A stretch of DNA of 47,887 bases from Methylocystis sp. (GTDB lineage Bacteria; Pseudomonadota; Alphaproteobacteria; Rhizobiales; Beijerinckiaceae): positions 1-47,887 of the forward strand of contig JACOWC010000056.1 of NCBI GenBank assembly GCA_016177005.1, given 5' to 3'. The position numbers were made by a program, and so were the translations under genes. The notes beneath the pieces are model-generated. The model searched no databases and was not told the origin of the DNA. It saw nothing but the letters and a program-made list of their open reading frames with translations. Below, piece by piece: positions 1 to 47,887 of this stretch (position 1 is its first letter; each line of letters begins with the position of its first letter).

Positions 1-371
1 GCTGCGGTCTCCCCGGGCGCGTTCACGAGAGTCGTGGCGAGGCCGCATGCGAGGAGGAAATAGATCGGACCGTCCGGAATAATGAAGTAGCGTACGTCGA
101 AGAGCGCGATGAGACAGAGCGCGGCGAAGAGGGCGAGACTCGGGAGCAAGAGCCATCCGACGTCGGCCGCCTGAAACGCGAGCCAGACGCCCCCGAGACC
201 AGCCGCCCAGGCGGTGGGCGCGAACTCGCGCCCTTCACCGCAGGCGCGCAAAATGTTGCAAGCCAGCGGCGCAAGAGCCCGGCGGCGGCGGGCGCAGGCG
301 GGCGACCGCCCGAACGATGAGAGAAACGTGACGAAGCTTGCCGCGCTTGCATCCCTTTGCAGCAACTTCAC
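1..371 (-). CDS. Prepilin (type IV leader) peptidase, A24 family, 3' part cut by window edge
   Basis: Inner-membrane aspartic protease that would cleave the leader of pseudopilins such as GspG and GspK encoded nearby. The minus-strand frame is open from about 371 to the edge. It contains hydrophobic segments and the motif FDVRYFIIPD, which matches the first catalytic aspartate region of A24 peptidases (D-x-R-x3-IPD). The second catalytic Asp would lie off the window. No ATG is available; a GTG at 371 (VKLLQRDASAA) preceded by GAAAG is the best start, so the start is uncertain. No N-terminal methylase cysteine domain is visible in the 123 residues present, suggesting the short CpaA-like form. 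It points away from gspD. The family call rests on one motif plus hydrophobicity and on the secretion-gene context. Confidence 0.72.
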   Translation of the reverse strand, partial: MKLLQRDASAASFVTFLSSFGRSPACARRRRALAPLACNILRACGEGREFAPTAWAAGLGGVWLAFQAADVGWLLLPSLALFAALCLIALFDVRYFIIPDGPIYFLLACGLATTLVNAPGETA

Positions 372-471
372 CCCACTTTCGCCGGGAGCGCCTATAAGCC
401 TGGAACGGCTCGGCCTCGCCCTCATCCAGCCCAGTATACGGCTCCTATTGGCCCCGTCCCGGTTGCGACAA

Positions 472-597
472 TCTGCTTTACGCCTTCAGCCGTTTCCAGC
501 CTGTCGTTGCCAAATGCAGATAACGGTCGATTCCAAAAGTTTAGAGCGCGCTTTACACGAAAAACCGGATGCTGCTTTTTCCGCGCGCCGCGCTCCA
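472..597 (+). repeat. Interspersed palindromic repeat, copy A (diverged 5' half)
   Basis: The 3' half (about 525-597) matches the 117-bp repeat seen at 36550, 37757 and 45318: TCGATTCCAAAAGTTTAGAG, then CGCGCTTTACACGAAAAACC and a GC-rich end. The 5' half is degraded. It lies in the 337-bp gap between the prepilin peptidase and gspD. The remainder of that gap (372-471, 598-708) shows no gene, and no promoter that I can defend. Confidence 0.75.
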
Positions 598-708
598 GGA
601 AACCGGAAGAGTTCCAGCCGCCCGTCGGCTCGTGGCGAAGGTTCCGCAAACATGTTAAATTGAGGCAAATCTGTTCAGCATGGCGGTCAACCCACAGGTC
701 GTAGACTT

Positions 709-3114
709 TTGCGTCGTGTCCTTCGAGCACTATTCTTGGCTACGGCGCTTGCCGGGTTTGCAGGTTGCGAGTCTACAACGATGGGGGGCCCTCCCGTCGC
801 CGAGTGGAATATCGAACCTATCGACCGTGGTCCCCGAGGCGATGGGGACGGCAGACGCGGCGATGGCGTCTCGCTGTCGCGGTCGGCGTCCGGGCGAGCG
901 GTGGTTTCAACCGGAACGGGAAGATTTATCGGTTCGGGGCGCAGCCGCTCAGCGGCGACAGAGCCCGTGAGCGAAGACGGCGTCACCCTGAACCTCGTCA
1001 ATCTCCCGATCGCGCAGGCCGCCAAGATTGTCATCGGCGACATCCTGGGCGGCGATTATGTCGTCGATCCCAAGCTCGACGGCAAGGTGACGGTTCATAC
1101 CGCCAAACCGGTGCGCCGAAGCGCGGCGCTCGATCTCTTTCAGTCCGGTCTGCGCGTCGCCGGCGCTTCGGTGGTCAAGTCGGGCGGAAGCTACAAAATC
1201 GTCCCCATCGAGCAGGCGGCGACCTCGGGCGAGGCCATTTCTACCGACCCCGTCTCGCCGGAATCGAGCCCGCTGGGAGAAAGCGCGCGGGTCGTGCAGT
1301 TGCGCTATGTCTCCGCCTCGGAGATGAAGCGCGTTCTGGAGCCGATTGCCGAACATGGGAGTATCGTGCGCGCCGACGACGCCCGCAATACGTTGACGCT
1401 GTCAGGCACGGCACAGGACATTGCGACGCTCCAGGACGCGATCAGCATGTTCGACATCGACACGATGCGCGGCATGTCGTTCGCGCTGGCGCCGGTGCGC
1501 AGCGGCGACGCCGACTCTCTCGCCGACGATCTGAAAAACATTTTCGGCTCCGAAAAGGAAGGGCCGATGGGCGGGATGATCCGATTCATCGGCAATAAGA
1601 AGCTCTCGTCAATTCTCGTCATTTCCTCGCAACCACAATATCTTGCCCGTGCGCGCGCATGGATCGAGAAGCTCGACGCCCGCGCCGAGGACAGCGAGAA
1701 GCGGTTTTTCACCTATCGGGTCCAGAACCGTCCGGCCAAAGAGCTGATGATAGTGCTCGCGTCCATTTTCGGGTCCAAAGGCCAGGCCGAGTCAGGCGTG
1801 GCGCCGCGCTTCGGCCAGTCCGCGATGTCTTCCGGCGCTGGCATGGGCGGCGGCCAGGCTCCAACGAGCCCGCTCGGCGCTCTCTCCGCGGCAGGGCCGA
1901 CCGGTGGCGCTGGCTCGAGCGCTCTGGGCGGCGGCGGCGGACTTGGCGGCGGCGGAATCGGCGGCGGCGGCTTTGGGATGGGCGGGGGCCCGACTCCTAC
2001 AGCCGGCGGCGGCTCGCTTGGCTCGGGCGGCATCAGCGGCTTAAGCGTTCCAGGCGGACCTGAGTCTGGTCGTGGGGCTGGCCCAACGCCCGCAATAAGT
2101 CTCGACAACGACCGTTACAAACTTGGCGTCGACGACGCCAAAAACGCGCTCGTCATCATGTCGACGTCCGAGGACTATCGCCGTATTCGAGCGGTCATCG
2201 AGACGCTGGACGTTCTGCCCAATCAGGTGTTTCTCGAGGCGACGATCGCAGAGGTGAAGCTCAACGACAGTCTCCGCTTCGGCGTGCGCTGGTTCATGCA
2301 GAAAAACGCCAACCTGTTCGGCTTCTCCGGTCTCCCCGGACAGCCCGCCGCTGCAAACACATTGCTCGGCCAGAATCTTCTCGGCGCCAGCGTCGGGGCG
2401 GCCTTCCCGGGCTTTGCATACGCCTTCAGGGCCTTGAACCAGCAGGTCACGCTGAGCGCGCTCAATCAGATAACCGAAGTGAACGTCATTTCGACGCCCT
2501 CCTTGACCGTGCTCGACAATCGCGAAGCCCTGTTGCAGGTGGGCGACCAAATCCCGGTGCAAACGCTGCAAAGCGTCTCGGCGATCGGCAATACGTTCAA
2601 TTCCGTGAACTACACTAACACCGGCGTTATTTTGAAGATCACGCCCCACATCAGCGAAAGCGGCCGCATCATGCTCGAGCTCGAGCAGGAGGTCTCCAAC
2701 GTCGATCCCAACACGCCGCCCGGCAGCACAACGCCGACTATTCAGCAGCGCCGCGTGCGGACGCAGGTCGTCGTCAACGACTCCGAGTCGCTGATGCTCG
2801 GCGGTCTCGTCAAGGATCAACGCGGTCGCGCCGCCGACCAGATCCCCGTCGTCGGCGACATTCCGATTGTCGGCAGCGCGTTCAAGGAGAAGCGCGACGC
2901 TATCGACAAGACCGAGCTCGTCATCATGATCACGCCGCATGTTGTGCGCTCGCTGAGCGAAGGCCGCGAGATTACCGAGGAATTTAAGCGCAAGCTGCTC
3001 GACATTTCCACGCGCGCGATCGGAAGGCCTCATGACATTGAACAGTCGGTGCGGCGCACCGTCCTCGATCCGTGGTCGAAGAGTCCCTGGCGCGCCGACC
3101 GCGAAACGCGATGA
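709..3114 (+). CDS. gspD: Type II secretion system secretin GspD
   Basis: Outer-membrane channel of a type II secretion system. The 801-residue product starts with a lipoprotein-type signal (hydrophobic stretch ending FAGC at residue 20). N0/N1-type domains follow from about residue 93 (VTLNLVNLPIAQAAKIV). A glycine-rich linker at about 377-460 is unusually long. The secretin domain runs from about residue 505 (VFLEATIAEVKLNDSLRFGV) to 770, with the typical NVISTPSLTVLDN, VQVVVNDSESLMLGGL-like and IPVVGDIPIVGSAF segments. The first start after the upstream in-frame stop is TTG at 709; no better start fits the signal peptide. It converges on gspK with only 3 bp between the stop codons, so any terminator must lie inside the coding regions. 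Other gsp genes (C, E, F, H-J, L-N) are not in the window. Confidence 0.93.
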   Translation: MRRVLRALFLATALAGFAGCESTTMGGPPVAEWNIEPIDRGPRGDGDGRRGDGVSLSRSASGRAVVSTGTGRFIGSGRSRSAATEPVSEDGVTLNLVNLPIAQAAKIVIGDILGGDYVVDPKLDGKVTVHTAKPVRRSAALDLFQSGLRVAGASVVKSGGSYKIVPIEQAATSGEAISTDPVSPESSPLGESARVVQLRYVSASEMKRVLEPIAEHGSIVRADDARNTLTLSGTAQDIATLQDAISMFDIDTMRGMSFALAPVRSGDADSLADDLKNIFGSEKEGPMGGMIRFIGNKKLSSILVISSQPQYLARARAWIEKLDARAEDSEKRFFTYRVQNRPAKELMIVLASIFGSKGQAESGVAPRFGQSAMSSGAGMGGGQAPTSPLGALSAAGPTGGAGSSALGGGGGLGGGGIGGGGFGMGGGPTPTAGGGSLGSGGISGLSVPGGPESGRGAGPTPAISLDNDRYKLGVDDAKNALVIMSTSEDYRRIRAVIETLDVLPNQVFLEATIAEVKLNDSLRFGVRWFMQKNANLFGFSGLPGQPAAANTLLGQNLLGASVGAAFPGFAYAFRALNQQVTLSALNQITEVNVISTPSLTVLDNREALLQVGDQIPVQTLQSVSAIGNTFNSVNYTNTGVILKITPHISESGRIMLELEQEVSNVDPNTPPGSTTPTIQQRRVRTQVVVNDSESLMLGGLVKDQRGRAADQIPVVGDIPIVGSAFKEKRDAIDKTELVIMITPHVVRSLSEGREITEEFKRKLLDISTRAIGRPHDIEQSVRRTVLDPWSKSPWRADRETR

Positions 3115-3117
3115 TGG

Positions 3118-4083
3118 TCAGCAGTCTGGAATGCCGGCGCCGTTGGTTGCGATCAACAGGCGAAGTTGATCCACATATTTCGACTGTCCGCGCCGCATTT
3201 CCTTGATGGCGAACGCCTTGCCGTTCGACTCGCGCAGATCCAGGATCGCATCCTTGGCCGTGGTTTGACCTGTCGCGAGCAGCGCTTCGACATGAATGAG
3301 ATAAGCGCCGCGGTCTCCCGGTTGTATGAGATTGCCGGGGAAGCGCGGATCGTTGCGCTTGAGCTTATTGGGATAGGGCGCGGCCGTCAGCGCCTGCACG
3401 TCCTCGATCGCGAAGCCGGCGAGCGCCGCAAAAAGACCCGGGGGGCTGGTCATCGGATTGACGCCCGGACTACGCGAATGAACCGTGACGAAAGGGACGA
3501 GGGCGCGAAACAACGACGGCTCCACCCCGCTGACCTGATCGAGCTCCATCACCGTCTCAAACGGCGCGCGCTTCGGCCCGAACGGCTTGTCTGAGGGGGC
3601 GGTCGTCTCCATTTGGGCGACGCTCGGCGTCGCGCGGAACTCGACGATCGACTTTGACGCCGCCTCCGCCGCGCGAGCGTCGAGCCCCAGGCCGACGAGC
3701 GTCATCTGCAGCAATTCTGGCGTCGCGGCGTTGAGATCGACCTTTCCGCTTTCTTCTTCGACCGCGAGAGCTATCGCCGCGCCGTCGAAGACGCAATAGT
3801 TCGGCGCGCCGTCGTAAACGGCGGCGCTCTCCGGCCGCGTCGCGCTCAAGTCACGCTCTGCGAGGAGCTTAAGCGTTACGAGATTGACGACGCCTTGCGC
3901 AAGATAGCCGGCCTGCGTGGCGCTTGCGATATTATGCGCCGTTTGCAGGCGCAGGCGCCCCGTCGTCATGAAGGAAACGACGAGCAGCGAGATAATGCCC
4001 GTGCCCCAGATGACGGCGAGCAGCGCAAAGCCGCCGCGCTTTCCTGTCCGCTGCGCCGGCCGATGTTTGGGCGCGCCAGTCAC
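3118..4083 (-). CDS. gspK: Type II secretion minor pseudopilin GspK
   Basis: Tip component of the type II secretion pseudopilus. The 321-residue product has a basic N-terminus and a type IV pilin-like helix (GFALLAVIWGTGIISLLVVS, residues about 18-37) preceded by the G required by the prepilin peptidase. The large C-terminal domain contains LNAATPELLQMTLVGLGL and a helix-hairpin-like segment typical of GspK. Glu at position +5 of the mature pilin is absent, as is usual for GspK. Its start overlaps the gspG stop (ATGA, 4080-4083), indicating translational coupling with GspG as one operon. Confidence 0.9.
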   Translation of the reverse strand: MTGAPKHRPAQRTGKRGGFALLAVIWGTGIISLLVVSFMTTGRLRLQTAHNIASATQAGYLAQGVVNLVTLKLLAERDLSATRPESAAVYDGAPNYCVFDGAAIALAVEEESGKVDLNAATPELLQMTLVGLGLDARAAEAASKSIVEFRATPSVAQMETTAPSDKPFGPKRAPFETVMELDQVSGVEPSLFRALVPFVTVHSRSPGVNPMTSPPGLFAALAGFAIEDVQALTAAPYPNKLKRNDPRFPGNLIQPGDRGAYLIHVEALLATGQTTAKDAILDLRESNGKAFAIKEMRRGQSKYVDQLRLLIATNGAGIPDC

Positions 4084-4577
4084 TTCGCCGGCGATGTGCG
4101 CGAGAGCGAGGCCGATCCGCCCTCGCGCCCTTCCGGCCCTAGCGAGCCGACGTCATAAGGGCCGTTCTGCCCGGGCGCGCGATAGAGGAACGCATGGCCC
4201 CAAGGGTCCTTCGGCACACTCGTCGTCTTCAGATAGGGGCCGTTCCAGGAAGAGGCGCTCGCTGGCCTCTGGACCAGCGCGTTGAGCCCTTCTTCGCTCG
4301 AAGGATAGCGGCCTGCGTCGAGGTAGAAGAGGTCTAGCGCGCTGGCGATATTCTCCATCTGGATCTGCGCTGTCTTCACCTTCGACTCCGAGAGGTAATT
4401 CAGCACACGAGGCCCCACGAGGCTGGCAATCGACCCGATGATCGCCAGAACGACGAGCATTTCGACGAGCGTAAAACCGGCCCGCCGGGACAGCCGGCGC
4501 GAAAAACGCTTACGCCGTTTTGGCGGCGCCTTTGGAGACCCCTCGAAAAGAGCGAACCGCGCACTTTCGTGATGCAT
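4080..4577 (-). CDS. gspG: Type II secretion major pseudopilin GspG
   Basis: Main subunit of the pseudopilus. The prepilin motif RRAGFTLVEMLVVLAIIG shows the cleavage Gly and the conserved Glu5. It is followed by the GspG signature region (GRYPSSEEGLNALV, NGPYLK, DPWGHAFLYRAPG, PYDVGSLG). The start was set at ATG 4577 because GGAGGAAAGGA sits immediately before it. An ATG 18 bp further upstream is in frame but overlaps that ribosome site. The leader before the cleavage site is about 34 residues, longer than the usual 6-10. About 165 residues in total. First gene of the gspG-gspK operon. Confidence 0.93.
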   Translation of the reverse strand: MHHESARFALFEGSPKAPPKRRKRFSRRLSRRAGFTLVEMLVVLAIIGSIASLVGPRVLNYLSESKVKTAQIQMENIASALDLFYLDAGRYPSSEEGLNALVQRPASASSWNGPYLKTTSVPKDPWGHAFLYRAPGQNGPYDVGSLGPEGREGGSASLSRTSPAK

Positions 4578-4662
4578 TCCTTTCCTCCATGTCATTTTTG
4601 TTTATCTCAAAGGCGCAGATGAATTAAAATCTGAATCGGCGCAAATCGCGGCCGCGCATCGC

Positions 4663-5043
4663 TCACAGTTCGACATAAACGTCGCAGCCATATATCGACG
4701 TCGGATTTCCAAGGGAATCCTCAATCTTATTCCAGCATCTGCCGACCCCGGCGATTATTCGATAGATAAAGACCCCTTCCGCCTCGACAGCGCGGCGCTC
4801 AGGCGCCCTCCGTCTGCCCAAATAGTTGAAATACGAAGCAGCAATGTCATCGCCGCATCGATAAAGCGTGCCGCGATCGAGGAGGAATACGCCGCTTCGG
4901 TCCTTGGCCTGACTGATGCAGTAGGAGTAATGCATGAGAGCGTCAGGCGTGATGCTTATCTGCGCTGTCGCGCCCGATGTCGCGAGCGGCGGCGCGAGAC
5001 AGACGATCAATCGAAAGACCAATGCGCTATAGGTCTTTGTCAT
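4663..5043 (-). CDS. Small secreted protein of unknown function
   Basis: A 126-residue protein with an N-terminal signal peptide (hydrophobic core ALVFRLIVCLAPPLA, cleavage likely near SGATAQ). A strong AGGAG lies six bases before the ATG. The mature part has four cysteines (YCISQ, YRCGDD, GRCWNK, YGCDVY), which could form two disulfides in the periplasm or outside. I recognise no family. It sits between gspG and a glycosyltransferase on the same strand but with gaps, so it may be its own transcript. It could be a substrate of the neighbouring secretion system, but that is only a guess from position. Confidence 0.7.
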   Translation of the reverse strand: MTKTYSALVFRLIVCLAPPLATSGATAQISITPDALMHYSYCISQAKDRSGVFLLDRGTLYRCGDDIAASYFNYLGRRRAPERRAVEAEGVFIYRIIAGVGRCWNKIEDSLGNPTSIYGCDVYVEL

Positions 5044-5181
5044 ATTGACTCCTATCGAGCGGAGCGCGCCGAGGCTTTGTACGGCGGTTTAAACCGCTAT
5101 GCAATCCGTCTTTGCTCCCGTCGAAAATTGTGCGGGTATTTCTGGCGCGCCGCGGGCTCTACCGCGCGCCGCGGCGGCGAG

Positions 5182-7713
5182 CTACGCAAATGGCTCTTGT
5201 TCTTTAGAGACCGGCTGATCCAAGGGCTGGCGCGGAGGCGGGGGGGGTTCAGCGTGTGATGGCGGAATCTGCTCCCTGAGCCTGTTCGAAACATTTCGCG
5301 AGAGCGCCCATGTGGAATATCGATCCGCGACGAGATGGCGAGCCGCGTCAGCTTTCTCCCGCGCCGCCGCGTAATCCTCGTATACCCGACGCAATTGTTT
5401 GACGGCCGCAGAATGATCCGGATCCGCCCATCGCTGATGGCGTGTCGCGTACGGATACTGCTCCGGTTCAACCGAAATCAGACGATACGGGACAAGAAAG
5501 GCTGTAGCGTCCGTGCAAAAATCGACATTGCCGGAGTAGGCCGTCGTGATCACCGGCACGCCGAGCTTCATCGCCTCGATGATGTGATAGCCGAGCCCCT
5601 CGGCGCGGTGCAGCGACAGGAGCGCGTCCGCCCCTTCGATCAGCGCGTAATGCTTTGCTTCATCCATGTATGCATCGACAAGAGATATGCGGCTGTCCGC
5701 TTCCGCCAGCGAGCGGATCGCTCGCCAGATGGCCTGCTCGTAAGGGCTGTGCGCCTTTTCCGTGCTGTGCGTCTTGATCACGAGACGCACGCGCGGATTG
5801 TTTGGGAAGGCGTGCAAGAAAGCGCGCGCCGCGCCGAGCGGGTTCTTCCGGTGCGCCGAGGAAAGCGCGTCGCCCGCGGTGAGGAAAACGAAATCATCGG
5901 TCGAGACGGCGTCGCCATATGCGCGCGACCGCGCCAGTTCACGCCCGATTGGCGCGACGTCGTCGCAAGAGGAGCCCACGACGAAAGTTTTCGCATGCGA
6001 GGCGAGAGCATCCGCGATGAAACGAGACGCGGCCCAGACTTCGTCGACGAGTGAGAGGCCCAACATTTGTGCGGGGTGGAGCGGCGCGAGTTCGAGATAG
6101 GGAAGCGCAATGTTGTGCGCGCCGGAAAAGGCGTCCGCACAATAAGCGATCGCTTTTGGAAGTTCTTCGAGATTGAGGTGCAGAATATTCACTCGCGCCG
6201 GTCCCAGCGGCGAAAGGACCGTGGGAACCGCCACCGTTTTGTTCGGATGATCGAGAGAGAAATCGCAACATCGAATCTCGTATCCCGTCAGCTCCAGCGC
6301 CCGAACCAGTCGGCGGCAGCTTGCGCCGACGCCGAGCGCCCTTGTGATAGGCCCGATGACTTGAACGTCCACAGGGCTGAGCGGCGCGAGTTCACGGGCC
6401 GCCGCGTAAATTCGCGATCCGGACGCGGTCGTTGTCGTGAAGTCGTTGAGGCGCAGGTCGAAATCGCGCGACGCGATCAAGCCTTTCCATGTTTCGGCAT
6501 CGATCCGTGCAGGCTGCGCCGCAAAGATTGCGTTGCTCAACCTGTCAAAGAACGACCGTCCCTCGGCGTTCTCCGCGAGCAGGGCGTCGCGCCAATCCGG
6601 CGGCGTGAATTTGAGAAGATACGGCGCTGCGGTCGCAAAGAGCAGGACGACGAAATAAACGAATGCCCGGTCTTCGCCGGTCGAGACTCGCAGATTTGCC
6701 AGAAAGGGGTTGCCTTTGATGAAAAGACGCATGAACGGCGAGAGCGGGTAAGGCTCTTCGTTCGGGTTTTGGGGCGTCGCCATGAAGGAGCGGTCGGCGT
6801 CCGAAATGAGACAGTCCTCAACCGAGAGGACTGCCGCGTTGAATGCACCCCAGACAAAGGCGCTTTCGAGCGCGTCGGCGTTTTCCGAGGTTTTCGCGAA
6901 AAGGTCGGCGAATAGTTTCTGCGCGCGCGAGGGGCCGCCGGCAGTCGGCGCCTCGTTGAGAAAGCTGATGTCGGATGCCGACAGCGGCGCGCGCATGTCG
7001 CCGCGCGTTCGGCCATAGGTCGAAAGATACGATCGAAGGAACTCTGCGCTCTCCAACGGCGTTAGGGAAGGCTCGAACAATCTTTCCTGCTGGCTGCGGA
7101 GTCGGACCAAGTCGTGATAGGCGCCGATCGGTCGTCCGAGGCAGATCGGCGGCCCATCGACCGGCGACGGCGCGAGGAGTTGCTCATAAAGTGACGCCGG
7201 CGCGGACGGGTCCGTCCGGCGGCGGCGCGTGGCGGCTTTGGGGCGGGAGAAATTTCTGAATGTCTCCCGAAGATAATCCTCGGCGTCTTTGGGAAGAGGC
7301 GCCCGCGGTCGCGTCGGCGCCGGGTCGAGATTTGTTATGAGTCGGGTGCGGCTGGCGTCGAGCGCGAAAACTTCCAACTTTCGCGATGTCGAGGCGTTCA
7401 TGCGCCGAACGTCTAACTCGAACCCATGCGCGCCGTCGCCGACGCCGGCAGAGAGCAGATCGTCCCGACGTAGATTTGCAAGCGCTTGACCCGCGAAAGC
7501 GCCATCCACGAAAACATCGACCAGGCAACGACGTCCCGGATCGTTCGGAAAGTAGGCCCAGCCATAGACTCTGCCGTGTTCAACCGTATCGACATGGCCG
7601 ACCGCGCGCGCCGAACCGCCAAAATATGCGGAAATGCGGCGCAGGAGCTTCACGCTCCGTTCTCGCCTTTCGGGCCCGGGGGATCGCGCTCCGCGAAGCG
7701 ACGAATGTCCCAT
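5182..7713 (-). CDS. Large glycosyltransferase, GT4-type catalytic domain with N-terminal accessory domain
   Basis: About 843 residues. The C-terminal third has the GT-B retaining signature: HRAEGLGYHIIEAMKLG gives the E-x7-E pair, followed by GVPVITTAYSGN. Upstream lies a Rossmann-like region with NILHLNLEELP and SRFIADAL. The N-terminus has a separate beta-rich module (GHVDTVEHGRVYGWAYFP ... GDGAHGFEL), a pattern I have seen joined to polysaccharide glycosyltransferases but cannot name. The tail is proline-rich (PPPPPRQPLDQP). Start chosen at ATG 7713 because AGGGA precedes it; in-frame starts further upstream lack such a site. Probably makes exopolysaccharide or decorates lipopolysaccharide, given the adjacent transferases; the sugar donor cannot be told. 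Confidence 0.85.
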   Translation of the reverse strand: MGHSSLRGARSPGPERRERSVKLLRRISAYFGGSARAVGHVDTVEHGRVYGWAYFPNDPGRRCLVDVFVDGAFAGQALANLRRDDLLSAGVGDGAHGFELDVRRMNASTSRKLEVFALDASRTRLITNLDPAPTRPRAPLPKDAEDYLRETFRNFSRPKAATRRRRTDPSAPASLYEQLLAPSPVDGPPICLGRPIGAYHDLVRLRSQQERLFEPSLTPLESAEFLRSYLSTYGRTRGDMRAPLSASDISFLNEAPTAGGPSRAQKLFADLFAKTSENADALESAFVWGAFNAAVLSVEDCLISDADRSFMATPQNPNEEPYPLSPFMRLFIKGNPFLANLRVSTGEDRAFVYFVVLLFATAAPYLLKFTPPDWRDALLAENAEGRSFFDRLSNAIFAAQPARIDAETWKGLIASRDFDLRLNDFTTTTASGSRIYAAARELAPLSPVDVQVIGPITRALGVGASCRRLVRALELTGYEIRCCDFSLDHPNKTVAVPTVLSPLGPARVNILHLNLEELPKAIAYCADAFSGAHNIALPYLELAPLHPAQMLGLSLVDEVWAASRFIADALASHAKTFVVGSSCDDVAPIGRELARSRAYGDAVSTDDFVFLTAGDALSSAHRKNPLGAARAFLHAFPNNPRVRLVIKTHSTEKAHSPYEQAIWRAIRSLAEADSRISLVDAYMDEAKHYALIEGADALLSLHRAEGLGYHIIEAMKLGVPVITTAYSGNVDFCTDATAFLVPYRLISVEPEQYPYATRHQRWADPDHSAAVKQLRRVYEDYAAAREKADAARHLVADRYSTWALSRNVSNRLREQIPPSHAEPPPPPRQPLDQPVSKEQEPFA

Positions 7714-7881
7714 CTGTTTTCCCTGGGATCGCCGGTGTTTGGTTTCATGGTCAATTGTCGTAACGCCGCGCCGCTTGTCCAACAAGGCTCGGTTTCGGTT
7801 GTTTCGTTTTGAAAAAGGTAATGCCTGAAAATGCGGTTTTTGTCACTCTCCGTGGAGGTGATCGGCTGGGCGAAATTCTAG

Positions 7882-8010
7882 ATCGTTAAGCGGCGCGCCT
7901 CGATCGCCCGCTATGTTGCGTTTCATGACGAACCGCGGCTGCATTCGGCGCTTGACCGTGGGACGCCGGACGAGGCTTACTTCGGCGCAAGGATAATGGC
8001 GGCGCCATAA
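7882..8010 (+). pseudogene. IS3-family transposase (OrfB) C-terminal fragment
   Basis: The plus-strand frame right after a TAG reads IVKRRASIARYVAFHDEPRL then HSALDRGTPDEAYFGA and stops at 8010. This is the characteristic tail of IS3-type integrase-core transposases (usual form YNxxRPHSAL-x-TPxEAYF). Only 42 codons survive, with no DDE residues, so the gene is dead. It lies between two glycosyltransferase genes, one of them broken. Confidence 0.8.
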
Positions 8011-8155
8011 GCGGTCGCGACGATTTTGATGCAGCTCTGATCGCGCTGCCTCCTCCCGACGCCGCATCAACATCGCAAGGCTCCGCAATCAGCGTAACCC
8101 GGCAGGAATCCGCTTAACTTCCGCGGGGAGCGGTCCAAACAACCGGGGCCAGCTT
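7882..8155 (+). mobile_element. Remnant of the right end of an IS3-type insertion sequence
   Basis: The transposase tail (7882-8010) is followed by a non-coding stretch ending near GTCCAAACAACCGGGGCCAG (about 8130-8150). From memory this resembles the conserved right-end sequence of IS3-type elements in alphaproteobacteria. No left end, no first reading frame and no target duplication can be found. The 7714-8188 gap between genes holds nothing else that I recognise. Confidence 0.55.
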
Positions 8156-8188
8156 TCTTGCCCATAACGGATATTCTGGGTTCGGACA

Positions 8189-9191
8189 GTGATCGTCGTT
8201 CACATCATGGGCTCTATTCTTGCAGAGGCGTCTGGCCCGTCGCACAGCGTTCCCGCATTGGTCGCCGCGCAACGAACACGCGGAGCAGATGCTAGATTGT
8301 GGACCGTTGAGCGCAATGCCGAATGGTGTCGAGATCCTTCTTATCACAGAACATTTCCGGTCGATGCGTCGTCCCGTCTTGGGCTTAATCCGGCGCGGGC
8401 GTCGGCCGCGCTGAATCGAGCTCTCAGGAAGATTGCCGCGCCGGGGGTCGTGTTCCACAGTCACGGTCTGTGGCTGATGCCCAATGTTGTCCCCGCGAGA
8501 TTCGTTCGGCATGGCGGCGCGGTTTTCGCATTGAGCCCCCGTGGCATGCTTGCGCCCGCGGCGATGTCGTATTCACAAAATAAGAAGCGACTCTTCTGGC
8601 GCTGTTATCAGCATCGCGCTCTCAAGAGGGCCGCATTCCTTCACGCAACCGCTAAGAGCGAATTGGACGAGATTCGTGCGGCTGGCTTATCGAATCCCGT
8701 TGCGGTCATTCCCAACGGGGTGTCGATCCCCGAAGCGTCGACAGGAAGATCGAATTCGCCGAACGGTCAGACGTTACTCTCATTGGGTCGCTTGCATCCC
8801 AAAAAGAATATCGAGGCTCTCGTGCGGGCATGGAGTCGTGTGGAATCAAACTTTCCGACGTGGTCGTTACGAATCGTCGGGCCAGATCGCAATGACGGTG
8901 GCCGAGGCCTTGGCGGTCGGAACGCCTGCGGTCGTCACTCATGGGGCGCCGTGGGCGGAGCTGGACGCCAAGGGGTGCGGTTGGTGGATCGGCGGCGACG
9001 AAGATGCTTTGGAAGGCGGTCTGCGCAGCGCTATGGGCGTACCTCCTCATGAGCTGGGAGCAATGGGCGCGCGAGGACGCGCATGGATGGAAAAGGACTT
9101 TAGCTGGAACGCCGTTGCACAAAAGATGGTCGAGGTATACCGGTGGTCGCTGGGTCAGGGAGATCGGCCCGAGTGGGTGAAGTTAGTCTGA
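8189..9191 (+). pseudogene. Glycosyltransferase (GT4 type) broken by an internal deletion and frame change
   Basis: From GTG 8189 the first frame encodes a normal GT4 N-terminal half (HSHGLWLMPNVVPARFVRHG, FALSPRGMLAPAA, VIPNGVSIPEAS, LLSLGRLHPKKNIEALVRAW) and reaches LRIVGPD near 8887. Coding sense then jumps to the next frame, resuming at MTVAEALAVGTPAVVTHGAP and running to the stop at 9191. In intact relatives roughly 60-80 residues separate these motifs, including the first Glu of E-x7-E. Here both the segment and that Glu are missing, so a deletion with frame shift has inactivated the gene. It lies next to the IS remnant. A sequencing error alone would not explain the missing residues. 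Confidence 0.82.
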
Positions 9192-9222
9192 ACGCGCAAA
9201 ATCGCCAATCTGCGAGGGTGTG

Positions 9223-9900
9223 ATGTCGCAATTGGACAAATCAGAGCCAAGCTCAGCAGTTTTAGCTCAGCGAGACATCGTCCAACTGCACCCCATCGAC
9301 GAAAGCAAGGCTTCAAAAAATCCCTCCCATTTGAATGAGCGCAGTCGCCTTTATGTCGACGTGCCCGGCAATCGCCGAGCGCGAAAATGGTCCATAACCG
9401 TCCAGTTGGCCCGCATCGCGTGGGCGATAGGCAAAATCCCTTTTGCATTAAGTCCTCGCCCGTTTTGGGCATGGCGAAGGTTATTGCTCCGCGCCTTCGG
9501 CGCTCGGATCGGCAAAAGCGTCCACCTTCATCCAACCGTCCGGATCGCGATGCCGTGGAACATCGCGATCGGCGACGAATCCTCGGTGGGGGATCGCGCG
9601 ATTCTATACAGTCTGGGTCAGATAAAGATCGGCTCCAAAGTTACGATTTCACAATATGCGCATCTCTGCGCGGGCACTCATGACTATCGCCTTGCGGACT
9701 TCCCGTTAGTGAAGGCGCCCATCGTTATCGGCGACGGCGCATGGATTTGCGCGGACGCGTTTGTGGGGCCTCACGTAACTATCGGGGCTCGGTCGATCGT
9801 TGGCGCGCGTGCCGTCGTCATGAAAGACGTGGTTCCCGGCGTGATTGTATCCGGGAACCCGGCAAGATGTATCGGCGCGCGGCCGGAGCCCACATGTTGA
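9223..9900 (+). CDS. WcaF-type hexapeptide acetyltransferase
   Basis: About 225 residues of left-handed beta-helix acyltransferase of the colanic-acid WcaF/NodL type, which adds acetyl groups to a polysaccharide or its lipid-linked precursor. Hexapeptide repeats are clear (IGKSVHLHPTVRIAMPWNIA, IGDESSVGDRAILYSLG, KIGSKVTISQYAHLCAGTHD). The catalytic-type His lies in AGTHDY. The C-terminus has VVMKDVVPGVIVSGNPA. ATG 9223 is preferred over the adjacent GTG because GAGGG lies just upstream. The stop overlaps the start of the next glycosyltransferase, so the two are co-translated. Confidence 0.88.
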   Translation: MSQLDKSEPSSAVLAQRDIVQLHPIDESKASKNPSHLNERSRLYVDVPGNRRARKWSITVQLARIAWAIGKIPFALSPRPFWAWRRLLLRAFGARIGKSVHLHPTVRIAMPWNIAIGDESSVGDRAILYSLGQIKIGSKVTISQYAHLCAGTHDYRLADFPLVKAPIVIGDGAWICADAFVGPHVTIGARSIVGARAVVMKDVVPGVIVSGNPARCIGARPEPTC

Positions 9901-10742
9901 AGGCGGTTATCTTGGTCACGGTCGTCGTGCCGGTAAAGAATGAGGAGCAAAATCTCGCGCAGTGCCTATCCCGCCTCGGCCGCTTCGCGCACGTAATTGT
10001 GGTCGATAGCGGGAGCGACGATCGCACGTCTGATATCGCCAAGGAATATGGAGCGGAGCTAATCCAGTTCAGATGGAGTGGCAGCTATCCGAAAAAGCGC
10101 AACTGGGTTCTGATGAATTACCGCTTTACGACGCCTTGGGTTCTCTTCCTCGACGCCGATGAACTCATCAGCGACGCATTTTGCGACGAATTGCAGGGCG
10201 CGATCCAAGATAAAAATAAAGTAGGCTTTTGGCTGAATTACACGAGCTACTTTTTGGGCCGGAAACTGTCCCATGGCGTTCCGCAAAGGAAGCTTGCATT
10301 GATGCGTGTGGGCTCGGGACTCTACGAGAGAATAGAGGAGGAATCCTGGAGCCAACTCGATATGGAAATCCACGAGCATCCCATTCTGGATGGGGTGGTG
10401 GGAGAGCTTTCGAATTGCATTGAACACCGAGATTTGCGCGGCGTAGATCGATTTCTCTCGCGGCATATCGATTATGCCAAGTGGGAGGCGGCGCGATATG
10501 AGCGGCTGCATGAAGAGGGAGGGTTGGGAATTGCGCGACATCTAACCAAGCGACAGTTATTCAAATACCGTAACATAAGACACTGGTGGTTCCCTTGGTT
10601 CTATTTTTTGTTTTCGTATATCGTGCGACTCGGATTTCTTGATGGTCGGGGCGGGTTCCGCTACGCTTTCTACAAAGCTTGGTATTTTGAGACTGTCCGA
10701 GCCTTGATTGAAGAACGAGAGATGAGCAGCCGCGGTCGCTAG
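9894..10742 (+). CDS. Family 2 glycosyltransferase (WaaE/KdtX-like)
   Basis: About 282 residues. The GT-A fold starts with VTVVVPVKNEEQNLAQCLSR, then VIVVDSGSDDRT and the metal-binding LFLDADELIS (DxD type). The order and the HxxVPQRKLALMRVG region resemble WaaE/KdtX-like transferases that extend the lipopolysaccharide core. The C-terminus has an aromatic hydrophobic segment (HWWFPWFYFLFSYIVRLGF) that probably anchors it to the membrane. The frame is open further upstream, but the conserved fold begins at ATG 9894, which overlaps the acetyltransferase stop by seven bases. Last gene of this short plus-strand set. Confidence 0.88.
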   Translation: MLKAVILVTVVVPVKNEEQNLAQCLSRLGRFAHVIVVDSGSDDRTSDIAKEYGAELIQFRWSGSYPKKRNWVLMNYRFTTPWVLFLDADELISDAFCDELQGAIQDKNKVGFWLNYTSYFLGRKLSHGVPQRKLALMRVGSGLYERIEEESWSQLDMEIHEHPILDGVVGELSNCIEHRDLRGVDRFLSRHIDYAKWEAARYERLHEEGGLGIARHLTKRQLFKYRNIRHWWFPWFYFLFSYIVRLGFLDGRGGFRYAFYKAWYFETVRALIEEREMSSRGR

Positions 10743-10807
10743 ATCACGCCGCGCGCAAATTGCGAGGCGCGACTTTCCCCAGTTCGCCGATGAGACGCTC
10801 TATTGTG

Positions 10808-12187
10808 CTACTCTCTGGGCGCCAACGCGCGCGGCAAGCGAAGCATGAAGCACGTTCCGCCCTGGGGCAGATCCTTGAAGTCGATGGTCCCGCCGTGTTC
10901 ATGCACAATCGAATAGCTGATCCACAAACCGAGCCCCGTGCCCTCACCGGCCTCCTTGGTCGTAAAGAACGGTTCAAAAATCCGGCTGCGAATCGATTCC
11001 TGAATGCCTCGACCATTATCCGTCACTTCGACGACGGCGCAATCGCCTTCGCCTCGCGTTTCTATAAAAACTCGCGGATGATCGATATTGCGCACGGCGT
11101 CGAGCGCGTTGTCGATCAGATTGACGAGCACCGAGTGAATCTGGCCGCTCTGGCCCAATGCGAACAACTGCGGCTCGAGCTTCGTCTCTAACTTCGCTTT
11201 CGCCTTTTTGCTGCGCGACGCCCATTGCGCCGCCGTTTGGACGACCTTCGTCAAGTCGACCGCCTCTCGCGGCGCTTTGGCGCTGAATGACAGACGCCGC
11301 AAGTTCTTGACGATCTCGCTGATGCGGACAGCCCCTTCGAGCGTTCCCTCGATCAGCGGCTCCAGATCGGCGAGAATCGGATCAATCCTGTTGCGGCGCC
11401 TGAGCGCATCCCGCTCGTCTGTGCTCGCGCCGGAATGGATCGCGTCGAGATAGGCGGTTATCGCCCGCCGATATCGATCCAGCGTGTGGATATTGCCATA
11501 GACGAAGCTGATTGGATTATTGAGTTCATGCGCGACGCCGGCGACGAGTCGACCAAGGCTCGCCATTTTCTCCTGTTCGATCAGTCGCGACTGCGCCTGT
11601 TGCAGATCGACATGGGCGCGATGCAGAGCCTCGTAGGCGCGCCGCAGTTCGCCGATCGGGCGTCCGGTGAAGACGGCTCCGGCCCGCCGCCCTTCGGAGT
11701 TGAACAGCGCCGAACAATTGATCGCCATCAAATCCGATGGTCCATTCGCTGTCTGGAAACGCAATTCGACGCTCGCCACTTCGCGCGCCAGTCCCGAACC
11801 GATGATCACCGACGCCTGGTCGCGGTCCTCGAACACGAATTGATCGCAGAGCGGCCTGCCGAGCAACTCCTGTTCCGACTTGCCGGTGAGCGATTGAAAG
11901 GCCGGATTGACTTGCAGGATCGCCCCTTTCTCGTCGCACACGAGCAAGACGTCGGAAACCGAGGCGATGACGCTCGAGATGAAATTCTGCGCTTCCTCGA
12001 GCTGGGCGTTCTTTTTCTCAAGATCGGTTTCGTAACCGATGAGGTCTGAATAGACTTCATCCATTTTCTGGATGACTTCGACCCACATCGACTCGTCGCC
12101 CGCCGACAAGGAGATTTCTTCTTTGCCCGCAACAAGCGCGATCAAATCGCCTCGCTTGAGGAAACGCGGCGCGTCAGACTTCGTCAT
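10808..12187 (-). CDS. hupT: Hydrogenase-regulating sensor histidine kinase HupT/HoxJ
   Basis: Soluble PAS histidine kinase that reads H2 through the HupUV sensor and controls the phosphorylation of HoxA/HupR. About 459 residues from ATG 12187. Order: short coiled coil (about 45-70), PAS domain (about 70-175, DVLLVCDEKGAILQVNPAF), dimerisation helix with H-box MASLGRLVAGVAHELNNPIS (His near residue 220), then the ATPase domain with DNALDAV, TDNGRGI and GTGLGLWISYSIVHEHGG. No membrane segment is seen, as expected for HupT. The long coding frame extends upstream to 12265, but the reading overlaps hoxA too deeply; ATG 12187 overlaps the hoxA stop by 14 bases. Last gene of the hup-hyp locus. Confidence 0.9.
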   Translation of the reverse strand: MTKSDAPRFLKRGDLIALVAGKEEISLSAGDESMWVEVIQKMDEVYSDLIGYETDLEKKNAQLEEAQNFISSVIASVSDVLLVCDEKGAILQVNPAFQSLTGKSEQELLGRPLCDQFVFEDRDQASVIIGSGLAREVASVELRFQTANGPSDLMAINCSALFNSEGRRAGAVFTGRPIGELRRAYEALHRAHVDLQQAQSRLIEQEKMASLGRLVAGVAHELNNPISFVYGNIHTLDRYRRAITAYLDAIHSGASTDERDALRRRNRIDPILADLEPLIEGTLEGAVRISEIVKNLRRLSFSAKAPREAVDLTKVVQTAAQWASRSKKAKAKLETKLEPQLFALGQSGQIHSVLVNLIDNALDAVRNIDHPRVFIETRGEGDCAVVEVTDNGRGIQESIRSRIFEPFFTTKEAGEGTGLGLWISYSIVHEHGGTIDFKDLPQGGTCFMLRLPRALAPRE

Positions 12188-13664
12188 CGACGACGCGGGA
12201 AATATCGTAACGCGCGATCTTGCTGCGCAGCCCGACGCGCGATAGGCCGAGTTCGTCGGCGACATGGCTGATGTTTCGGCCGTTGCGTTCGAGCGACTCC
12301 TTGATGACGGCGCATTCCAGCATTTCGACCCGCTCCTTCAGCGTGAAGCGCGCATGTTCCTCGTTCGTCTCGACCTGGCGCCCGTGATTGACGATCGCAG
12401 GCGACAGAAGTCCCGGTTCGAGATTCGTATCGCCGTCGCAGAGCACCACCATGCGCTGAATTTCATTGTGCAGCTCGCGGACGTTGCCCGGCCAGGAATA
12501 GCGCTCCATCAGACGTAACGTCTCCGGCTCGAAACCAGGAATGCGCCGGTTGAACATCTGGTTGACGTTGACGAGAACGCGAGCCGCGATGACCGGGATG
12601 TCGCCGACCCGCTCGGCGAGCGACGGCAGGTGAATGGGAAACGCGGCGAGCCGATAATAGAGATCGCGGCGGAATCGGCCTGCCTCCACCTCCGCCTGAA
12701 TATTGCGGTTGGTCGCCGCGATGACGCGCACGTCCACGCGCCGCGGCCGTTGCGCGCCGAGGGGACGGATCTCGCCTTCTTGCAGGACACGCAGCAGCTT
12801 GACTTGAAACGAGGGAGAGGTTTCGCCGATCTCATCGAGGAAAATCGAACCGCCATTGGCGACTTCGAACAGGCCGATCCGATCCTGATAGGCGCCGGTG
12901 AATGCGCCTTTCTTGCAACCGAAGAGTTCGCTTTCCAGCAATTCGTCTGGAAGCGCGCCACAGTTCTCAACGACGAAGGATTTGTCGCCGCGCGCCGAGC
13001 CATGATGAATCGCTCGCGCCAGCAATTCCTTGCCCGTGCCAGAAGCGCCGGTGATCAGGACGGAAATGTCATATTCAGCCGCGCGCCGCCCGAGGGCGAT
13101 CGCCGCGCGCACCGGACTGTCGGGCGTGTGGGCGATGCGGCCGAATTCGAACATGCGCCGTTCGACCCGACGTTGATCGCTCGCCAATCGTCGCAATCGG
13201 TCGTTCGAGGGCTTGACCTCGAGCGGCGGCGTCGCGCCGCCGGCCTTTTGCAATTGATAGAGCTGCGCCGCCTCCCGCACCGACTCGATGAGCTTCTCGG
13301 GGCTCCATGGCTTGGTGACATATTGATATATGCCGGCCTCGTTGACGCCGGCGATGATGTCTTCGGCGTCCGTGTAGCCGGAGATGATCATGCGCACCGG
13401 CTCCGGCCATTGATCGCGCACACGTTTGAGAAAATCGACGCCGTTCTCGCCGGGCATGCGTTGATCGCACAAAATGACCTGTACGAGGTCGCCGGCGAGA
13501 ACCGCTTCCGCCTCGGCGGCGCTCCCCGCGCAGACGACTTCGAATTCGACGCTCAACACCCTGTGCAAGGATTCGCGCGAACGCTTTTCGTCATCGACCA
13601 CAAGCACGACCGCCGTAGGCCTCGCGGACGCTTCAGTTCGCTGTTCGTCACGCATCTTGTCCAT
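12174..13664 (-). CDS. hoxA: Sigma-54-dependent response regulator HoxA/HupR
   Basis: NtrC-family activator of hydrogenase genes. About 496 residues from ATG 13664 (AAGG eight bases upstream; a GTG at 13700 is the alternative). Receiver domain with phospho-acceptor Asp in VILCDQRMP (about residue 67) and TKPW. AAA+ domain with Walker A GASGTGKE (about 206-213), the sigma-54 contact loop GAFTGA (about 253-258), Walker B IFLDEIGE and the arginine-finger region. C-terminal Fis-type helix-turn-helix (NISHVADELGLSRVGLRSKI). In Rhodobacter and Bradyrhizobium the homologue acts when unphosphorylated; whether that holds here cannot be read from sequence. The targets are probably the sigma-54 promoters before hupS and hupG. 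Confidence 0.93.
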   Translation of the reverse strand: MDKMRDEQRTEASARPTAVVLVVDDEKRSRESLHRVLSVEFEVVCAGSAAEAEAVLAGDLVQVILCDQRMPGENGVDFLKRVRDQWPEPVRMIISGYTDAEDIIAGVNEAGIYQYVTKPWSPEKLIESVREAAQLYQLQKAGGATPPLEVKPSNDRLRRLASDQRRVERRMFEFGRIAHTPDSPVRAAIALGRRAAEYDISVLITGASGTGKELLARAIHHGSARGDKSFVVENCGALPDELLESELFGCKKGAFTGAYQDRIGLFEVANGGSIFLDEIGETSPSFQVKLLRVLQEGEIRPLGAQRPRRVDVRVIAATNRNIQAEVEAGRFRRDLYYRLAAFPIHLPSLAERVGDIPVIAARVLVNVNQMFNRRIPGFEPETLRLMERYSWPGNVRELHNEIQRMVVLCDGDTNLEPGLLSPAIVNHGRQVETNEEHARFTLKERVEMLECAVIKESLERNGRNISHVADELGLSRVGLRSKIARYDISRVVDDEV

Positions 13665-13709
13665 GCAATCGCCTTGCCGATCCACCAAGCGCTCCCTCAC
13701 CTTGCAGAC

Positions 13710-14759
13710 TCAACAAATGCGCGGCAGTTGCTCGCCGGAGAGCCAGTCGACGATGCGGCCGCCGCCGAACGCCGTCGTCATTTGCACGAAACAATGGTCG
13801 TCGTCGACGATCTCTCCGACAAGCGCCGCGTCTTTGCCGAGCCGATGCGCCCGCATCGCCGCCAGCACGCTTTCAGCCGCCTCGCGCTCAACGATCGCCA
13901 CGAGTTTCCCTTCATTGGCGACGAACAAGGGATCGAGCCCGAGCAATTCGCAAGCCGCCGCGACCTGAGGTTTAACCGGGATGGACGCTTCTTCGATGCG
14001 AACGCCGACGCGCGACTGATGGGCGATTTCGTTCAACGTCGCCGCCAACCCGCCGCGCGTCGGATCGCGCATGAGGCGGATCGAGGCGCCGGCGACGTCG
14101 ACCATGCGCGCCACGAGATCGTGCAGCGCCGCCGTGTCGGAAACGACTGCCGTTTCGAAGGCGAGATTTTCTCGCCGCGACATAACGGCTACGCCATGAT
14201 CGCCGATGGAGCCTGATAGCAGCACAACATCTCCCGGCCGCGCCTTGTCGCCCGACAGTTCGAGGCCGGACGGGACGACGCCAACGCAAGCGGTGGAGAT
14301 GAACACGCCATCGGCCTTGCCGCGCTCAACCACCTTGGTGTCGCCGGTGATGATCGGCACGCCAGCCTCACGAGAAGCTTCCCCCATGCTCTCGGCGATG
14401 CGGCGAAGATCGGCGAGCGGAAAGCCTTCCTCGATGATGAAGCTCGCCGACATATGCAGCGGCCGGGCGCCAGCCATGGCGATGTCGTTGATCGTGCCGT
14501 GCACGGCGAGCCGGCCGATGTCGCCTCCCGGGAAAAACAACGGCGACACGACATAGCCGTCGGTCGTCATCACCATGCGGCCGGCGTCGACGTCGAAGGC
14601 CGACTGATCATTGCCGGCGCGCAGCCAGTCATTGTCGAAAGCGGTATGGAAAACGTCGGCGATGAGGCGCGCCATGGCGCGCCCGCCGGAGCCATGCGAG
14701 AGATCGACGCGCCCATTGCGAAAGTCGAGCTTGCGGCCGAACGGCTCATGCTTGTTCAT
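13710..14759 (-). CDS. hypE: Hydrogenase maturation protein HypE
   Basis: With HypF, converts carbamoyl to cyanide for the Fe(CN)2CO centre: HypE dehydrates the S-carboxamide on its C-terminal cysteine. The 349-residue product shows the N-terminal DLSHGSGGRAMARLI, the ATP-binding region with MTTDGYVVSPLFFPGGDIG, DPTRGGLAATLNEIA and the essential C-terminal PRIC. ATG 14759 was chosen because it overlaps the hypD stop (ATGA) and matches family length. An earlier in-frame ATG lies inside hypD. Confidence 0.95.
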   Translation of the reverse strand: MNKHEPFGRKLDFRNGRVDLSHGSGGRAMARLIADVFHTAFDNDWLRAGNDQSAFDVDAGRMVMTTDGYVVSPLFFPGGDIGRLAVHGTINDIAMAGARPLHMSASFIIEEGFPLADLRRIAESMGEASREAGVPIITGDTKVVERGKADGVFISTACVGVVPSGLELSGDKARPGDVVLLSGSIGDHGVAVMSRRENLAFETAVVSDTAALHDLVARMVDVAGASIRLMRDPTRGGLAATLNEIAHQSRVGVRIEEASIPVKPQVAAACELLGLDPLFVANEGKLVAIVEREAAESVLAAMRAHRLGKDAALVGEIVDDDHCFVQMTTAFGGGRIVDWLSGEQLPRIC

Positions 14760-15901
14760 GACGCAGCCCTCCGTTGTTCGTGTCGGCGAAATCTGCCGTA
14801 AGCCCAATGAGCCGCGCAAGAGCCTTCAGACGACACCATGCACGCGCCCATCGGCGTTTCTGGCGTACACGCGACGCCGAAAAGCTTGCAGTCTTGTGGG
14901 CGCTTCGCCCCGCGCAGAATCGCCCCGCATTCGCAGGCGGGATTGTCGCGCGCCGACTGCGTGACGACGCAGAAGCGTCGCTCGGCGTCGAACTGCGCGT
15001 AAGCGTCGCGCAGCCTGAGCGCGCTGAACGGAATTTCGCCAAGGCCGCGCCATTCGAAGCTCTCGCGCAGCTCGAAGATGTCCTCGATTTCGGCCAGAGC
15101 CTTGCGGTTTCCATCCTCGGCGACGGCGCGACGATACTGGTTCTCGATTTCGCTGCGGCCATCATTGATCTGCCGCACCAGCATCAAGATCGCCTGGATC
15201 ACGTCGAGCGGCTCGAAGCCGGCGATGACGACAGGCTTATGGAAGTCTGTGGCGAAGCGCCGATAGGGCGCCATGCCGATGACGGTCGAGACATGCGCAG
15301 GCCCGACAAATCCCTCGATCTGCACGGCGCCGGGGTCGTTCGCGTCGCAGGACTCGAGAATTGCCTGGATGGCCGAGGGCGTGAGCACATGATTGCAGAA
15401 GACCGAAAAATTGATCAGGTTTTTCTTTTGTGCAAGGCGGATGGCCAGTGCGGTCGGAGGCGTCGTCGTTTCGAAGCCAACTGCTAAGAAGACAACCTGG
15501 CGATTCGGCTCGCTTTCGGCGATCGATATGGCGTCCAGCGTCGAATAGACCATGCGGATATCGGCGCCGTCGGCCTTCGCCTTCAGAAGGCTCGAGCCAT
15601 TGGAGCCCGGAACGCGCATCAAATCCCCATATGTGCAGAGCGTCACTTCTTTTCGCTTTGCAAGGCGGATGGCGTCGTCGATGCGGCCGATGGGCAGCAC
15701 GCACACCGGACAACCGGGACCGTGAATCATACGGATGTTTTCAGGCAGCAAATCCTCGACGCCGTAGCGCGAGATCGCGTGCGTATGACCGCCGCAGAAC
15801 TCCATGAAGCGGTATTCGCGATTCTTTCGCGCCTCCGCGGCGATGCGCCTGGTGACGCCGCGCGCCAATTCGCCGTCGCGGTATTCGTCGACATGTTTCA
15901 T
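14756..15901 (-). CDS. hypD: Hydrogenase maturation protein HypD
   Basis: Iron-sulfur scaffold on which, with HypC, the Fe(CN)2CO group is assembled. 381 residues. Conserved motifs: FMEFCGGHTHAISRYG, HGPGCPVCVLP, GFETTTPPTA, GFEPLDVIQAI, and C-terminal cysteines (PACECGAILRG, CKLFGVACTPETPMGACMVS) that bind the 4Fe-4S cluster. It overlaps hypC upstream and hypE downstream by ATGA junctions, a tightly coupled hypCDE unit. Confidence 0.96.
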   Translation of the reverse strand: MKHVDEYRDGELARGVTRRIAAEARKNREYRFMEFCGGHTHAISRYGVEDLLPENIRMIHGPGCPVCVLPIGRIDDAIRLAKRKEVTLCTYGDLMRVPGSNGSSLLKAKADGADIRMVYSTLDAISIAESEPNRQVVFLAVGFETTTPPTALAIRLAQKKNLINFSVFCNHVLTPSAIQAILESCDANDPGAVQIEGFVGPAHVSTVIGMAPYRRFATDFHKPVVIAGFEPLDVIQAILMLVRQINDGRSEIENQYRRAVAEDGNRKALAEIEDIFELRESFEWRGLGEIPFSALRLRDAYAQFDAERRFCVVTQSARDNPACECGAILRGAKRPQDCKLFGVACTPETPMGACMVSSEGSCAAHWAYGRFRRHEQRRAAS

Positions 15902-16128
15902 GCGCTTGCCTCCAGCTCAGCCGCCTCGCGTAACAGCTCCAAAGTCCGTTGTGCTTCGGATTCGTCGATTTTGGCGAGCGCGTAGCCGACATGCAGTACG
16001 ATGTAATCGCCGACGGTGACGTTCTCGACCAGCGCAATCGAAACGATCTTGTTCACGCCGTCGAGGCTGACGCGGGCCATATCGTCCGGGAGGAGTTCGA
16101 TGACGCGCGCAGGAATAGCAAGACACAT
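15898..16128 (-). CDS. hypC: Hydrogenase maturation chaperone HypC
   Basis: Small chaperone, 76 residues. It carries the iron-cyanide group with HypD to the large-subunit precursor. The start MCLAIPARVIE includes the essential Cys2 and the family motif. GTG-free start at 16128 with AGGTG upstream. Fifteen bases separate it from the hypF stop. A second HypC-like protein, HupF, is encoded at 23041-23334 in the same locus. Confidence 0.96.
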   Translation of the reverse strand: MCLAIPARVIELLPDDMARVSLDGVNKIVSIALVENVTVGDYIVLHVGYALAKIDESEAQRTLELLREAAELEASA

Positions 16129-16143
16129 CGCTTTTCACACCTT

Positions 16144-18396
16144 TCACGAAATCCTGGCGCGCGCAGCATCGCGCGCGATGAACGCCTGTCCGAGCGACAG
16201 GCCGCCGTCATTGGATGGAGCCTTTCGCGCCAGCAAAGGCTCGACGCCCTGTTCGCGCAGGCGCCGAGAAAGACCGTCGGCGATGACGGCGTTCATGAGA
16301 CAGCCTCCGCCGAGCGCCACGCGCTTATGGCCGAGGCTCAGCGAGACGTCGCCGATCCACGCGGCGAAGGCCTCGATGAGCGTTCCATGAAACAGTTCGG
16401 AGCCCTCCGCCGCAGAGAGTGTCGGCTCCAACAGCGCGGCAAGGAGCGGCGTGAGGTCGAGCACGCCTTGGCTGATCGTGAAGCCTCCGGAAAGGATTCG
16501 CGGCTCGCGGCACAACGCCTCGAGCTCCATGGCCGCCTGCCCCTCATAGTCTTGCATGAGCCGCACGCCCAAGAGCGCCGCTGCGGCGTCGAACATTCGG
16601 CCGAGGCTCGTCGTTTGAGCGATCGTTGCAGACGCGGCAAGGCGCGCCACGCTCGTCGCCTGTATGACTTGCGGGAATCGCTCTGACGCCTCGTCGGCTC
16701 GACCAAGGCGCGCGATAGCGGCCACCGCCATGCGCCATGGCTCACGCGCGGCGCGATCTCCGCCCGGCAATGGCAATGGCGCGAGATGCCCGACCCGGCG
16801 CCATGCGCCGTTCTCGATCAGCATCAACTCGCCGCCCCAGGCGCCTCCGTCATCGCCATAACCATAGCCGTCGAGCGCTGCGCCTAAAATCGGCTCCTCA
16901 ACGCCGTGCTCTGCGGCGATCGCCGCGACATGCGCGGCATGATGCTGGACCCGAGAAACCGGCAGTCCGCTCGATTCCGCCCAGCGCGTGGAATAGAGAT
17001 CGGGATGAAGATCGCAAGCGACAACTTCCGGCCGCACATCGAGAATTGCAAGCATGCGCCGGACCGTCTCTTCGTGAAAAGCGATCGTCGCGCGATTGTC
17101 GAGACTGCCGATATGAGCCGAGATGAAAGCCTCGCGCCCGCGCGTCACAGTCACCGTTGTTTTCAAATGCGCGCCGAGCGCGAGCGCATTTGGCCCATCG
17201 GTCGCGAGTTCGATCGGCTCGGGAACAAAGCCGCGCGCCCGCCGCAAAAAGGCCGGCGCGCCGGCGATCATTGTCATGACGCTATCGTCGGCGCGGGCGA
17301 CGATCGCACGGTCGTGGCCGACAATGAGGTCGGCGATGGATGCGAGCTTGGCGCGCGCCTCCGCATCCTCGATGATCAGCGGCTCGCCGCCGGGATTGGC
17401 GCTCGTCGCGATCAGCGTGAACTCATGCGGTTCGTCTCGCCAGGACTTGTCCGCCGGATAACCCGCCGCTGCGTGAAACAAGAGATGGTGCACAGGTGCA
17501 TAGGGAAGTACGATGCCGTTCCGCGACAGGCCCGGCGCAACCGATGGCGCCAACTCTTCCCGCTTGTCGACGACGACGATCGGTCGGGCCGACGATTGCA
17601 GTAAACGGAGTTCATCGGCGCCAAAAACGCCGATCCGCGCCGCGGAAGCAGCGTTGCAGGCCATGACGGCGAAAGGTTTTGTGTCGCGTCCCTTCCGGCG
17701 GCGTAGCTCGGAAACTGCGCGCTCATTTCGTGCGTCGCAGAGCAGGTGAAAGCCGCCGACGCCTTTGAGGGCGACGATGCCGCCGGAGCGGATCGACTCG
17801 AAAATGTCGTCGATCGAGCAATCCAATTGCGGTCCGCATCGCGGACAGGCGATCGGTTGCGCGTGAAAACGCCGATTCGCGGGATCATGATAGTCCCGCT
17901 CGCAATCCTCGCACATCGCAAATCGCGCCATCGACGTTTGCGGGCGATCATAGGGCAGGCGCCGCGTCAGCGTGTAGCGTGGCCCGCAATGCGTGCAGTT
18001 GACGAAAGCATAACGATGGAACCGGCTCGCCGGATCGAAAAGGTCGTCGAGACAGGCGTCGCAAACGGCCGCGTCTGGAACGATGCGGGTGTGGGCCTTG
18101 CCGCTCCTGCTCAGCTCGATCGAAAATTCCTGTTCGCGCTTTGGCGCGATCGGCTCTAAATGAATATGGTCTATACGCGCGAGCGGCGGCGGATCGCGGC
18201 GCAGCGCCTCGACGAATTCCATGATATGCGCGCCCTCGACCTCCAGCAGCACGCCACGGGCGTCGTTTCGGACGAAACCGCCGAGTGCGAATTTATGCGC
18301 CAAACCATGGACAAATGGCCGGAAGCCGACGCCCTGCACGGCGCCGCGCACGCGCACGCGAAGCCTCGCATTCGTCGCCATCTCCGCAGGCGCCAT
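16144..18396 (-). CDS. hypF: Carbamoyltransferase HypF
   Basis: Makes the thiocarbamate on HypE from carbamoyl phosphate. About 750 residues in the usual order: acylphosphatase domain (RGAVQGVGFRPFVHGLA), paired zinc fingers (CDACLDDL, NCTHCGPRYT, CEDCERDY, CPRCGP), YrdC-like domain (GGIVALKGVGGFHLLCDA) and Kae1/HypF C-domain (VQHHAAHVAAIAAEHG, LGGGCLMN). Start set at ATG 18396, with AAGAGG seven bases upstream. ATG 18402 is possible, and a much longer frame would run into hypB. The downstream hypC and upstream hypB are within 16 bases. Confidence 0.95.
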   Translation of the reverse strand: MAPAEMATNARLRVRVRGAVQGVGFRPFVHGLAHKFALGGFVRNDARGVLLEVEGAHIMEFVEALRRDPPPLARIDHIHLEPIAPKREQEFSIELSRSGKAHTRIVPDAAVCDACLDDLFDPASRFHRYAFVNCTHCGPRYTLTRRLPYDRPQTSMARFAMCEDCERDYHDPANRRFHAQPIACPRCGPQLDCSIDDIFESIRSGGIVALKGVGGFHLLCDARNERAVSELRRRKGRDTKPFAVMACNAASAARIGVFGADELRLLQSSARPIVVVDKREELAPSVAPGLSRNGIVLPYAPVHHLLFHAAAGYPADKSWRDEPHEFTLIATSANPGGEPLIIEDAEARAKLASIADLIVGHDRAIVARADDSVMTMIAGAPAFLRRARGFVPEPIELATDGPNALALGAHLKTTVTVTRGREAFISAHIGSLDNRATIAFHEETVRRMLAILDVRPEVVACDLHPDLYSTRWAESSGLPVSRVQHHAAHVAAIAAEHGVEEPILGAALDGYGYGDDGGAWGGELMLIENGAWRRVGHLAPLPLPGGDRAAREPWRMAVAAIARLGRADEASERFPQVIQATSVARLAASATIAQTTSLGRMFDAAAALLGVRLMQDYEGQAAMELEALCREPRILSGGFTISQGVLDLTPLLAALLEPTLSAAEGSELFHGTLIEAFAAWIGDVSLSLGHKRVALGGGCLMNAVIADGLSRRLREQGVEPLLARKAPSNDGGLSLGQAFIARDAARARIS

Positions 18397-18407
18397 GTCC
18401 ATGCCTC

Positions 18408-19376
18408 TTATTTCACGGCCGCCACGCCGGCCTTCGCCCGAATCTGGCGCGCCGCGCGGCCTTCGAGCCATGCATAGAACGCCTGCAAGCCTTCGCCGCT
18501 GCGCGCGGAAACGACCAGAGTTTGCAGATCTGGATTGACCTTCAACGCATTGGCCAGACATAGGCCGACGTCGAAATCGACATGAGGCAAGAGGTCGGCC
18601 TTGTTCAACAGAAGAAGATCGGACGCCGCAAACATCTCAGGATATTTGAGCGGCTTGTCCTCGCCTTCGGTCACCGAGAGAACGACCACCTTATGCGCTT
18701 CGCCGAGATCGAAGGCGGCAGGACACACGAGATTTCCGACATTCTCGATGAACAACAGCCCGCCCTCCGCAAGCGTCAGCTCGTCCAGCGCATGCGCGAT
18801 CATATGCGCATCGAGGTGACAGCCCTTTCCCGTGTTAAGTTGGATAGCCGGCGCGCCAGTAGCGCGAATGCGATCCGCATCGTTGGATGTTTGTTGATCG
18901 CCTTCGATGACGGCGATTGGAAATCGATCCTTCAAGTCGGTGATGACGCGAACCAAGAGCGACGTCTTCCCAGATCCCGGACTTGAGACAAAATTCAGAG
19001 CAAAAGTCCCGGTTTGCGCGAGACGGGCGCGGTTTTCTCGCGCGTAACCATTGTTCTTGGAGAGAATGTCGCGCTCGATGCGAACGATCCGATCTTGACT
19101 GAGGCCGGCGACGTGAACGCCCGCCGGTCCCGCGCCGAAATCGATCGAGGCCGGTTCATGGGCATGACCATGATGATGATCATTCGCTAAGTGGTGAGAA
19201 TGCCCATGATGGTGGGGATGATCATGATCATTGTGATCCGCATGGTCGTGAGGATGTTCATGATCGTGATCATGATCGTGATCGTGGGCGTGACCGCGCT
19301 GTTCATGCGAATGATCGTGTGGACGAGCTTCTTTTCCTTCGGCGCTCGAAGTTCCGCAGCCGCAGACCGTGCACAT
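18408..19376 (-). CDS. hypB: Nickel-insertion GTPase HypB with long histidine-rich region
   Basis: GTPase that, with HypA, loads nickel into the large subunit. 322 residues. It starts MCTVCGCG (high-affinity nickel CxxCGC site at the N-terminus). A histidine-rich segment follows (residues about 22-77, 26 His, mostly HD/HDH repeats) that can store nickel. The GTPase domain has the P-loop [22 protein letters not shown] and LLNKADLL. The plus strand over 19145-19320 shows the matching low-complexity repeats (ATGATCGTG units). ATG 19376 shares its A with the hypA TGA, a one-base overlap. The His count suggests adaptation to scarce nickel, as in rhizobial HypB. Confidence 0.95.
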
Positions 19377-19717
19377 CAAACGACCTCCAATTCTTTCACC
19401 CGCATGTCTTCGCCCGCCGTGACTTGGACATGATGCCCGCCGCATTCAGGGCAGGCGCCGAAACGCTCGAGCACTGGAACGGTCTTGCCGCAATCGAGGC
19501 ACCAGCCTTCGCCTGGAACGGCGATGATCTCCAGGCGCGCGCCTTCGACGATGGCGCCTCGCGCAACCGCGTCGAAACAAAATTTAATCGCCTCTGGGTC
19601 GACGCTCCCCAGCGCGCCGATCTCCAGCCGAACCACGCGGACGCGGGCGAACCCCTGCTTGCGGCCTTCTTCCTCGATGAGATCCACGAGGCTTTCGGTC
19701 AGCGCCATCTCATGCAT
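19376..19717 (-). CDS. hypA: Nickel metallochaperone HypA
   Basis: 113 residues. It starts [14 protein letters not shown], containing the nickel-binding N-terminal MHE motif. The zinc site is formed by CLDCGKT and CPECGG. It partners HypB. The start overlaps the end of hupK by eight bases, so translation is coupled with the hupGHIJK set. Confidence 0.96.
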
Positions 19718-20846
19718 CGGCGGGCTCCATCACCTCGACGCGAAAGGCGACGCAAGGGTCAAACAAACTGGCAAGCCGCACAATCGACTGGCGGGCGTCG
19801 CCTCGCGCGATCCGCGCGCCAAGCAGCGCCGCCACGAATGGGCCAGCAGGATGAAAGTTCCACTCCGTTGGCGCAACGATCGCATAGTCGCTGATTTTAT
19901 CGTCCGATGTCAGCCGCGCCCAATGATACAATTCGCCGCGCGATGTTTCGACTACAGCAAAACCCTCGCGCAAAGTCGGAGCTACGCTTCTGCCATAGGG
20001 TTCGATCGCGTCGCCAGCCCCGGCGCGGGACAATCGCTCCAGACATCGCGCAATGTCGATCATGCGCGCCTGCAGGCGCGCGGGCAAGGCGCCGCCAGAA
20101 AGATCGACGTCACGCCAGTGACGCGAGAAGGCTCCGGTCTCGGGCGTGCGGCCGGCAAGCCCTGGCGTCGCGGCGAAGCGTTCGCCGTTCCGCCGCAGTC
20201 CATCGAGGATCGCCGCATCGTCCTCGGCTGCGAGCGCATCGGGAACGCTCGCGGCAAAGCCTCGATCGCCTTCCATCTCTTTCCACAGTCGGCCAAACCA
20301 GGAACTTTTGCTCGGCGGCGCAGATTCAGGACGCGTGGGAAGACCAAGTTCGTCGGCGACAGCGCGAATGCGCTCGATCAGAAGCGTTACAGCGGCGTTC
20401 GGGGCTCTTGCAGAAGGGTTGGCAGCAGCGAGGACCGTGAGCTCTCGCGTGAGCGACAACACTTCTCGCATTGGTCGAATGGCCATTTCATCGAGAGCGA
20501 AAGCGTCGCCTCTTTTCGCGGTCGACGTTATGCAGGAGCGTAGGGTCTCGCTCAAGCGTTCGCAGAGAAGTCCGATTGTCTGCGGCGCGCGCTCGACGGC
20601 GGGAGCCTCGCCGCGCGCCGCCGCGACGGCGTGGGTCGCGGCCATGGCGTGCGAGAGCCCGCAGAGCGAATAGAGTCGTTCGGCGAGCGCCGGTATTTCT
20701 TGAGCGGGACGGCCAATGAACAAACGCGTAAGCTGCGTCGGTCGCGACGAAGCGATGCGGACCGAGCAAATGCGACGGTCGGCGACTTCCGCCACAATCG
20801 AAATTGTGCCAGGCCCCAGCGCTCCGAAGCTGATTGGCGCGTTCAT
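19710..20846 (-). CDS. hupK: Hydrogenase assembly protein HupK/HoxV
   Basis: 378 residues. Degenerate relative of the large subunit thought to act as a scaffold for the Fe(CN)2CO group in uptake-hydrogenase maturation. It keeps a CGLSHA segment where the large subunit has CGxCxxxH and ends with FDPCVAFRVEV, echoing the DPCxxC motif with one cysteine lost. Otherwise it has an alanine-rich, poorly conserved middle. Start overlaps the hupJ stop (ATGA). Confidence 0.88.
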   Translation of the reverse strand: MNAPISFGALGPGTISIVAEVADRRICSVRIASSRPTQLTRLFIGRPAQEIPALAERLYSLCGLSHAMAATHAVAAARGEAPAVERAPQTIGLLCERLSETLRSCITSTAKRGDAFALDEMAIRPMREVLSLTRELTVLAAANPSARAPNAAVTLLIERIRAVADELGLPTRPESAPPSKSSWFGRLWKEMEGDRGFAASVPDALAAEDDAAILDGLRRNGERFAATPGLAGRTPETGAFSRHWRDVDLSGGALPARLQARMIDIARCLERLSRAGAGDAIEPYGRSVAPTLREGFAVVETSRGELYHWARLTSDDKISDYAIVAPTEWNFHPAGPFVAALLGARIARGDARQSIVRLASLFDPCVAFRVEVMEPADA

Positions 20847-21355
20847 AGCGCAGCTTCTCCGTTCAGCTCTTGCCGGCGTCGTCCGCCGAACAAGGCGCGG
20901 CGGTCGAGGCCGCTGCGCGCCGAAGACTTTTCCTGCGAGGCTTCGTGCAAACGTGAATCAAAGAGAGCGTCGAGCGCCGCCAACGCCGCCAGACGCGCGG
21001 AGTCCTGATCCGCGAATTCGGACATAGGCGAAAACAAGGAGCAGGAGGCGAAGCGTCCGAAGCCGTCGAGTTCGCTTACGTTGAAATCGACATCGCCGGC
21101 CGGAAATCGCAAACACAGCCGCGAGACGTTGGGGAACAGACTCGGCCAGTCGTCGACGTGCGGCGCGACGGCGACGAGGTTTGCGAACCATGGAGTAACG
21201 ATGACGCCAACGGCATATCCGTCGAAATCGCGAAAGCCGAATGCTTCGACCGCAAGCGCGTCGTTGCAGATCGGGACGCCGCTCATCGCCGTGCGGTGGA
21301 TTTCGCGATAGAGTTCAGCGAGTGTCGCGCCCGCCGCATGAGCGTTGGCGTTCAT
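20843..21355 (-). CDS. hupJ: Hydrogenase assembly chaperone HupJ (HybE/HoxT family)
   Basis: About 170 residues. HybE-type chaperone believed to assist Tat-dependent assembly of the small and large subunits. Recognised by FGFRDFDGYAVGVIVTPWFAN and FPAGDVDFNVSELDG. The start at ATG 21355 (MNANAHAAGATLAEL) overlaps the hupI stop; a longer frame upstream covers hupI in another phase and is not real. C-terminal RRALFGG is also common in this family. Confidence 0.88.
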   Translation of the reverse strand: MNANAHAAGATLAELYREIHRTAMSGVPICNDALAVEAFGFRDFDGYAVGVIVTPWFANLVAVAPHVDDWPSLFPNVSRLCLRFPAGDVDFNVSELDGFGRFASCSLFSPMSEFADQDSARLAALAALDALFDSRLHEASQEKSSARSGLDRRALFGGRRRQELNGEAAL

Positions 21356-21549
21356 GGCGGCAACGCCAGGAATTTTTCGCGCGGCGCATCGCATACGGGA
21401 CAACGCCAATCCGGGGGCAGGTCGGCGAAGGCGACGCCGGCCTCGATTTGCCAGACAGGATCGCCTTCGGCGGGATCGTATACATGCCAGCAGACCCCGC
21501 ATTCCATGCGCCTTTCCGGCGGGATCAATTCGGGCGCCGCGTCGTTCAT
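21352..21549 (-). CDS. hupI: Rubredoxin HupI/HoxR
   Basis: 65-residue rubredoxin with the two iron-binding pairs MECGVCWHVYDP and WRCPVCDAP and the DLPPDW motif. In hup operons this rubredoxin helps protect or mature the small subunit under oxygen. ATG 21549 overlaps the hupH stop (ATGA); an ATG 27 bases upstream is less likely. Confidence 0.93.
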   Translation of the reverse strand: MNDAAPELIPPERRMECGVCWHVYDPAEGDPVWQIEAGVAFADLPPDWRCPVCDAPREKFLALPP

Positions 21550-22406
21550 GTGAAATAGGCCTCTTGAATTTCCCACAGACGTTCCGCCGAGTCGCGAAAA
21601 TCGTCGTCAGCCGCGCAGGCCGCAGCAGGCACGTCGCCGATTTCCAGCGTGTCGAGGATGACCGCGTTCGAGGCGTTGAAGAATTGCACCGACCAGACGT
21701 TGCGCGCGCCCGTTGCGGTGATCTTGCAGGAGCCATAGCCGCGCGAAATCAACTGCACGGGGCCGTCGCCGAGGGTCTGCTGCAAGAACGCCATGTCGAT
21801 GTCCGATACCGGGAGCAGCGAGAAATTGATCGTGTGCGAGGGATCGCCTGCGTGATGCGCGTTCATGCGATCGCCAATCTCCGTGAGCAACGGCATGACG
21901 TTCATCGCGCCGGCGGGCGCGGCGCCGAAGGTAAGCCGATTGGCCGTGAACGCCGCCGCGCGTTTGACGACCTCAGGGATGACGCCGATCTCGAGGTAGT
22001 CTGCGGAGAGCTTTCCGCCGGCGTCCAGAAAGCGAATCCGCCAAAGGCCGGCCATGGAGGCTTCCTGAATCTGAGCGATAACGCCGTCAGGAAGAGCCGC
22101 GACGCCGCTCACCTCGCCCTGGCCAAGAACCTCAGTCAGCAACTCGCGATCGTCGTCCTCGTAATCGGTAATGTCGAATAGACGGCTTGGCGATGCTGCG
22201 CTCTGGCGCTGTAGCGCTTCAGCGAGCAGAGGAAGCAGCGCCGCGGCGCGCGGACAACGGGCGATCAATTGCTCGCCGCTGCCGGTCGCGAGAAGGGAGA
22301 CGGCTCCCGTCGCCCGTCGTGCGTTTGTCGTATCTTCGCAAGCCAGCGGCAGCAACGTTATCGCTTCGTCGGCGCCCTCCGGCGCGATCCAGAATCCAGC
22401 TTTCAT
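21546..22406 (-). CDS. hupH: Hydrogenase expression/formation protein HupH/HoxQ
   Basis: 286 residues of the HyaF/HupH family, a chaperone acting on the small-subunit precursor. Family-like stretches include LLPVSDIDMAFLQQTLGDGP, SRGYGSCKITATGARNVWSV and QFFNASNAVILDTLEIGDVP. Start overlaps the hupG stop by ATGA and its own stop overlaps hupI. Confidence 0.9.
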   Translation of the reverse strand: MKAGFWIAPEGADEAITLLPLACEDTTNARRATGAVSLLATGSGEQLIARCPRAAALLPLLAEALQRQSAASPSRLFDITDYEDDDRELLTEVLGQGEVSGVAALPDGVIAQIQEASMAGLWRIRFLDAGGKLSADYLEIGVIPEVVKRAAAFTANRLTFGAAPAGAMNVMPLLTEIGDRMNAHHAGDPSHTINFSLLPVSDIDMAFLQQTLGDGPVQLISRGYGSCKITATGARNVWSVQFFNASNAVILDTLEIGDVPAAACAADDDFRDSAERLWEIQEAYFT

Positions 22407-22852
22407 TCCACAGCTTCCCGGCCTGAGAATGTGAATTGCACCCGCGGCTCTGAGGCCGCGGCAAGAAGCGGCGCATCAGGCCGCAGCAGCGTTTCGATCC
22501 GCGCGAGATAATCCGACCAGTCGTAAACCTTCGGCAGGACGGCGAGCGGTTCGCGCCCGCGCGTCACGACGAGACTGGGAAAGACGCAGACATTGAACCT
22601 GCTCTTCAGAGCCTCTTCGGCGGCGCGCGCGATGATCGCCGCGCGCAGCCGGCCCGCAAAAGCTTCGACGAGTTGCGGTAGAATGATCGCGACGTCATGG
22701 GTTTCGCTGCGTTGAGCCGGATCGCCAGCGAAAAACAAGATCGCATGCGCGGCTTCGCCATGCGCCGACTCCAGAAAGGCGTCGATTGACGTCTCGTCGA
22801 TCGAAACTACGCCATGAATCTCGCTCAGCGCCTGCAACTGAGGGAACGGCAT
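22403..22852 (-). CDS. hupG: Hydrogenase chaperone HupG/HoxO (HyaE family)
   Basis: 149 residues with a thioredoxin-like fold lacking the CxxC pair (FNVCVFPSLVVTRGREPLAV at the corresponding place). It is thought to bind the Tat signal of HupS. GGGAGG lies six to seven bases before ATG 22852. It is the first gene after a 185-bp gap that holds a sigma-54 promoter, and opens the overlapping run hupGHIJK-hypAB. Confidence 0.85.
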   Translation of the reverse strand: MPFPQLQALSEIHGVVSIDETSIDAFLESAHGEAAHAILFFAGDPAQRSETHDVAIILPQLVEAFAGRLRAAIIARAAEEALKSRFNVCVFPSLVVTRGREPLAVLPKVYDWSDYLARIETLLRPDAPLLAAASEPRVQFTFSGREAVE

Positions 22853-22884
22853 CAAGCTCCTCCCTTGTTCTTTTCTTGGTCACG

Positions 22885-22899
22885 GCAATTGGCGTGCCA
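22885..22899 (-). promoter_or_regulatory. Candidate sigma-54 promoter in front of hupG
   Basis: On the minus strand the sequence is TGGCACGCCAATTGC: the -24 GG and -12 GC are exactly ten bases apart, and TGGCACG and TTGC both match the consensus. The predicted start is near 22873, about 20 bases before the hupG ATG, leaving room for its ribosome site. The surrounding gap (22853-23040) is more AT-rich than its flanks and holds no gene that I can see. Confidence 0.72.
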
Positions 22900-23040
22900 T
22901 GGAAGTTCTGTGGGGATGGTTATGCAAATAGCTGAATTGCAAAGAAATTTACCACCGCCGATGCGCTTGGTCCACAAGAAATTGGAAAGGAATTATCCAG
23001 TTCTGGTTAGTGCTCGCGCAAGCCCAGCTTTTCTAATGCC

Positions 23041-23334
23041 TCATTGTCGCAGGAAGTCTGGGAGCTGCGGCTCGCGGTCGACCAGATCGGCAAAGCGATG
23101 ATCGACGTTTTTGCCCGTCAAGGCCTCCTGCACGGCATCGAGCGCGTCATCGATCTGCTGCGCCTCGAGATCGTCGAGCAGGCGCACGGCCGAGTCGAGA
23201 TGCACCAGCACCTTGGCGCCCGCCGGCTGCGCGCCGAGGAGCAGCATCGAGACGCGCTGCGTCTCGCCGCGCCGTTCGCAAAGCGCTTCGAAGGCGTCGC
23301 CTTCCAGTATCGTCATCGGGAATCCGATGCACAT
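23041..23334 (-). CDS. hupF: HypC-like hydrogenase chaperone HupF/HoxL
   Basis: 97 residues. It starts MCIGFPMTILEGD, with the Cys2 of the HypC/HupF family. It protects or delivers the active-site iron group for HupL, especially under oxygen. The long C-terminus (EALTGKNVDHRFADLVDREP) is what separates HupF from HypC. Weak ribosome site (GAGA). It follows the small HupE-like gene by 21 bases. Confidence 0.9.
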   Translation of the reverse strand: MCIGFPMTILEGDAFEALCERRGETQRVSMLLLGAQPAGAKVLVHLDSAVRLLDDLEAQQIDDALDAVQEALTGKNVDHRFADLVDREPQLPDFLRQ

Positions 23335-23355
23335 TTTTAATTTCTCGGAAGTCGT

Positions 23356-23583
23356 TCAACGCATGCGCGAGCCGCTTCGCGACAAAAGTAGGCGTCCGGC
23401 TGCATAGACGAACGTTCCTGCCCATGTGGCGACGAGCGCCATGGCGAGAAGATGATCGGGCTGAGTGAGGGCATGGACAAGACTCCAGTACAAATTCCCC
23501 CCATGCGAACCGGGATGCGCTTGAGCCGCCGCCGGAATGAAAAATGATCCCGTCAAGATGGCGCGTTGGATGATCTTGCTCAC
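23356..23583 (-). CDS. HupE-like mini membrane protein
   Basis: 75 residues. Signal peptide (MSKIIQRAILTGSFFIPAAA) followed by HPGSHGG and then HALTQPDHLLAMALVATWAG, ending in one or two hydrophobic spans. The HPG start of the mature chain and the H-x5-DHLLAM signature are those of HupE/UreJ nickel permeases. However, the usual protein has about 190-210 residues and six spans, while this one stops after the first. The frame ends cleanly and the ribosome site lies inside hupD four bases upstream, so it looks expressed. It may be a shortened permease, a nickel-binding peptide, or a degenerate leftover. Confidence 0.65.
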   Translation of the reverse strand: MSKIIQRAILTGSFFIPAAAQAHPGSHGGNLYWSLVHALTQPDHLLAMALVATWAGTFVYAAGRLLLSRSGSRMR

Positions 23584-23587
23584 TTTC

Positions 23588-24184
23588 CTAGTCTCCCCGT
23601 CGATGAGCGATAGCCGGCGATGCGCGTCGCTCGTAAGCGTGGTGGTCGATATCGTTCGCCAGCAATCGCTCGGAACCGGTAGTCCGCAAAGGCCGTGAAC
23701 GGCACTCGACGCCCCAATCGCCGAGCGTTTGAAGCGCAGCGGTCAGAGCCGGCTCGATCGCCGCGCGCACCGGCGCGGTCAGCGGTCCGCCCCAATCCTC
23801 GAGATCGAGCGGCTGACAACCGACCAAGGCCAGACGCGAAGGATAACGGCCGAGCAGATCCGCGGCGCTCAGAACCTCCTGAAAGCCTGTTTGATGCAGG
23901 CTCATTTTCTTCGCGCCGGTGAAACACGGCACCGCCTCGTCGCGCACGACGCGCAATGTTCCGGGCTCCAGCCCATAGTCGATCGCGTCGAAGACCAGCA
24001 GCTGATCGCAAGCCTCGACGAATTGCACGAGGTAGAGACCTTGCGTGCCGCCGTCGAGCACGACGACATCTTCACCCGTGTCGAAGCGCGCGTGGAACTC
24101 TTCGACCGCGCGCACGCCGAAGCCTTCGTCGGCCCAAAGGATATTGCCGATGCCGAGAATGAGGGTGCGTGGCTTATCGCTCAT
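23588..24184 (-). CDS. hupD: Hydrogenase maturation endopeptidase HupD
   Basis: 198-residue nickel-dependent protease that removes the C-terminal tail of HupL after metal insertion. Shows LILGIGNILWADEGFGVRAV (first metal Glu/Asp), VLDGGTQGLYLVQFVEACDQ, LLVFDAIDYGLEPGT and the metal His in KMSLHQTGFQEVL. Longer than many homologues because of a C-terminal extension rich in Arg and His. Lies 123 bases from hupC, with a palindromic repeat between them. Confidence 0.93.
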   Translation of the reverse strand: MSDKPRTLILGIGNILWADEGFGVRAVEEFHARFDTGEDVVVLDGGTQGLYLVQFVEACDQLLVFDAIDYGLEPGTLRVVRDEAVPCFTGAKKMSLHQTGFQEVLSAADLLGRYPSRLALVGCQPLDLEDWGGPLTAPVRAAIEPALTAALQTLGDWGVECRSRPLRTTGSERLLANDIDHHAYERRASPAIAHRRGD

Positions 24185-24207
24185 GCCGACGACCCCGCGA
24201 GCGCAGA

Positions 24208-24293
24208 CCCGTCATTGCGAGCGAAGCGAAGCAATCCTGGGGCCGCCCCACGGCTCTGGATTGCTTCGTCGCTGCGCTCCTCGCAATGACGGG
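24208..24293. repeat. Palindromic repeat between hupC and hupD
   Basis: Near-perfect inverted repeat: CCCGTCATTGCGAG at the left pairs with CTCGCAATGACGGG at the right, and GCGAAGCAATCC pairs with GGATTGCTTCGTCGC across a 20-base GC-rich loop. This GTCATTGCGAG type is common between genes in many proteobacteria. In the hup transcript it would fold into a long hairpin separating hupSLC from hupD. Confidence 0.88.
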
Positions 24294-24307
24294 TCGAATT
24301 GCCGGCC

Positions 24308-25033
24308 TCATTCGTCATGCTCGTCGCGGAAGGTGCGTTCGCCAGAAATCATCGCGGAGATCATGCTCTGGCGCGAGACGATATCTTCGCGCACGGCGGA
24401 ATAGATATGAACGATCACGAAGACGACGACGAGCCACATGCCGACATGATGCCAAGTATGTATGTCTTGACTGTTTGGCCAGATCGCGAACACCCAGCCG
24501 AACAATTTGAACTGCCAGCTGTCGCGGCCCGCTCCTTCCGAATAGAGCGCGAAGCCTGTCACCACCATGAACGCCAGCAACAGCATGAACGCGAACATCG
24601 CGACATGCGCCAGCGGATTGTGTCCAATATATTTTTGCGGCCGCGCGACGAGAAACAGATACCAGCGCAGCTCATAGAAGACGCCCCAGAGCCATTTGCG
24701 GTCCCAGAGCGGCAGATAAAATATCTGCCGCGCATAGGTGTTGCCGGCGAGAGCCCAATAGAGACGCAGCAGCAAACCGGCCACCAGCACATAGCCCGCG
24801 GCGAAATGCGCGAAGCGGATGTAGCCCATCAGGAAATTGGCGCTCGCTTCGCCGGGCGTCGAAGGCAACGGCGAAGCGATGAAAAAGCCCGTCAGCGCCA
24901 GAACGATGATCGCCAATGCGTTGACCCAATGCCAGAGCCGCACGGGCGCTTCATAGACATAGACCGTTTGCAACGGCGCGGCGCGTTCGCCGTGGCCATC
25001 CAACACGCCGTGGATCTGCGTCGCCTCAGTCAT
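24308..25033 (-). CDS. hupC: Hydrogenase b-type cytochrome subunit HupC
   Basis: 241-residue membrane cytochrome b. It anchors HupSL and passes electrons to quinone. Four hydrophobic spans: NALAIIVLALTGFFIA, YVLVAGLLLRLYWALA, MFAFMLLLAFMVVTGFAL, GMWLVVVFVIVHIYSA. Haem histidines are suggested in RLWHWVN, RFAHFAAGY and HTWHHVGMW. GGAG lies nine bases before ATG 25033; an ATG 15 bases upstream is possible. Follows hupL by 20 bases. Confidence 0.93.
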   Translation of the reverse strand: MTEATQIHGVLDGHGERAAPLQTVYVYEAPVRLWHWVNALAIIVLALTGFFIASPLPSTPGEASANFLMGYIRFAHFAAGYVLVAGLLLRLYWALAGNTYARQIFYLPLWDRKWLWGVFYELRWYLFLVARPQKYIGHNPLAHVAMFAFMLLLAFMVVTGFALYSEGAGRDSWQFKLFGWVFAIWPNSQDIHTWHHVGMWLVVVFVIVHIYSAVREDIVSRQSMISAMISGERTFRDEHDE

Positions 25034-25053
25034 GAGGATTTTCTCCATAAGGG

Positions 25054-26844
25054 TCAGCGCACCGAGATTTTGGCCATCTCCTGCCCATCTTCGCTCATCA
25101 CATGAGTCGAACAGGCAAGGCACGGATCAAAGGAATGAATGGTGCGCAGGATTTCGAGCGGCTTTTGCGGATCGGCCAGCGGCGTATCCATCAGCGAGGC
25201 TTCAAACGCGCCGATATTGCCTTTAGGGTCGCGCGGACTTCCGTTCCAGGTGGTTGGCACGACGCATTGATAATTGTCGATCTTGCCATCCTTGACTTTG
25301 ACCCAGTGCGCGAGCGCGCCGCGCGGCGCCTCGGTGAAGCCATAGCCCTTGGCGTCCTTTGCCCAGGAATCGGGCTTCCACTTGTCGACATTGGCCGTCG
25401 AGGAATCGCCCGCTTTGATATTGGCGATCAGCTTGTCCTGGAAGTGCTTGAGCTTCCTTGCGGCCCATTGACACTCGAGCCCGCGCGCGGCGGTGCGGCC
25501 GAGCGTGGAGAACAGCGCCGTGACCGGCAGGCCAAGCGTTTTCAACAGTTGGTCGGTTGGCTCCTTGAACTCGGGATTGCCCTGCGCATAGCCGATGACA
25601 AAGCGCGCAAGAGGACCAACCTCAACGGCGTTGCCGCGCCAGCGCGGCGACTTGATCCAGGAATATTTGCCGCCTTCGTCCAATTCTTGAATGTTTGTCG
25701 GCGTGCCTTTCGCCGCCGGCCCCAATTTGTAATTGGGTTCGGTGACGCCGTCCCAAGGATGAAGGCCCTTTGTCTCGTCTGGGTATTTGTACCAGGAGTG
25801 CGCGACGAATTCCTGGATTTGCTCCGGATCGGCATGATCGATCGGGAAAACTTCTGCGAGATTGCCGTTGAGGATCACGCCGCGCGGCAACAACAGATTC
25901 TTCGCCGAGTAATCGTTGGCGTTCTCGGGAATGTCGCCATAGCTCATGACGCTCTTGCCGGACAGCCCGCCGCCATAGAGCCAGCCCTTGTAGAAGGAAG
26001 CGATGGCGGCGAGATCGGGCAGGTAGACTTTTTCAACGAATTCGATCGAACGATCGATGATGGAGTTCACCTCGTTGAGGCGCTCCATATTGATCGCGCC
26101 GACCGCTCCGGTCCCATCGACGTTGATCGCGCAGGGAACGCCGCCGACGAGCCAATTCGGATGCGGATTCTTGCCGCCGTAGATCGTGTGGATTTTGACG
26201 ATTTCTTTTTGGAAATCCAGCGCCTCAAGATAATGCGCGACAGCCATCAAATTGGCTTCCGGCGGAAGCTTGTAGGCGGCGTGTCCCCAATAGCCGTTCT
26301 TGAACGGCCCTAGCTGACCCGAGTCGACGAATTTCTTGAGGCGGATTTGCAAATCCTTGAAATAGCCGGGCGAGGACAGAGGCCAATCGGAAATCGACTG
26401 CGCGAGCGCCGATGTCGCCTTGGGATCGGCGGAAAGCGCCGACACGACATCGACCCAGTCGAGCGCATGCAGATGATAGAAATGCACGAGATGATCATGC
26501 ACCTGCAATGTCAGTTGCATGATGTTGCGGATCGAATTGGCGTTCTCTGGAATGGAAATGCCGAGGGCGTTCTCGACGGCGCGCACCGAGGTCAAAGCGT
26601 GCGTGCCCGTGCAAACGCCGCAGATGCGTTGCGTAAACGCCCAGGCGTCGCGCGGATCGCGGCCACGCAGAATGATCTCGATGCCGCGCCACATCGTGCC
26701 GGTGGAGACGGCGTTGCGGATGACATTGTTCTTGTCGACATTCACCTCGACGCGCAAATGTCCTTCGATACGGGTCACCGGATCGACGACGACGCGTTTG
26801 CCGGAATTGTCGAGATTGAAGCCGTTCGGCGTCTGAATGCCCAT
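25054..26844 (-). CDS. hupL: Uptake [NiFe]-hydrogenase large subunit HupL
   Basis: 596 residues. Catalytic subunit oxidising H2 on the periplasmic side. The nickel ligands are in [11 protein letters not shown] near the N-terminus and [12 protein letters not shown] near the C-terminus. The 15-residue tail after His ([15 protein letters not shown]) is the part cut off by HupD. The gas-channel positions have the ordinary small residues ([14 protein letters not shown]), unlike the sensor HupV. Sequence style fits group 1d oxygen-tolerant enzymes. GAGGAAACG precedes ATG 26844. The spacer to hupS is long (202 bp) and holds an inverted repeat. Confidence 0.97.
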
Positions 26845-26911
26845 GATTGCGTTTCCTCGAGGATCAGCCGTTGCGGTCGGCGTCTTTGGTGTTCGTCTCG
26901 GACGGTCGGGT

Positions 26912-27046
26912 GAAGGATCCCTCATCTGAGGAGGGCCCGAAGGAGCCCGTCTCGAAGGAGGAAAGCTTCATGCGCGGCCATGCTAGTGCTCGCCCTCGCG
27001 CTTCGGGGACGCCCGCTGCGCGGGCTCCTCTACATGAGGGCGAAGG
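26912..27046. repeat. Imperfect inverted repeat between hupS and hupL
   Basis: The left arm (GAAGGATCCCTCATCTGAGG, 26912-26931, then GGGCCCGAAGGAGCCCGTC) is matched by the right arm, read backwards (ACCTTCGCCCTCATGTAGAG, then GAGCCCGCGCAGCGGGCGTC). Each arm also has its own small hairpin. This looks like an interspersed repeat of the CTTCGAGAC/CCTCATG type. It sits directly after the hupS stop, so it may stabilise the hupS message or lower hupL expression relative to hupS. Confidence 0.7.
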
Positions 27047-28129
27047 TTACGACTCCTTGCTGTCGCGCTTCGTCGTGATGCGCTTGACGGCGGTCACGGC
27101 CGCATGCGCGGCGACCGCGGCTCCCACGACGCCGACAGCGGCCAACCCAACCTCGTCGGCGTTATGTTCAATGCCGAATTGCTTGATGTTGCTCAGGCGC
27201 TCGTAGAACGGACCCTTGTCCCAGAAACCCTCTTCGGAGCAGCCGATGCAGCCGTGGCCCGATTGAATGGGGAAAGACACGCCGCCGTTCCAGCGCACGG
27301 TCGAACAGGCATTGTAAGTCGTGGGGCCTTTGCATCCCATCTTATAGAGGCAGTATCCCTTGCGCGCCGCCTCATCGTCCCATTCCTCGACGAATTGCCC
27401 GGCGTCGAAATGTGGACGGCGGTAGCACTTGTCGTGGATGCGTTGCGAATAAAACATTTTCGGCCGACCCTGCCGATCGAGCTCGGGCAAACGTCCGAAA
27501 GTGGTGATGAAGGTGACGACGCCGGTCATGACTTCGGCGATCGGCGGACAGCCGGGCACTTTGATGATCGGCTTGTTTGTGATGACCTTGTCGATCGGCG
27601 TCGCTTGCGTCGGATTGGGTTTCGCCGCCTGCACGCAGCCCCAGGAGGCGCAAGCGCCCCAGGCGATGATCGCATAGGCGTCCTCGGCCATCCACTTCAG
27701 CTTCTCGACGAAAGGCTTGCCGCCGTCGATGCAGAACATGCCGCCTTCGTTGAGGGGCGGATTGCCTTCGACGGCGAGGATATATTTGCCCTTATATTTT
27801 TCCTTGGTCTCTTCGAGGATCGCCTCGGCCTGATGGCCCGCCGCCGCCATGATCGTATCGTCATAGTCGAGCGAGATCATCGACAGCACGACGTCTTTGA
27901 CCAAGGGATGCGCCGAACGGATGAAGCTCTCCGAGCAGCATGTGCATTCCAGCCCGTGCATCCAGATCACCGGAACGCGCGGATTGGTTTCCAGCGCCTT
28001 GGCCATGGCGGTGGCGGCGCTCGATCCCAGTCCGAGGCTGGCGGCGGTGAGCGAACAGAATTTGGTGAAGCTACGGCGCGTGACGCCCTGTCGACGGATC
28101 ACATCATAGAAGGTTTCGTGAGCGGCCAT
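27047..28129 (-). CDS. hupS: Uptake [NiFe]-hydrogenase small subunit HupS, oxygen-tolerant type
   Basis: 360 residues. Iron-sulfur subunit exported with HupL by the Tat path. The Tat signal is [20 protein letters not shown]. The proximal-cluster region reads [11 protein letters not shown], with an extra Cys where oxygen-sensitive enzymes have Gly. The second extra Cys is in GGMFCIDGG. These two define the [4Fe-3S] cluster of group 1d enzymes. Other cluster ligands: [13 protein letters not shown], the medial/distal [21 protein letters not shown] and GHGCIGCSE. The C-terminal helix [18 protein letters not shown] is the membrane anchor. Start at ATG 28129 (GGTGAGG just upstream). A sigma-54 promoter lies 66-80 bases upstream. 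Confidence 0.97.
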
Positions 28130-28194
28130 GTCCTCACCCGTAACTTGTCTTGCATGGCAGCATTCATTCGCTGACGCCGCCTGCGCATTTGAGC

Positions 28195-28209
28195 GCAAGA
28201 AGCGGGCCA
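28195..28209 (-). promoter_or_regulatory. Candidate sigma-54 promoter of hupS
   Basis: Minus-strand sequence TGGCCCGCTTCTTGC: TGG at -24, TTGC at -12, GG and GC exactly ten bases apart. The predicted start is near 28183, giving a leader of about 54 bases. It lies in the 195-bp gap between hupV and hupS. Upstream space for a HoxA site is 28210-28324, where I could not pick out a convincing repeat or IHF site. Confidence 0.7.
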
Positions 28210-28324
28210 GATCGGAACGATTGCAAACTGAAGGCGTTTTGCGGCGATTGACGCGGCTATCGGCTCGAGATGCGCGATCGATTCGTGAAAATTACTTTTC
28301 CAGTTGCGGTAACCGGATAGCCAG

Positions 28325-29776
28325 TCAATGCGCCGTGCAGACCATGCACGGATCGAAAGAGCGCACGATGTGCTGCACTGCAATATTCGACGCTCCGTCG
28401 CCTCCCACCTCGAGGCCTTCGAGCGCGAATTCAAGCGGTCCCGGCGTTCCGTTGGCGTCGCGCGGCGAAAAATTCCAGGTCGTCGGGGCGATGATCTGAT
28501 AGCGCAGGATTTGTCGGTCGCGAATGCTGGCCCAATGGCCCAGCGTCCCGCGCGCCGCCTCGACGAAGCCGACGACGGCGCCGTTCTGAAGCGGCGCATC
28601 ATGCGCGCAAAAACGGTCGTTCAACTGCAACGAACGCGTCCACGTTTCTGCTGCCTTGGTCAGGAGCGCGATCTCAAGCAGGCGCGCGACGATACGCGCG
28701 AGCACATTTGTCGCTCCGGCCCGCCGCAACAAATCCTTGATCAACGGATGGCCGGCGACGCCCTGGCGCGCCAGCGCGCCAACTTCGACCGGCCGGCCGT
28801 CCAATCGCGGCGCTTTTGCAAAGGAATACGCATCTTCTCGCCGCATGTCGGGAATGGTCTCAGCGTTCGCCGGATCGCTTGCCGTGTCGCGCATCCACGC
28901 ATGCGACACATCCTCGCGAATCGCGTCGAAGGGAAGCGCCCGCGCCTCGCCGTCGGCGACGTTGAAGAGACCGGCGGGAAAGAGATGCCCTTCAGGCCCG
29001 AGATAAGCGCCGCTCGACATCAACAGACCTGGGCCGCGGCCCATTTCTTCCAGCTTTAGATCGCGCGCGATTCGAAGCAGAGCGGCGAAATCTCCAGCGG
29101 CGCCCGCGCCTTCAACGAAGGCTTCGAGCGCCTCGCAGGACGCAAGTTCGATCACGGTCTCGATGGGCGCGGCGAACAGCGCCCTTTCGACAAAACCGCG
29201 AAACTCGGCAAGCAAAGCGATGAGCCGCATCTGGCCGCTAAGATCAATCGCCCGGGTTACGCCTCCAGGCCGAAAAGCCAAGCTGTGCGGCCATTTGCCG
29301 GCGATGAGCCCCATGGTCTCGAGGAGACGCGCGCGCGCCGGCAGCGCCTCGCGCAAACTCTCTCCCGACATCGCCTTGAACCGCCGCTCGATCGCAGGAT
29401 GCCAAGATCGCGCCGCATAAGAGGCGCGCGCGAAGTCCGGCATGAAGAAGACGTAGAAGTGAGTGAGATGATCGGCGATGTTTTCCGCCGCATGCGCGAT
29501 ATTCGTCGTCAGCAGGCCGTTTGGCGCCGCCTCCAGATTTTGCGCCGCGCGCAGCATGGCTGCGGCGGCCAATGATTGGGAGACGGAACAGATGCCGCAG
29601 ATGCGCGGCGCGATCGCCAATGCGTCCTCGGCCGGTCGCCCGATCAGGAGTTGCTCAAAACCGCGATAGAGCGGGGCGGTGACGCGCGCCTGACGCACGA
29701 TTCCGCTCTCAACGTCGAGCGTAACTTCCAGATCGCCTTCGACGCGATTGAACGGGCCGATGACGATGCGGTTCAT
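28325..29776 (-). CDS. hupV: Regulatory (H2-sensing) hydrogenase large subunit HupV/HoxC
   Basis: 483 residues. Soluble H2 sensor subunit. It has the CxxC pairs RICGICSVSQS and SFDPCMVCTAH. Three sensor traits are visible: the protein stops right after the final His, so no HupD processing; Gln replaces His in the first motif; and the gas-channel residues are Ile62 and Phe110 (CGIC; HFYVFF). These are the bulky residues known from Ralstonia HoxC to restrict oxygen, and the numbering is identical. ATG 29776 overlaps the hupU stop. A longer frame upstream overlaps hupU and is not used. Confidence 0.95.
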   Translation of the reverse strand: MNRIVIGPFNRVEGDLEVTLDVESGIVRQARVTAPLYRGFEQLLIGRPAEDALAIAPRICGICSVSQSLAAAAMLRAAQNLEAAPNGLLTTNIAHAAENIADHLTHFYVFFMPDFARASYAARSWHPAIERRFKAMSGESLREALPARARLLETMGLIAGKWPHSLAFRPGGVTRAIDLSGQMRLIALLAEFRGFVERALFAAPIETVIELASCEALEAFVEGAGAAGDFAALLRIARDLKLEEMGRGPGLLMSSGAYLGPEGHLFPAGLFNVADGEARALPFDAIREDVSHAWMRDTASDPANAETIPDMRREDAYSFAKAPRLDGRPVEVGALARQGVAGHPLIKDLLRRAGATNVLARIVARLLEIALLTKAAETWTRSLQLNDRFCAHDAPLQNGAVVGFVEAARGTLGHWASIRDRQILRYQIIAPTTWNFSPRDANGTPGPLEFALEGLEVGGDGASNIAVQHIVRSFDPCMVCTAH

Positions 29777-30777
29777 CGTTGCTTTTCTGCGGTCGGCGGC
29801 GCCTCGACGCGATCGGAGCGTGAATTTTTGCGAACCCGCTTCGGCGTCGCGGATTTCGACAAGGCCGCCAAAGCGACGAACCACGCCTTCGGCATGTCGA
29901 GCGGCAATCCGACCGGTATGCCGCCGACCTTCGGCGTCTGGTGATACCCGCGCATATTTTCGAACCCGGGCGAGGTGCAGGCGATGCAGGTCGATCCAAC
30001 TTGCGTGCAGGAGCCGCCGCCATTCCATGGCCGCTGGTTGCAATCGCCAACCGCTTGGGTCGCCTTGCATCCAAGATGCTCCATGAGACAGCCGCGCTCT
30101 GAAAAATGCTCGGCGCTCGCTTTGAACTCGTAGAATTCGTTGCGACTGCAACCGTGATGCGCCAGATGGTCGGCGAAGAGACGCGGTCTGCCGAACCTGT
30201 CCAAATCCGCTTGCGTGAAACGACCGAGCGACAACGCCAGCAGCGTCTCCATGATCCAGCCGGGATGCGGCGCACAGCCCGATACATTGATGACCGGCAG
30301 GCCCGCGCGCGAAAGATAATCGGCGCCGAGCGCTCCGCCGGGCTCGCTTGCGTGGAACTGCACGCCGCTGGCGTCGGTCGGATTGGGCGCGCCGGCCGGA
30401 ACGCCGCCGAAAGCGGCGCAGCTCCCGATGGCGACGCAATAATCGGCCAGCGGCGCCAGCGCCCTGACCCATTCCAGCATGCTTCGCCCGGTTCCGCTGA
30501 GCCTGTTGAACAGGCCAGATCCGTCCGGACCGTGCAACACCGATCCTTCAATGCATAGCGCGTCGAGCTTCAGCTCTCCGCGCTCGACTCGTCCCATGAT
30601 GGTTCGAGCTTCCTCGCCGGTTTCCTCGCTCACGCTCGGGTGCCAGAGCAACTCGACGCCGAAATTGCGCAGTTCTTCGAACCAGCCGGACGCGCCGCTT
30701 TCGAGAACCGACATTGTGCAGCCCCCGCAACCGCCAGCCTGTAGCCAGAGCACCGTGAACGGACTGCTGCGCTTCAT
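29773..30777 (-). CDS. hupU: Regulatory (H2-sensing) hydrogenase small subunit HupU/HoxB
   Basis: 334 residues, partner of HupV. No Tat signal: the protein begins MKRSSPFTVLWLQAGGCGGC, going straight into the proximal-cluster motif, with the ordinary CGGCT rather than CTCC. Further cluster ligands: GSCAAFGG, SGCAPHPGW, HHGCSRNEFYE, HLGCKATQAVGDC, CIACTSPGFE. The C-terminus is a basic, charged tail (SKSATPKRVRKNSRSDR) instead of a membrane helix. It is the kind of tail through which the sensor is thought to contact HupT. First gene of the locus; I found no sigma-54 site in the 237 bases upstream. Confidence 0.95.
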   Translation of the reverse strand: MKRSSPFTVLWLQAGGCGGCTMSVLESGASGWFEELRNFGVELLWHPSVSEETGEEARTIMGRVERGELKLDALCIEGSVLHGPDGSGLFNRLSGTGRSMLEWVRALAPLADYCVAIGSCAAFGGVPAGAPNPTDASGVQFHASEPGGALGADYLSRAGLPVINVSGCAPHPGWIMETLLALSLGRFTQADLDRFGRPRLFADHLAHHGCSRNEFYEFKASAEHFSERGCLMEHLGCKATQAVGDCNQRPWNGGGSCTQVGSTCIACTSPGFENMRGYHQTPKVGGIPVGLPLDMPKAWFVALAALSKSATPKRVRKNSRSDRVEAPPTAEKQR

Positions 30778-31014
30778 GTTCCCATTCGACCCGCTCGACA
30801 GAAGCGCTCATAGAAGCCGAGGTTAAACATCTTCGCAAGCGCTGCGGATGCGTTGCATTGTCCAACCGGCCGATTGAGCGACGTTTTGGGGCTTCTGATG
30901 GCGTTCGGCGTCTGGCGCTTTAGCGTTGCTGCGACGGCGCTCATCGAATGCGAATTCGGAAAGTGAAAGAATATTCATATATTTTCGCTGGAGACATACG
31001 CAAGGACCGACGCC

Positions 31015-31881
31015 ATGACCAACACGTTCACCCTCGGCGACCGGACAGTGAATCGGCTCGGTTACGGCGCAATGCAGCTCGCCGGACCTGGCGCATTTGG
31101 CGCGCCGCGCGATCGTGATGCGGCGCTCGCCGTATTGCGCGAAGCGGTCGCATCCGGGGTCAACCATATCGACACCAGCGACTTCTACGGACCGCATGTC
31201 GTCAACCGACTGATCCGCGAGGCTCTGCATCCTTATCCGGATGATCTCGTCATCGTCACCAAGATCGGCGCGCGGCGCGGCGACGATGGTTCATGGATTC
31301 CCGCTTTCTCGGCCGAAGAACTCGCGCAGGCCGTGCATGACAATCTACGCAATCTTGGTCTGGATACGCTCGAGGTGAATGTCCGCTTCATGTTCGGCGT
31401 TCACGGCCCCGCCGAAGGCTCGATCGAAGCTCCGCTCGCCGTGGTCGCGGCGCTTCAGAGGCAGGGCCTCATACGCCACATCGGCCTCAGCAACGTCACG
31501 GCCGCTCAGGTCGCGCAGGGACGCAGGATCTGCGACGTCGTCTGCGTGCAGAACCATTACAACCTCGCGCACCGGGTGGACGACGCCGTGATCGATGATC
31601 TGGCGCGCAGCGGCGTCGCCTACACGCCGTTCTTTCCGCTCGGCGGCTTCACCCCGCTGCAATCCTCGACCCTGTCTGACGTCGCACAGAGCCTCGGCGT
31701 CACGCCCATGCAGGTCGCGCTCGCCTGGCTGCTTCGCCGCGCCCCAAATATTTTGCTGATCCCCGGCACATCATCGCTCACCCATCTGCGGGAGAATCTT
31801 GCAGCGGCCGAACTCGATTTGCCGGAGGAGGCGATGGTCGCGCTCGACGGCGTTTCAGCAGACGACAGTTCGTCAGAGTGA
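31015..31881 (+). CDS. Aldo/keto reductase
   Basis: 288 residues. NADPH-dependent oxidoreductase of the TIM-barrel aldo/keto reductase family. Catalytic Asp-Tyr in HIDTSDFYGPH (D and Y), Lys in VIVTKIG, His in the MFGVHGPAE region. Cofactor-site segments are IRHIGLSNVT, VQNHYN and LIPGTSSLTHLRENL. AAGGACC precedes ATG 31015. Diverges from hupU and stands alone on its strand. Close in style to the YdbC/oxidoreductase branch; the substrate is unknown. Confidence 0.9.
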   Translation: MTNTFTLGDRTVNRLGYGAMQLAGPGAFGAPRDRDAALAVLREAVASGVNHIDTSDFYGPHVVNRLIREALHPYPDDLVIVTKIGARRGDDGSWIPAFSAEELAQAVHDNLRNLGLDTLEVNVRFMFGVHGPAEGSIEAPLAVVAALQRQGLIRHIGLSNVTAAQVAQGRRICDVVCVQNHYNLAHRVDDAVIDDLARSGVAYTPFFPLGGFTPLQSSTLSDVAQSLGVTPMQVALAWLLRRAPNILLIPGTSSLTHLRENLAAAELDLPEEAMVALDGVSADDSSSE

Positions 31882-31957
31882 GCGATCCGTGGCGCGCCGT
31901 TCGCGGCGAGCGCGGCGGCGTCAAATTGCGAAACCTGGCCTGTCGTTCGGTTTGCGC

Positions 31958-33328
31958 TTAGACAGGCTCCCAGGCCTGTTTGGATGCCAGCTTTTCCGCC
32001 TGAGCGCCGGCGCGCAGCCGTGCCGGGCGATTCTCCAAACCGCTCCAATAGGCCTCGAATTCCGCGCGCCTGTCGATCACGCCAAAGCGCAGGCCAAATC
32101 CGATCATGGACCCGACATAAATGTCAGCGGCGGTGAAGGTGTCGCCGGCGATATAGCGGCGTCCCGCCACCGCCTTGGCGAGCGCATCCATCACAGCGGC
32201 GTAGGAGCCGTAACCGAAACGGCCCTGCATCTCCGGCGTCGCCGGATCCCAGCCGACGGCGTGATTGTTCATTGCCGGCTCCACGCATCCGGCCGCAAAA
32301 AACAGCCAACGATAATAGTCGCCGCGCGCGGGCGGCTCGGGCGCGAGCCCGGCCTGCGGAAATGCGTCCGCGAGGTAGGCGCAGATGGCGGCGGTCTCCG
32401 TCACCACTTGATCGCCGTGCCTGATCGCCGGGACCTTGCCCATCGGATTGACGGCCAGATACTCCGGAGCCTTGATCGTCGTGCCGTAATCCTTCACTTC
32501 GATCGAATAAGGCGCGCCGATTTCCTCCAGCATCCAATGCGCGATCATGCCGCGCGATTGCGGATTGGTATAAAGAACGAGTTCCTTCGTCATCACAGCT
32601 CCCTTGGCGTCTGCAGAGGCCGAGCGACCATAGGCGGGGACGCTGTCAGCTTCTGTCAGCATGTTTTGCCGCCAGTCCTTGACCAGCGCCCGGCGACGGC
32701 GCGGCGGGCGAGCGTCCAAGATCAGCGCGGCTTCAATCCTGTCGGCGCGAAAATGTCGGAAAGCGGCCCGTAGTTCGCACCAGGCCGCCAGTACGCGCGT
32801 CGATTCAAAAAAGCCCAGCGCCACTGGCCATATGACCCGCTCGGTTCGCGCGCCCTTATCGTCGCGATAGCTGACGGCAAGCTTGCGCTCTTCGCGCAGC
32901 GCCTGCCGCAGCAGCCTCAAGTCGATATGTTGCGGCCGCTCCCAACCCGGGCCGACGATGAGCGCGTCGTCTTCCAGTCGTTCTTCGAGGTTTTTCGGCA
33001 GGACAGCCGAAATTTTCGCCACGGCATTGCGCGCGGCGTCGGAAAGCGCATTATCGGTGCGCCGCGCCACCCACCTTGCGCCAAGCGCCAGCGCCTCGAT
33101 CTCTTCCTCCGAAAACATCAGCGGCGGCAACAGAAAGCCGGGGCGCAGGACATAGCCGACGCCGGGCTCGCCATCGATTTCCGCGCCCAATGACTGCAAG
33201 GCGGCGATGTCGCGATAGAGCGTGCGCAGGGAGACGCCAGCCTCACGGGCGAGTTCCGCCCCGCTCGCCGGCCGGCGGCGGCGGCGAAGCATTTGCAAGA
33301 TGTCAAACAATCGATGCGTGCGCGACAT
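31958..33328 (-). CDS. YafY-type WYL-domain regulator fused to a glutathione S-transferase
   Basis: A single frame of about 456 residues. Residues 1-225: DeoR/YafY-type helix-turn-helix (SGAELAREAGVSLRTLYRDI) and WYL domain (LREERKLAVSYRDDKGARTE). Residues about 246-456: a complete GST with the thioredoxin fold (LVLYTNPQSRGMIAHWMLEE, NPMGKVPAIRHGD, VVTETAAICAYLADAF) and a helical domain (IAGDTFTAADIYVGSM). The linker SVPAYGRSASADAKGAV carries no stop. An internal ATG at 32593 has AAGGGAGC seven bases upstream, so free GST could also be made. Start ATG 33328; no clear ribosome site, but two 15-bp direct repeats lie right upstream. In most genomes these two are separate proteins. Confidence 0.85.
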   Translation of the reverse strand: MSRTHRLFDILQMLRRRRRPASGAELAREAGVSLRTLYRDIAALQSLGAEIDGEPGVGYVLRPGFLLPPLMFSEEEIEALALGARWVARRTDNALSDAARNAVAKISAVLPKNLEERLEDDALIVGPGWERPQHIDLRLLRQALREERKLAVSYRDDKGARTERVIWPVALGFFESTRVLAAWCELRAAFRHFRADRIEAALILDARPPRRRRALVKDWRQNMLTEADSVPAYGRSASADAKGAVMTKELVLYTNPQSRGMIAHWMLEEIGAPYSIEVKDYGTTIKAPEYLAVNPMGKVPAIRHGDQVVTETAAICAYLADAFPQAGLAPEPPARGDYYRWLFFAAGCVEPAMNNHAVGWDPATPEMQGRFGYGSYAAVMDALAKAVAGRRYIAGDTFTAADIYVGSMIGFGLRFGVIDRRAEFEAYWSGLENRPARLRAGAQAEKLASKQAWEPV

Positions 33329-33336
33329 GGCGGCAG

Positions 33337-33366
33337 GATATCGCAAACTCCGATATCGCAAACTCC
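33337..33366. promoter_or_regulatory. Two perfect tandem 15-bp direct repeats upstream of the WYL-GST gene
   Basis: GATATCGCAAACTCC occurs twice back to back, starting nine bases upstream of ATG 33328. The position fits an operator, perhaps for self-regulation by the encoded YafY-type protein. A simple tandem duplication is the alternative. Confidence 0.5.
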
Positions 33367-33468
33367 CGCAAAACTGTGGCGGGGGACTTAGGTCCGCGCC
33401 CGATTTCCCTCGCCGGTCGAGCCATCCGTTGGTCCAGAAAAGTCAGGTCAAGACCAGCTTTGCCTGCA

Positions 33469-34251
33469 TCAGCGGCCCATGGTTGTCAGCACCGCTTCGA
33501 TCGGCGCTGAATCGATCGTCAATCCGCCATTGAAGGGATTGTCGAGCGCGGCGATGAGAAACACCACCGAGCCCATAAACAGCGCCATCGCGCCGCTGAG
33601 GATCAGATGCACATGCGGCTCCATGTCGAAGATGCACAATAGGGCGATCAACAGAAAGCCGCCGAGACAGACCACCCACCAGAGCGCGCTCGGAATGCCG
33701 TCCCGCCCGGCGGCATTGAGATAGCGACGATGCTCGACGAGCGCGTTCAATCGAGTGAACGTCTCCGTTTGGACCATCTCCTGGCTTCTGAGCCTGGGCT
33801 GAAAATTCATGACTTGCTCGAATAGCGCCGTCAATGCGCGCGAAGATGAATGGGGGTCCTGAGGAATATCTGGCGGCGGATGCACGGCGTCGATCGCCTC
33901 GCGCGCATAGTCGCGCAGCTTTTCCTGAAGCTCGCTCCGCGTCGGCTGCGGAAAGCCTTCGAAATCCTGGTGAAGCGCGGCGATCGCCAACGCTTCCTTG
34001 GAGACGACGTCGCCGACGGCGGAAAAATCCTGATAGGCCTCCACCGCCAGCAATCCGAGCAGAATGCCGTATAGCGTGCAGAACGCCGTCAACGTCAGTC
34101 CGATCATCTCATTGGCGTTGCGGCGCCCATGTATCCACCTATGCGCCTCCCGCCGACAAAGAAACACGCCCAGCCAGGTCACGCCCAGAGAGCCCAGGCA
34201 GAACAGAGCGGCCATTTGCGCGACGGACAGATGCTTGAATAATCCGGGCAC
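33469..34251 (-). CDS. DUF4239 membrane protein
   Basis: About 260 residues. Four hydrophobic spans: MAALFCLGSLGVTWLGVFLC, LTLTAFCTLYGILLGLLAVE, WWVVCLGGFLLIALLCIFDM and ALFMGSVVFLIAALDNPF. The soluble middle has helical EALAIAALHQDFEGFPQPTR. This layout matches DUF4239, bestrophin-like proteins of unknown function. Start set to GTG 34251, five bases after AAGGAGG; an ATG 24 bases upstream is inside that ribosome site's leader. Stands alone on the minus strand. Confidence 0.82.
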   Translation of the reverse strand: MPGLFKHLSVAQMAALFCLGSLGVTWLGVFLCRREAHRWIHGRRNANEMIGLTLTAFCTLYGILLGLLAVEAYQDFSAVGDVVSKEALAIAALHQDFEGFPQPTRSELQEKLRDYAREAIDAVHPPPDIPQDPHSSSRALTALFEQVMNFQPRLRSQEMVQTETFTRLNALVEHRRYLNAAGRDGIPSALWWVVCLGGFLLIALLCIFDMEPHVHLILSGAMALFMGSVVFLIAALDNPFNGGLTIDSAPIEAVLTTMGR

Positions 34252-34307
34252 AGGCGCCTCCTTTTTCGGCGGCATTAGCAGGCGGCCGCGTCAAATTGTC
34301 AAAATCC

Positions 34308-34508
34308 TCATCGGTTGAACAGCCACAACAGCAGGCTGATGACGACGCTCAAAACGATTGACGACGCGAGTGGAAAATAGAAGCGAAAATTGCCGCGTTC
34401 GACAACGATGTCGCCGGGCAGACGTCCGAGTCCAAACCGCTCGCCGATCATCCACAACACGCCGAGTCCGATCAGGACGAGCCCGGCGAATATAAGAAAC
34501 CTGGCCAT
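34308..34508 (-). CDS. DUF2905 small membrane protein
   Basis: 66 residues with two transmembrane helices (FLIFAGLVLIGLGVLWMIG and LASSIVLSVVISLLLWLF) separated by GRLPGDIVVERGNFRFYFP, the DUF2905 signature. GAGGT lies five to six bases before the ATG. Function unknown. Fifty-six bases upstream of the DUF4239 gene on the same strand, possibly one transcript. Confidence 0.88.
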   Translation of the reverse strand: MARFLIFAGLVLIGLGVLWMIGERFGLGRLPGDIVVERGNFRFYFPLASSIVLSVVISLLLWLFNR

Positions 34509-34892
34509 AGCTACCTCTTTTCGCCTTTGGCGCCGACGCTTTAGACGCCGCCATCTCGCGCGTTTTTAAGCGAAATCGCCAGCCGCGCGGACGGCTGGCG
34601 AGCGCTGCGGCTTCTGGTGACATATTGTCGCGAAACCGCAATTTTGAGCCCGATCCGCTTGACCGGCCGCCAGCTCGAACGCTAGCTGCCGGCGAAGGGT
34701 TCGATGCATACACATTCGGTTGCGCCTGCGGCGAACCGACGCAATCGAACCGACGGCGCATGGCGCGCCTCTTGCGGGAGCCTGTTGGAGACGCAGGCCG
34801 CGCGACGCTTCGCAAAGCAACCGTCTCGTTGAATGTCGCTCCTGATGCGATCGCCGGCGCGCAGCGGTTGCGTGCGACTATGAGGTTTTCTG
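34509..34892. other. Intergenic region without recognisable features
   Basis: 384 bases between the DUF2905 gene and a short plus-strand frame. Open frames on both strands here lack a ribosome site and have arginine-rich, repeat-poor translations unlike real proteins. No RNA gene, terminator or copy of the palindromic repeat was seen. Confidence 0.6.
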
Positions 34893-35003
34893 ATGAGGCC
34901 TGATCACATTTATCTCGCCATGACCATGGTCAAGCACGGCACCCTGGCCGCCGCTTGCATCTACGCGTTCAAGATTGTCTCGTTCTTCGTCAAGACGCTC
35001 TAG
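34893..35003 (+). CDS. Possible 36-residue membrane microprotein
   Basis: ATG 34893 is preceded by TGAGG eight bases upstream. The translation has a short head (MRPDHIYLAMTMVKHG) and one hydrophobic helix (TLAAACIYAFKIVSFFVKTL). The pattern of one helix with a basic end is that of real single-span microproteins, and the translation is less arginine-rich than noise frames here. I recognise no family. It precedes the serine hydrolase gene by 79 bases. Confidence 0.5.
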   Translation: MRPDHIYLAMTMVKHGTLAAACIYAFKIVSFFVKTL

Positions 35004-35082
35004 TTTCGCGCGCCGTTGCGCCGGCGCCGCCCTTCGCGCATAACCCTTCCTACGCATCGGTGCGACGGAAGGGCGCAGGTTC

Positions 35083-35766
35083 ATGGCGGCGATTGATGGT
35101 CCGAGGGTGCAGGCGCGTTCCGGCAAGCCGAAGCAGCTTGTCGTTTTTCTCCATGGCTACGGCGCCGACGGCGCCGATCTCATCGAGATCGGCCGCCAAT
35201 GGCGCGCGTTCCTCCCCGACGCCGATTTCGTCGCGCCACATGCGCCGGAGCGATGCGCCGCGTCGCCGACCGGTCGACAGTGGTTTCCGCTCACCATGCG
35301 CGACCCCGAAGAGCGCTGGCGCGGCTGCGTCGCGGCGCGTCCGACGCTTGACGCTTTTCTCGACGCCGAACTCGCCAAGCGCGGATTTGACGATAGAGCG
35401 CTCGCGCTCGTCGGATTCAGCCAGGGCACGATGATGGCGCTGCATGCGGGCCTGCGCCGCAAGCGCGCGCCGCGCGCAATCCTCGGCTATTCGGGCGTCT
35501 ATGTGCTGGGGCCGGCTCAGTCCGGCGAAGATCCGGCGGCCTATGACAAGCCGCCGCCGGTCCTTCTCGTCCATGGCGAAGAAGACGAAATGATCCCCGT
35601 CGAGGCGCTGCTCATGTCCGCCAATGCGCTCGCGGATTTGGGCGTGCCGACTCAATGGCATCTCTCGGCGCGGCTCGGCCACGGAATCGACGAAACTGGA
35701 CTGATCCACGGCGCCTTGTTCCTGGCGCAGTCGTTCGGCGTCGCCGTCGAATTTCGTCGGCGCTGA
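35083..35766 (+). CDS. Serine carboxylesterase/phospholipase of the alpha/beta hydrolase fold
   Basis: 227 residues of the Abhydrolase_2 (YpfH/carboxylesterase) type. LVVFLHGYGADGADLIEIG provides the oxyanion hole, LVGFSQGTMMALHAGL the nucleophile elbow (Ser in GFSQG), VHGEEDEMIPVEA the acid and LGHGIDE the catalytic His. No signal peptide, so cytoplasmic. The family cleaves short-chain esters or lysophospholipids; substrate not readable. Tail-to-tail with the methyltransferase gene, four bases apart. Confidence 0.9.
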   Translation: MAAIDGPRVQARSGKPKQLVVFLHGYGADGADLIEIGRQWRAFLPDADFVAPHAPERCAASPTGRQWFPLTMRDPEERWRGCVAARPTLDAFLDAELAKRGFDDRALALVGFSQGTMMALHAGLRRKRAPRAILGYSGVYVLGPAQSGEDPAAYDKPPPVLLVHGEEDEMIPVEALLMSANALADLGVPTQWHLSARLGHGIDETGLIHGALFLAQSFGVAVEFRRR

Positions 35767-35769
35767 CGC

Positions 35770-36519
35770 TTATCCGAGCCCGGCTTCCGCGCCGGCGGGC
35801 TCCATCGCTGGTTCGAGTTCGATTGGAGCGCGGCGCACGGCGCGGCGCGCAATTGGACGATAGAGCTGCTTCGTCGCCTCGACGATGTGCACGCCGCCGC
35901 CTGGCAGCGAGAAGCGGCCGGCGATGCGCTCGAAGGCGGGCGCCGAGCGCAGCAGCGACGCGCGCTGGAACGGCGGCACGTAAAGCGCCTCGTCCCAATA
36001 AAGCGGCAGGAATTGCGCCTCCTGCAGCAATTGCTGCAACTGGCCGCGCGAATAGGGATGACCCTGTCCGAAGGGCGTCGTGTCGACGCGCGCCCACAGT
36101 CCGGTGCGGCTCGGCGCGACGATCAGCACGCGACCGCCGGCCGCAAGAATGCGCCAAACTTCTTCAAGCAGGTCGTGCGGATGCTCGTCCGTCTCGATCG
36201 CATGCACGATCAGGATGCGATCCATGCTGGCGTCGGGCAGGGGCGTCATCGAGGGCTCCACCAGTGCCGAGGCGGAGCGACCGTCGAGCGGCCAGTGAAC
36301 GACGCCCTGCGTCGCCGGCATGAAGGCGAGAACGCGCTGCGCCTTCTCGCGAAAATCGTCGAGATAGGGCGTGGCGTAGCCAAGGCCGAGCACGCGCAGC
36401 CCTGCATGGTCCTGCCAGCGTGCGCGCACCAGCCGCGACACCAGGCGGCGCGCCACTTGTCCCAGCGCCGTGTCGTAAAAGGCGCGCAAATCGACGACGT
36501 CGAGCATGGCGCCGATCAT
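35770..36519 (-). CDS. Class I SAM-dependent methyltransferase
   Basis: 249 residues. The nucleotide site is GLRVLGLGYATPYL, a divergent motif I, followed by MDRILIVHAIETDEHPHDLL and EEVWRILAAGGRVLIVAPSR (motif post-I and the methyltransferase type 11 beta strand). The tail is rich in Ala, Pro and Glu. In Rhizobiales a gene of this kind commonly lies next to gloB, as here, where it is divergent from gloB. An alternative ATG at 36507 is possible. The acceptor is unknown. Confidence 0.85.
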   Translation of the reverse strand: MIGAMLDVVDLRAFYDTALGQVARRLVSRLVRARWQDHAGLRVLGLGYATPYLDDFREKAQRVLAFMPATQGVVHWPLDGRSASALVEPSMTPLPDASMDRILIVHAIETDEHPHDLLEEVWRILAAGGRVLIVAPSRTGLWARVDTTPFGQGHPYSRGQLQQLLQEAQFLPLYWDEALYVPPFQRASLLRSAPAFERIAGRFSLPGGGVHIVEATKQLYRPIARRAVRRAPIELEPAMEPAGAEAGLG

Positions 36520-36549
36520 CGGCGCAATCCATCAGTGGCGCAAGGCGCG

Positions 36550-36666
36550 TTAGATCACGCTGCGTTTAGGCGAATCGCCTGAACGCGGATGACGTGATCG
36601 ATTCCAAAAACTTAGAGCGCGCTTTACGCGAAAAACCGGCGTCCACTTTTTCGCGAGCCGCGCTCT
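36550..36666 (+). repeat. 117-bp palindromic interspersed repeat, copy B (intergenic)
   Basis: Starts TTAGATCACGCTGCGTTTAG, has the small inverted repeat GTTTAGGCGA-ATCGCCTGAAC, then GATGACGTGATCGATTCCAA and ends GCGAGCCGCGCTCT. The outer TAGATCACG and inner CGTGATCGA arms pair. Lies in the 224-bp gap between the methyltransferase and gloB. Compared with copies C and D it has lost one base (CGAATCGCC for CGGAATCGCC), so its long frame is closed. Confidence 0.9.
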
Positions 36667-36743
36667 GGCCGCTTTGGCCCGGCTGTCGGTTTTTTTGGCC
36701 GGTCGCGTTATGATAGAGAAATGACGAAGGAGATCGCCGCGCC

Positions 36744-37520
36744 ATGGCGTTGGAAGTCGCGCAGTTCATCTGCCTCAACGATAATTTCGGCCTGCTCGTC
36801 CATGAGCCGGAGCTCGGCGCGACCGCAAGCGTCGACGCGCCCGACGGCGAAGCGATCGCCAATGAGGCCGAGCGGCGCGGCTGGCCGCTGACGCATCTGC
36901 TGCTCACGCATCATCACGCCGATCACGTGCAGGGAACACAGACGCTCAAAACGCGCTTTCCGCACATGAAGGTCATCGGCGCCGCCAAGGATGCGCATCG
37001 ACTGCCGCCGCTCGATCGCGCGGTTTCAGAAGGCGACGTCGTCGAAATCGGCGAAGCGCGCGCGCGCGTCATCGAAACGCCCGGCCATACGCTCGGACAT
37101 ATCGCCTATTACTTCGAGGACGATGAAATCGTGTTTGTCGGCGACACGCTGTTCTCGCTCGGCTGCGGACGCGTTTTTGAGGGCACCATGGACATGATGC
37201 ATCTCACCCTCGAAGCGCTCGCCAATTTGCCCGGGGAAACGCTGGTCTATTGCGGCCACGAATATACCCAGGCGAACGCCAAATTCGCGCTCACCGTCGA
37301 CCCCGAAAATTCGGTGCTGCGCGCGCGGGCGCAAACCGTCGCCGATCTGCGCAAGGACGGAAAATTTACCCTGCCGACGACGATCACGCTCGAGAACGCC
37401 ACAAATCCGTTTCTGCGGGTCGAGGATCCGAGCGTAGCGGCCGCGATGGGCATGCGGGGCGCGGACCCTTCCGCGGTTTTCGCGGCGATGCGCGAGCGCA
37501 AGAACAAATTCGCCGCATGA
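36744..37520 (+). CDS. gloB: Hydroxyacylglutathione hydrolase (glyoxalase II)
   Basis: 258 residues. Splits S-lactoylglutathione to D-lactate and glutathione, the second step of methylglyoxal removal. Metallo-beta-lactamase fold with LTHHHADHVQGT (metal ligands), TPGHTLGHI, FVGDTLFSLGCGRVFEGT and YCGHEYTQAN. Ends with the C-terminal substrate domain (FLRVEDPSVAAAMG). AAGGAG lies eleven bases before the ATG. Its stop overlaps the start of the cupin gene (ATGA). Confidence 0.94.
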   Translation: MALEVAQFICLNDNFGLLVHEPELGATASVDAPDGEAIANEAERRGWPLTHLLLTHHHADHVQGTQTLKTRFPHMKVIGAAKDAHRLPPLDRAVSEGDVVEIGEARARVIETPGHTLGHIAYYFEDDEIVFVGDTLFSLGCGRVFEGTMDMMHLTLEALANLPGETLVYCGHEYTQANAKFALTVDPENSVLRARAQTVADLRKDGKFTLPTTITLENATNPFLRVEDPSVAAAMGMRGADPSAVFAAMRERKNKFAA

Positions 37521-38086
37521 CGGGCGCGCTTTCGACGCAGGAGGTGGTGCGGCTTCTCGATCTGGCGCCCCATCCCGAGGGCGGCTTCTATCGCCAGACG
37601 TTTCGCGATTCCTCGTCGGTGGGCGGCGGCCGCGCCGCCTCGACGGCGATCTATTATCTGCTCTCCGGCGGCGGAGTCTCCGCCTGGCATCGGGTCGACG
37701 CCGCCGAAGTCTGGCACTTCTACGCCGGCGCCACGCTGGAGCTTAAGATCGCGACGTTAGATCACGCTGTGTTTAGGCAAAATCGCCTAAACGCAGATGA
37801 CGTGATCGATTTCAAAAGTTTAGAGCGCGCTTTGTGCGAAAAACCGGATTCCACTTTTTCGCAGCGCGCTCCAGGCGCGCCGACCGAAATCCTGCGACTT
37901 GGCGCCGAGCTCGGCGCTGGCGAGCGGCCGCAAGCCGTGGTCCCCGCAGGCGTCTGGCAGTCGGCGAAAAGTCTCGGCCGGGGTCCCGACGAATGGACTC
38001 TCGTCGGCTGCACAGTGGCGCCGGGCTTCGAATTCGCCGGCTTCGAACTGGCGCCGGCGGATTTCTCGCCCGACTGTTCAGCTTGA
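37517..38086 (+). CDS. DUF985 cupin with an in-frame repeat-encoded insertion
   Basis: 189 residues. DUF985 cupins are about 140-160 residues. The first half (LDLAPHPEGGFYRQTFRDSS, AIYYLLSGGGVSAWHRVDAA, EVWHFYAGATLEL) and the last half (LGAGERPQAVVPAGVWQSAK, WTLVGCTVAPGFEFAGFELA) are typical. Between them, residues about 81-119 are encoded by the 117-bp repeat (starts LDHAVFRQNRLNADD) and have no counterpart in ordinary family members. The frame is kept. Translationally coupled to gloB. Function of the family is unproven; a sugar or ribulose epimerase-like role has been suggested. The insert sits after the cupin barrel strand ELKIA, probably on a surface loop. Confidence 0.88.
   Translation: MTGALSTQEVVRLLDLAPHPEGGFYRQTFRDSSSVGGGRAASTAIYYLLSGGGVSAWHRVDAAEVWHFYAGATLELKIATLDHAVFRQNRLNADDVIDFKSLERALCEKPDSTFSQRAPGAPTEILRLGAELGAGERPQAVVPAGVWQSAKSLGRGPDEWTLVGCTVAPGFEFAGFELAPADFSPDCSA
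37757..37873 (+). repeat. 117-bp palindromic interspersed repeat, copy C (inside the cupin gene, in frame)
   Basis: Starts TTAGATCACGCTGTGTTTAG, with the inverted core GTTTAGGCAAAATCGCCTAAAC and the CGTGATCGA arm. Length is 39 codons with no stop, so it adds residues LDHAVFRQNR through STFSQRAP. Closest to copies B and D. Confidence 0.93.
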
Positions 38087-38116
38087 ACGCAAAGGCGTTC
38101 AGCCCATCGGGGCTTT
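38086..38116 (+). terminator. Possible terminator after the gloB-cupin pair
   Basis: Two small hairpins directly after the cupin stop: AACGC-AAAG-GCGTT and AGCCC-ATCG-GGGCT followed by TT only. The T-run is short, so this is a weak call. Confidence 0.4.
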
Positions 38117-38173
38117 GACCGGCCCGGCGGATAGTGTATCGGGTCGCAGACAAGAAAAAGAGGAAATGCCTGG

Positions 38174-39013
38174 ATGTGCTGGAGTGGAGAGGCGTCAACG
38201 GTGTTGGCGGCGACGGGGATCGCCGGCGCGGCCTATTCGGCGCTCAAGAAAGCCCCCGAACCGCTCGCCCTCTGGGTCTGCCTTCTCTATTTCGCCAGCA
38301 TGGAGTCGCTTCAGGCGGTCGCCTATTCGGTCTTAAACCAATGCGACTCGCCGCTAAATCAATTGATGACCATGTTTGGTTATCTCCACATAACCTTCCA
38401 GCCTTTCTTCATTAACGCCGTCGCGCTCTATTTCATGCCCAAAGACAGCGCCAGGATTATCGCGCCCTGGGCCTATTTCGGCTGTTTCGTCGCGGCCATC
38501 GCCATGCTGCTCCAGCTCTATCCCTTCGCCTGGGCTGGCCACTGCGCCCTGGGAAGGCCGTTGTGCGGCGACGTGCTGTGCACGGTGCGCGGCGAATGGC
38601 ACATCGCCTGGCTGCTGCCGACCAACGGACTCGGCAACTCCATGGCGGACAACGCCTATCTCGGGCGCGGCTACATCGAATATCCGCTGATGGCCTTCTA
38701 CATTCCGTCGCTTTACGGCAGCTGGCGATTCATCCTGTTCTCCTGGGTCGCCGGGCCGTTCCTGGCGAGTCTGACCACCGGCAACATCAATGAATGGCCG
38801 GCGGTCTGGTGCCTGTTCTCGATCGGGCTGGTGCTCGCCATCATCAAGACCCCGTTGCGTTACCACCTGCATGTCGGCGATCCGTGGTGGATGATGCTTT
38901 ATAAGTGGTGGAAGCGGCGGAAAGCGGCCGCCAAGGCCGCCGTCGCCGCCGCGCCCGTACGCCCGGCCGAACCCGCCGCTCTCATCGCGGAAATCAAAGA
39001 GCCGGCGGAATAG
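38174..39013 (+). CDS. DUF5765 multi-span membrane protein
   Basis: 279 residues with about seven hydrophobic spans. The N-terminus MCWSGEASTVLAATGIAGAA and SLQAVAYSVLNQCDSPLNQL are features I associate with DUF5765, a family of unknown function. Histidines and cysteines sit at membrane borders (FGYLHITFQPFFIN, AGHCALGRPLCGDVLC, VRGEWHIAWLLPTNG), suggesting metal or redox chemistry. The tail is basic then Ala/Pro-rich. GAGG lies 11 bases before the ATG. Single gene, converging on pxpC with no gap. It is not a methane monooxygenase subunit: the spacing of charged residues differs and no partner genes are present. Confidence 0.78.
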   Translation: MCWSGEASTVLAATGIAGAAYSALKKAPEPLALWVCLLYFASMESLQAVAYSVLNQCDSPLNQLMTMFGYLHITFQPFFINAVALYFMPKDSARIIAPWAYFGCFVAAIAMLLQLYPFAWAGHCALGRPLCGDVLCTVRGEWHIAWLLPTNGLGNSMADNAYLGRGYIEYPLMAFYIPSLYGSWRFILFSWVAGPFLASLTTGNINEWPAVWCLFSIGLVLAIIKTPLRYHLHVGDPWWMMLYKWWKRRKAAAKAAVAAAPVRPAEPAALIAEIKEPAE

Positions 39014-40012
39014 TCAGTCTCTCGCGTTGACGACGCCGCCGACGAGATTTTCGGCGAGCAGCGACTCCGTGGTCACGCGGGCGGGCAGAGGCTCGCGTGT
39101 CGCGCCGGCCTCGATTGTCGCGAAATAGTCGCGACGGGCGGCGACCGCCTCATCCCAATCCACGGCGCGAAAAGACAGGTCTTCGCCGGGACGCAATTGC
39201 GCCAGCCGTCCGAGATCGGCGCCGATGACCGTCGCAATTTTCGGATAGCCGCCGGTCGGCTGGCGGTCCGCCATGAGCGCCAGCGGCGCGCCGTCGCCGG
39301 GAATCTGGATCGCGCCCATGGCGACGCCGTCGGAAACGATGTCATGTCCGCTGAGGTGCCGGATGGACGGACCCTCGAGCCGATAGGCCATGCGATCGCT
39401 GCGCGCGCCGATGCGCCAGCGCGCGTTCAAAAAGCGCTCGATCTCCTCGGGCGCGAAATAATCCGCCTGAGGTCCGAGAAGCAGGCGGATCGGCGCGGCG
39501 CTCGGCGCGAGCCAAGGCGCAGCCAAGGCCAGCGGCTCGAGAGGCGCCGGGCCGGCCGCCGCGAGCGTCAGCGCGTCGCCCGCAGCCAGCGGTTTTGGCC
39601 CCAGCCCTGAGCGGGCGTGCGTCGCGCGCGAGCCGAGGATGGGCGCAAGGTCGAGCGCGCCGCCGACGGCGACATAGCACCAAGCCCCCGAGGCGCCGGC
39701 GCGCAGCGAGAGCCGCGCCTCCGGGGCAAGCGGCAGCAGAGAGGCCGACGGCAGCGGCCGGCCGTCGAGCCGAACGTCGAAATCGCCGCCCGCGACCGCG
39801 ACGCCAAGCGTCGCGCCTTCCGCCCGAAACGTCGCGCCGCCAAGCGACACTTCGATGGCGCTGTCGGCGCCGGCGGCGCGCGTCGCGGCGAGATAGGCGC
39901 CAAGATCCATCGGCCCCGCCGGCGTCACGCCGTAGCGCGAGCGCCCGAAGCGGCCCTCGTCCTGAATGGTGACGCCGGGTCCGGCGGCGTCGACAAGCAG
40001 CCGCGCGCTCAC
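39014..40012 (-). CDS. pxpC: 5-oxoprolinase subunit PxpC (KipA family)
   Basis: 332 residues. Subunit of the ATP-dependent 5-oxoprolinase that opens pyroglutamate to glutamate. Typical start LLVDAAGPGVTIQDEGRFG followed by RYGVTPAGPMDLGAYLAA, then CYVAVGGALDL and MADRQPTGGYPKIATVIGAD. Chosen start is GTG 40012, which overlaps the pxpB stop by GTGA; the longer frame upstream runs through pxpB out of phase. Third gene of pxpABC. Confidence 0.9.
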   Translation of the reverse strand: MSARLLVDAAGPGVTIQDEGRFGRSRYGVTPAGPMDLGAYLAATRAAGADSAIEVSLGGATFRAEGATLGVAVAGGDFDVRLDGRPLPSASLLPLAPEARLSLRAGASGAWCYVAVGGALDLAPILGSRATHARSGLGPKPLAAGDALTLAAAGPAPLEPLALAAPWLAPSAAPIRLLLGPQADYFAPEEIERFLNARWRIGARSDRMAYRLEGPSIRHLSGHDIVSDGVAMGAIQIPGDGAPLALMADRQPTGGYPKIATVIGADLGRLAQLRPGEDLSFRAVDWDEAVAARRDYFATIEAGATREPLPARVTTESLLAENLVGGVVNARD

Positions 40013-40746
40013 TGGAGCGCTTCCCGGCGCGCCACCGTCTCGCCAGCCGCGGCGCGCGCGTCGAGCGTCCGGAAAGTCTCGGCGTCGATCGGCTCGAAAC
40101 GCGCCGCGTCGCCCGGCGCGGCAAGAAAAGGCGGATCGCGCCGCGGCGCGAACATGCGTTCTGGCGTTCGCCCGATGACATACCAGCCGGTCGGCATCGG
40201 ATTGGCGGCGATCAGAGAGAGCGCGCCGCCGATCAGCGCCGCGCCCTGCGGCGTCGCGCCGCGCGGGCTGGCGCGCCTTGGAATCGCTAAGGCCTGCGGC
40301 AAGCCGCCGAGATAGCACCAGCCCGGCGCGAACCCATACATGTAGACGCGATAATCGGCGCCGGCATGCAACCGCGCCAGCGATGGCGCGGAGCGCCCGA
40401 GCAGCGCCGCCGCCTCGTCAATATCCTCAGCGAACGCGGGGTCGTAGCAGCAGGGAATCGTCCAGCGCACGGCGGGGCGCGACAGTTTCGCCTCAATGTC
40501 GGCAGGCGCGAGCAGATTTTCGATCGCCGCGACCAGCGCGTCGCGCGAAATTTCGAGCGGTTCATAGCGCAGCAGCAGCGCTCGGTATGTCGGCGTCGTC
40601 TCGCGCAAGCCGGGCGGCGGCGCAGCGCGAAGATGCTCGTCAAGCGTCAGCACGCGCGCATTGATTGCGGCGTCGACGCTGTCGCCAAATTCGACTGAAA
40701 GCGCCGCTTCGCCGCAATCAAGAAAACGCGGCGTCTCATATTTCAT
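40009..40746 (-). CDS. pxpB: 5-oxoprolinase subunit PxpB (KipI family)
   Basis: 245 residues. Cyclophilin-like family with FLDCGEAALSVEFGDSVD at the N-terminus and YVYMYGFAPGWCYLGGLP-like segment (YRVYMYGFAPGWCYLGGLPQ), IPRRASPRGATPQGAALIGG and TGWYVIGRTP. Forms a complex with PxpC. Starts six bases after the pxpA stop. Confidence 0.9.
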   Translation of the reverse strand: MKYETPRFLDCGEAALSVEFGDSVDAAINARVLTLDEHLRAAPPPGLRETTPTYRALLLRYEPLEISRDALVAAIENLLAPADIEAKLSRPAVRWTIPCCYDPAFAEDIDEAAALLGRSAPSLARLHAGADYRVYMYGFAPGWCYLGGLPQALAIPRRASPRGATPQGAALIGGALSLIAANPMPTGWYVIGRTPERMFAPRRDPPFLAAPGDAARFEPIDAETFRTLDARAAAGETVARREALQ

Positions 40747-40751
40747 GAGAT

Positions 40752-41528
40752 TCAGGCTCCTGCGAAGGCGCGCAGCGCCCAGCCGTCGCGTTCCAGCGAT
40801 CCGCGCAACCGCCGCGCCATTTCGACGGCAAGCGGCGCGTCGCCGTGGACGCAGATCGAATCAATCGGGGTCGGCAAAAGCTTGCCGCTGACGGTCCTCA
40901 GCCCGCCGTTCGCGAGCATGTCGCGCACGCGGTCGCAGGCTCGTTCAATATCCTCGATGACCGCGCCTTCCTGCGATCTTTGCTGAAGGCGCCCGTCATC
41001 CACATAGGCGCGGTCGGCGAAGATTTCATTGATGACGCGCAAGCCTGCGCGCGCGCCGGCGCGTGTCTGTTCAGACAGGGCGATCGCAAGCAGGGTGAGC
41101 GACGGGTCGACGCCGCGAACCGCGCAAGCGATCGCGTTCGCGACGTCGGCGTCGCGCTCGGCGATATTGGCGAGCGCGCCATGAGCCTTCACATGCGTGA
41201 TCCGGTGTCCGCTCAAGCCGGCGAGCGCCTGGGCCGCGCCGAGCTGGTAGGCGACGGCGCGTTCGATCTCGCGTGCGGTCATCGGCAGGGCGCGCCGGCC
41301 GAATCCCGCAAGATCGGGAAAGGCGACATGAGCGCCCACGGCGACTCCCTTTTCCTTGGCGCGCGCAAATGTCGTCGCCATGATGTCGGGGTCGCCGGCG
41401 TGGAAGCCGCACGCCACATTGGCGCTCGTGACAATGTCGAGCATGGCGTCGTCGTCGCCGATGCGCCAGCGGCCGAAACCCTCGCCAAGGTCGGCGTTAA
41501 GATCGATGGTGCGGGGGGTAGGGGCCAT
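40752..41528 (-). CDS. pxpA: 5-oxoprolinase subunit PxpA (LamB/YcsF family)
   Basis: 258 residues. Start IDLNADLGEGFGRWRIGDDD, then SANVACGFHAGDPDIM, VAVGAHVAFPDLAGFGRR and ITHVKAHGALAN. These are the conserved metal-site loops of PxpA, which binds 5-oxoproline. Promoter region 41529-41746 is shared with the divergent microprotein gene. First gene of pxpABC. Confidence 0.93.
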   Translation of the reverse strand: MAPTPRTIDLNADLGEGFGRWRIGDDDAMLDIVTSANVACGFHAGDPDIMATTFARAKEKGVAVGAHVAFPDLAGFGRRALPMTAREIERAVAYQLGAAQALAGLSGHRITHVKAHGALANIAERDADVANAIACAVRGVDPSLTLLAIALSEQTRAGARAGLRVINEIFADRAYVDDGRLQQRSQEGAVIEDIERACDRVRDMLANGGLRTVSGKLLPTPIDSICVHGDAPLAVEMARRLRGSLERDGWALRAFAGA

Positions 41529-41746
41529 GAGGATACAAGTCGCCTATCGATGTGGATCGCGAGATTGGCGCAACCGCGCCATGCCGGCAAACTGCGGCGC
41601 TTGACGCAGTCGAGGCGGCGCAAAAGGGCGCAACCCGGCACAAATAGGGCATGGCGGCGCTTGACAAAGACTGTCCCCTTTGGTGAAGCTGTATCGCGGC
41701 GAAGCCGGAAAAAAAGCCACTGGCTGGCGCAATGTGGGAGGAAAAC

Positions 41747-41821
41747 ATGCAATATCTGATCCCGGGACTCATGCTCGCTATCGTCATCGGCGGCGCTATC
41801 GTCGCCATGCGGATGAAGTAA
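41747..41821 (+). CDS. 24-residue single-span membrane microprotein
   Basis: Sequence is MQYLIPGLMLAIVIGG plus AIVAMRMK: one helix with a basic end, giving N-out or N-in insertion into the inner membrane. The ribosome site GGGAGG sits five bases before the ATG, one of the best in the window. About 70 bases further upstream is TTGACA (41661-41666), a perfect -35 hexamer, with a weak -10. No cysteine, so not a methanobactin precursor. It resembles in size the small stabilising subunits of membrane complexes (KdpF, CcoQ-like), but no partner is adjacent. Divergent from pxpA. Confidence 0.62.
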   Translation: MQYLIPGLMLAIVIGGAIVAMRMK

Positions 41822-41989
41822 GCTCAAGAAATCACGACGTTTCTCGTCATATACGGTCCGTTGGCGGGCAGCGGCCCCGCGTAAACGCGGGCGCTATTGC
41901 GCCAGCGGACTGAGCTGATCAGCGTCAGCGACTGTCGCGTGGATCAGCTTTTGTCGCCCTACCGGCGACGATCTCCTCTTCAGCGTCGC

Positions 41990-44050
41990 CTATTCCGCTG
42001 CGATTACCCGCGGCGGCGTGAAGGCAATTTCGATCAGCGTGCCTTCGTTACGACTGCTCTTGACGCTGAAGGAGGCGTGATTCGCCTCGATCAAAGCCTT
42101 TGTCAGCGGCAGTCCAAGCCCCGTGCCGCTCGCCTTGCGCGCAGTGTCCACCCGCCGAAACGGTTCGAGCGCGGTTGCGACATCCTCCTCCGACATGCCG
42201 ATCCCGGTGTCCTTGACGCGAATGACGACAGCGCCGGCGTCATTGAGCGCGCTCGATACGATGACCTGCCCGCCCGGTTCGTTGAACTTCACCGCGTTCG
42301 ACAGAAGATTGAGAAGGATCTGCTTTAGGGAGCGCGGATCGGCGCGCAGCGGCGGCAGGCTCGGCGCAAGCGCCAAGCGCAAGACGACGCGCGCCTGATT
42401 GGCCTGCGCCTGCATCATCGACGCGCATTCGGCGATAACCGCATTGGCGTCCACGCGCGCGAAGGAAAGCTCCATCATGCCGGCTTCGATCTTGGAGAGG
42501 TCAAGAAGATCGTTGACGAGCGACAGGACATGCGCGCCGGAGGCGTGCATGTCCTTCAAATATTCTTTGTAGCGCGGAGAGCCGAGCGGCCCGAGACGCT
42601 CTTCCATCATCACTTCGGCGAAGCCGATGATGGCGTTGAGCGGCGTGCGAATCTCATGCGATACGCGGGTGAGAAAATCGGATTTCGCCGCATTGGCGCT
42701 TTCGGCGGCAAGCCGCGCCGCTTCAACCGCGGGGTCGCTTGAAGAGGCGCCTTCTTGCGCCTCGACCGACACGAGGAAGGTCGGTTTTCCCTCGACGGCA
42801 AGCGGGCGCAGCGCGAGGTCAACGGGAGCGCCGCCGGGCGGCGCCCGGGACAATGACAGTCGCGCGCGCGCGCCCGATAGAGCGCGCTGCGAAAAAGCTG
42901 AATCCGGTTTTTCGTCATCCGCACTTGGGCGATTCCGCTCAAATGCAGCGTGATCCAAAACCACGGACATGCGCTGAGCCAGGCTCTGCGCGTCGGAGGG
43001 GCTGAGGAGAGAGGCCAGACTGCGGTTCTCGCAGTCGCGCGCATCGGCGCCAAAGCATGCCGCGAACCGCGCATTGGCCCTCACGATCATTCCCTCAGCG
43101 GTCATGATCGCCAGCGGCGCGCCCGACAGGTCGAAAGCCGCGCCAAGCAGCGCGTTGTCCGATTTCGCCCGCGCGAGCCTCTCTTCGAGCGCGCGAGCGA
43201 GCGCCAAGGCGCTTTGCTCCGGACCCGGGGCGAGAAGTTCGCGGTTGCGCGGCGGCGTGGTCGGTTGATGCGTCTCCGGCGTGTCTTGTTTCGATTCGAG
43301 AGTGGCGGCCGCGTCCGACGCAATGATGCCGCCTTCCTTGAGCGTTCGCGCGATTTCATCGAAAGCCAATCGCTCGCTCGAGCTGAGCGACTCCAGCGCG
43401 TCCGATGCGACGCGCGGAGAAGATGGCGCGCGCAGCGCTACGACGTTGTCCCCTGACGCGCTAAAGGCGCTCCCTTCAGAGTTCGAAGCGCCGACAGCCT
43501 CCGCCGGCGGCTCGGCGGCGCCGCGCAATTCTTGCGCAGGCGAATCTGCGCGAACGCCGAGCGCCGCGATAACGAAAGAGACGCCGCTCTCCGTCTCCAG
43601 GCTGCGGCAAAGAAAGCTGAGCGTTTGCGCCGCGCCCACGAAGCCAAAGCGCAGTCGTTCAAGGCGCAGGCCCTGGTCGCTGCGCAGTTCGCCGACAAGC
43701 GCCGCCAGTCGGCGTGCGCCGGCATCGTCGTCGCGCAACAAGCGCTCGCCTGGAGCGCTTTCCGACCGGACGGAATCGTCTAGTCGATAAGAAATCGCTC
43801 CAGATTCAAAATGCTGGAGCAAAATCTTGTCGAAAAAGTCTATCAACTTTTTCGGATTTTGCTCTAGCGCTCCTACGTCCTCGCCAAAGACGGCGCAGGC
43901 TGAATCGTTGAGAAAATCGATGCGCAGGGGATCGCCGCTGGCGACGACGACCGGCGCGCCGGAGGCGTCAAGAGCAGAAAAAACAGGATCAGCCGCGACG
44001 CAAGCGGCTGCGCGCGCGCTGTGTTCGAGCTCCTCTTGCGAACCGCCCAT
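41990..44050 (-). CDS. PAS-domain sensor histidine kinase, PdhS-like, with repeat-encoded insertions
   Basis: About 686 residues from ATG 44050. A cytoplasmic N-terminal half has two PAS-like regions (APVVVASGDPLRIDFLNDSA; APLAIMTAEGMIVRANARFA) linked by a charged, low-complexity stretch. The kinase core has FLTRVSHEIRTPLNAIIGFA, then EVMMEERLGPLGSPRYKEYL, and the ATPase motifs NLLSNAVKFN, VKDTGIGMSEEDV, GTGLGLPL. This core is of the PdhS/DivJ/PleC group that controls the cell cycle through DivK. Two palindromic repeats are built into the reading frame: at 42878-42958 (residues LDHAAFERNR...) and 43751-43865 (residues EQNPKKLIDFF...). No response regulator adjoins it. Confidence 0.85.
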   Translation of the reverse strand: MGGSQEELEHSARAAACVAADPVFSALDASGAPVVVASGDPLRIDFLNDSACAVFGEDVGALEQNPKKLIDFFDKILLQHFESGAISYRLDDSVRSESAPGERLLRDDDAGARRLAALVGELRSDQGLRLERLRFGFVGAAQTLSFLCRSLETESGVSFVIAALGVRADSPAQELRGAAEPPAEAVGASNSEGSAFSASGDNVVALRAPSSPRVASDALESLSSSERLAFDEIARTLKEGGIIASDAAATLESKQDTPETHQPTTPPRNRELLAPGPEQSALALARALEERLARAKSDNALLGAAFDLSGAPLAIMTAEGMIVRANARFAACFGADARDCENRSLASLLSPSDAQSLAQRMSVVLDHAAFERNRPSADDEKPDSAFSQRALSGARARLSLSRAPPGGAPVDLALRPLAVEGKPTFLVSVEAQEGASSSDPAVEAARLAAESANAAKSDFLTRVSHEIRTPLNAIIGFAEVMMEERLGPLGSPRYKEYLKDMHASGAHVLSLVNDLLDLSKIEAGMMELSFARVDANAVIAECASMMQAQANQARVVLRLALAPSLPPLRADPRSLKQILLNLLSNAVKFNEPGGQVIVSSALNDAGAVVIRVKDTGIGMSEEDVATALEPFRRVDTARKASGTGLGLPLTKALIEANHASFSVKSSRNEGTLIEIAFTPPRVIAAE
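42878..42958 (-). repeat. 117-bp repeat, copy E (81 bp, in frame inside the histidine kinase)
   Basis: Read on the minus strand it matches copy C from TTGGATCACGCTGCATTTGA to CTTTTTCGCAGCGCGCTC, but lacks exactly 36 bases (12 codons) in the middle. It encodes LDHAAFERNRPSADD then EKPDSAFSQRAL. This is the same translation frame as the copy in the cupin gene. Located between the second PAS region and the kinase core. Confidence 0.9.
43751..43865 (-). repeat. Second palindromic repeat type, in frame inside the histidine kinase
   Basis: Perfect or near-perfect stem GAGCAAAATC-TTGTCGAAAAAGT ... ACTTTTTCGG-ATTTTGCTC around a 5-base loop (core 43817-43864). It continues to CTGGAGCGCTTTCCG at 43750. 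The sequence type is different from the 117-bp repeat. On the minus strand the core encodes EQNPKKLIDFFDKIL. It falls in the first PAS region. Confidence 0.85.
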
Positions 44051-44126
44051 GTGCCCTACACCGCCGCGACCGATGGCCGCTCGCCGCGCGCCTGTCAGGC
44101 GTCTCTCGCCCCGACGCCGATCGCGC

Positions 44127-44232
44127 CGCCTTTGGGCGGAATCGCCCAAGGGCAGATAACGTGATCGATCTCAATAGCTTAGAGCGCGCGCTCACGCGAA
44201 AATCCGGTTTTTTCCTTTTCGCCGCGCTCCAA
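44127..44232 (+). repeat. 117-bp repeat, copy F (diverged), upstream of the kinase gene
   Basis: Shows GGGCGGAATCGCCCAAGGGC, then GATAACGTGATCGATCTCAA, TAGCTTAGAGCGCGCGCTCA and AAAATCCGGTTTTTTCC. More diverged than B-D. Lies in the 423-bp gap between the kinase (minus) and the phasin (plus). The rest of that gap (44051-44126, 44233-44473) has no gene; GGAGG at the right end is the phasin ribosome site. Confidence 0.8.
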
Positions 44233-44473
44233 CGAGACGCCAATAAATTAATAGTGGTCGAATGCAAGGTCCACGATCGCCCATCGGACTTCCATATATT
44301 TTTGCATGGCCCGAAGCCTCGGCGCCTGCTGCGGCGCACAAAATTGTTGCGTCGCAACATAAAATGAGGCAGAATGATTGAGCTCGCCGGATTCGCCGTG
44401 GGGCCGGGCGCTACGCGGGTGATAATAGTCTAGCGCGGCGATTGTTTCCTTATTCAGGGCACGGAGGTGCGCT

Positions 44474-44830
44474 ATGGTCGAGTCGATATACCAAATTCCC
44501 ACCGAGGTCCGCGATTTCGCGGAAAAAAGCGTCGAACAGGCGCGCAAGGCTTTTGACGGGTTCGCCGGAGCCGCGCAGAAGGCGCTCGACACTTCGGCGG
44601 ATATCCCGTTCGGGCTGCCGAGCGCCAAGGGCGTGAGCACGAAGGCTCTGTCTTTCGCCCAGGCAAACGTCAACGCCGCCTTCGATCTTGCCCAGAAGCT
44701 TGTCCACGCCCAGGACCCTCAGGAAGTTTTCAAGCTTCAGTCGGAATTCGTGCAGGCGCAGCTCAAGACGATCCAGGAACAGACTCAGGAGCTTGGCGCG
44801 ACCTTTCAACGGTCGACGACGAAGTCCTAA
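44474..44830 (+). CDS. Phasin (polyhydroxyalkanoate granule protein)
   Basis: 118 residues, largely helical and amphipathic. Phasin family pattern: IPTEVRDFAEKSVEQARKAF, DGFAGAAQKALDTSA, KALSFAQANVNAAFDLAQKL, DPQEVFKLQSEFVQAQLKTI and EQTQELG. Coats PHA granules and controls their number. GGAGG six bases before the ATG gives strong translation. Fourteen bases separate it from a second phasin. Confidence 0.9.
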   Translation: MVESIYQIPTEVRDFAEKSVEQARKAFDGFAGAAQKALDTSADIPFGLPSAKGVSTKALSFAQANVNAAFDLAQKLVHAQDPQEVFKLQSEFVQAQLKTIQEQTQELGATFQRSTTKS

Positions 44831-44844
44831 CGGGGAGAAGTTGA

Positions 44845-45306
44845 ATGGCCAATCCGCAGAACGGTTCCCCCAAATCCAAACATTCCGAAATCAAACGTCC
44901 GGCTCCTGGCGCCAAGGAAACTGACGCCCTTCCGGTCGCCAGCGAAGCCGTCGGCGCGGAGCCTGCGCCGGTCGTGATTGAAGCGCAAACGACGACGGTC
45001 GAGCAGGCGCCGTCGACGGCCCTGGCGATCGCCGTAGAGGTAAAGTCGGCGCGCGCCGAGGAATTCGACCCAACGCTCTGGTCGCAGAAGTCGATCGACC
45101 TTTGGGCCGAAAACGCCACCGCGGTTCTCGACTTCGCCGAGCGGCTCGCCAACGCCAAATCGATCGATGAGGTGACCAGTCTTCAGTCGCGTTTCGCGAG
45201 CGAACGGTTCGACACGCTGCTGCGTCATTCGAATGAATTGCTCACGCTCGCGCAACGTCTGTTCGGTTTCTCCATCGCGCCGCTGTACGGCACGCGCGCG
45301 GCGTAA
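44845..45306 (+). CDS. Second phasin-like protein with disordered N-terminus
   Basis: 153 residues. The first 70 are low-complexity and acidic/Ala-rich (SEAVGAEPAPVVIEAQTTTV). The rest is phasin-like: WSQKSIDLWAENATAVLDFA, ERLANAKSIDEVTSLQSRFA, SERFDTLLRHSNELLTLAQR. GGGGAG before the ATG. Forms a pair with the preceding phasin, probably one transcript, ending at repeat copy D, which may stop transcription. Confidence 0.82.
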   Translation: MANPQNGSPKSKHSEIKRPAPGAKETDALPVASEAVGAEPAPVVIEAQTTTVEQAPSTALAIAVEVKSARAEEFDPTLWSQKSIDLWAENATAVLDFAERLANAKSIDEVTSLQSRFASERFDTLLRHSNELLTLAQRLFGFSIAPLYGTRAA

Positions 45307-45317
45307 GCGCCGGTTTA

Positions 45318-45434
45318 GAGCGCGGCTCGCGAAAAAGTGGATGCCGGTTTTTCGCGCAAAGCGCGCTCTAAGCTTTTGGAGTCGATCACGTCATCTGCGT
45401 TTAGGCGATTCCGCCTAAACGCAGCGTGATCTAG
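45318..45434 (-). repeat. 117-bp palindromic interspersed repeat, copy D
   Basis: Reverse orientation: on the minus strand CTAGATCACGCTGCGTTTAG, the inverted core GTTTAGGCGGAATCGCCTAAAC, CGTGATCGACTCC and the GCGAGCCGCGCTC end. The 39-codon frame is open: LDHAAFRRNRLNADDVIDSK then SLERALREKPASTFSRAAL. Lies between the phasin and the converging aroE, where it could serve as a two-way terminator. Confidence 0.93.
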
Positions 45435-45480
45435 TCGCGCAATGAAAAGCGTCGCGGCGAGAACCGCGACGCGCCTTCCT

Positions 45481-46323
45481 TTACAGCGTCGCGACAATTG
45501 TCGCGCGCAGCGTCGGCGTTACGTCCGGCGTGACGCCGGTCCAGTCGCGGAAGGCCGGGCGCGCCTGATGCAACAGCATGCCAAGTCCGTCGACGGGGGT
45601 TGCGCCATGTTTGCGCGCGGCCGCCAATAAAGGCGTTTCCAGAGGCGCGTAGACGATATCGGCGACGAGCGCCGATCTCGGCAATTCGGCGAGCGATAGT
45701 TCGAGCGGCGGCTGGCCGACCATTCCCTGGCTCGTCGCGTTGACGACAAGACCCGCTCCGGCGAGTCCCGCTTCGCGATCTTCCCAAGCGAAGGCCGACA
45801 CGCGCGGCCCGAAATCGGCGGCGAGAATTTCGGCCCGCGCCAAGGTGCGGTTGAAGAGACGAATCTCTCTCGCGCCTGCTTCGAGCAGCCCGTCGACAAT
45901 CGCGCGCGCGCCGCCGCCGGCGCCGATGACGACGCAGGGCGCGCTCTCGGCGCGCCAGCTTGGCGCAGCCTCGCCCAGCGAGGCGACAAAGCCATAGCCG
46001 TCGTAGTTGCGGCCCGCCAGTTCGCCGCTCTTTCCGACGACGACGCAATTGACGGCGCCGATTCGCGCTGCGGACTCATCGACATGATCGACAAAACGGA
46101 GCGCCGTCTCCTTGTGCGGAATGGTAAGATTGCACCCGGCGAAACCGATCGCGGGCATGGCGCGCAGCGCCGCTTCAAGCCGACCTGGCTCGACCGGCAA
46201 CGGCGCATAGCAGCCCTCGATGCCATAGTGCGCAAACCAGTAATTATGGATTTTCGGCGAGCGCGAATGCGCAATCGGCCAGCCCATGACTCCGGCGAGG
46301 ACAAAGCGGCGGCTGTTCGTCAC
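45481..46323 (-). CDS. aroE: Shikimate dehydrogenase
   Basis: 280 residues. NADPH-dependent reduction of 3-dehydroshikimate in aromatic amino acid synthesis. Substrate site: GWPIAHSRSPKIHNYWF and LTIPHKE (catalytic Lys), NYDGYGF (Asp). Nucleotide site: VIGAGGGARAIVDGLLEAG. C-terminal VDGLGMLLHQARPAF. GTG 46323 start with GGAG eight bases upstream. Last gene of the GGCT-panC-acyP-aroE series. Confidence 0.95.
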   Translation of the reverse strand: MTNSRRFVLAGVMGWPIAHSRSPKIHNYWFAHYGIEGCYAPLPVEPGRLEAALRAMPAIGFAGCNLTIPHKETALRFVDHVDESAARIGAVNCVVVGKSGELAGRNYDGYGFVASLGEAAPSWRAESAPCVVIGAGGGARAIVDGLLEAGAREIRLFNRTLARAEILAADFGPRVSAFAWEDREAGLAGAGLVVNATSQGMVGQPPLELSLAELPRSALVADIVYAPLETPLLAAARKHGATPVDGLGMLLHQARPAFRDWTGVTPDVTPTLRATIVATL

Positions 46324-46338
46324 GTCTCGGTCTCCGGA

Positions 46339-46638
46339 TCAGGCGTCGGGCGCGACGGAAAATCCCGCGCCGCAAAATTCGATGAGCGTGGGTTCGTCCG
46401 CCGGCTCCTCGCGCAGCGAGTCGACCCGCGCGAGCCTTGGTCCGCGCCGCGCCGCAATGATAAGCGCGTCCAGCGCCGGACGCGGTCCGGCGGCGATCGC
46501 CTCGACCGCGCCGTCGCGCCTGTTGCGCGCCCAGCCCGTGAGATCAAGCGCCAGCGCCTCGCGGACCAGAAAGGCGCGATAGCCGACGCCCTGCACGCGG
46601 CCTTCGATGACGAGGCGGATGATCTCGAGATCGCTCAT
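46339..46638 (-). CDS. acyP: Acylphosphatase
   Basis: 99 residues. EGRVQGVGYRAFLVREALAL carries the catalytic Arg, and GWARNRRDGAVEAIAAG the catalytic Asn. Cleaves acyl phosphates. Start overlaps the panC stop (ATGA). Confidence 0.93.
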   Translation of the reverse strand: MSDLEIIRLVIEGRVQGVGYRAFLVREALALDLTGWARNRRDGAVEAIAAGPRPALDALIIAARRGPRLARVDSLREEPADEPTLIEFCGAGFSVAPDA

Positions 46639-47492
46639 GATTGAACCGCGATATTGTCGATGAGCCGCGTCGCGCCGAGCTTCGCCGCCGCGAGCAGACG
46701 AATTGGCCCCTCGTCGAGAGAGGAGACGGGCGCCAGCGTCTCGGCATGACGCGCTTCGAGATAGTCGACCTCGAAGCCGGCGTCTGCAAGCCTCGCGCGC
46801 GCCGCGCGCGTCGCGGCGCCGATGTCGTCGCCATTGACGATGCGGCGCGCCGCCTCGCTCAATGCGCCGTAGAGTTCCTTGGCGCGCTCGCGTTCATCGC
46901 GCGCGAGATAAATGTTGCGCGAGGACATGGCGAGACCGTCGGCTTCGCGAAGAGTCGGCGCGCCGAGAATTTCGGTGGCGATGTCGAGATCGCGCGCGAG
47001 ACGCTTGATCACCAGGAACTGCTGATAATCTTTCTCGCCGAAGACCGCGACGTCGGCCCGCGCCTGGTTGAGCAGTTTCGTCACCACGGTGGCGACGCCG
47101 GAAAAATGCGTCGGCCGGAATCGATCTTCAAGATCGGCAAGCGCAGGTCCCTCCATCACGACCTTGGTCGAAAAGCCCGGCGGGTAGATTTCTTCGACCG
47201 ACGGCGCAAAGACGAGATCGACGGCGACGCGCGAAAGCTTTTCGATGTCGGCGGCGAGCGTGCGCGGATAGCGCGCGAAATCTTCATTCGGGCCGAACTG
47301 CGCGGGATTGACGAAAATCGTCACGACCACGCGGTCGGCCACGCGCCGCGCCGCTTCCACGAGCGAGACATGGCCGGCGTGGAGCGCGCCCATCGTCGGA
47401 ACCAGCCCGACGCGCACGCCGGCGGCGCGCCATGCGCTGACGTAGCGGCGAAGTTCCGCGATCGAGCCGACGACAGGAAGCTGCGCATTCAT
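46635..47492 (-). CDS. panC: Pantothenate synthetase
   Basis: 285 residues. Joins pantoate and beta-alanine with ATP in coenzyme A synthesis. Motifs: VPTMGALHAGHVSLVEAARR (HIGH-like), FVNPAQFGPNEDFARYPR, FGEKDYQQFLVIKRLARDL and MSSRNIYLARDERE (KMSKS-like). Overlaps the upstream GGCT gene and the downstream acyP by ATGA-type junctions. Confidence 0.96.
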   Translation of the reverse strand: MNAQLPVVGSIAELRRYVSAWRAAGVRVGLVPTMGALHAGHVSLVEAARRVADRVVVTIFVNPAQFGPNEDFARYPRTLAADIEKLSRVAVDLVFAPSVEEIYPPGFSTKVVMEGPALADLEDRFRPTHFSGVATVVTKLLNQARADVAVFGEKDYQQFLVIKRLARDLDIATEILGAPTLREADGLAMSSRNIYLARDERERAKELYGALSEAARRIVNGDDIGAATRAARARLADAGFEVDYLEARHAETLAPVSSLDEGPIRLLAAAKLGATRLIDNIAVQS

Positions 47493-47887
47493 CGATGGCG
47501 TCCCGATTGGTGAAGGGAGAGCAGGCCAGAGAGATGGTCGACATAGCCGCCGGGCAGCGCGTGGGCGAGCGCCGCGGCGATGATCTCCTCCAAATAGTCC
47601 CGCGACGCCGCGCCGAGATCCGGCCGCGCGCCGACATAGGTCAGCGCGCGGACCGCGCCGACAGGCTCGCGCAGAATCGGGAAATTTTTCTTGGCGTAAA
47701 GTCCGTGGGCGACGTCTTCATAGCGATCGAGCGCCGCCACGTCGCCGACCGCAACGTCCCACAGCACGCCGTGAACGCACATGCGGCGGTCCGGCGCGAC
47801 GCTGATGAAGCCCGAAGCCATGAGGATCGTCCTGAAGCCGGCGAGCCGCCCCCGCCCGATGAGCCGCGACCTCGGACAGCGCGCCGC
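47489..47887 (-). CDS. Gamma-glutamylcyclotransferase-like protein, 5' end cut by window edge
   Basis: 133 residues visible, open at the right edge. Reading in frame from 47887: ARCPRSRLIGRGRLAGFRTI, then LMASGFISVAPDRRMCVHGV, LWDVAVGDVAALDRYEDVAH and the catalytic-type Glu in DRYED. Belongs to the GGCT/AIG2 fold (gamma-glutamyl dipeptides to 5-oxoproline). An ATG at 47821 exists, but the conserved fold continues upstream of it, so it is not the start. 5-oxoproline release would connect to pxpABC in this window, although those genes are some 6 kb away and not in the same operon. Confidence 0.82.
   Translation of the reverse strand, partial: AARCPRSRLIGRGRLAGFRTILMASGFISVAPDRRMCVHGVLWDVAVGDVAALDRYEDVAHGLYAKKNFPILREPVGAVRALTYVGARPDLGAASRDYLEEIIAAALAHALPGGYVDHLSGLLSLHQSGRHR

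Follow-up and report, generated by a model that had tools for sequence, protein, structure and literature searches.

A stretch of Methylocystis sp. DNA of 47,887 nucleotides (the window) carries a YafY-type HTH-WYL transcription regulator that runs without a stop codon into a complete glutathione S-transferase (GST), and the linker joining the two holds a predicted operator and -10 box. We consider it fairly probable that this gene is a self-contained detoxification module, regulator plus target, with a promoter inside its own open reading frame (ORF). One frame would thus double as protein linker and promoter.

The fused gene and its domains

The earlier note, made from the letters of the window, had proposed that a YafY/WYL regulator continues without a stop into a full GST. 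Translation of the frame and Pfam searches confirmed this on the minus strand, with the regulator in residues 1-222 and the whole GST in residues 246-456.

31958..33328, minus strand: fused ORF, YafY-type HTH-WYL regulator plus GST (ATG at 33328, TAA at 31958, 456 aa)
33152..33313, minus strand: HTH_11 DNA-binding domain, residues 6-59 (Pfam 8.9e-18)
32726..32920, minus strand: WYL domain, residues 137-201 (Pfam 1.8e-13)
32594..32662, minus strand: linker, codons 223-245, holding the predicted promoter; low model confidence, likely disordered
32599..32605, minus strand: AAGGGAG, ribosome site of the internal start, 5 bases upstream of the ATG
31958..32593, minus strand: GST part with its own ATG (codon 246), 211 aa, the predicted free product (predicted transcript start about 32620, from the position of the -10 box)

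An N-terminal HTH_11 followed by WYL, both above the Pfam cut-offs, makes up the YafY-type architecture. In the alignment of homologues, R35 and R39 of HTH_11, whose recognition helix reads SLRTLYRDI, and R191 and R194 of the WYL domain were invariant. GST_N matched residues 250-320 (Pfam E about 1e-12) and GST_C_2 residues 376-410 (7.5e-5; 23.2 bits, slightly below the Pfam cut-off of 24.9), and PDB matches covered the entire domain, as in a full-length cytosolic GST. It contains NPMGKVPA and TETAAI, which we take to be glutathione-site motifs. For the whole fusion, the structure model reached only fair quality (mean pLDDT 65.5, pTM 0.48).

Distribution and probable origin of the fusion

The fusion is real and common to relatives: we searched for it and found it unbroken in congeners and in other genera. 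It was present without a stop in 9 of 36 Methylocystis-like congeners (81-87% identity), and across Methylocystis-like genomes, Methylosinus, Microvirga, Amphiplicatus and Halomonadaceae the unbroken fusion showed 58-87% identity. Public genomes with the fusion include those of Methylocystis suflitae, M. silviterrae, Methylosinus sporium, Amphiplicatus and six Halomonadaceae, as well as a complete plasmid of Microvirga ossetica, where it is annotated merely as "HTH domain-containing protein". One further alphaproteobacterial family has the fusion (G075), and in another the contig end cuts it (G628). The window itself comes from a draft genome (193 contigs, 2.06 Mb, 65% complete) whose nearest named relatives are Methylocystis, a source in which a joined frame might be an artefact of assembly or sequencing. 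Since isolates, few-contig genomes and the complete Microvirga plasmid carry the same unbroken fusion, we rejected a frameshift or assembly error and regard its probability as negligible. The junction at 32594-32660, which the earlier note had marked for confirmation, is open in 23 fused loci, with neither stop nor frameshift, excluding a sequencing error there. The internal ATG at 32593 and its ribosome site are likewise present as described, and every fused relative read retains an ATG at the junction.

A tree built from the regulator part placed all 20 fused genes together in one clade (support 99/99). This clade also took in a long-branched Bradyrhizobium gene without a GST and, with weak support for its position, Telmatospirillum. 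The Telmatospirillum siberiense locus (L036:5670-5740) keeps the frame and length of the fusion, and a single TGA in the linker splits the parts. In Acinetobacter the regulator is more distant, and the GST that follows it is a gene of its own. Separate genes in relatives, which the earlier note had named as grounds against a fusion, therefore do exist in these two cases, but about 20 other fused genes are open. The clade, the Telmatospirillum TGA and the range of hosts suggest that the fusion originated once, was split at least once afterwards and spread between Alpha- and Gammaproteobacteria. Its source would have been a regulator, promoter and GST lying side by side, the two frames becoming joined through the promoter. 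In a single-contig Methylocystis genome (G022), we also observed a second, partial regulator match (C1:1866421-1866855, minus strand; 74% over residues 1-145) about 1.5 kb from the intact fusion.

A predicted operator and -10 box in the linker

Codons 224-235 read CTGACAGaagCTGACAG-N10-TATGGT and comprise two elements.

32643..32659, minus strand: predicted operator CTGACAG-AAG-CTGACAG, an imperfect palindrome, within codons 224-229
32627..32632, minus strand: predicted -10 box TATGGT, at offset +27 from the operator start, including the Tyr233 codon

The combined motif occurs once in the window (0.00 expected), and the linker operator is the sole exact site in the 2.06 Mb genome. Searching eight Methylocystis genomes with the strict motif gave 12 matches, all at the fusion locus, and none with a reversed-pattern control. 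The matches occupy two positions, the linker and, in several genomes, also 39 bases before the regulator start. A larger regulon in Methylocystis was rejected, as the strict site lies nowhere else in the eight genomes. Some fused genes have a weaker -10 box (TATGCA, TATGGA or CATTGT), and in front of the linker -10 the -35 is poor at every usable spacing. We also considered the linker as a conserved peptide motif (LTEADS..AY); this reading fails because the same DNA occurs outside coding sequence, after the stops of stand-alone homologues.

We propose that a short GST transcript starts from a promoter in the linker, with the ribosome site and ATG 32593 downstream of the predicted start. The suggestion in the earlier note that one frame yields two products gains strength, because a predicted promoter accompanies the ribosome site in the linker. 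The products of the gene are probably the fused regulator-enzyme and, in addition, free enzyme.

Two features lie in front of the regulator.

33335..33340, minus strand: -10 box TATCCT of the regulator's own predicted promoter, 6 bases before the ATG
33337..33366, strand not given: 15-bp tandem duplication at the position of the relatives' upstream operator

Eight other distinct fused loci (L003-L008, L037, L112) combine the same -10 geometry with an intact operator at -39/-40. Because this -10 box lies six bases before the ATG, the mRNA of the full fusion is predicted to be leaderless; we also predict it to be self-regulated. The window's own gene has lost the upstream operator and has the 15-bp duplication instead, and its internal operator is perfect.

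The same motif at stand-alone regulators

The consensus is a palindrome, CTGACAG-NNN-CTG(A/T)CAG, then exactly 10 bases, then TAnnnT. The operator was present in 81 of 107 regulator loci. In an alignment of these 81 sites the core was nearly invariant and the 10-base spacer unconserved, and the T, A and T of the -10 box were kept in 96%, 99% and 90%, respectively. Among regulators with 55% identity or more, 104 of 131 (about 80%) were followed by operator plus -10 box, compared to 2 of 15 with less than 55% and none of 866 control windows. At stand-alone regulators the motif sits just past the regulator gene, in front of its neighbor; the ribosome site and start of the next gene come after it, typically 57-73 bases from the operator start. 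The genes behind the motif encoded VOC/glyoxalase proteins (47 of 62), EVE proteins (5) and GSTs (2), with single MAPEG, GFA, GyrI-like and SRPBCC-type genes among the 62. Their products are small and act on reactive chemicals by binding or destroying them, in agreement with the operons that PMC7641849 describes for EVE domains. No operator was found at about 14 loci of stand-alone GST homologues. We therefore rejected the GST as the bringer of the operator, which belongs to the regulator.

At eight loci (L012, L047, L050, L090, L101, L119, L146 and L150), a stand-alone YafY gene carries, 35-50 nt upstream of its own ATG, a palindrome of related sequence (such as CTGCCAAATTTTGGCA), with no -10 box at the usual offset. 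These palindromes are perhaps an autorepression site.

Selection on the linker and on the joined frame

Both the regulator and the GST parts are under strong purifying selection (dN/dS 0.11-0.24), and the linker codons beyond the promoter are nearly unconstrained as peptide (dN/dS 0.7-0.9). Within Methylocystis, dS in the operator/-10 codons was 0.32, compared to 0.74 and 0.61 in the two domains, a depression that indicates constraint on the DNA. Of 23 fused loci, 21 have 66 nt between operator and ATG and the others 63 or 69 nt, compared to 50-145 nt, in all frames, in separate loci. At its third base, the -10 box has C or T in all 22 fused loci compared, which avoids an in-frame TAA or TAG; among 84 separate loci, 54 carry A or G there, a stop in the fused frame. 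By a substitution count, 7.1 nonsense changes would be expected past the -10 box, and none was seen (P about 0.001). This estimate is weakened by a control with GC-matched separate loci, just 3 of 40 of which have an in-frame stop in the short leader, so that an open leader alone is weak evidence; the third-base test still points to selection. Because separate leaders rarely have stops and the fused loci share descent, we grade selection for the joined frame as likely, not proven. The fused GST could be a tethered enzyme, a sensor or a by-product.

Proposed mechanism and comparison with known systems

The fusion, its conservation, the operator, the -10 spacing, the exclusivity to this locus and the single clade were computed; DNA binding, activation instead of repression, two products and detoxification we infer. 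According to our model, the HTH-WYL part would bind CTGACAG-NNN-CTG(A/T)CAG palindromes as a dimer. The downstream half-site of the linker operator would lie at about -26. From the TG(A/T)C core to the -10 box the distance is 16 bp, which matches PafBC promoters. A signal, which in known WYL activators is nucleic acid, would activate the WYL domain, and the activated regulator would recruit RNA polymerase to the linker promoter, which has no good -35. The short transcript would then give free GST from ATG 32593, removing electrophiles or xenobiotics. Many relatives have the site twice; the additional copy would drive the regulator gene, and the full fusion would be made from the leaderless mRNA. 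By analogy, the spacing suggests activation by sigma adaptation. It seems to us slightly better than an even chance that a promoter in the regulator's coding sequence gives the fusion plus an induced surplus of enzyme, and that the PafBC-like -26/-10 arrangement is general for this proteobacterial YafY subfamily.

Among solved structures, the WYL part is closest to PafBC and CapW. PafBC-dependent promoters read tTGTCRgtg-8nt-TannnT, with 16 nt from TGTC to TA (PMC5656591). The RecA-NDp promoter of PafBC (PMC5656591, PMC11804915) resembles the proposed linker promoter in its WYL activator, putative in the case of the linker, and in a TGTC near -26, 16 nt from TAnnnT; the fused Methylocystis genes have the TGTC-like element at this spacing but read TGAC. 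PafBC occupies the space between sigma domain 4 and the promoter, replacing -35 recognition. Unlike the regulator described here, it is a heterodimer with a non-palindromic site, a many-gene DNA-damage regulon and WCX domains. The -26 region is the site of action of both PafBC and SiwR, and PafBC, DriD and SiwR all bind single-stranded DNA. PafBC and DriD have a C-terminal WCX domain, whereas the fused regulator is short and gave no Pfam match to WCX; stand-alone homologues stop about 30 residues past WYL, leaving no room for one.

A GST fold coupled to transcription is known from SspA. SspA works on RNA polymerase and does not itself bind DNA (PMC12340889); it has neither an HTH nor a WYL part. 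SiwR of Mycobacterium smegmatis, a WYL regulator of an adjacent gene pair, requires the -26 region to activate its neighbor genes (PMC10693628). Its site, like the one proposed here, is an imperfect palindrome (19 bp, between -35 and -10) in which the -26 region is needed, but SiwR is actinobacterial, with divergent gene order, a C-terminal WCX region and separate dinB-like targets. R35/R39 and R191/R194 are spaced like R38/R42 and R204/R207, which SiwR requires, a match by spacing only. DriD of Caulobacter is also a WYL homodimer with a pseudo-palindrome at a fixed distance from the -10 box; however, its site (ATACGAC-N7-GTCGTAT) overlaps the -35 and differs in sequence and spacing (PMC12340889). 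The YafY-family HTH-WYL regulators beside VOC/EVE genes (PMC7641849) share the regulator part and the order of regulator followed by a detoxification or small-molecule gene. The YafY text of that paper mentions no GST, fusion or operator, whereas here the GST target is fused through the promoter. Each component is of a known kind; our searches of open-access text turned up neither a WYL-GST fusion nor this operator, nor a YafY promoter lying within the frame.

Alternative explanations

The earlier note had cast the GST as a sensor. The GST domain would bind glutathione conjugates or xenobiotics and signal to the attached regulator, making the full fusion the main functional product. The near-constant distance from operator to ATG, the invariable C or T in the -10 box and the absence of nonsense changes past it would all follow from such a role, but the linker peptide beyond the promoter is nearly free to vary, GC-matched separate leaders seldom contain stops, Telmatospirillum lives with a linker stop, and the regulator family also works beside unrelated target genes. 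The linker is constrained more as DNA than as peptide, and elsewhere the same promoter precedes a separate neighbor gene, for which reasons the GST looks first of all like a regulated target. We consider a sensor unlikely. The low constraint on the linker peptide, the general rarity of stops in such leaders and the Telmatospirillum split would also fit accidental read-through, in which a compact, stop-free promoter joined the frames as a neutral side effect and only free GST and regulator activity matter. Frame and length are nevertheless kept across wide divergence, with C or T always at the third base of the -10 box, and this explanation appears doubtful to us.

A serious rival to activation is repression. 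As an autorepressor, the regulator would block both promoters until released by a ligand, and the GST would be derepressed. BrxR and CapW, WYL regulators of phage-defense systems, are repressors. The operators overlap the promoter core, which could equally mean repression, they are also found upstream of the regulator, and the upstream palindromes of several stand-alone relatives, with no -10 box at the same offset, have a repressor-like layout. Activation is favored because the -35 is poor at all usable spacings and the half-site, at about -26 and at a PafBC-like distance from the -10 box, is placed as in WYL activator promoters; repression is accordingly rather improbable in our estimation.

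Implications and gene neighborhood

YafY-family regulators are widespread and their targets mostly unknown; the operator/-10 motif predicts both their sites of action and their target genes, and it connects them with the WYL activators that have been studied in mycobacteria. If our model of activation at the linker is true, WYL activator promoters extend to a family of detoxification regulators. The fusion also offers a small system for asking whether an enzyme can sense for its own regulator.

Several genes in the window surround the fusion. The small and large subunit genes of a [NiFe] hydrogenase (28325-30777, minus strand) adjoin the locus, and a gene for a bestrophin-like membrane protein (33469-34275, minus strand) lies upstream on the same strand. 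A few kilobases away is a gene for hydroxyacylglutathione hydrolase (glyoxalase II; 36744-37520, plus strand), also a glutathione-linked detoxification enzyme.
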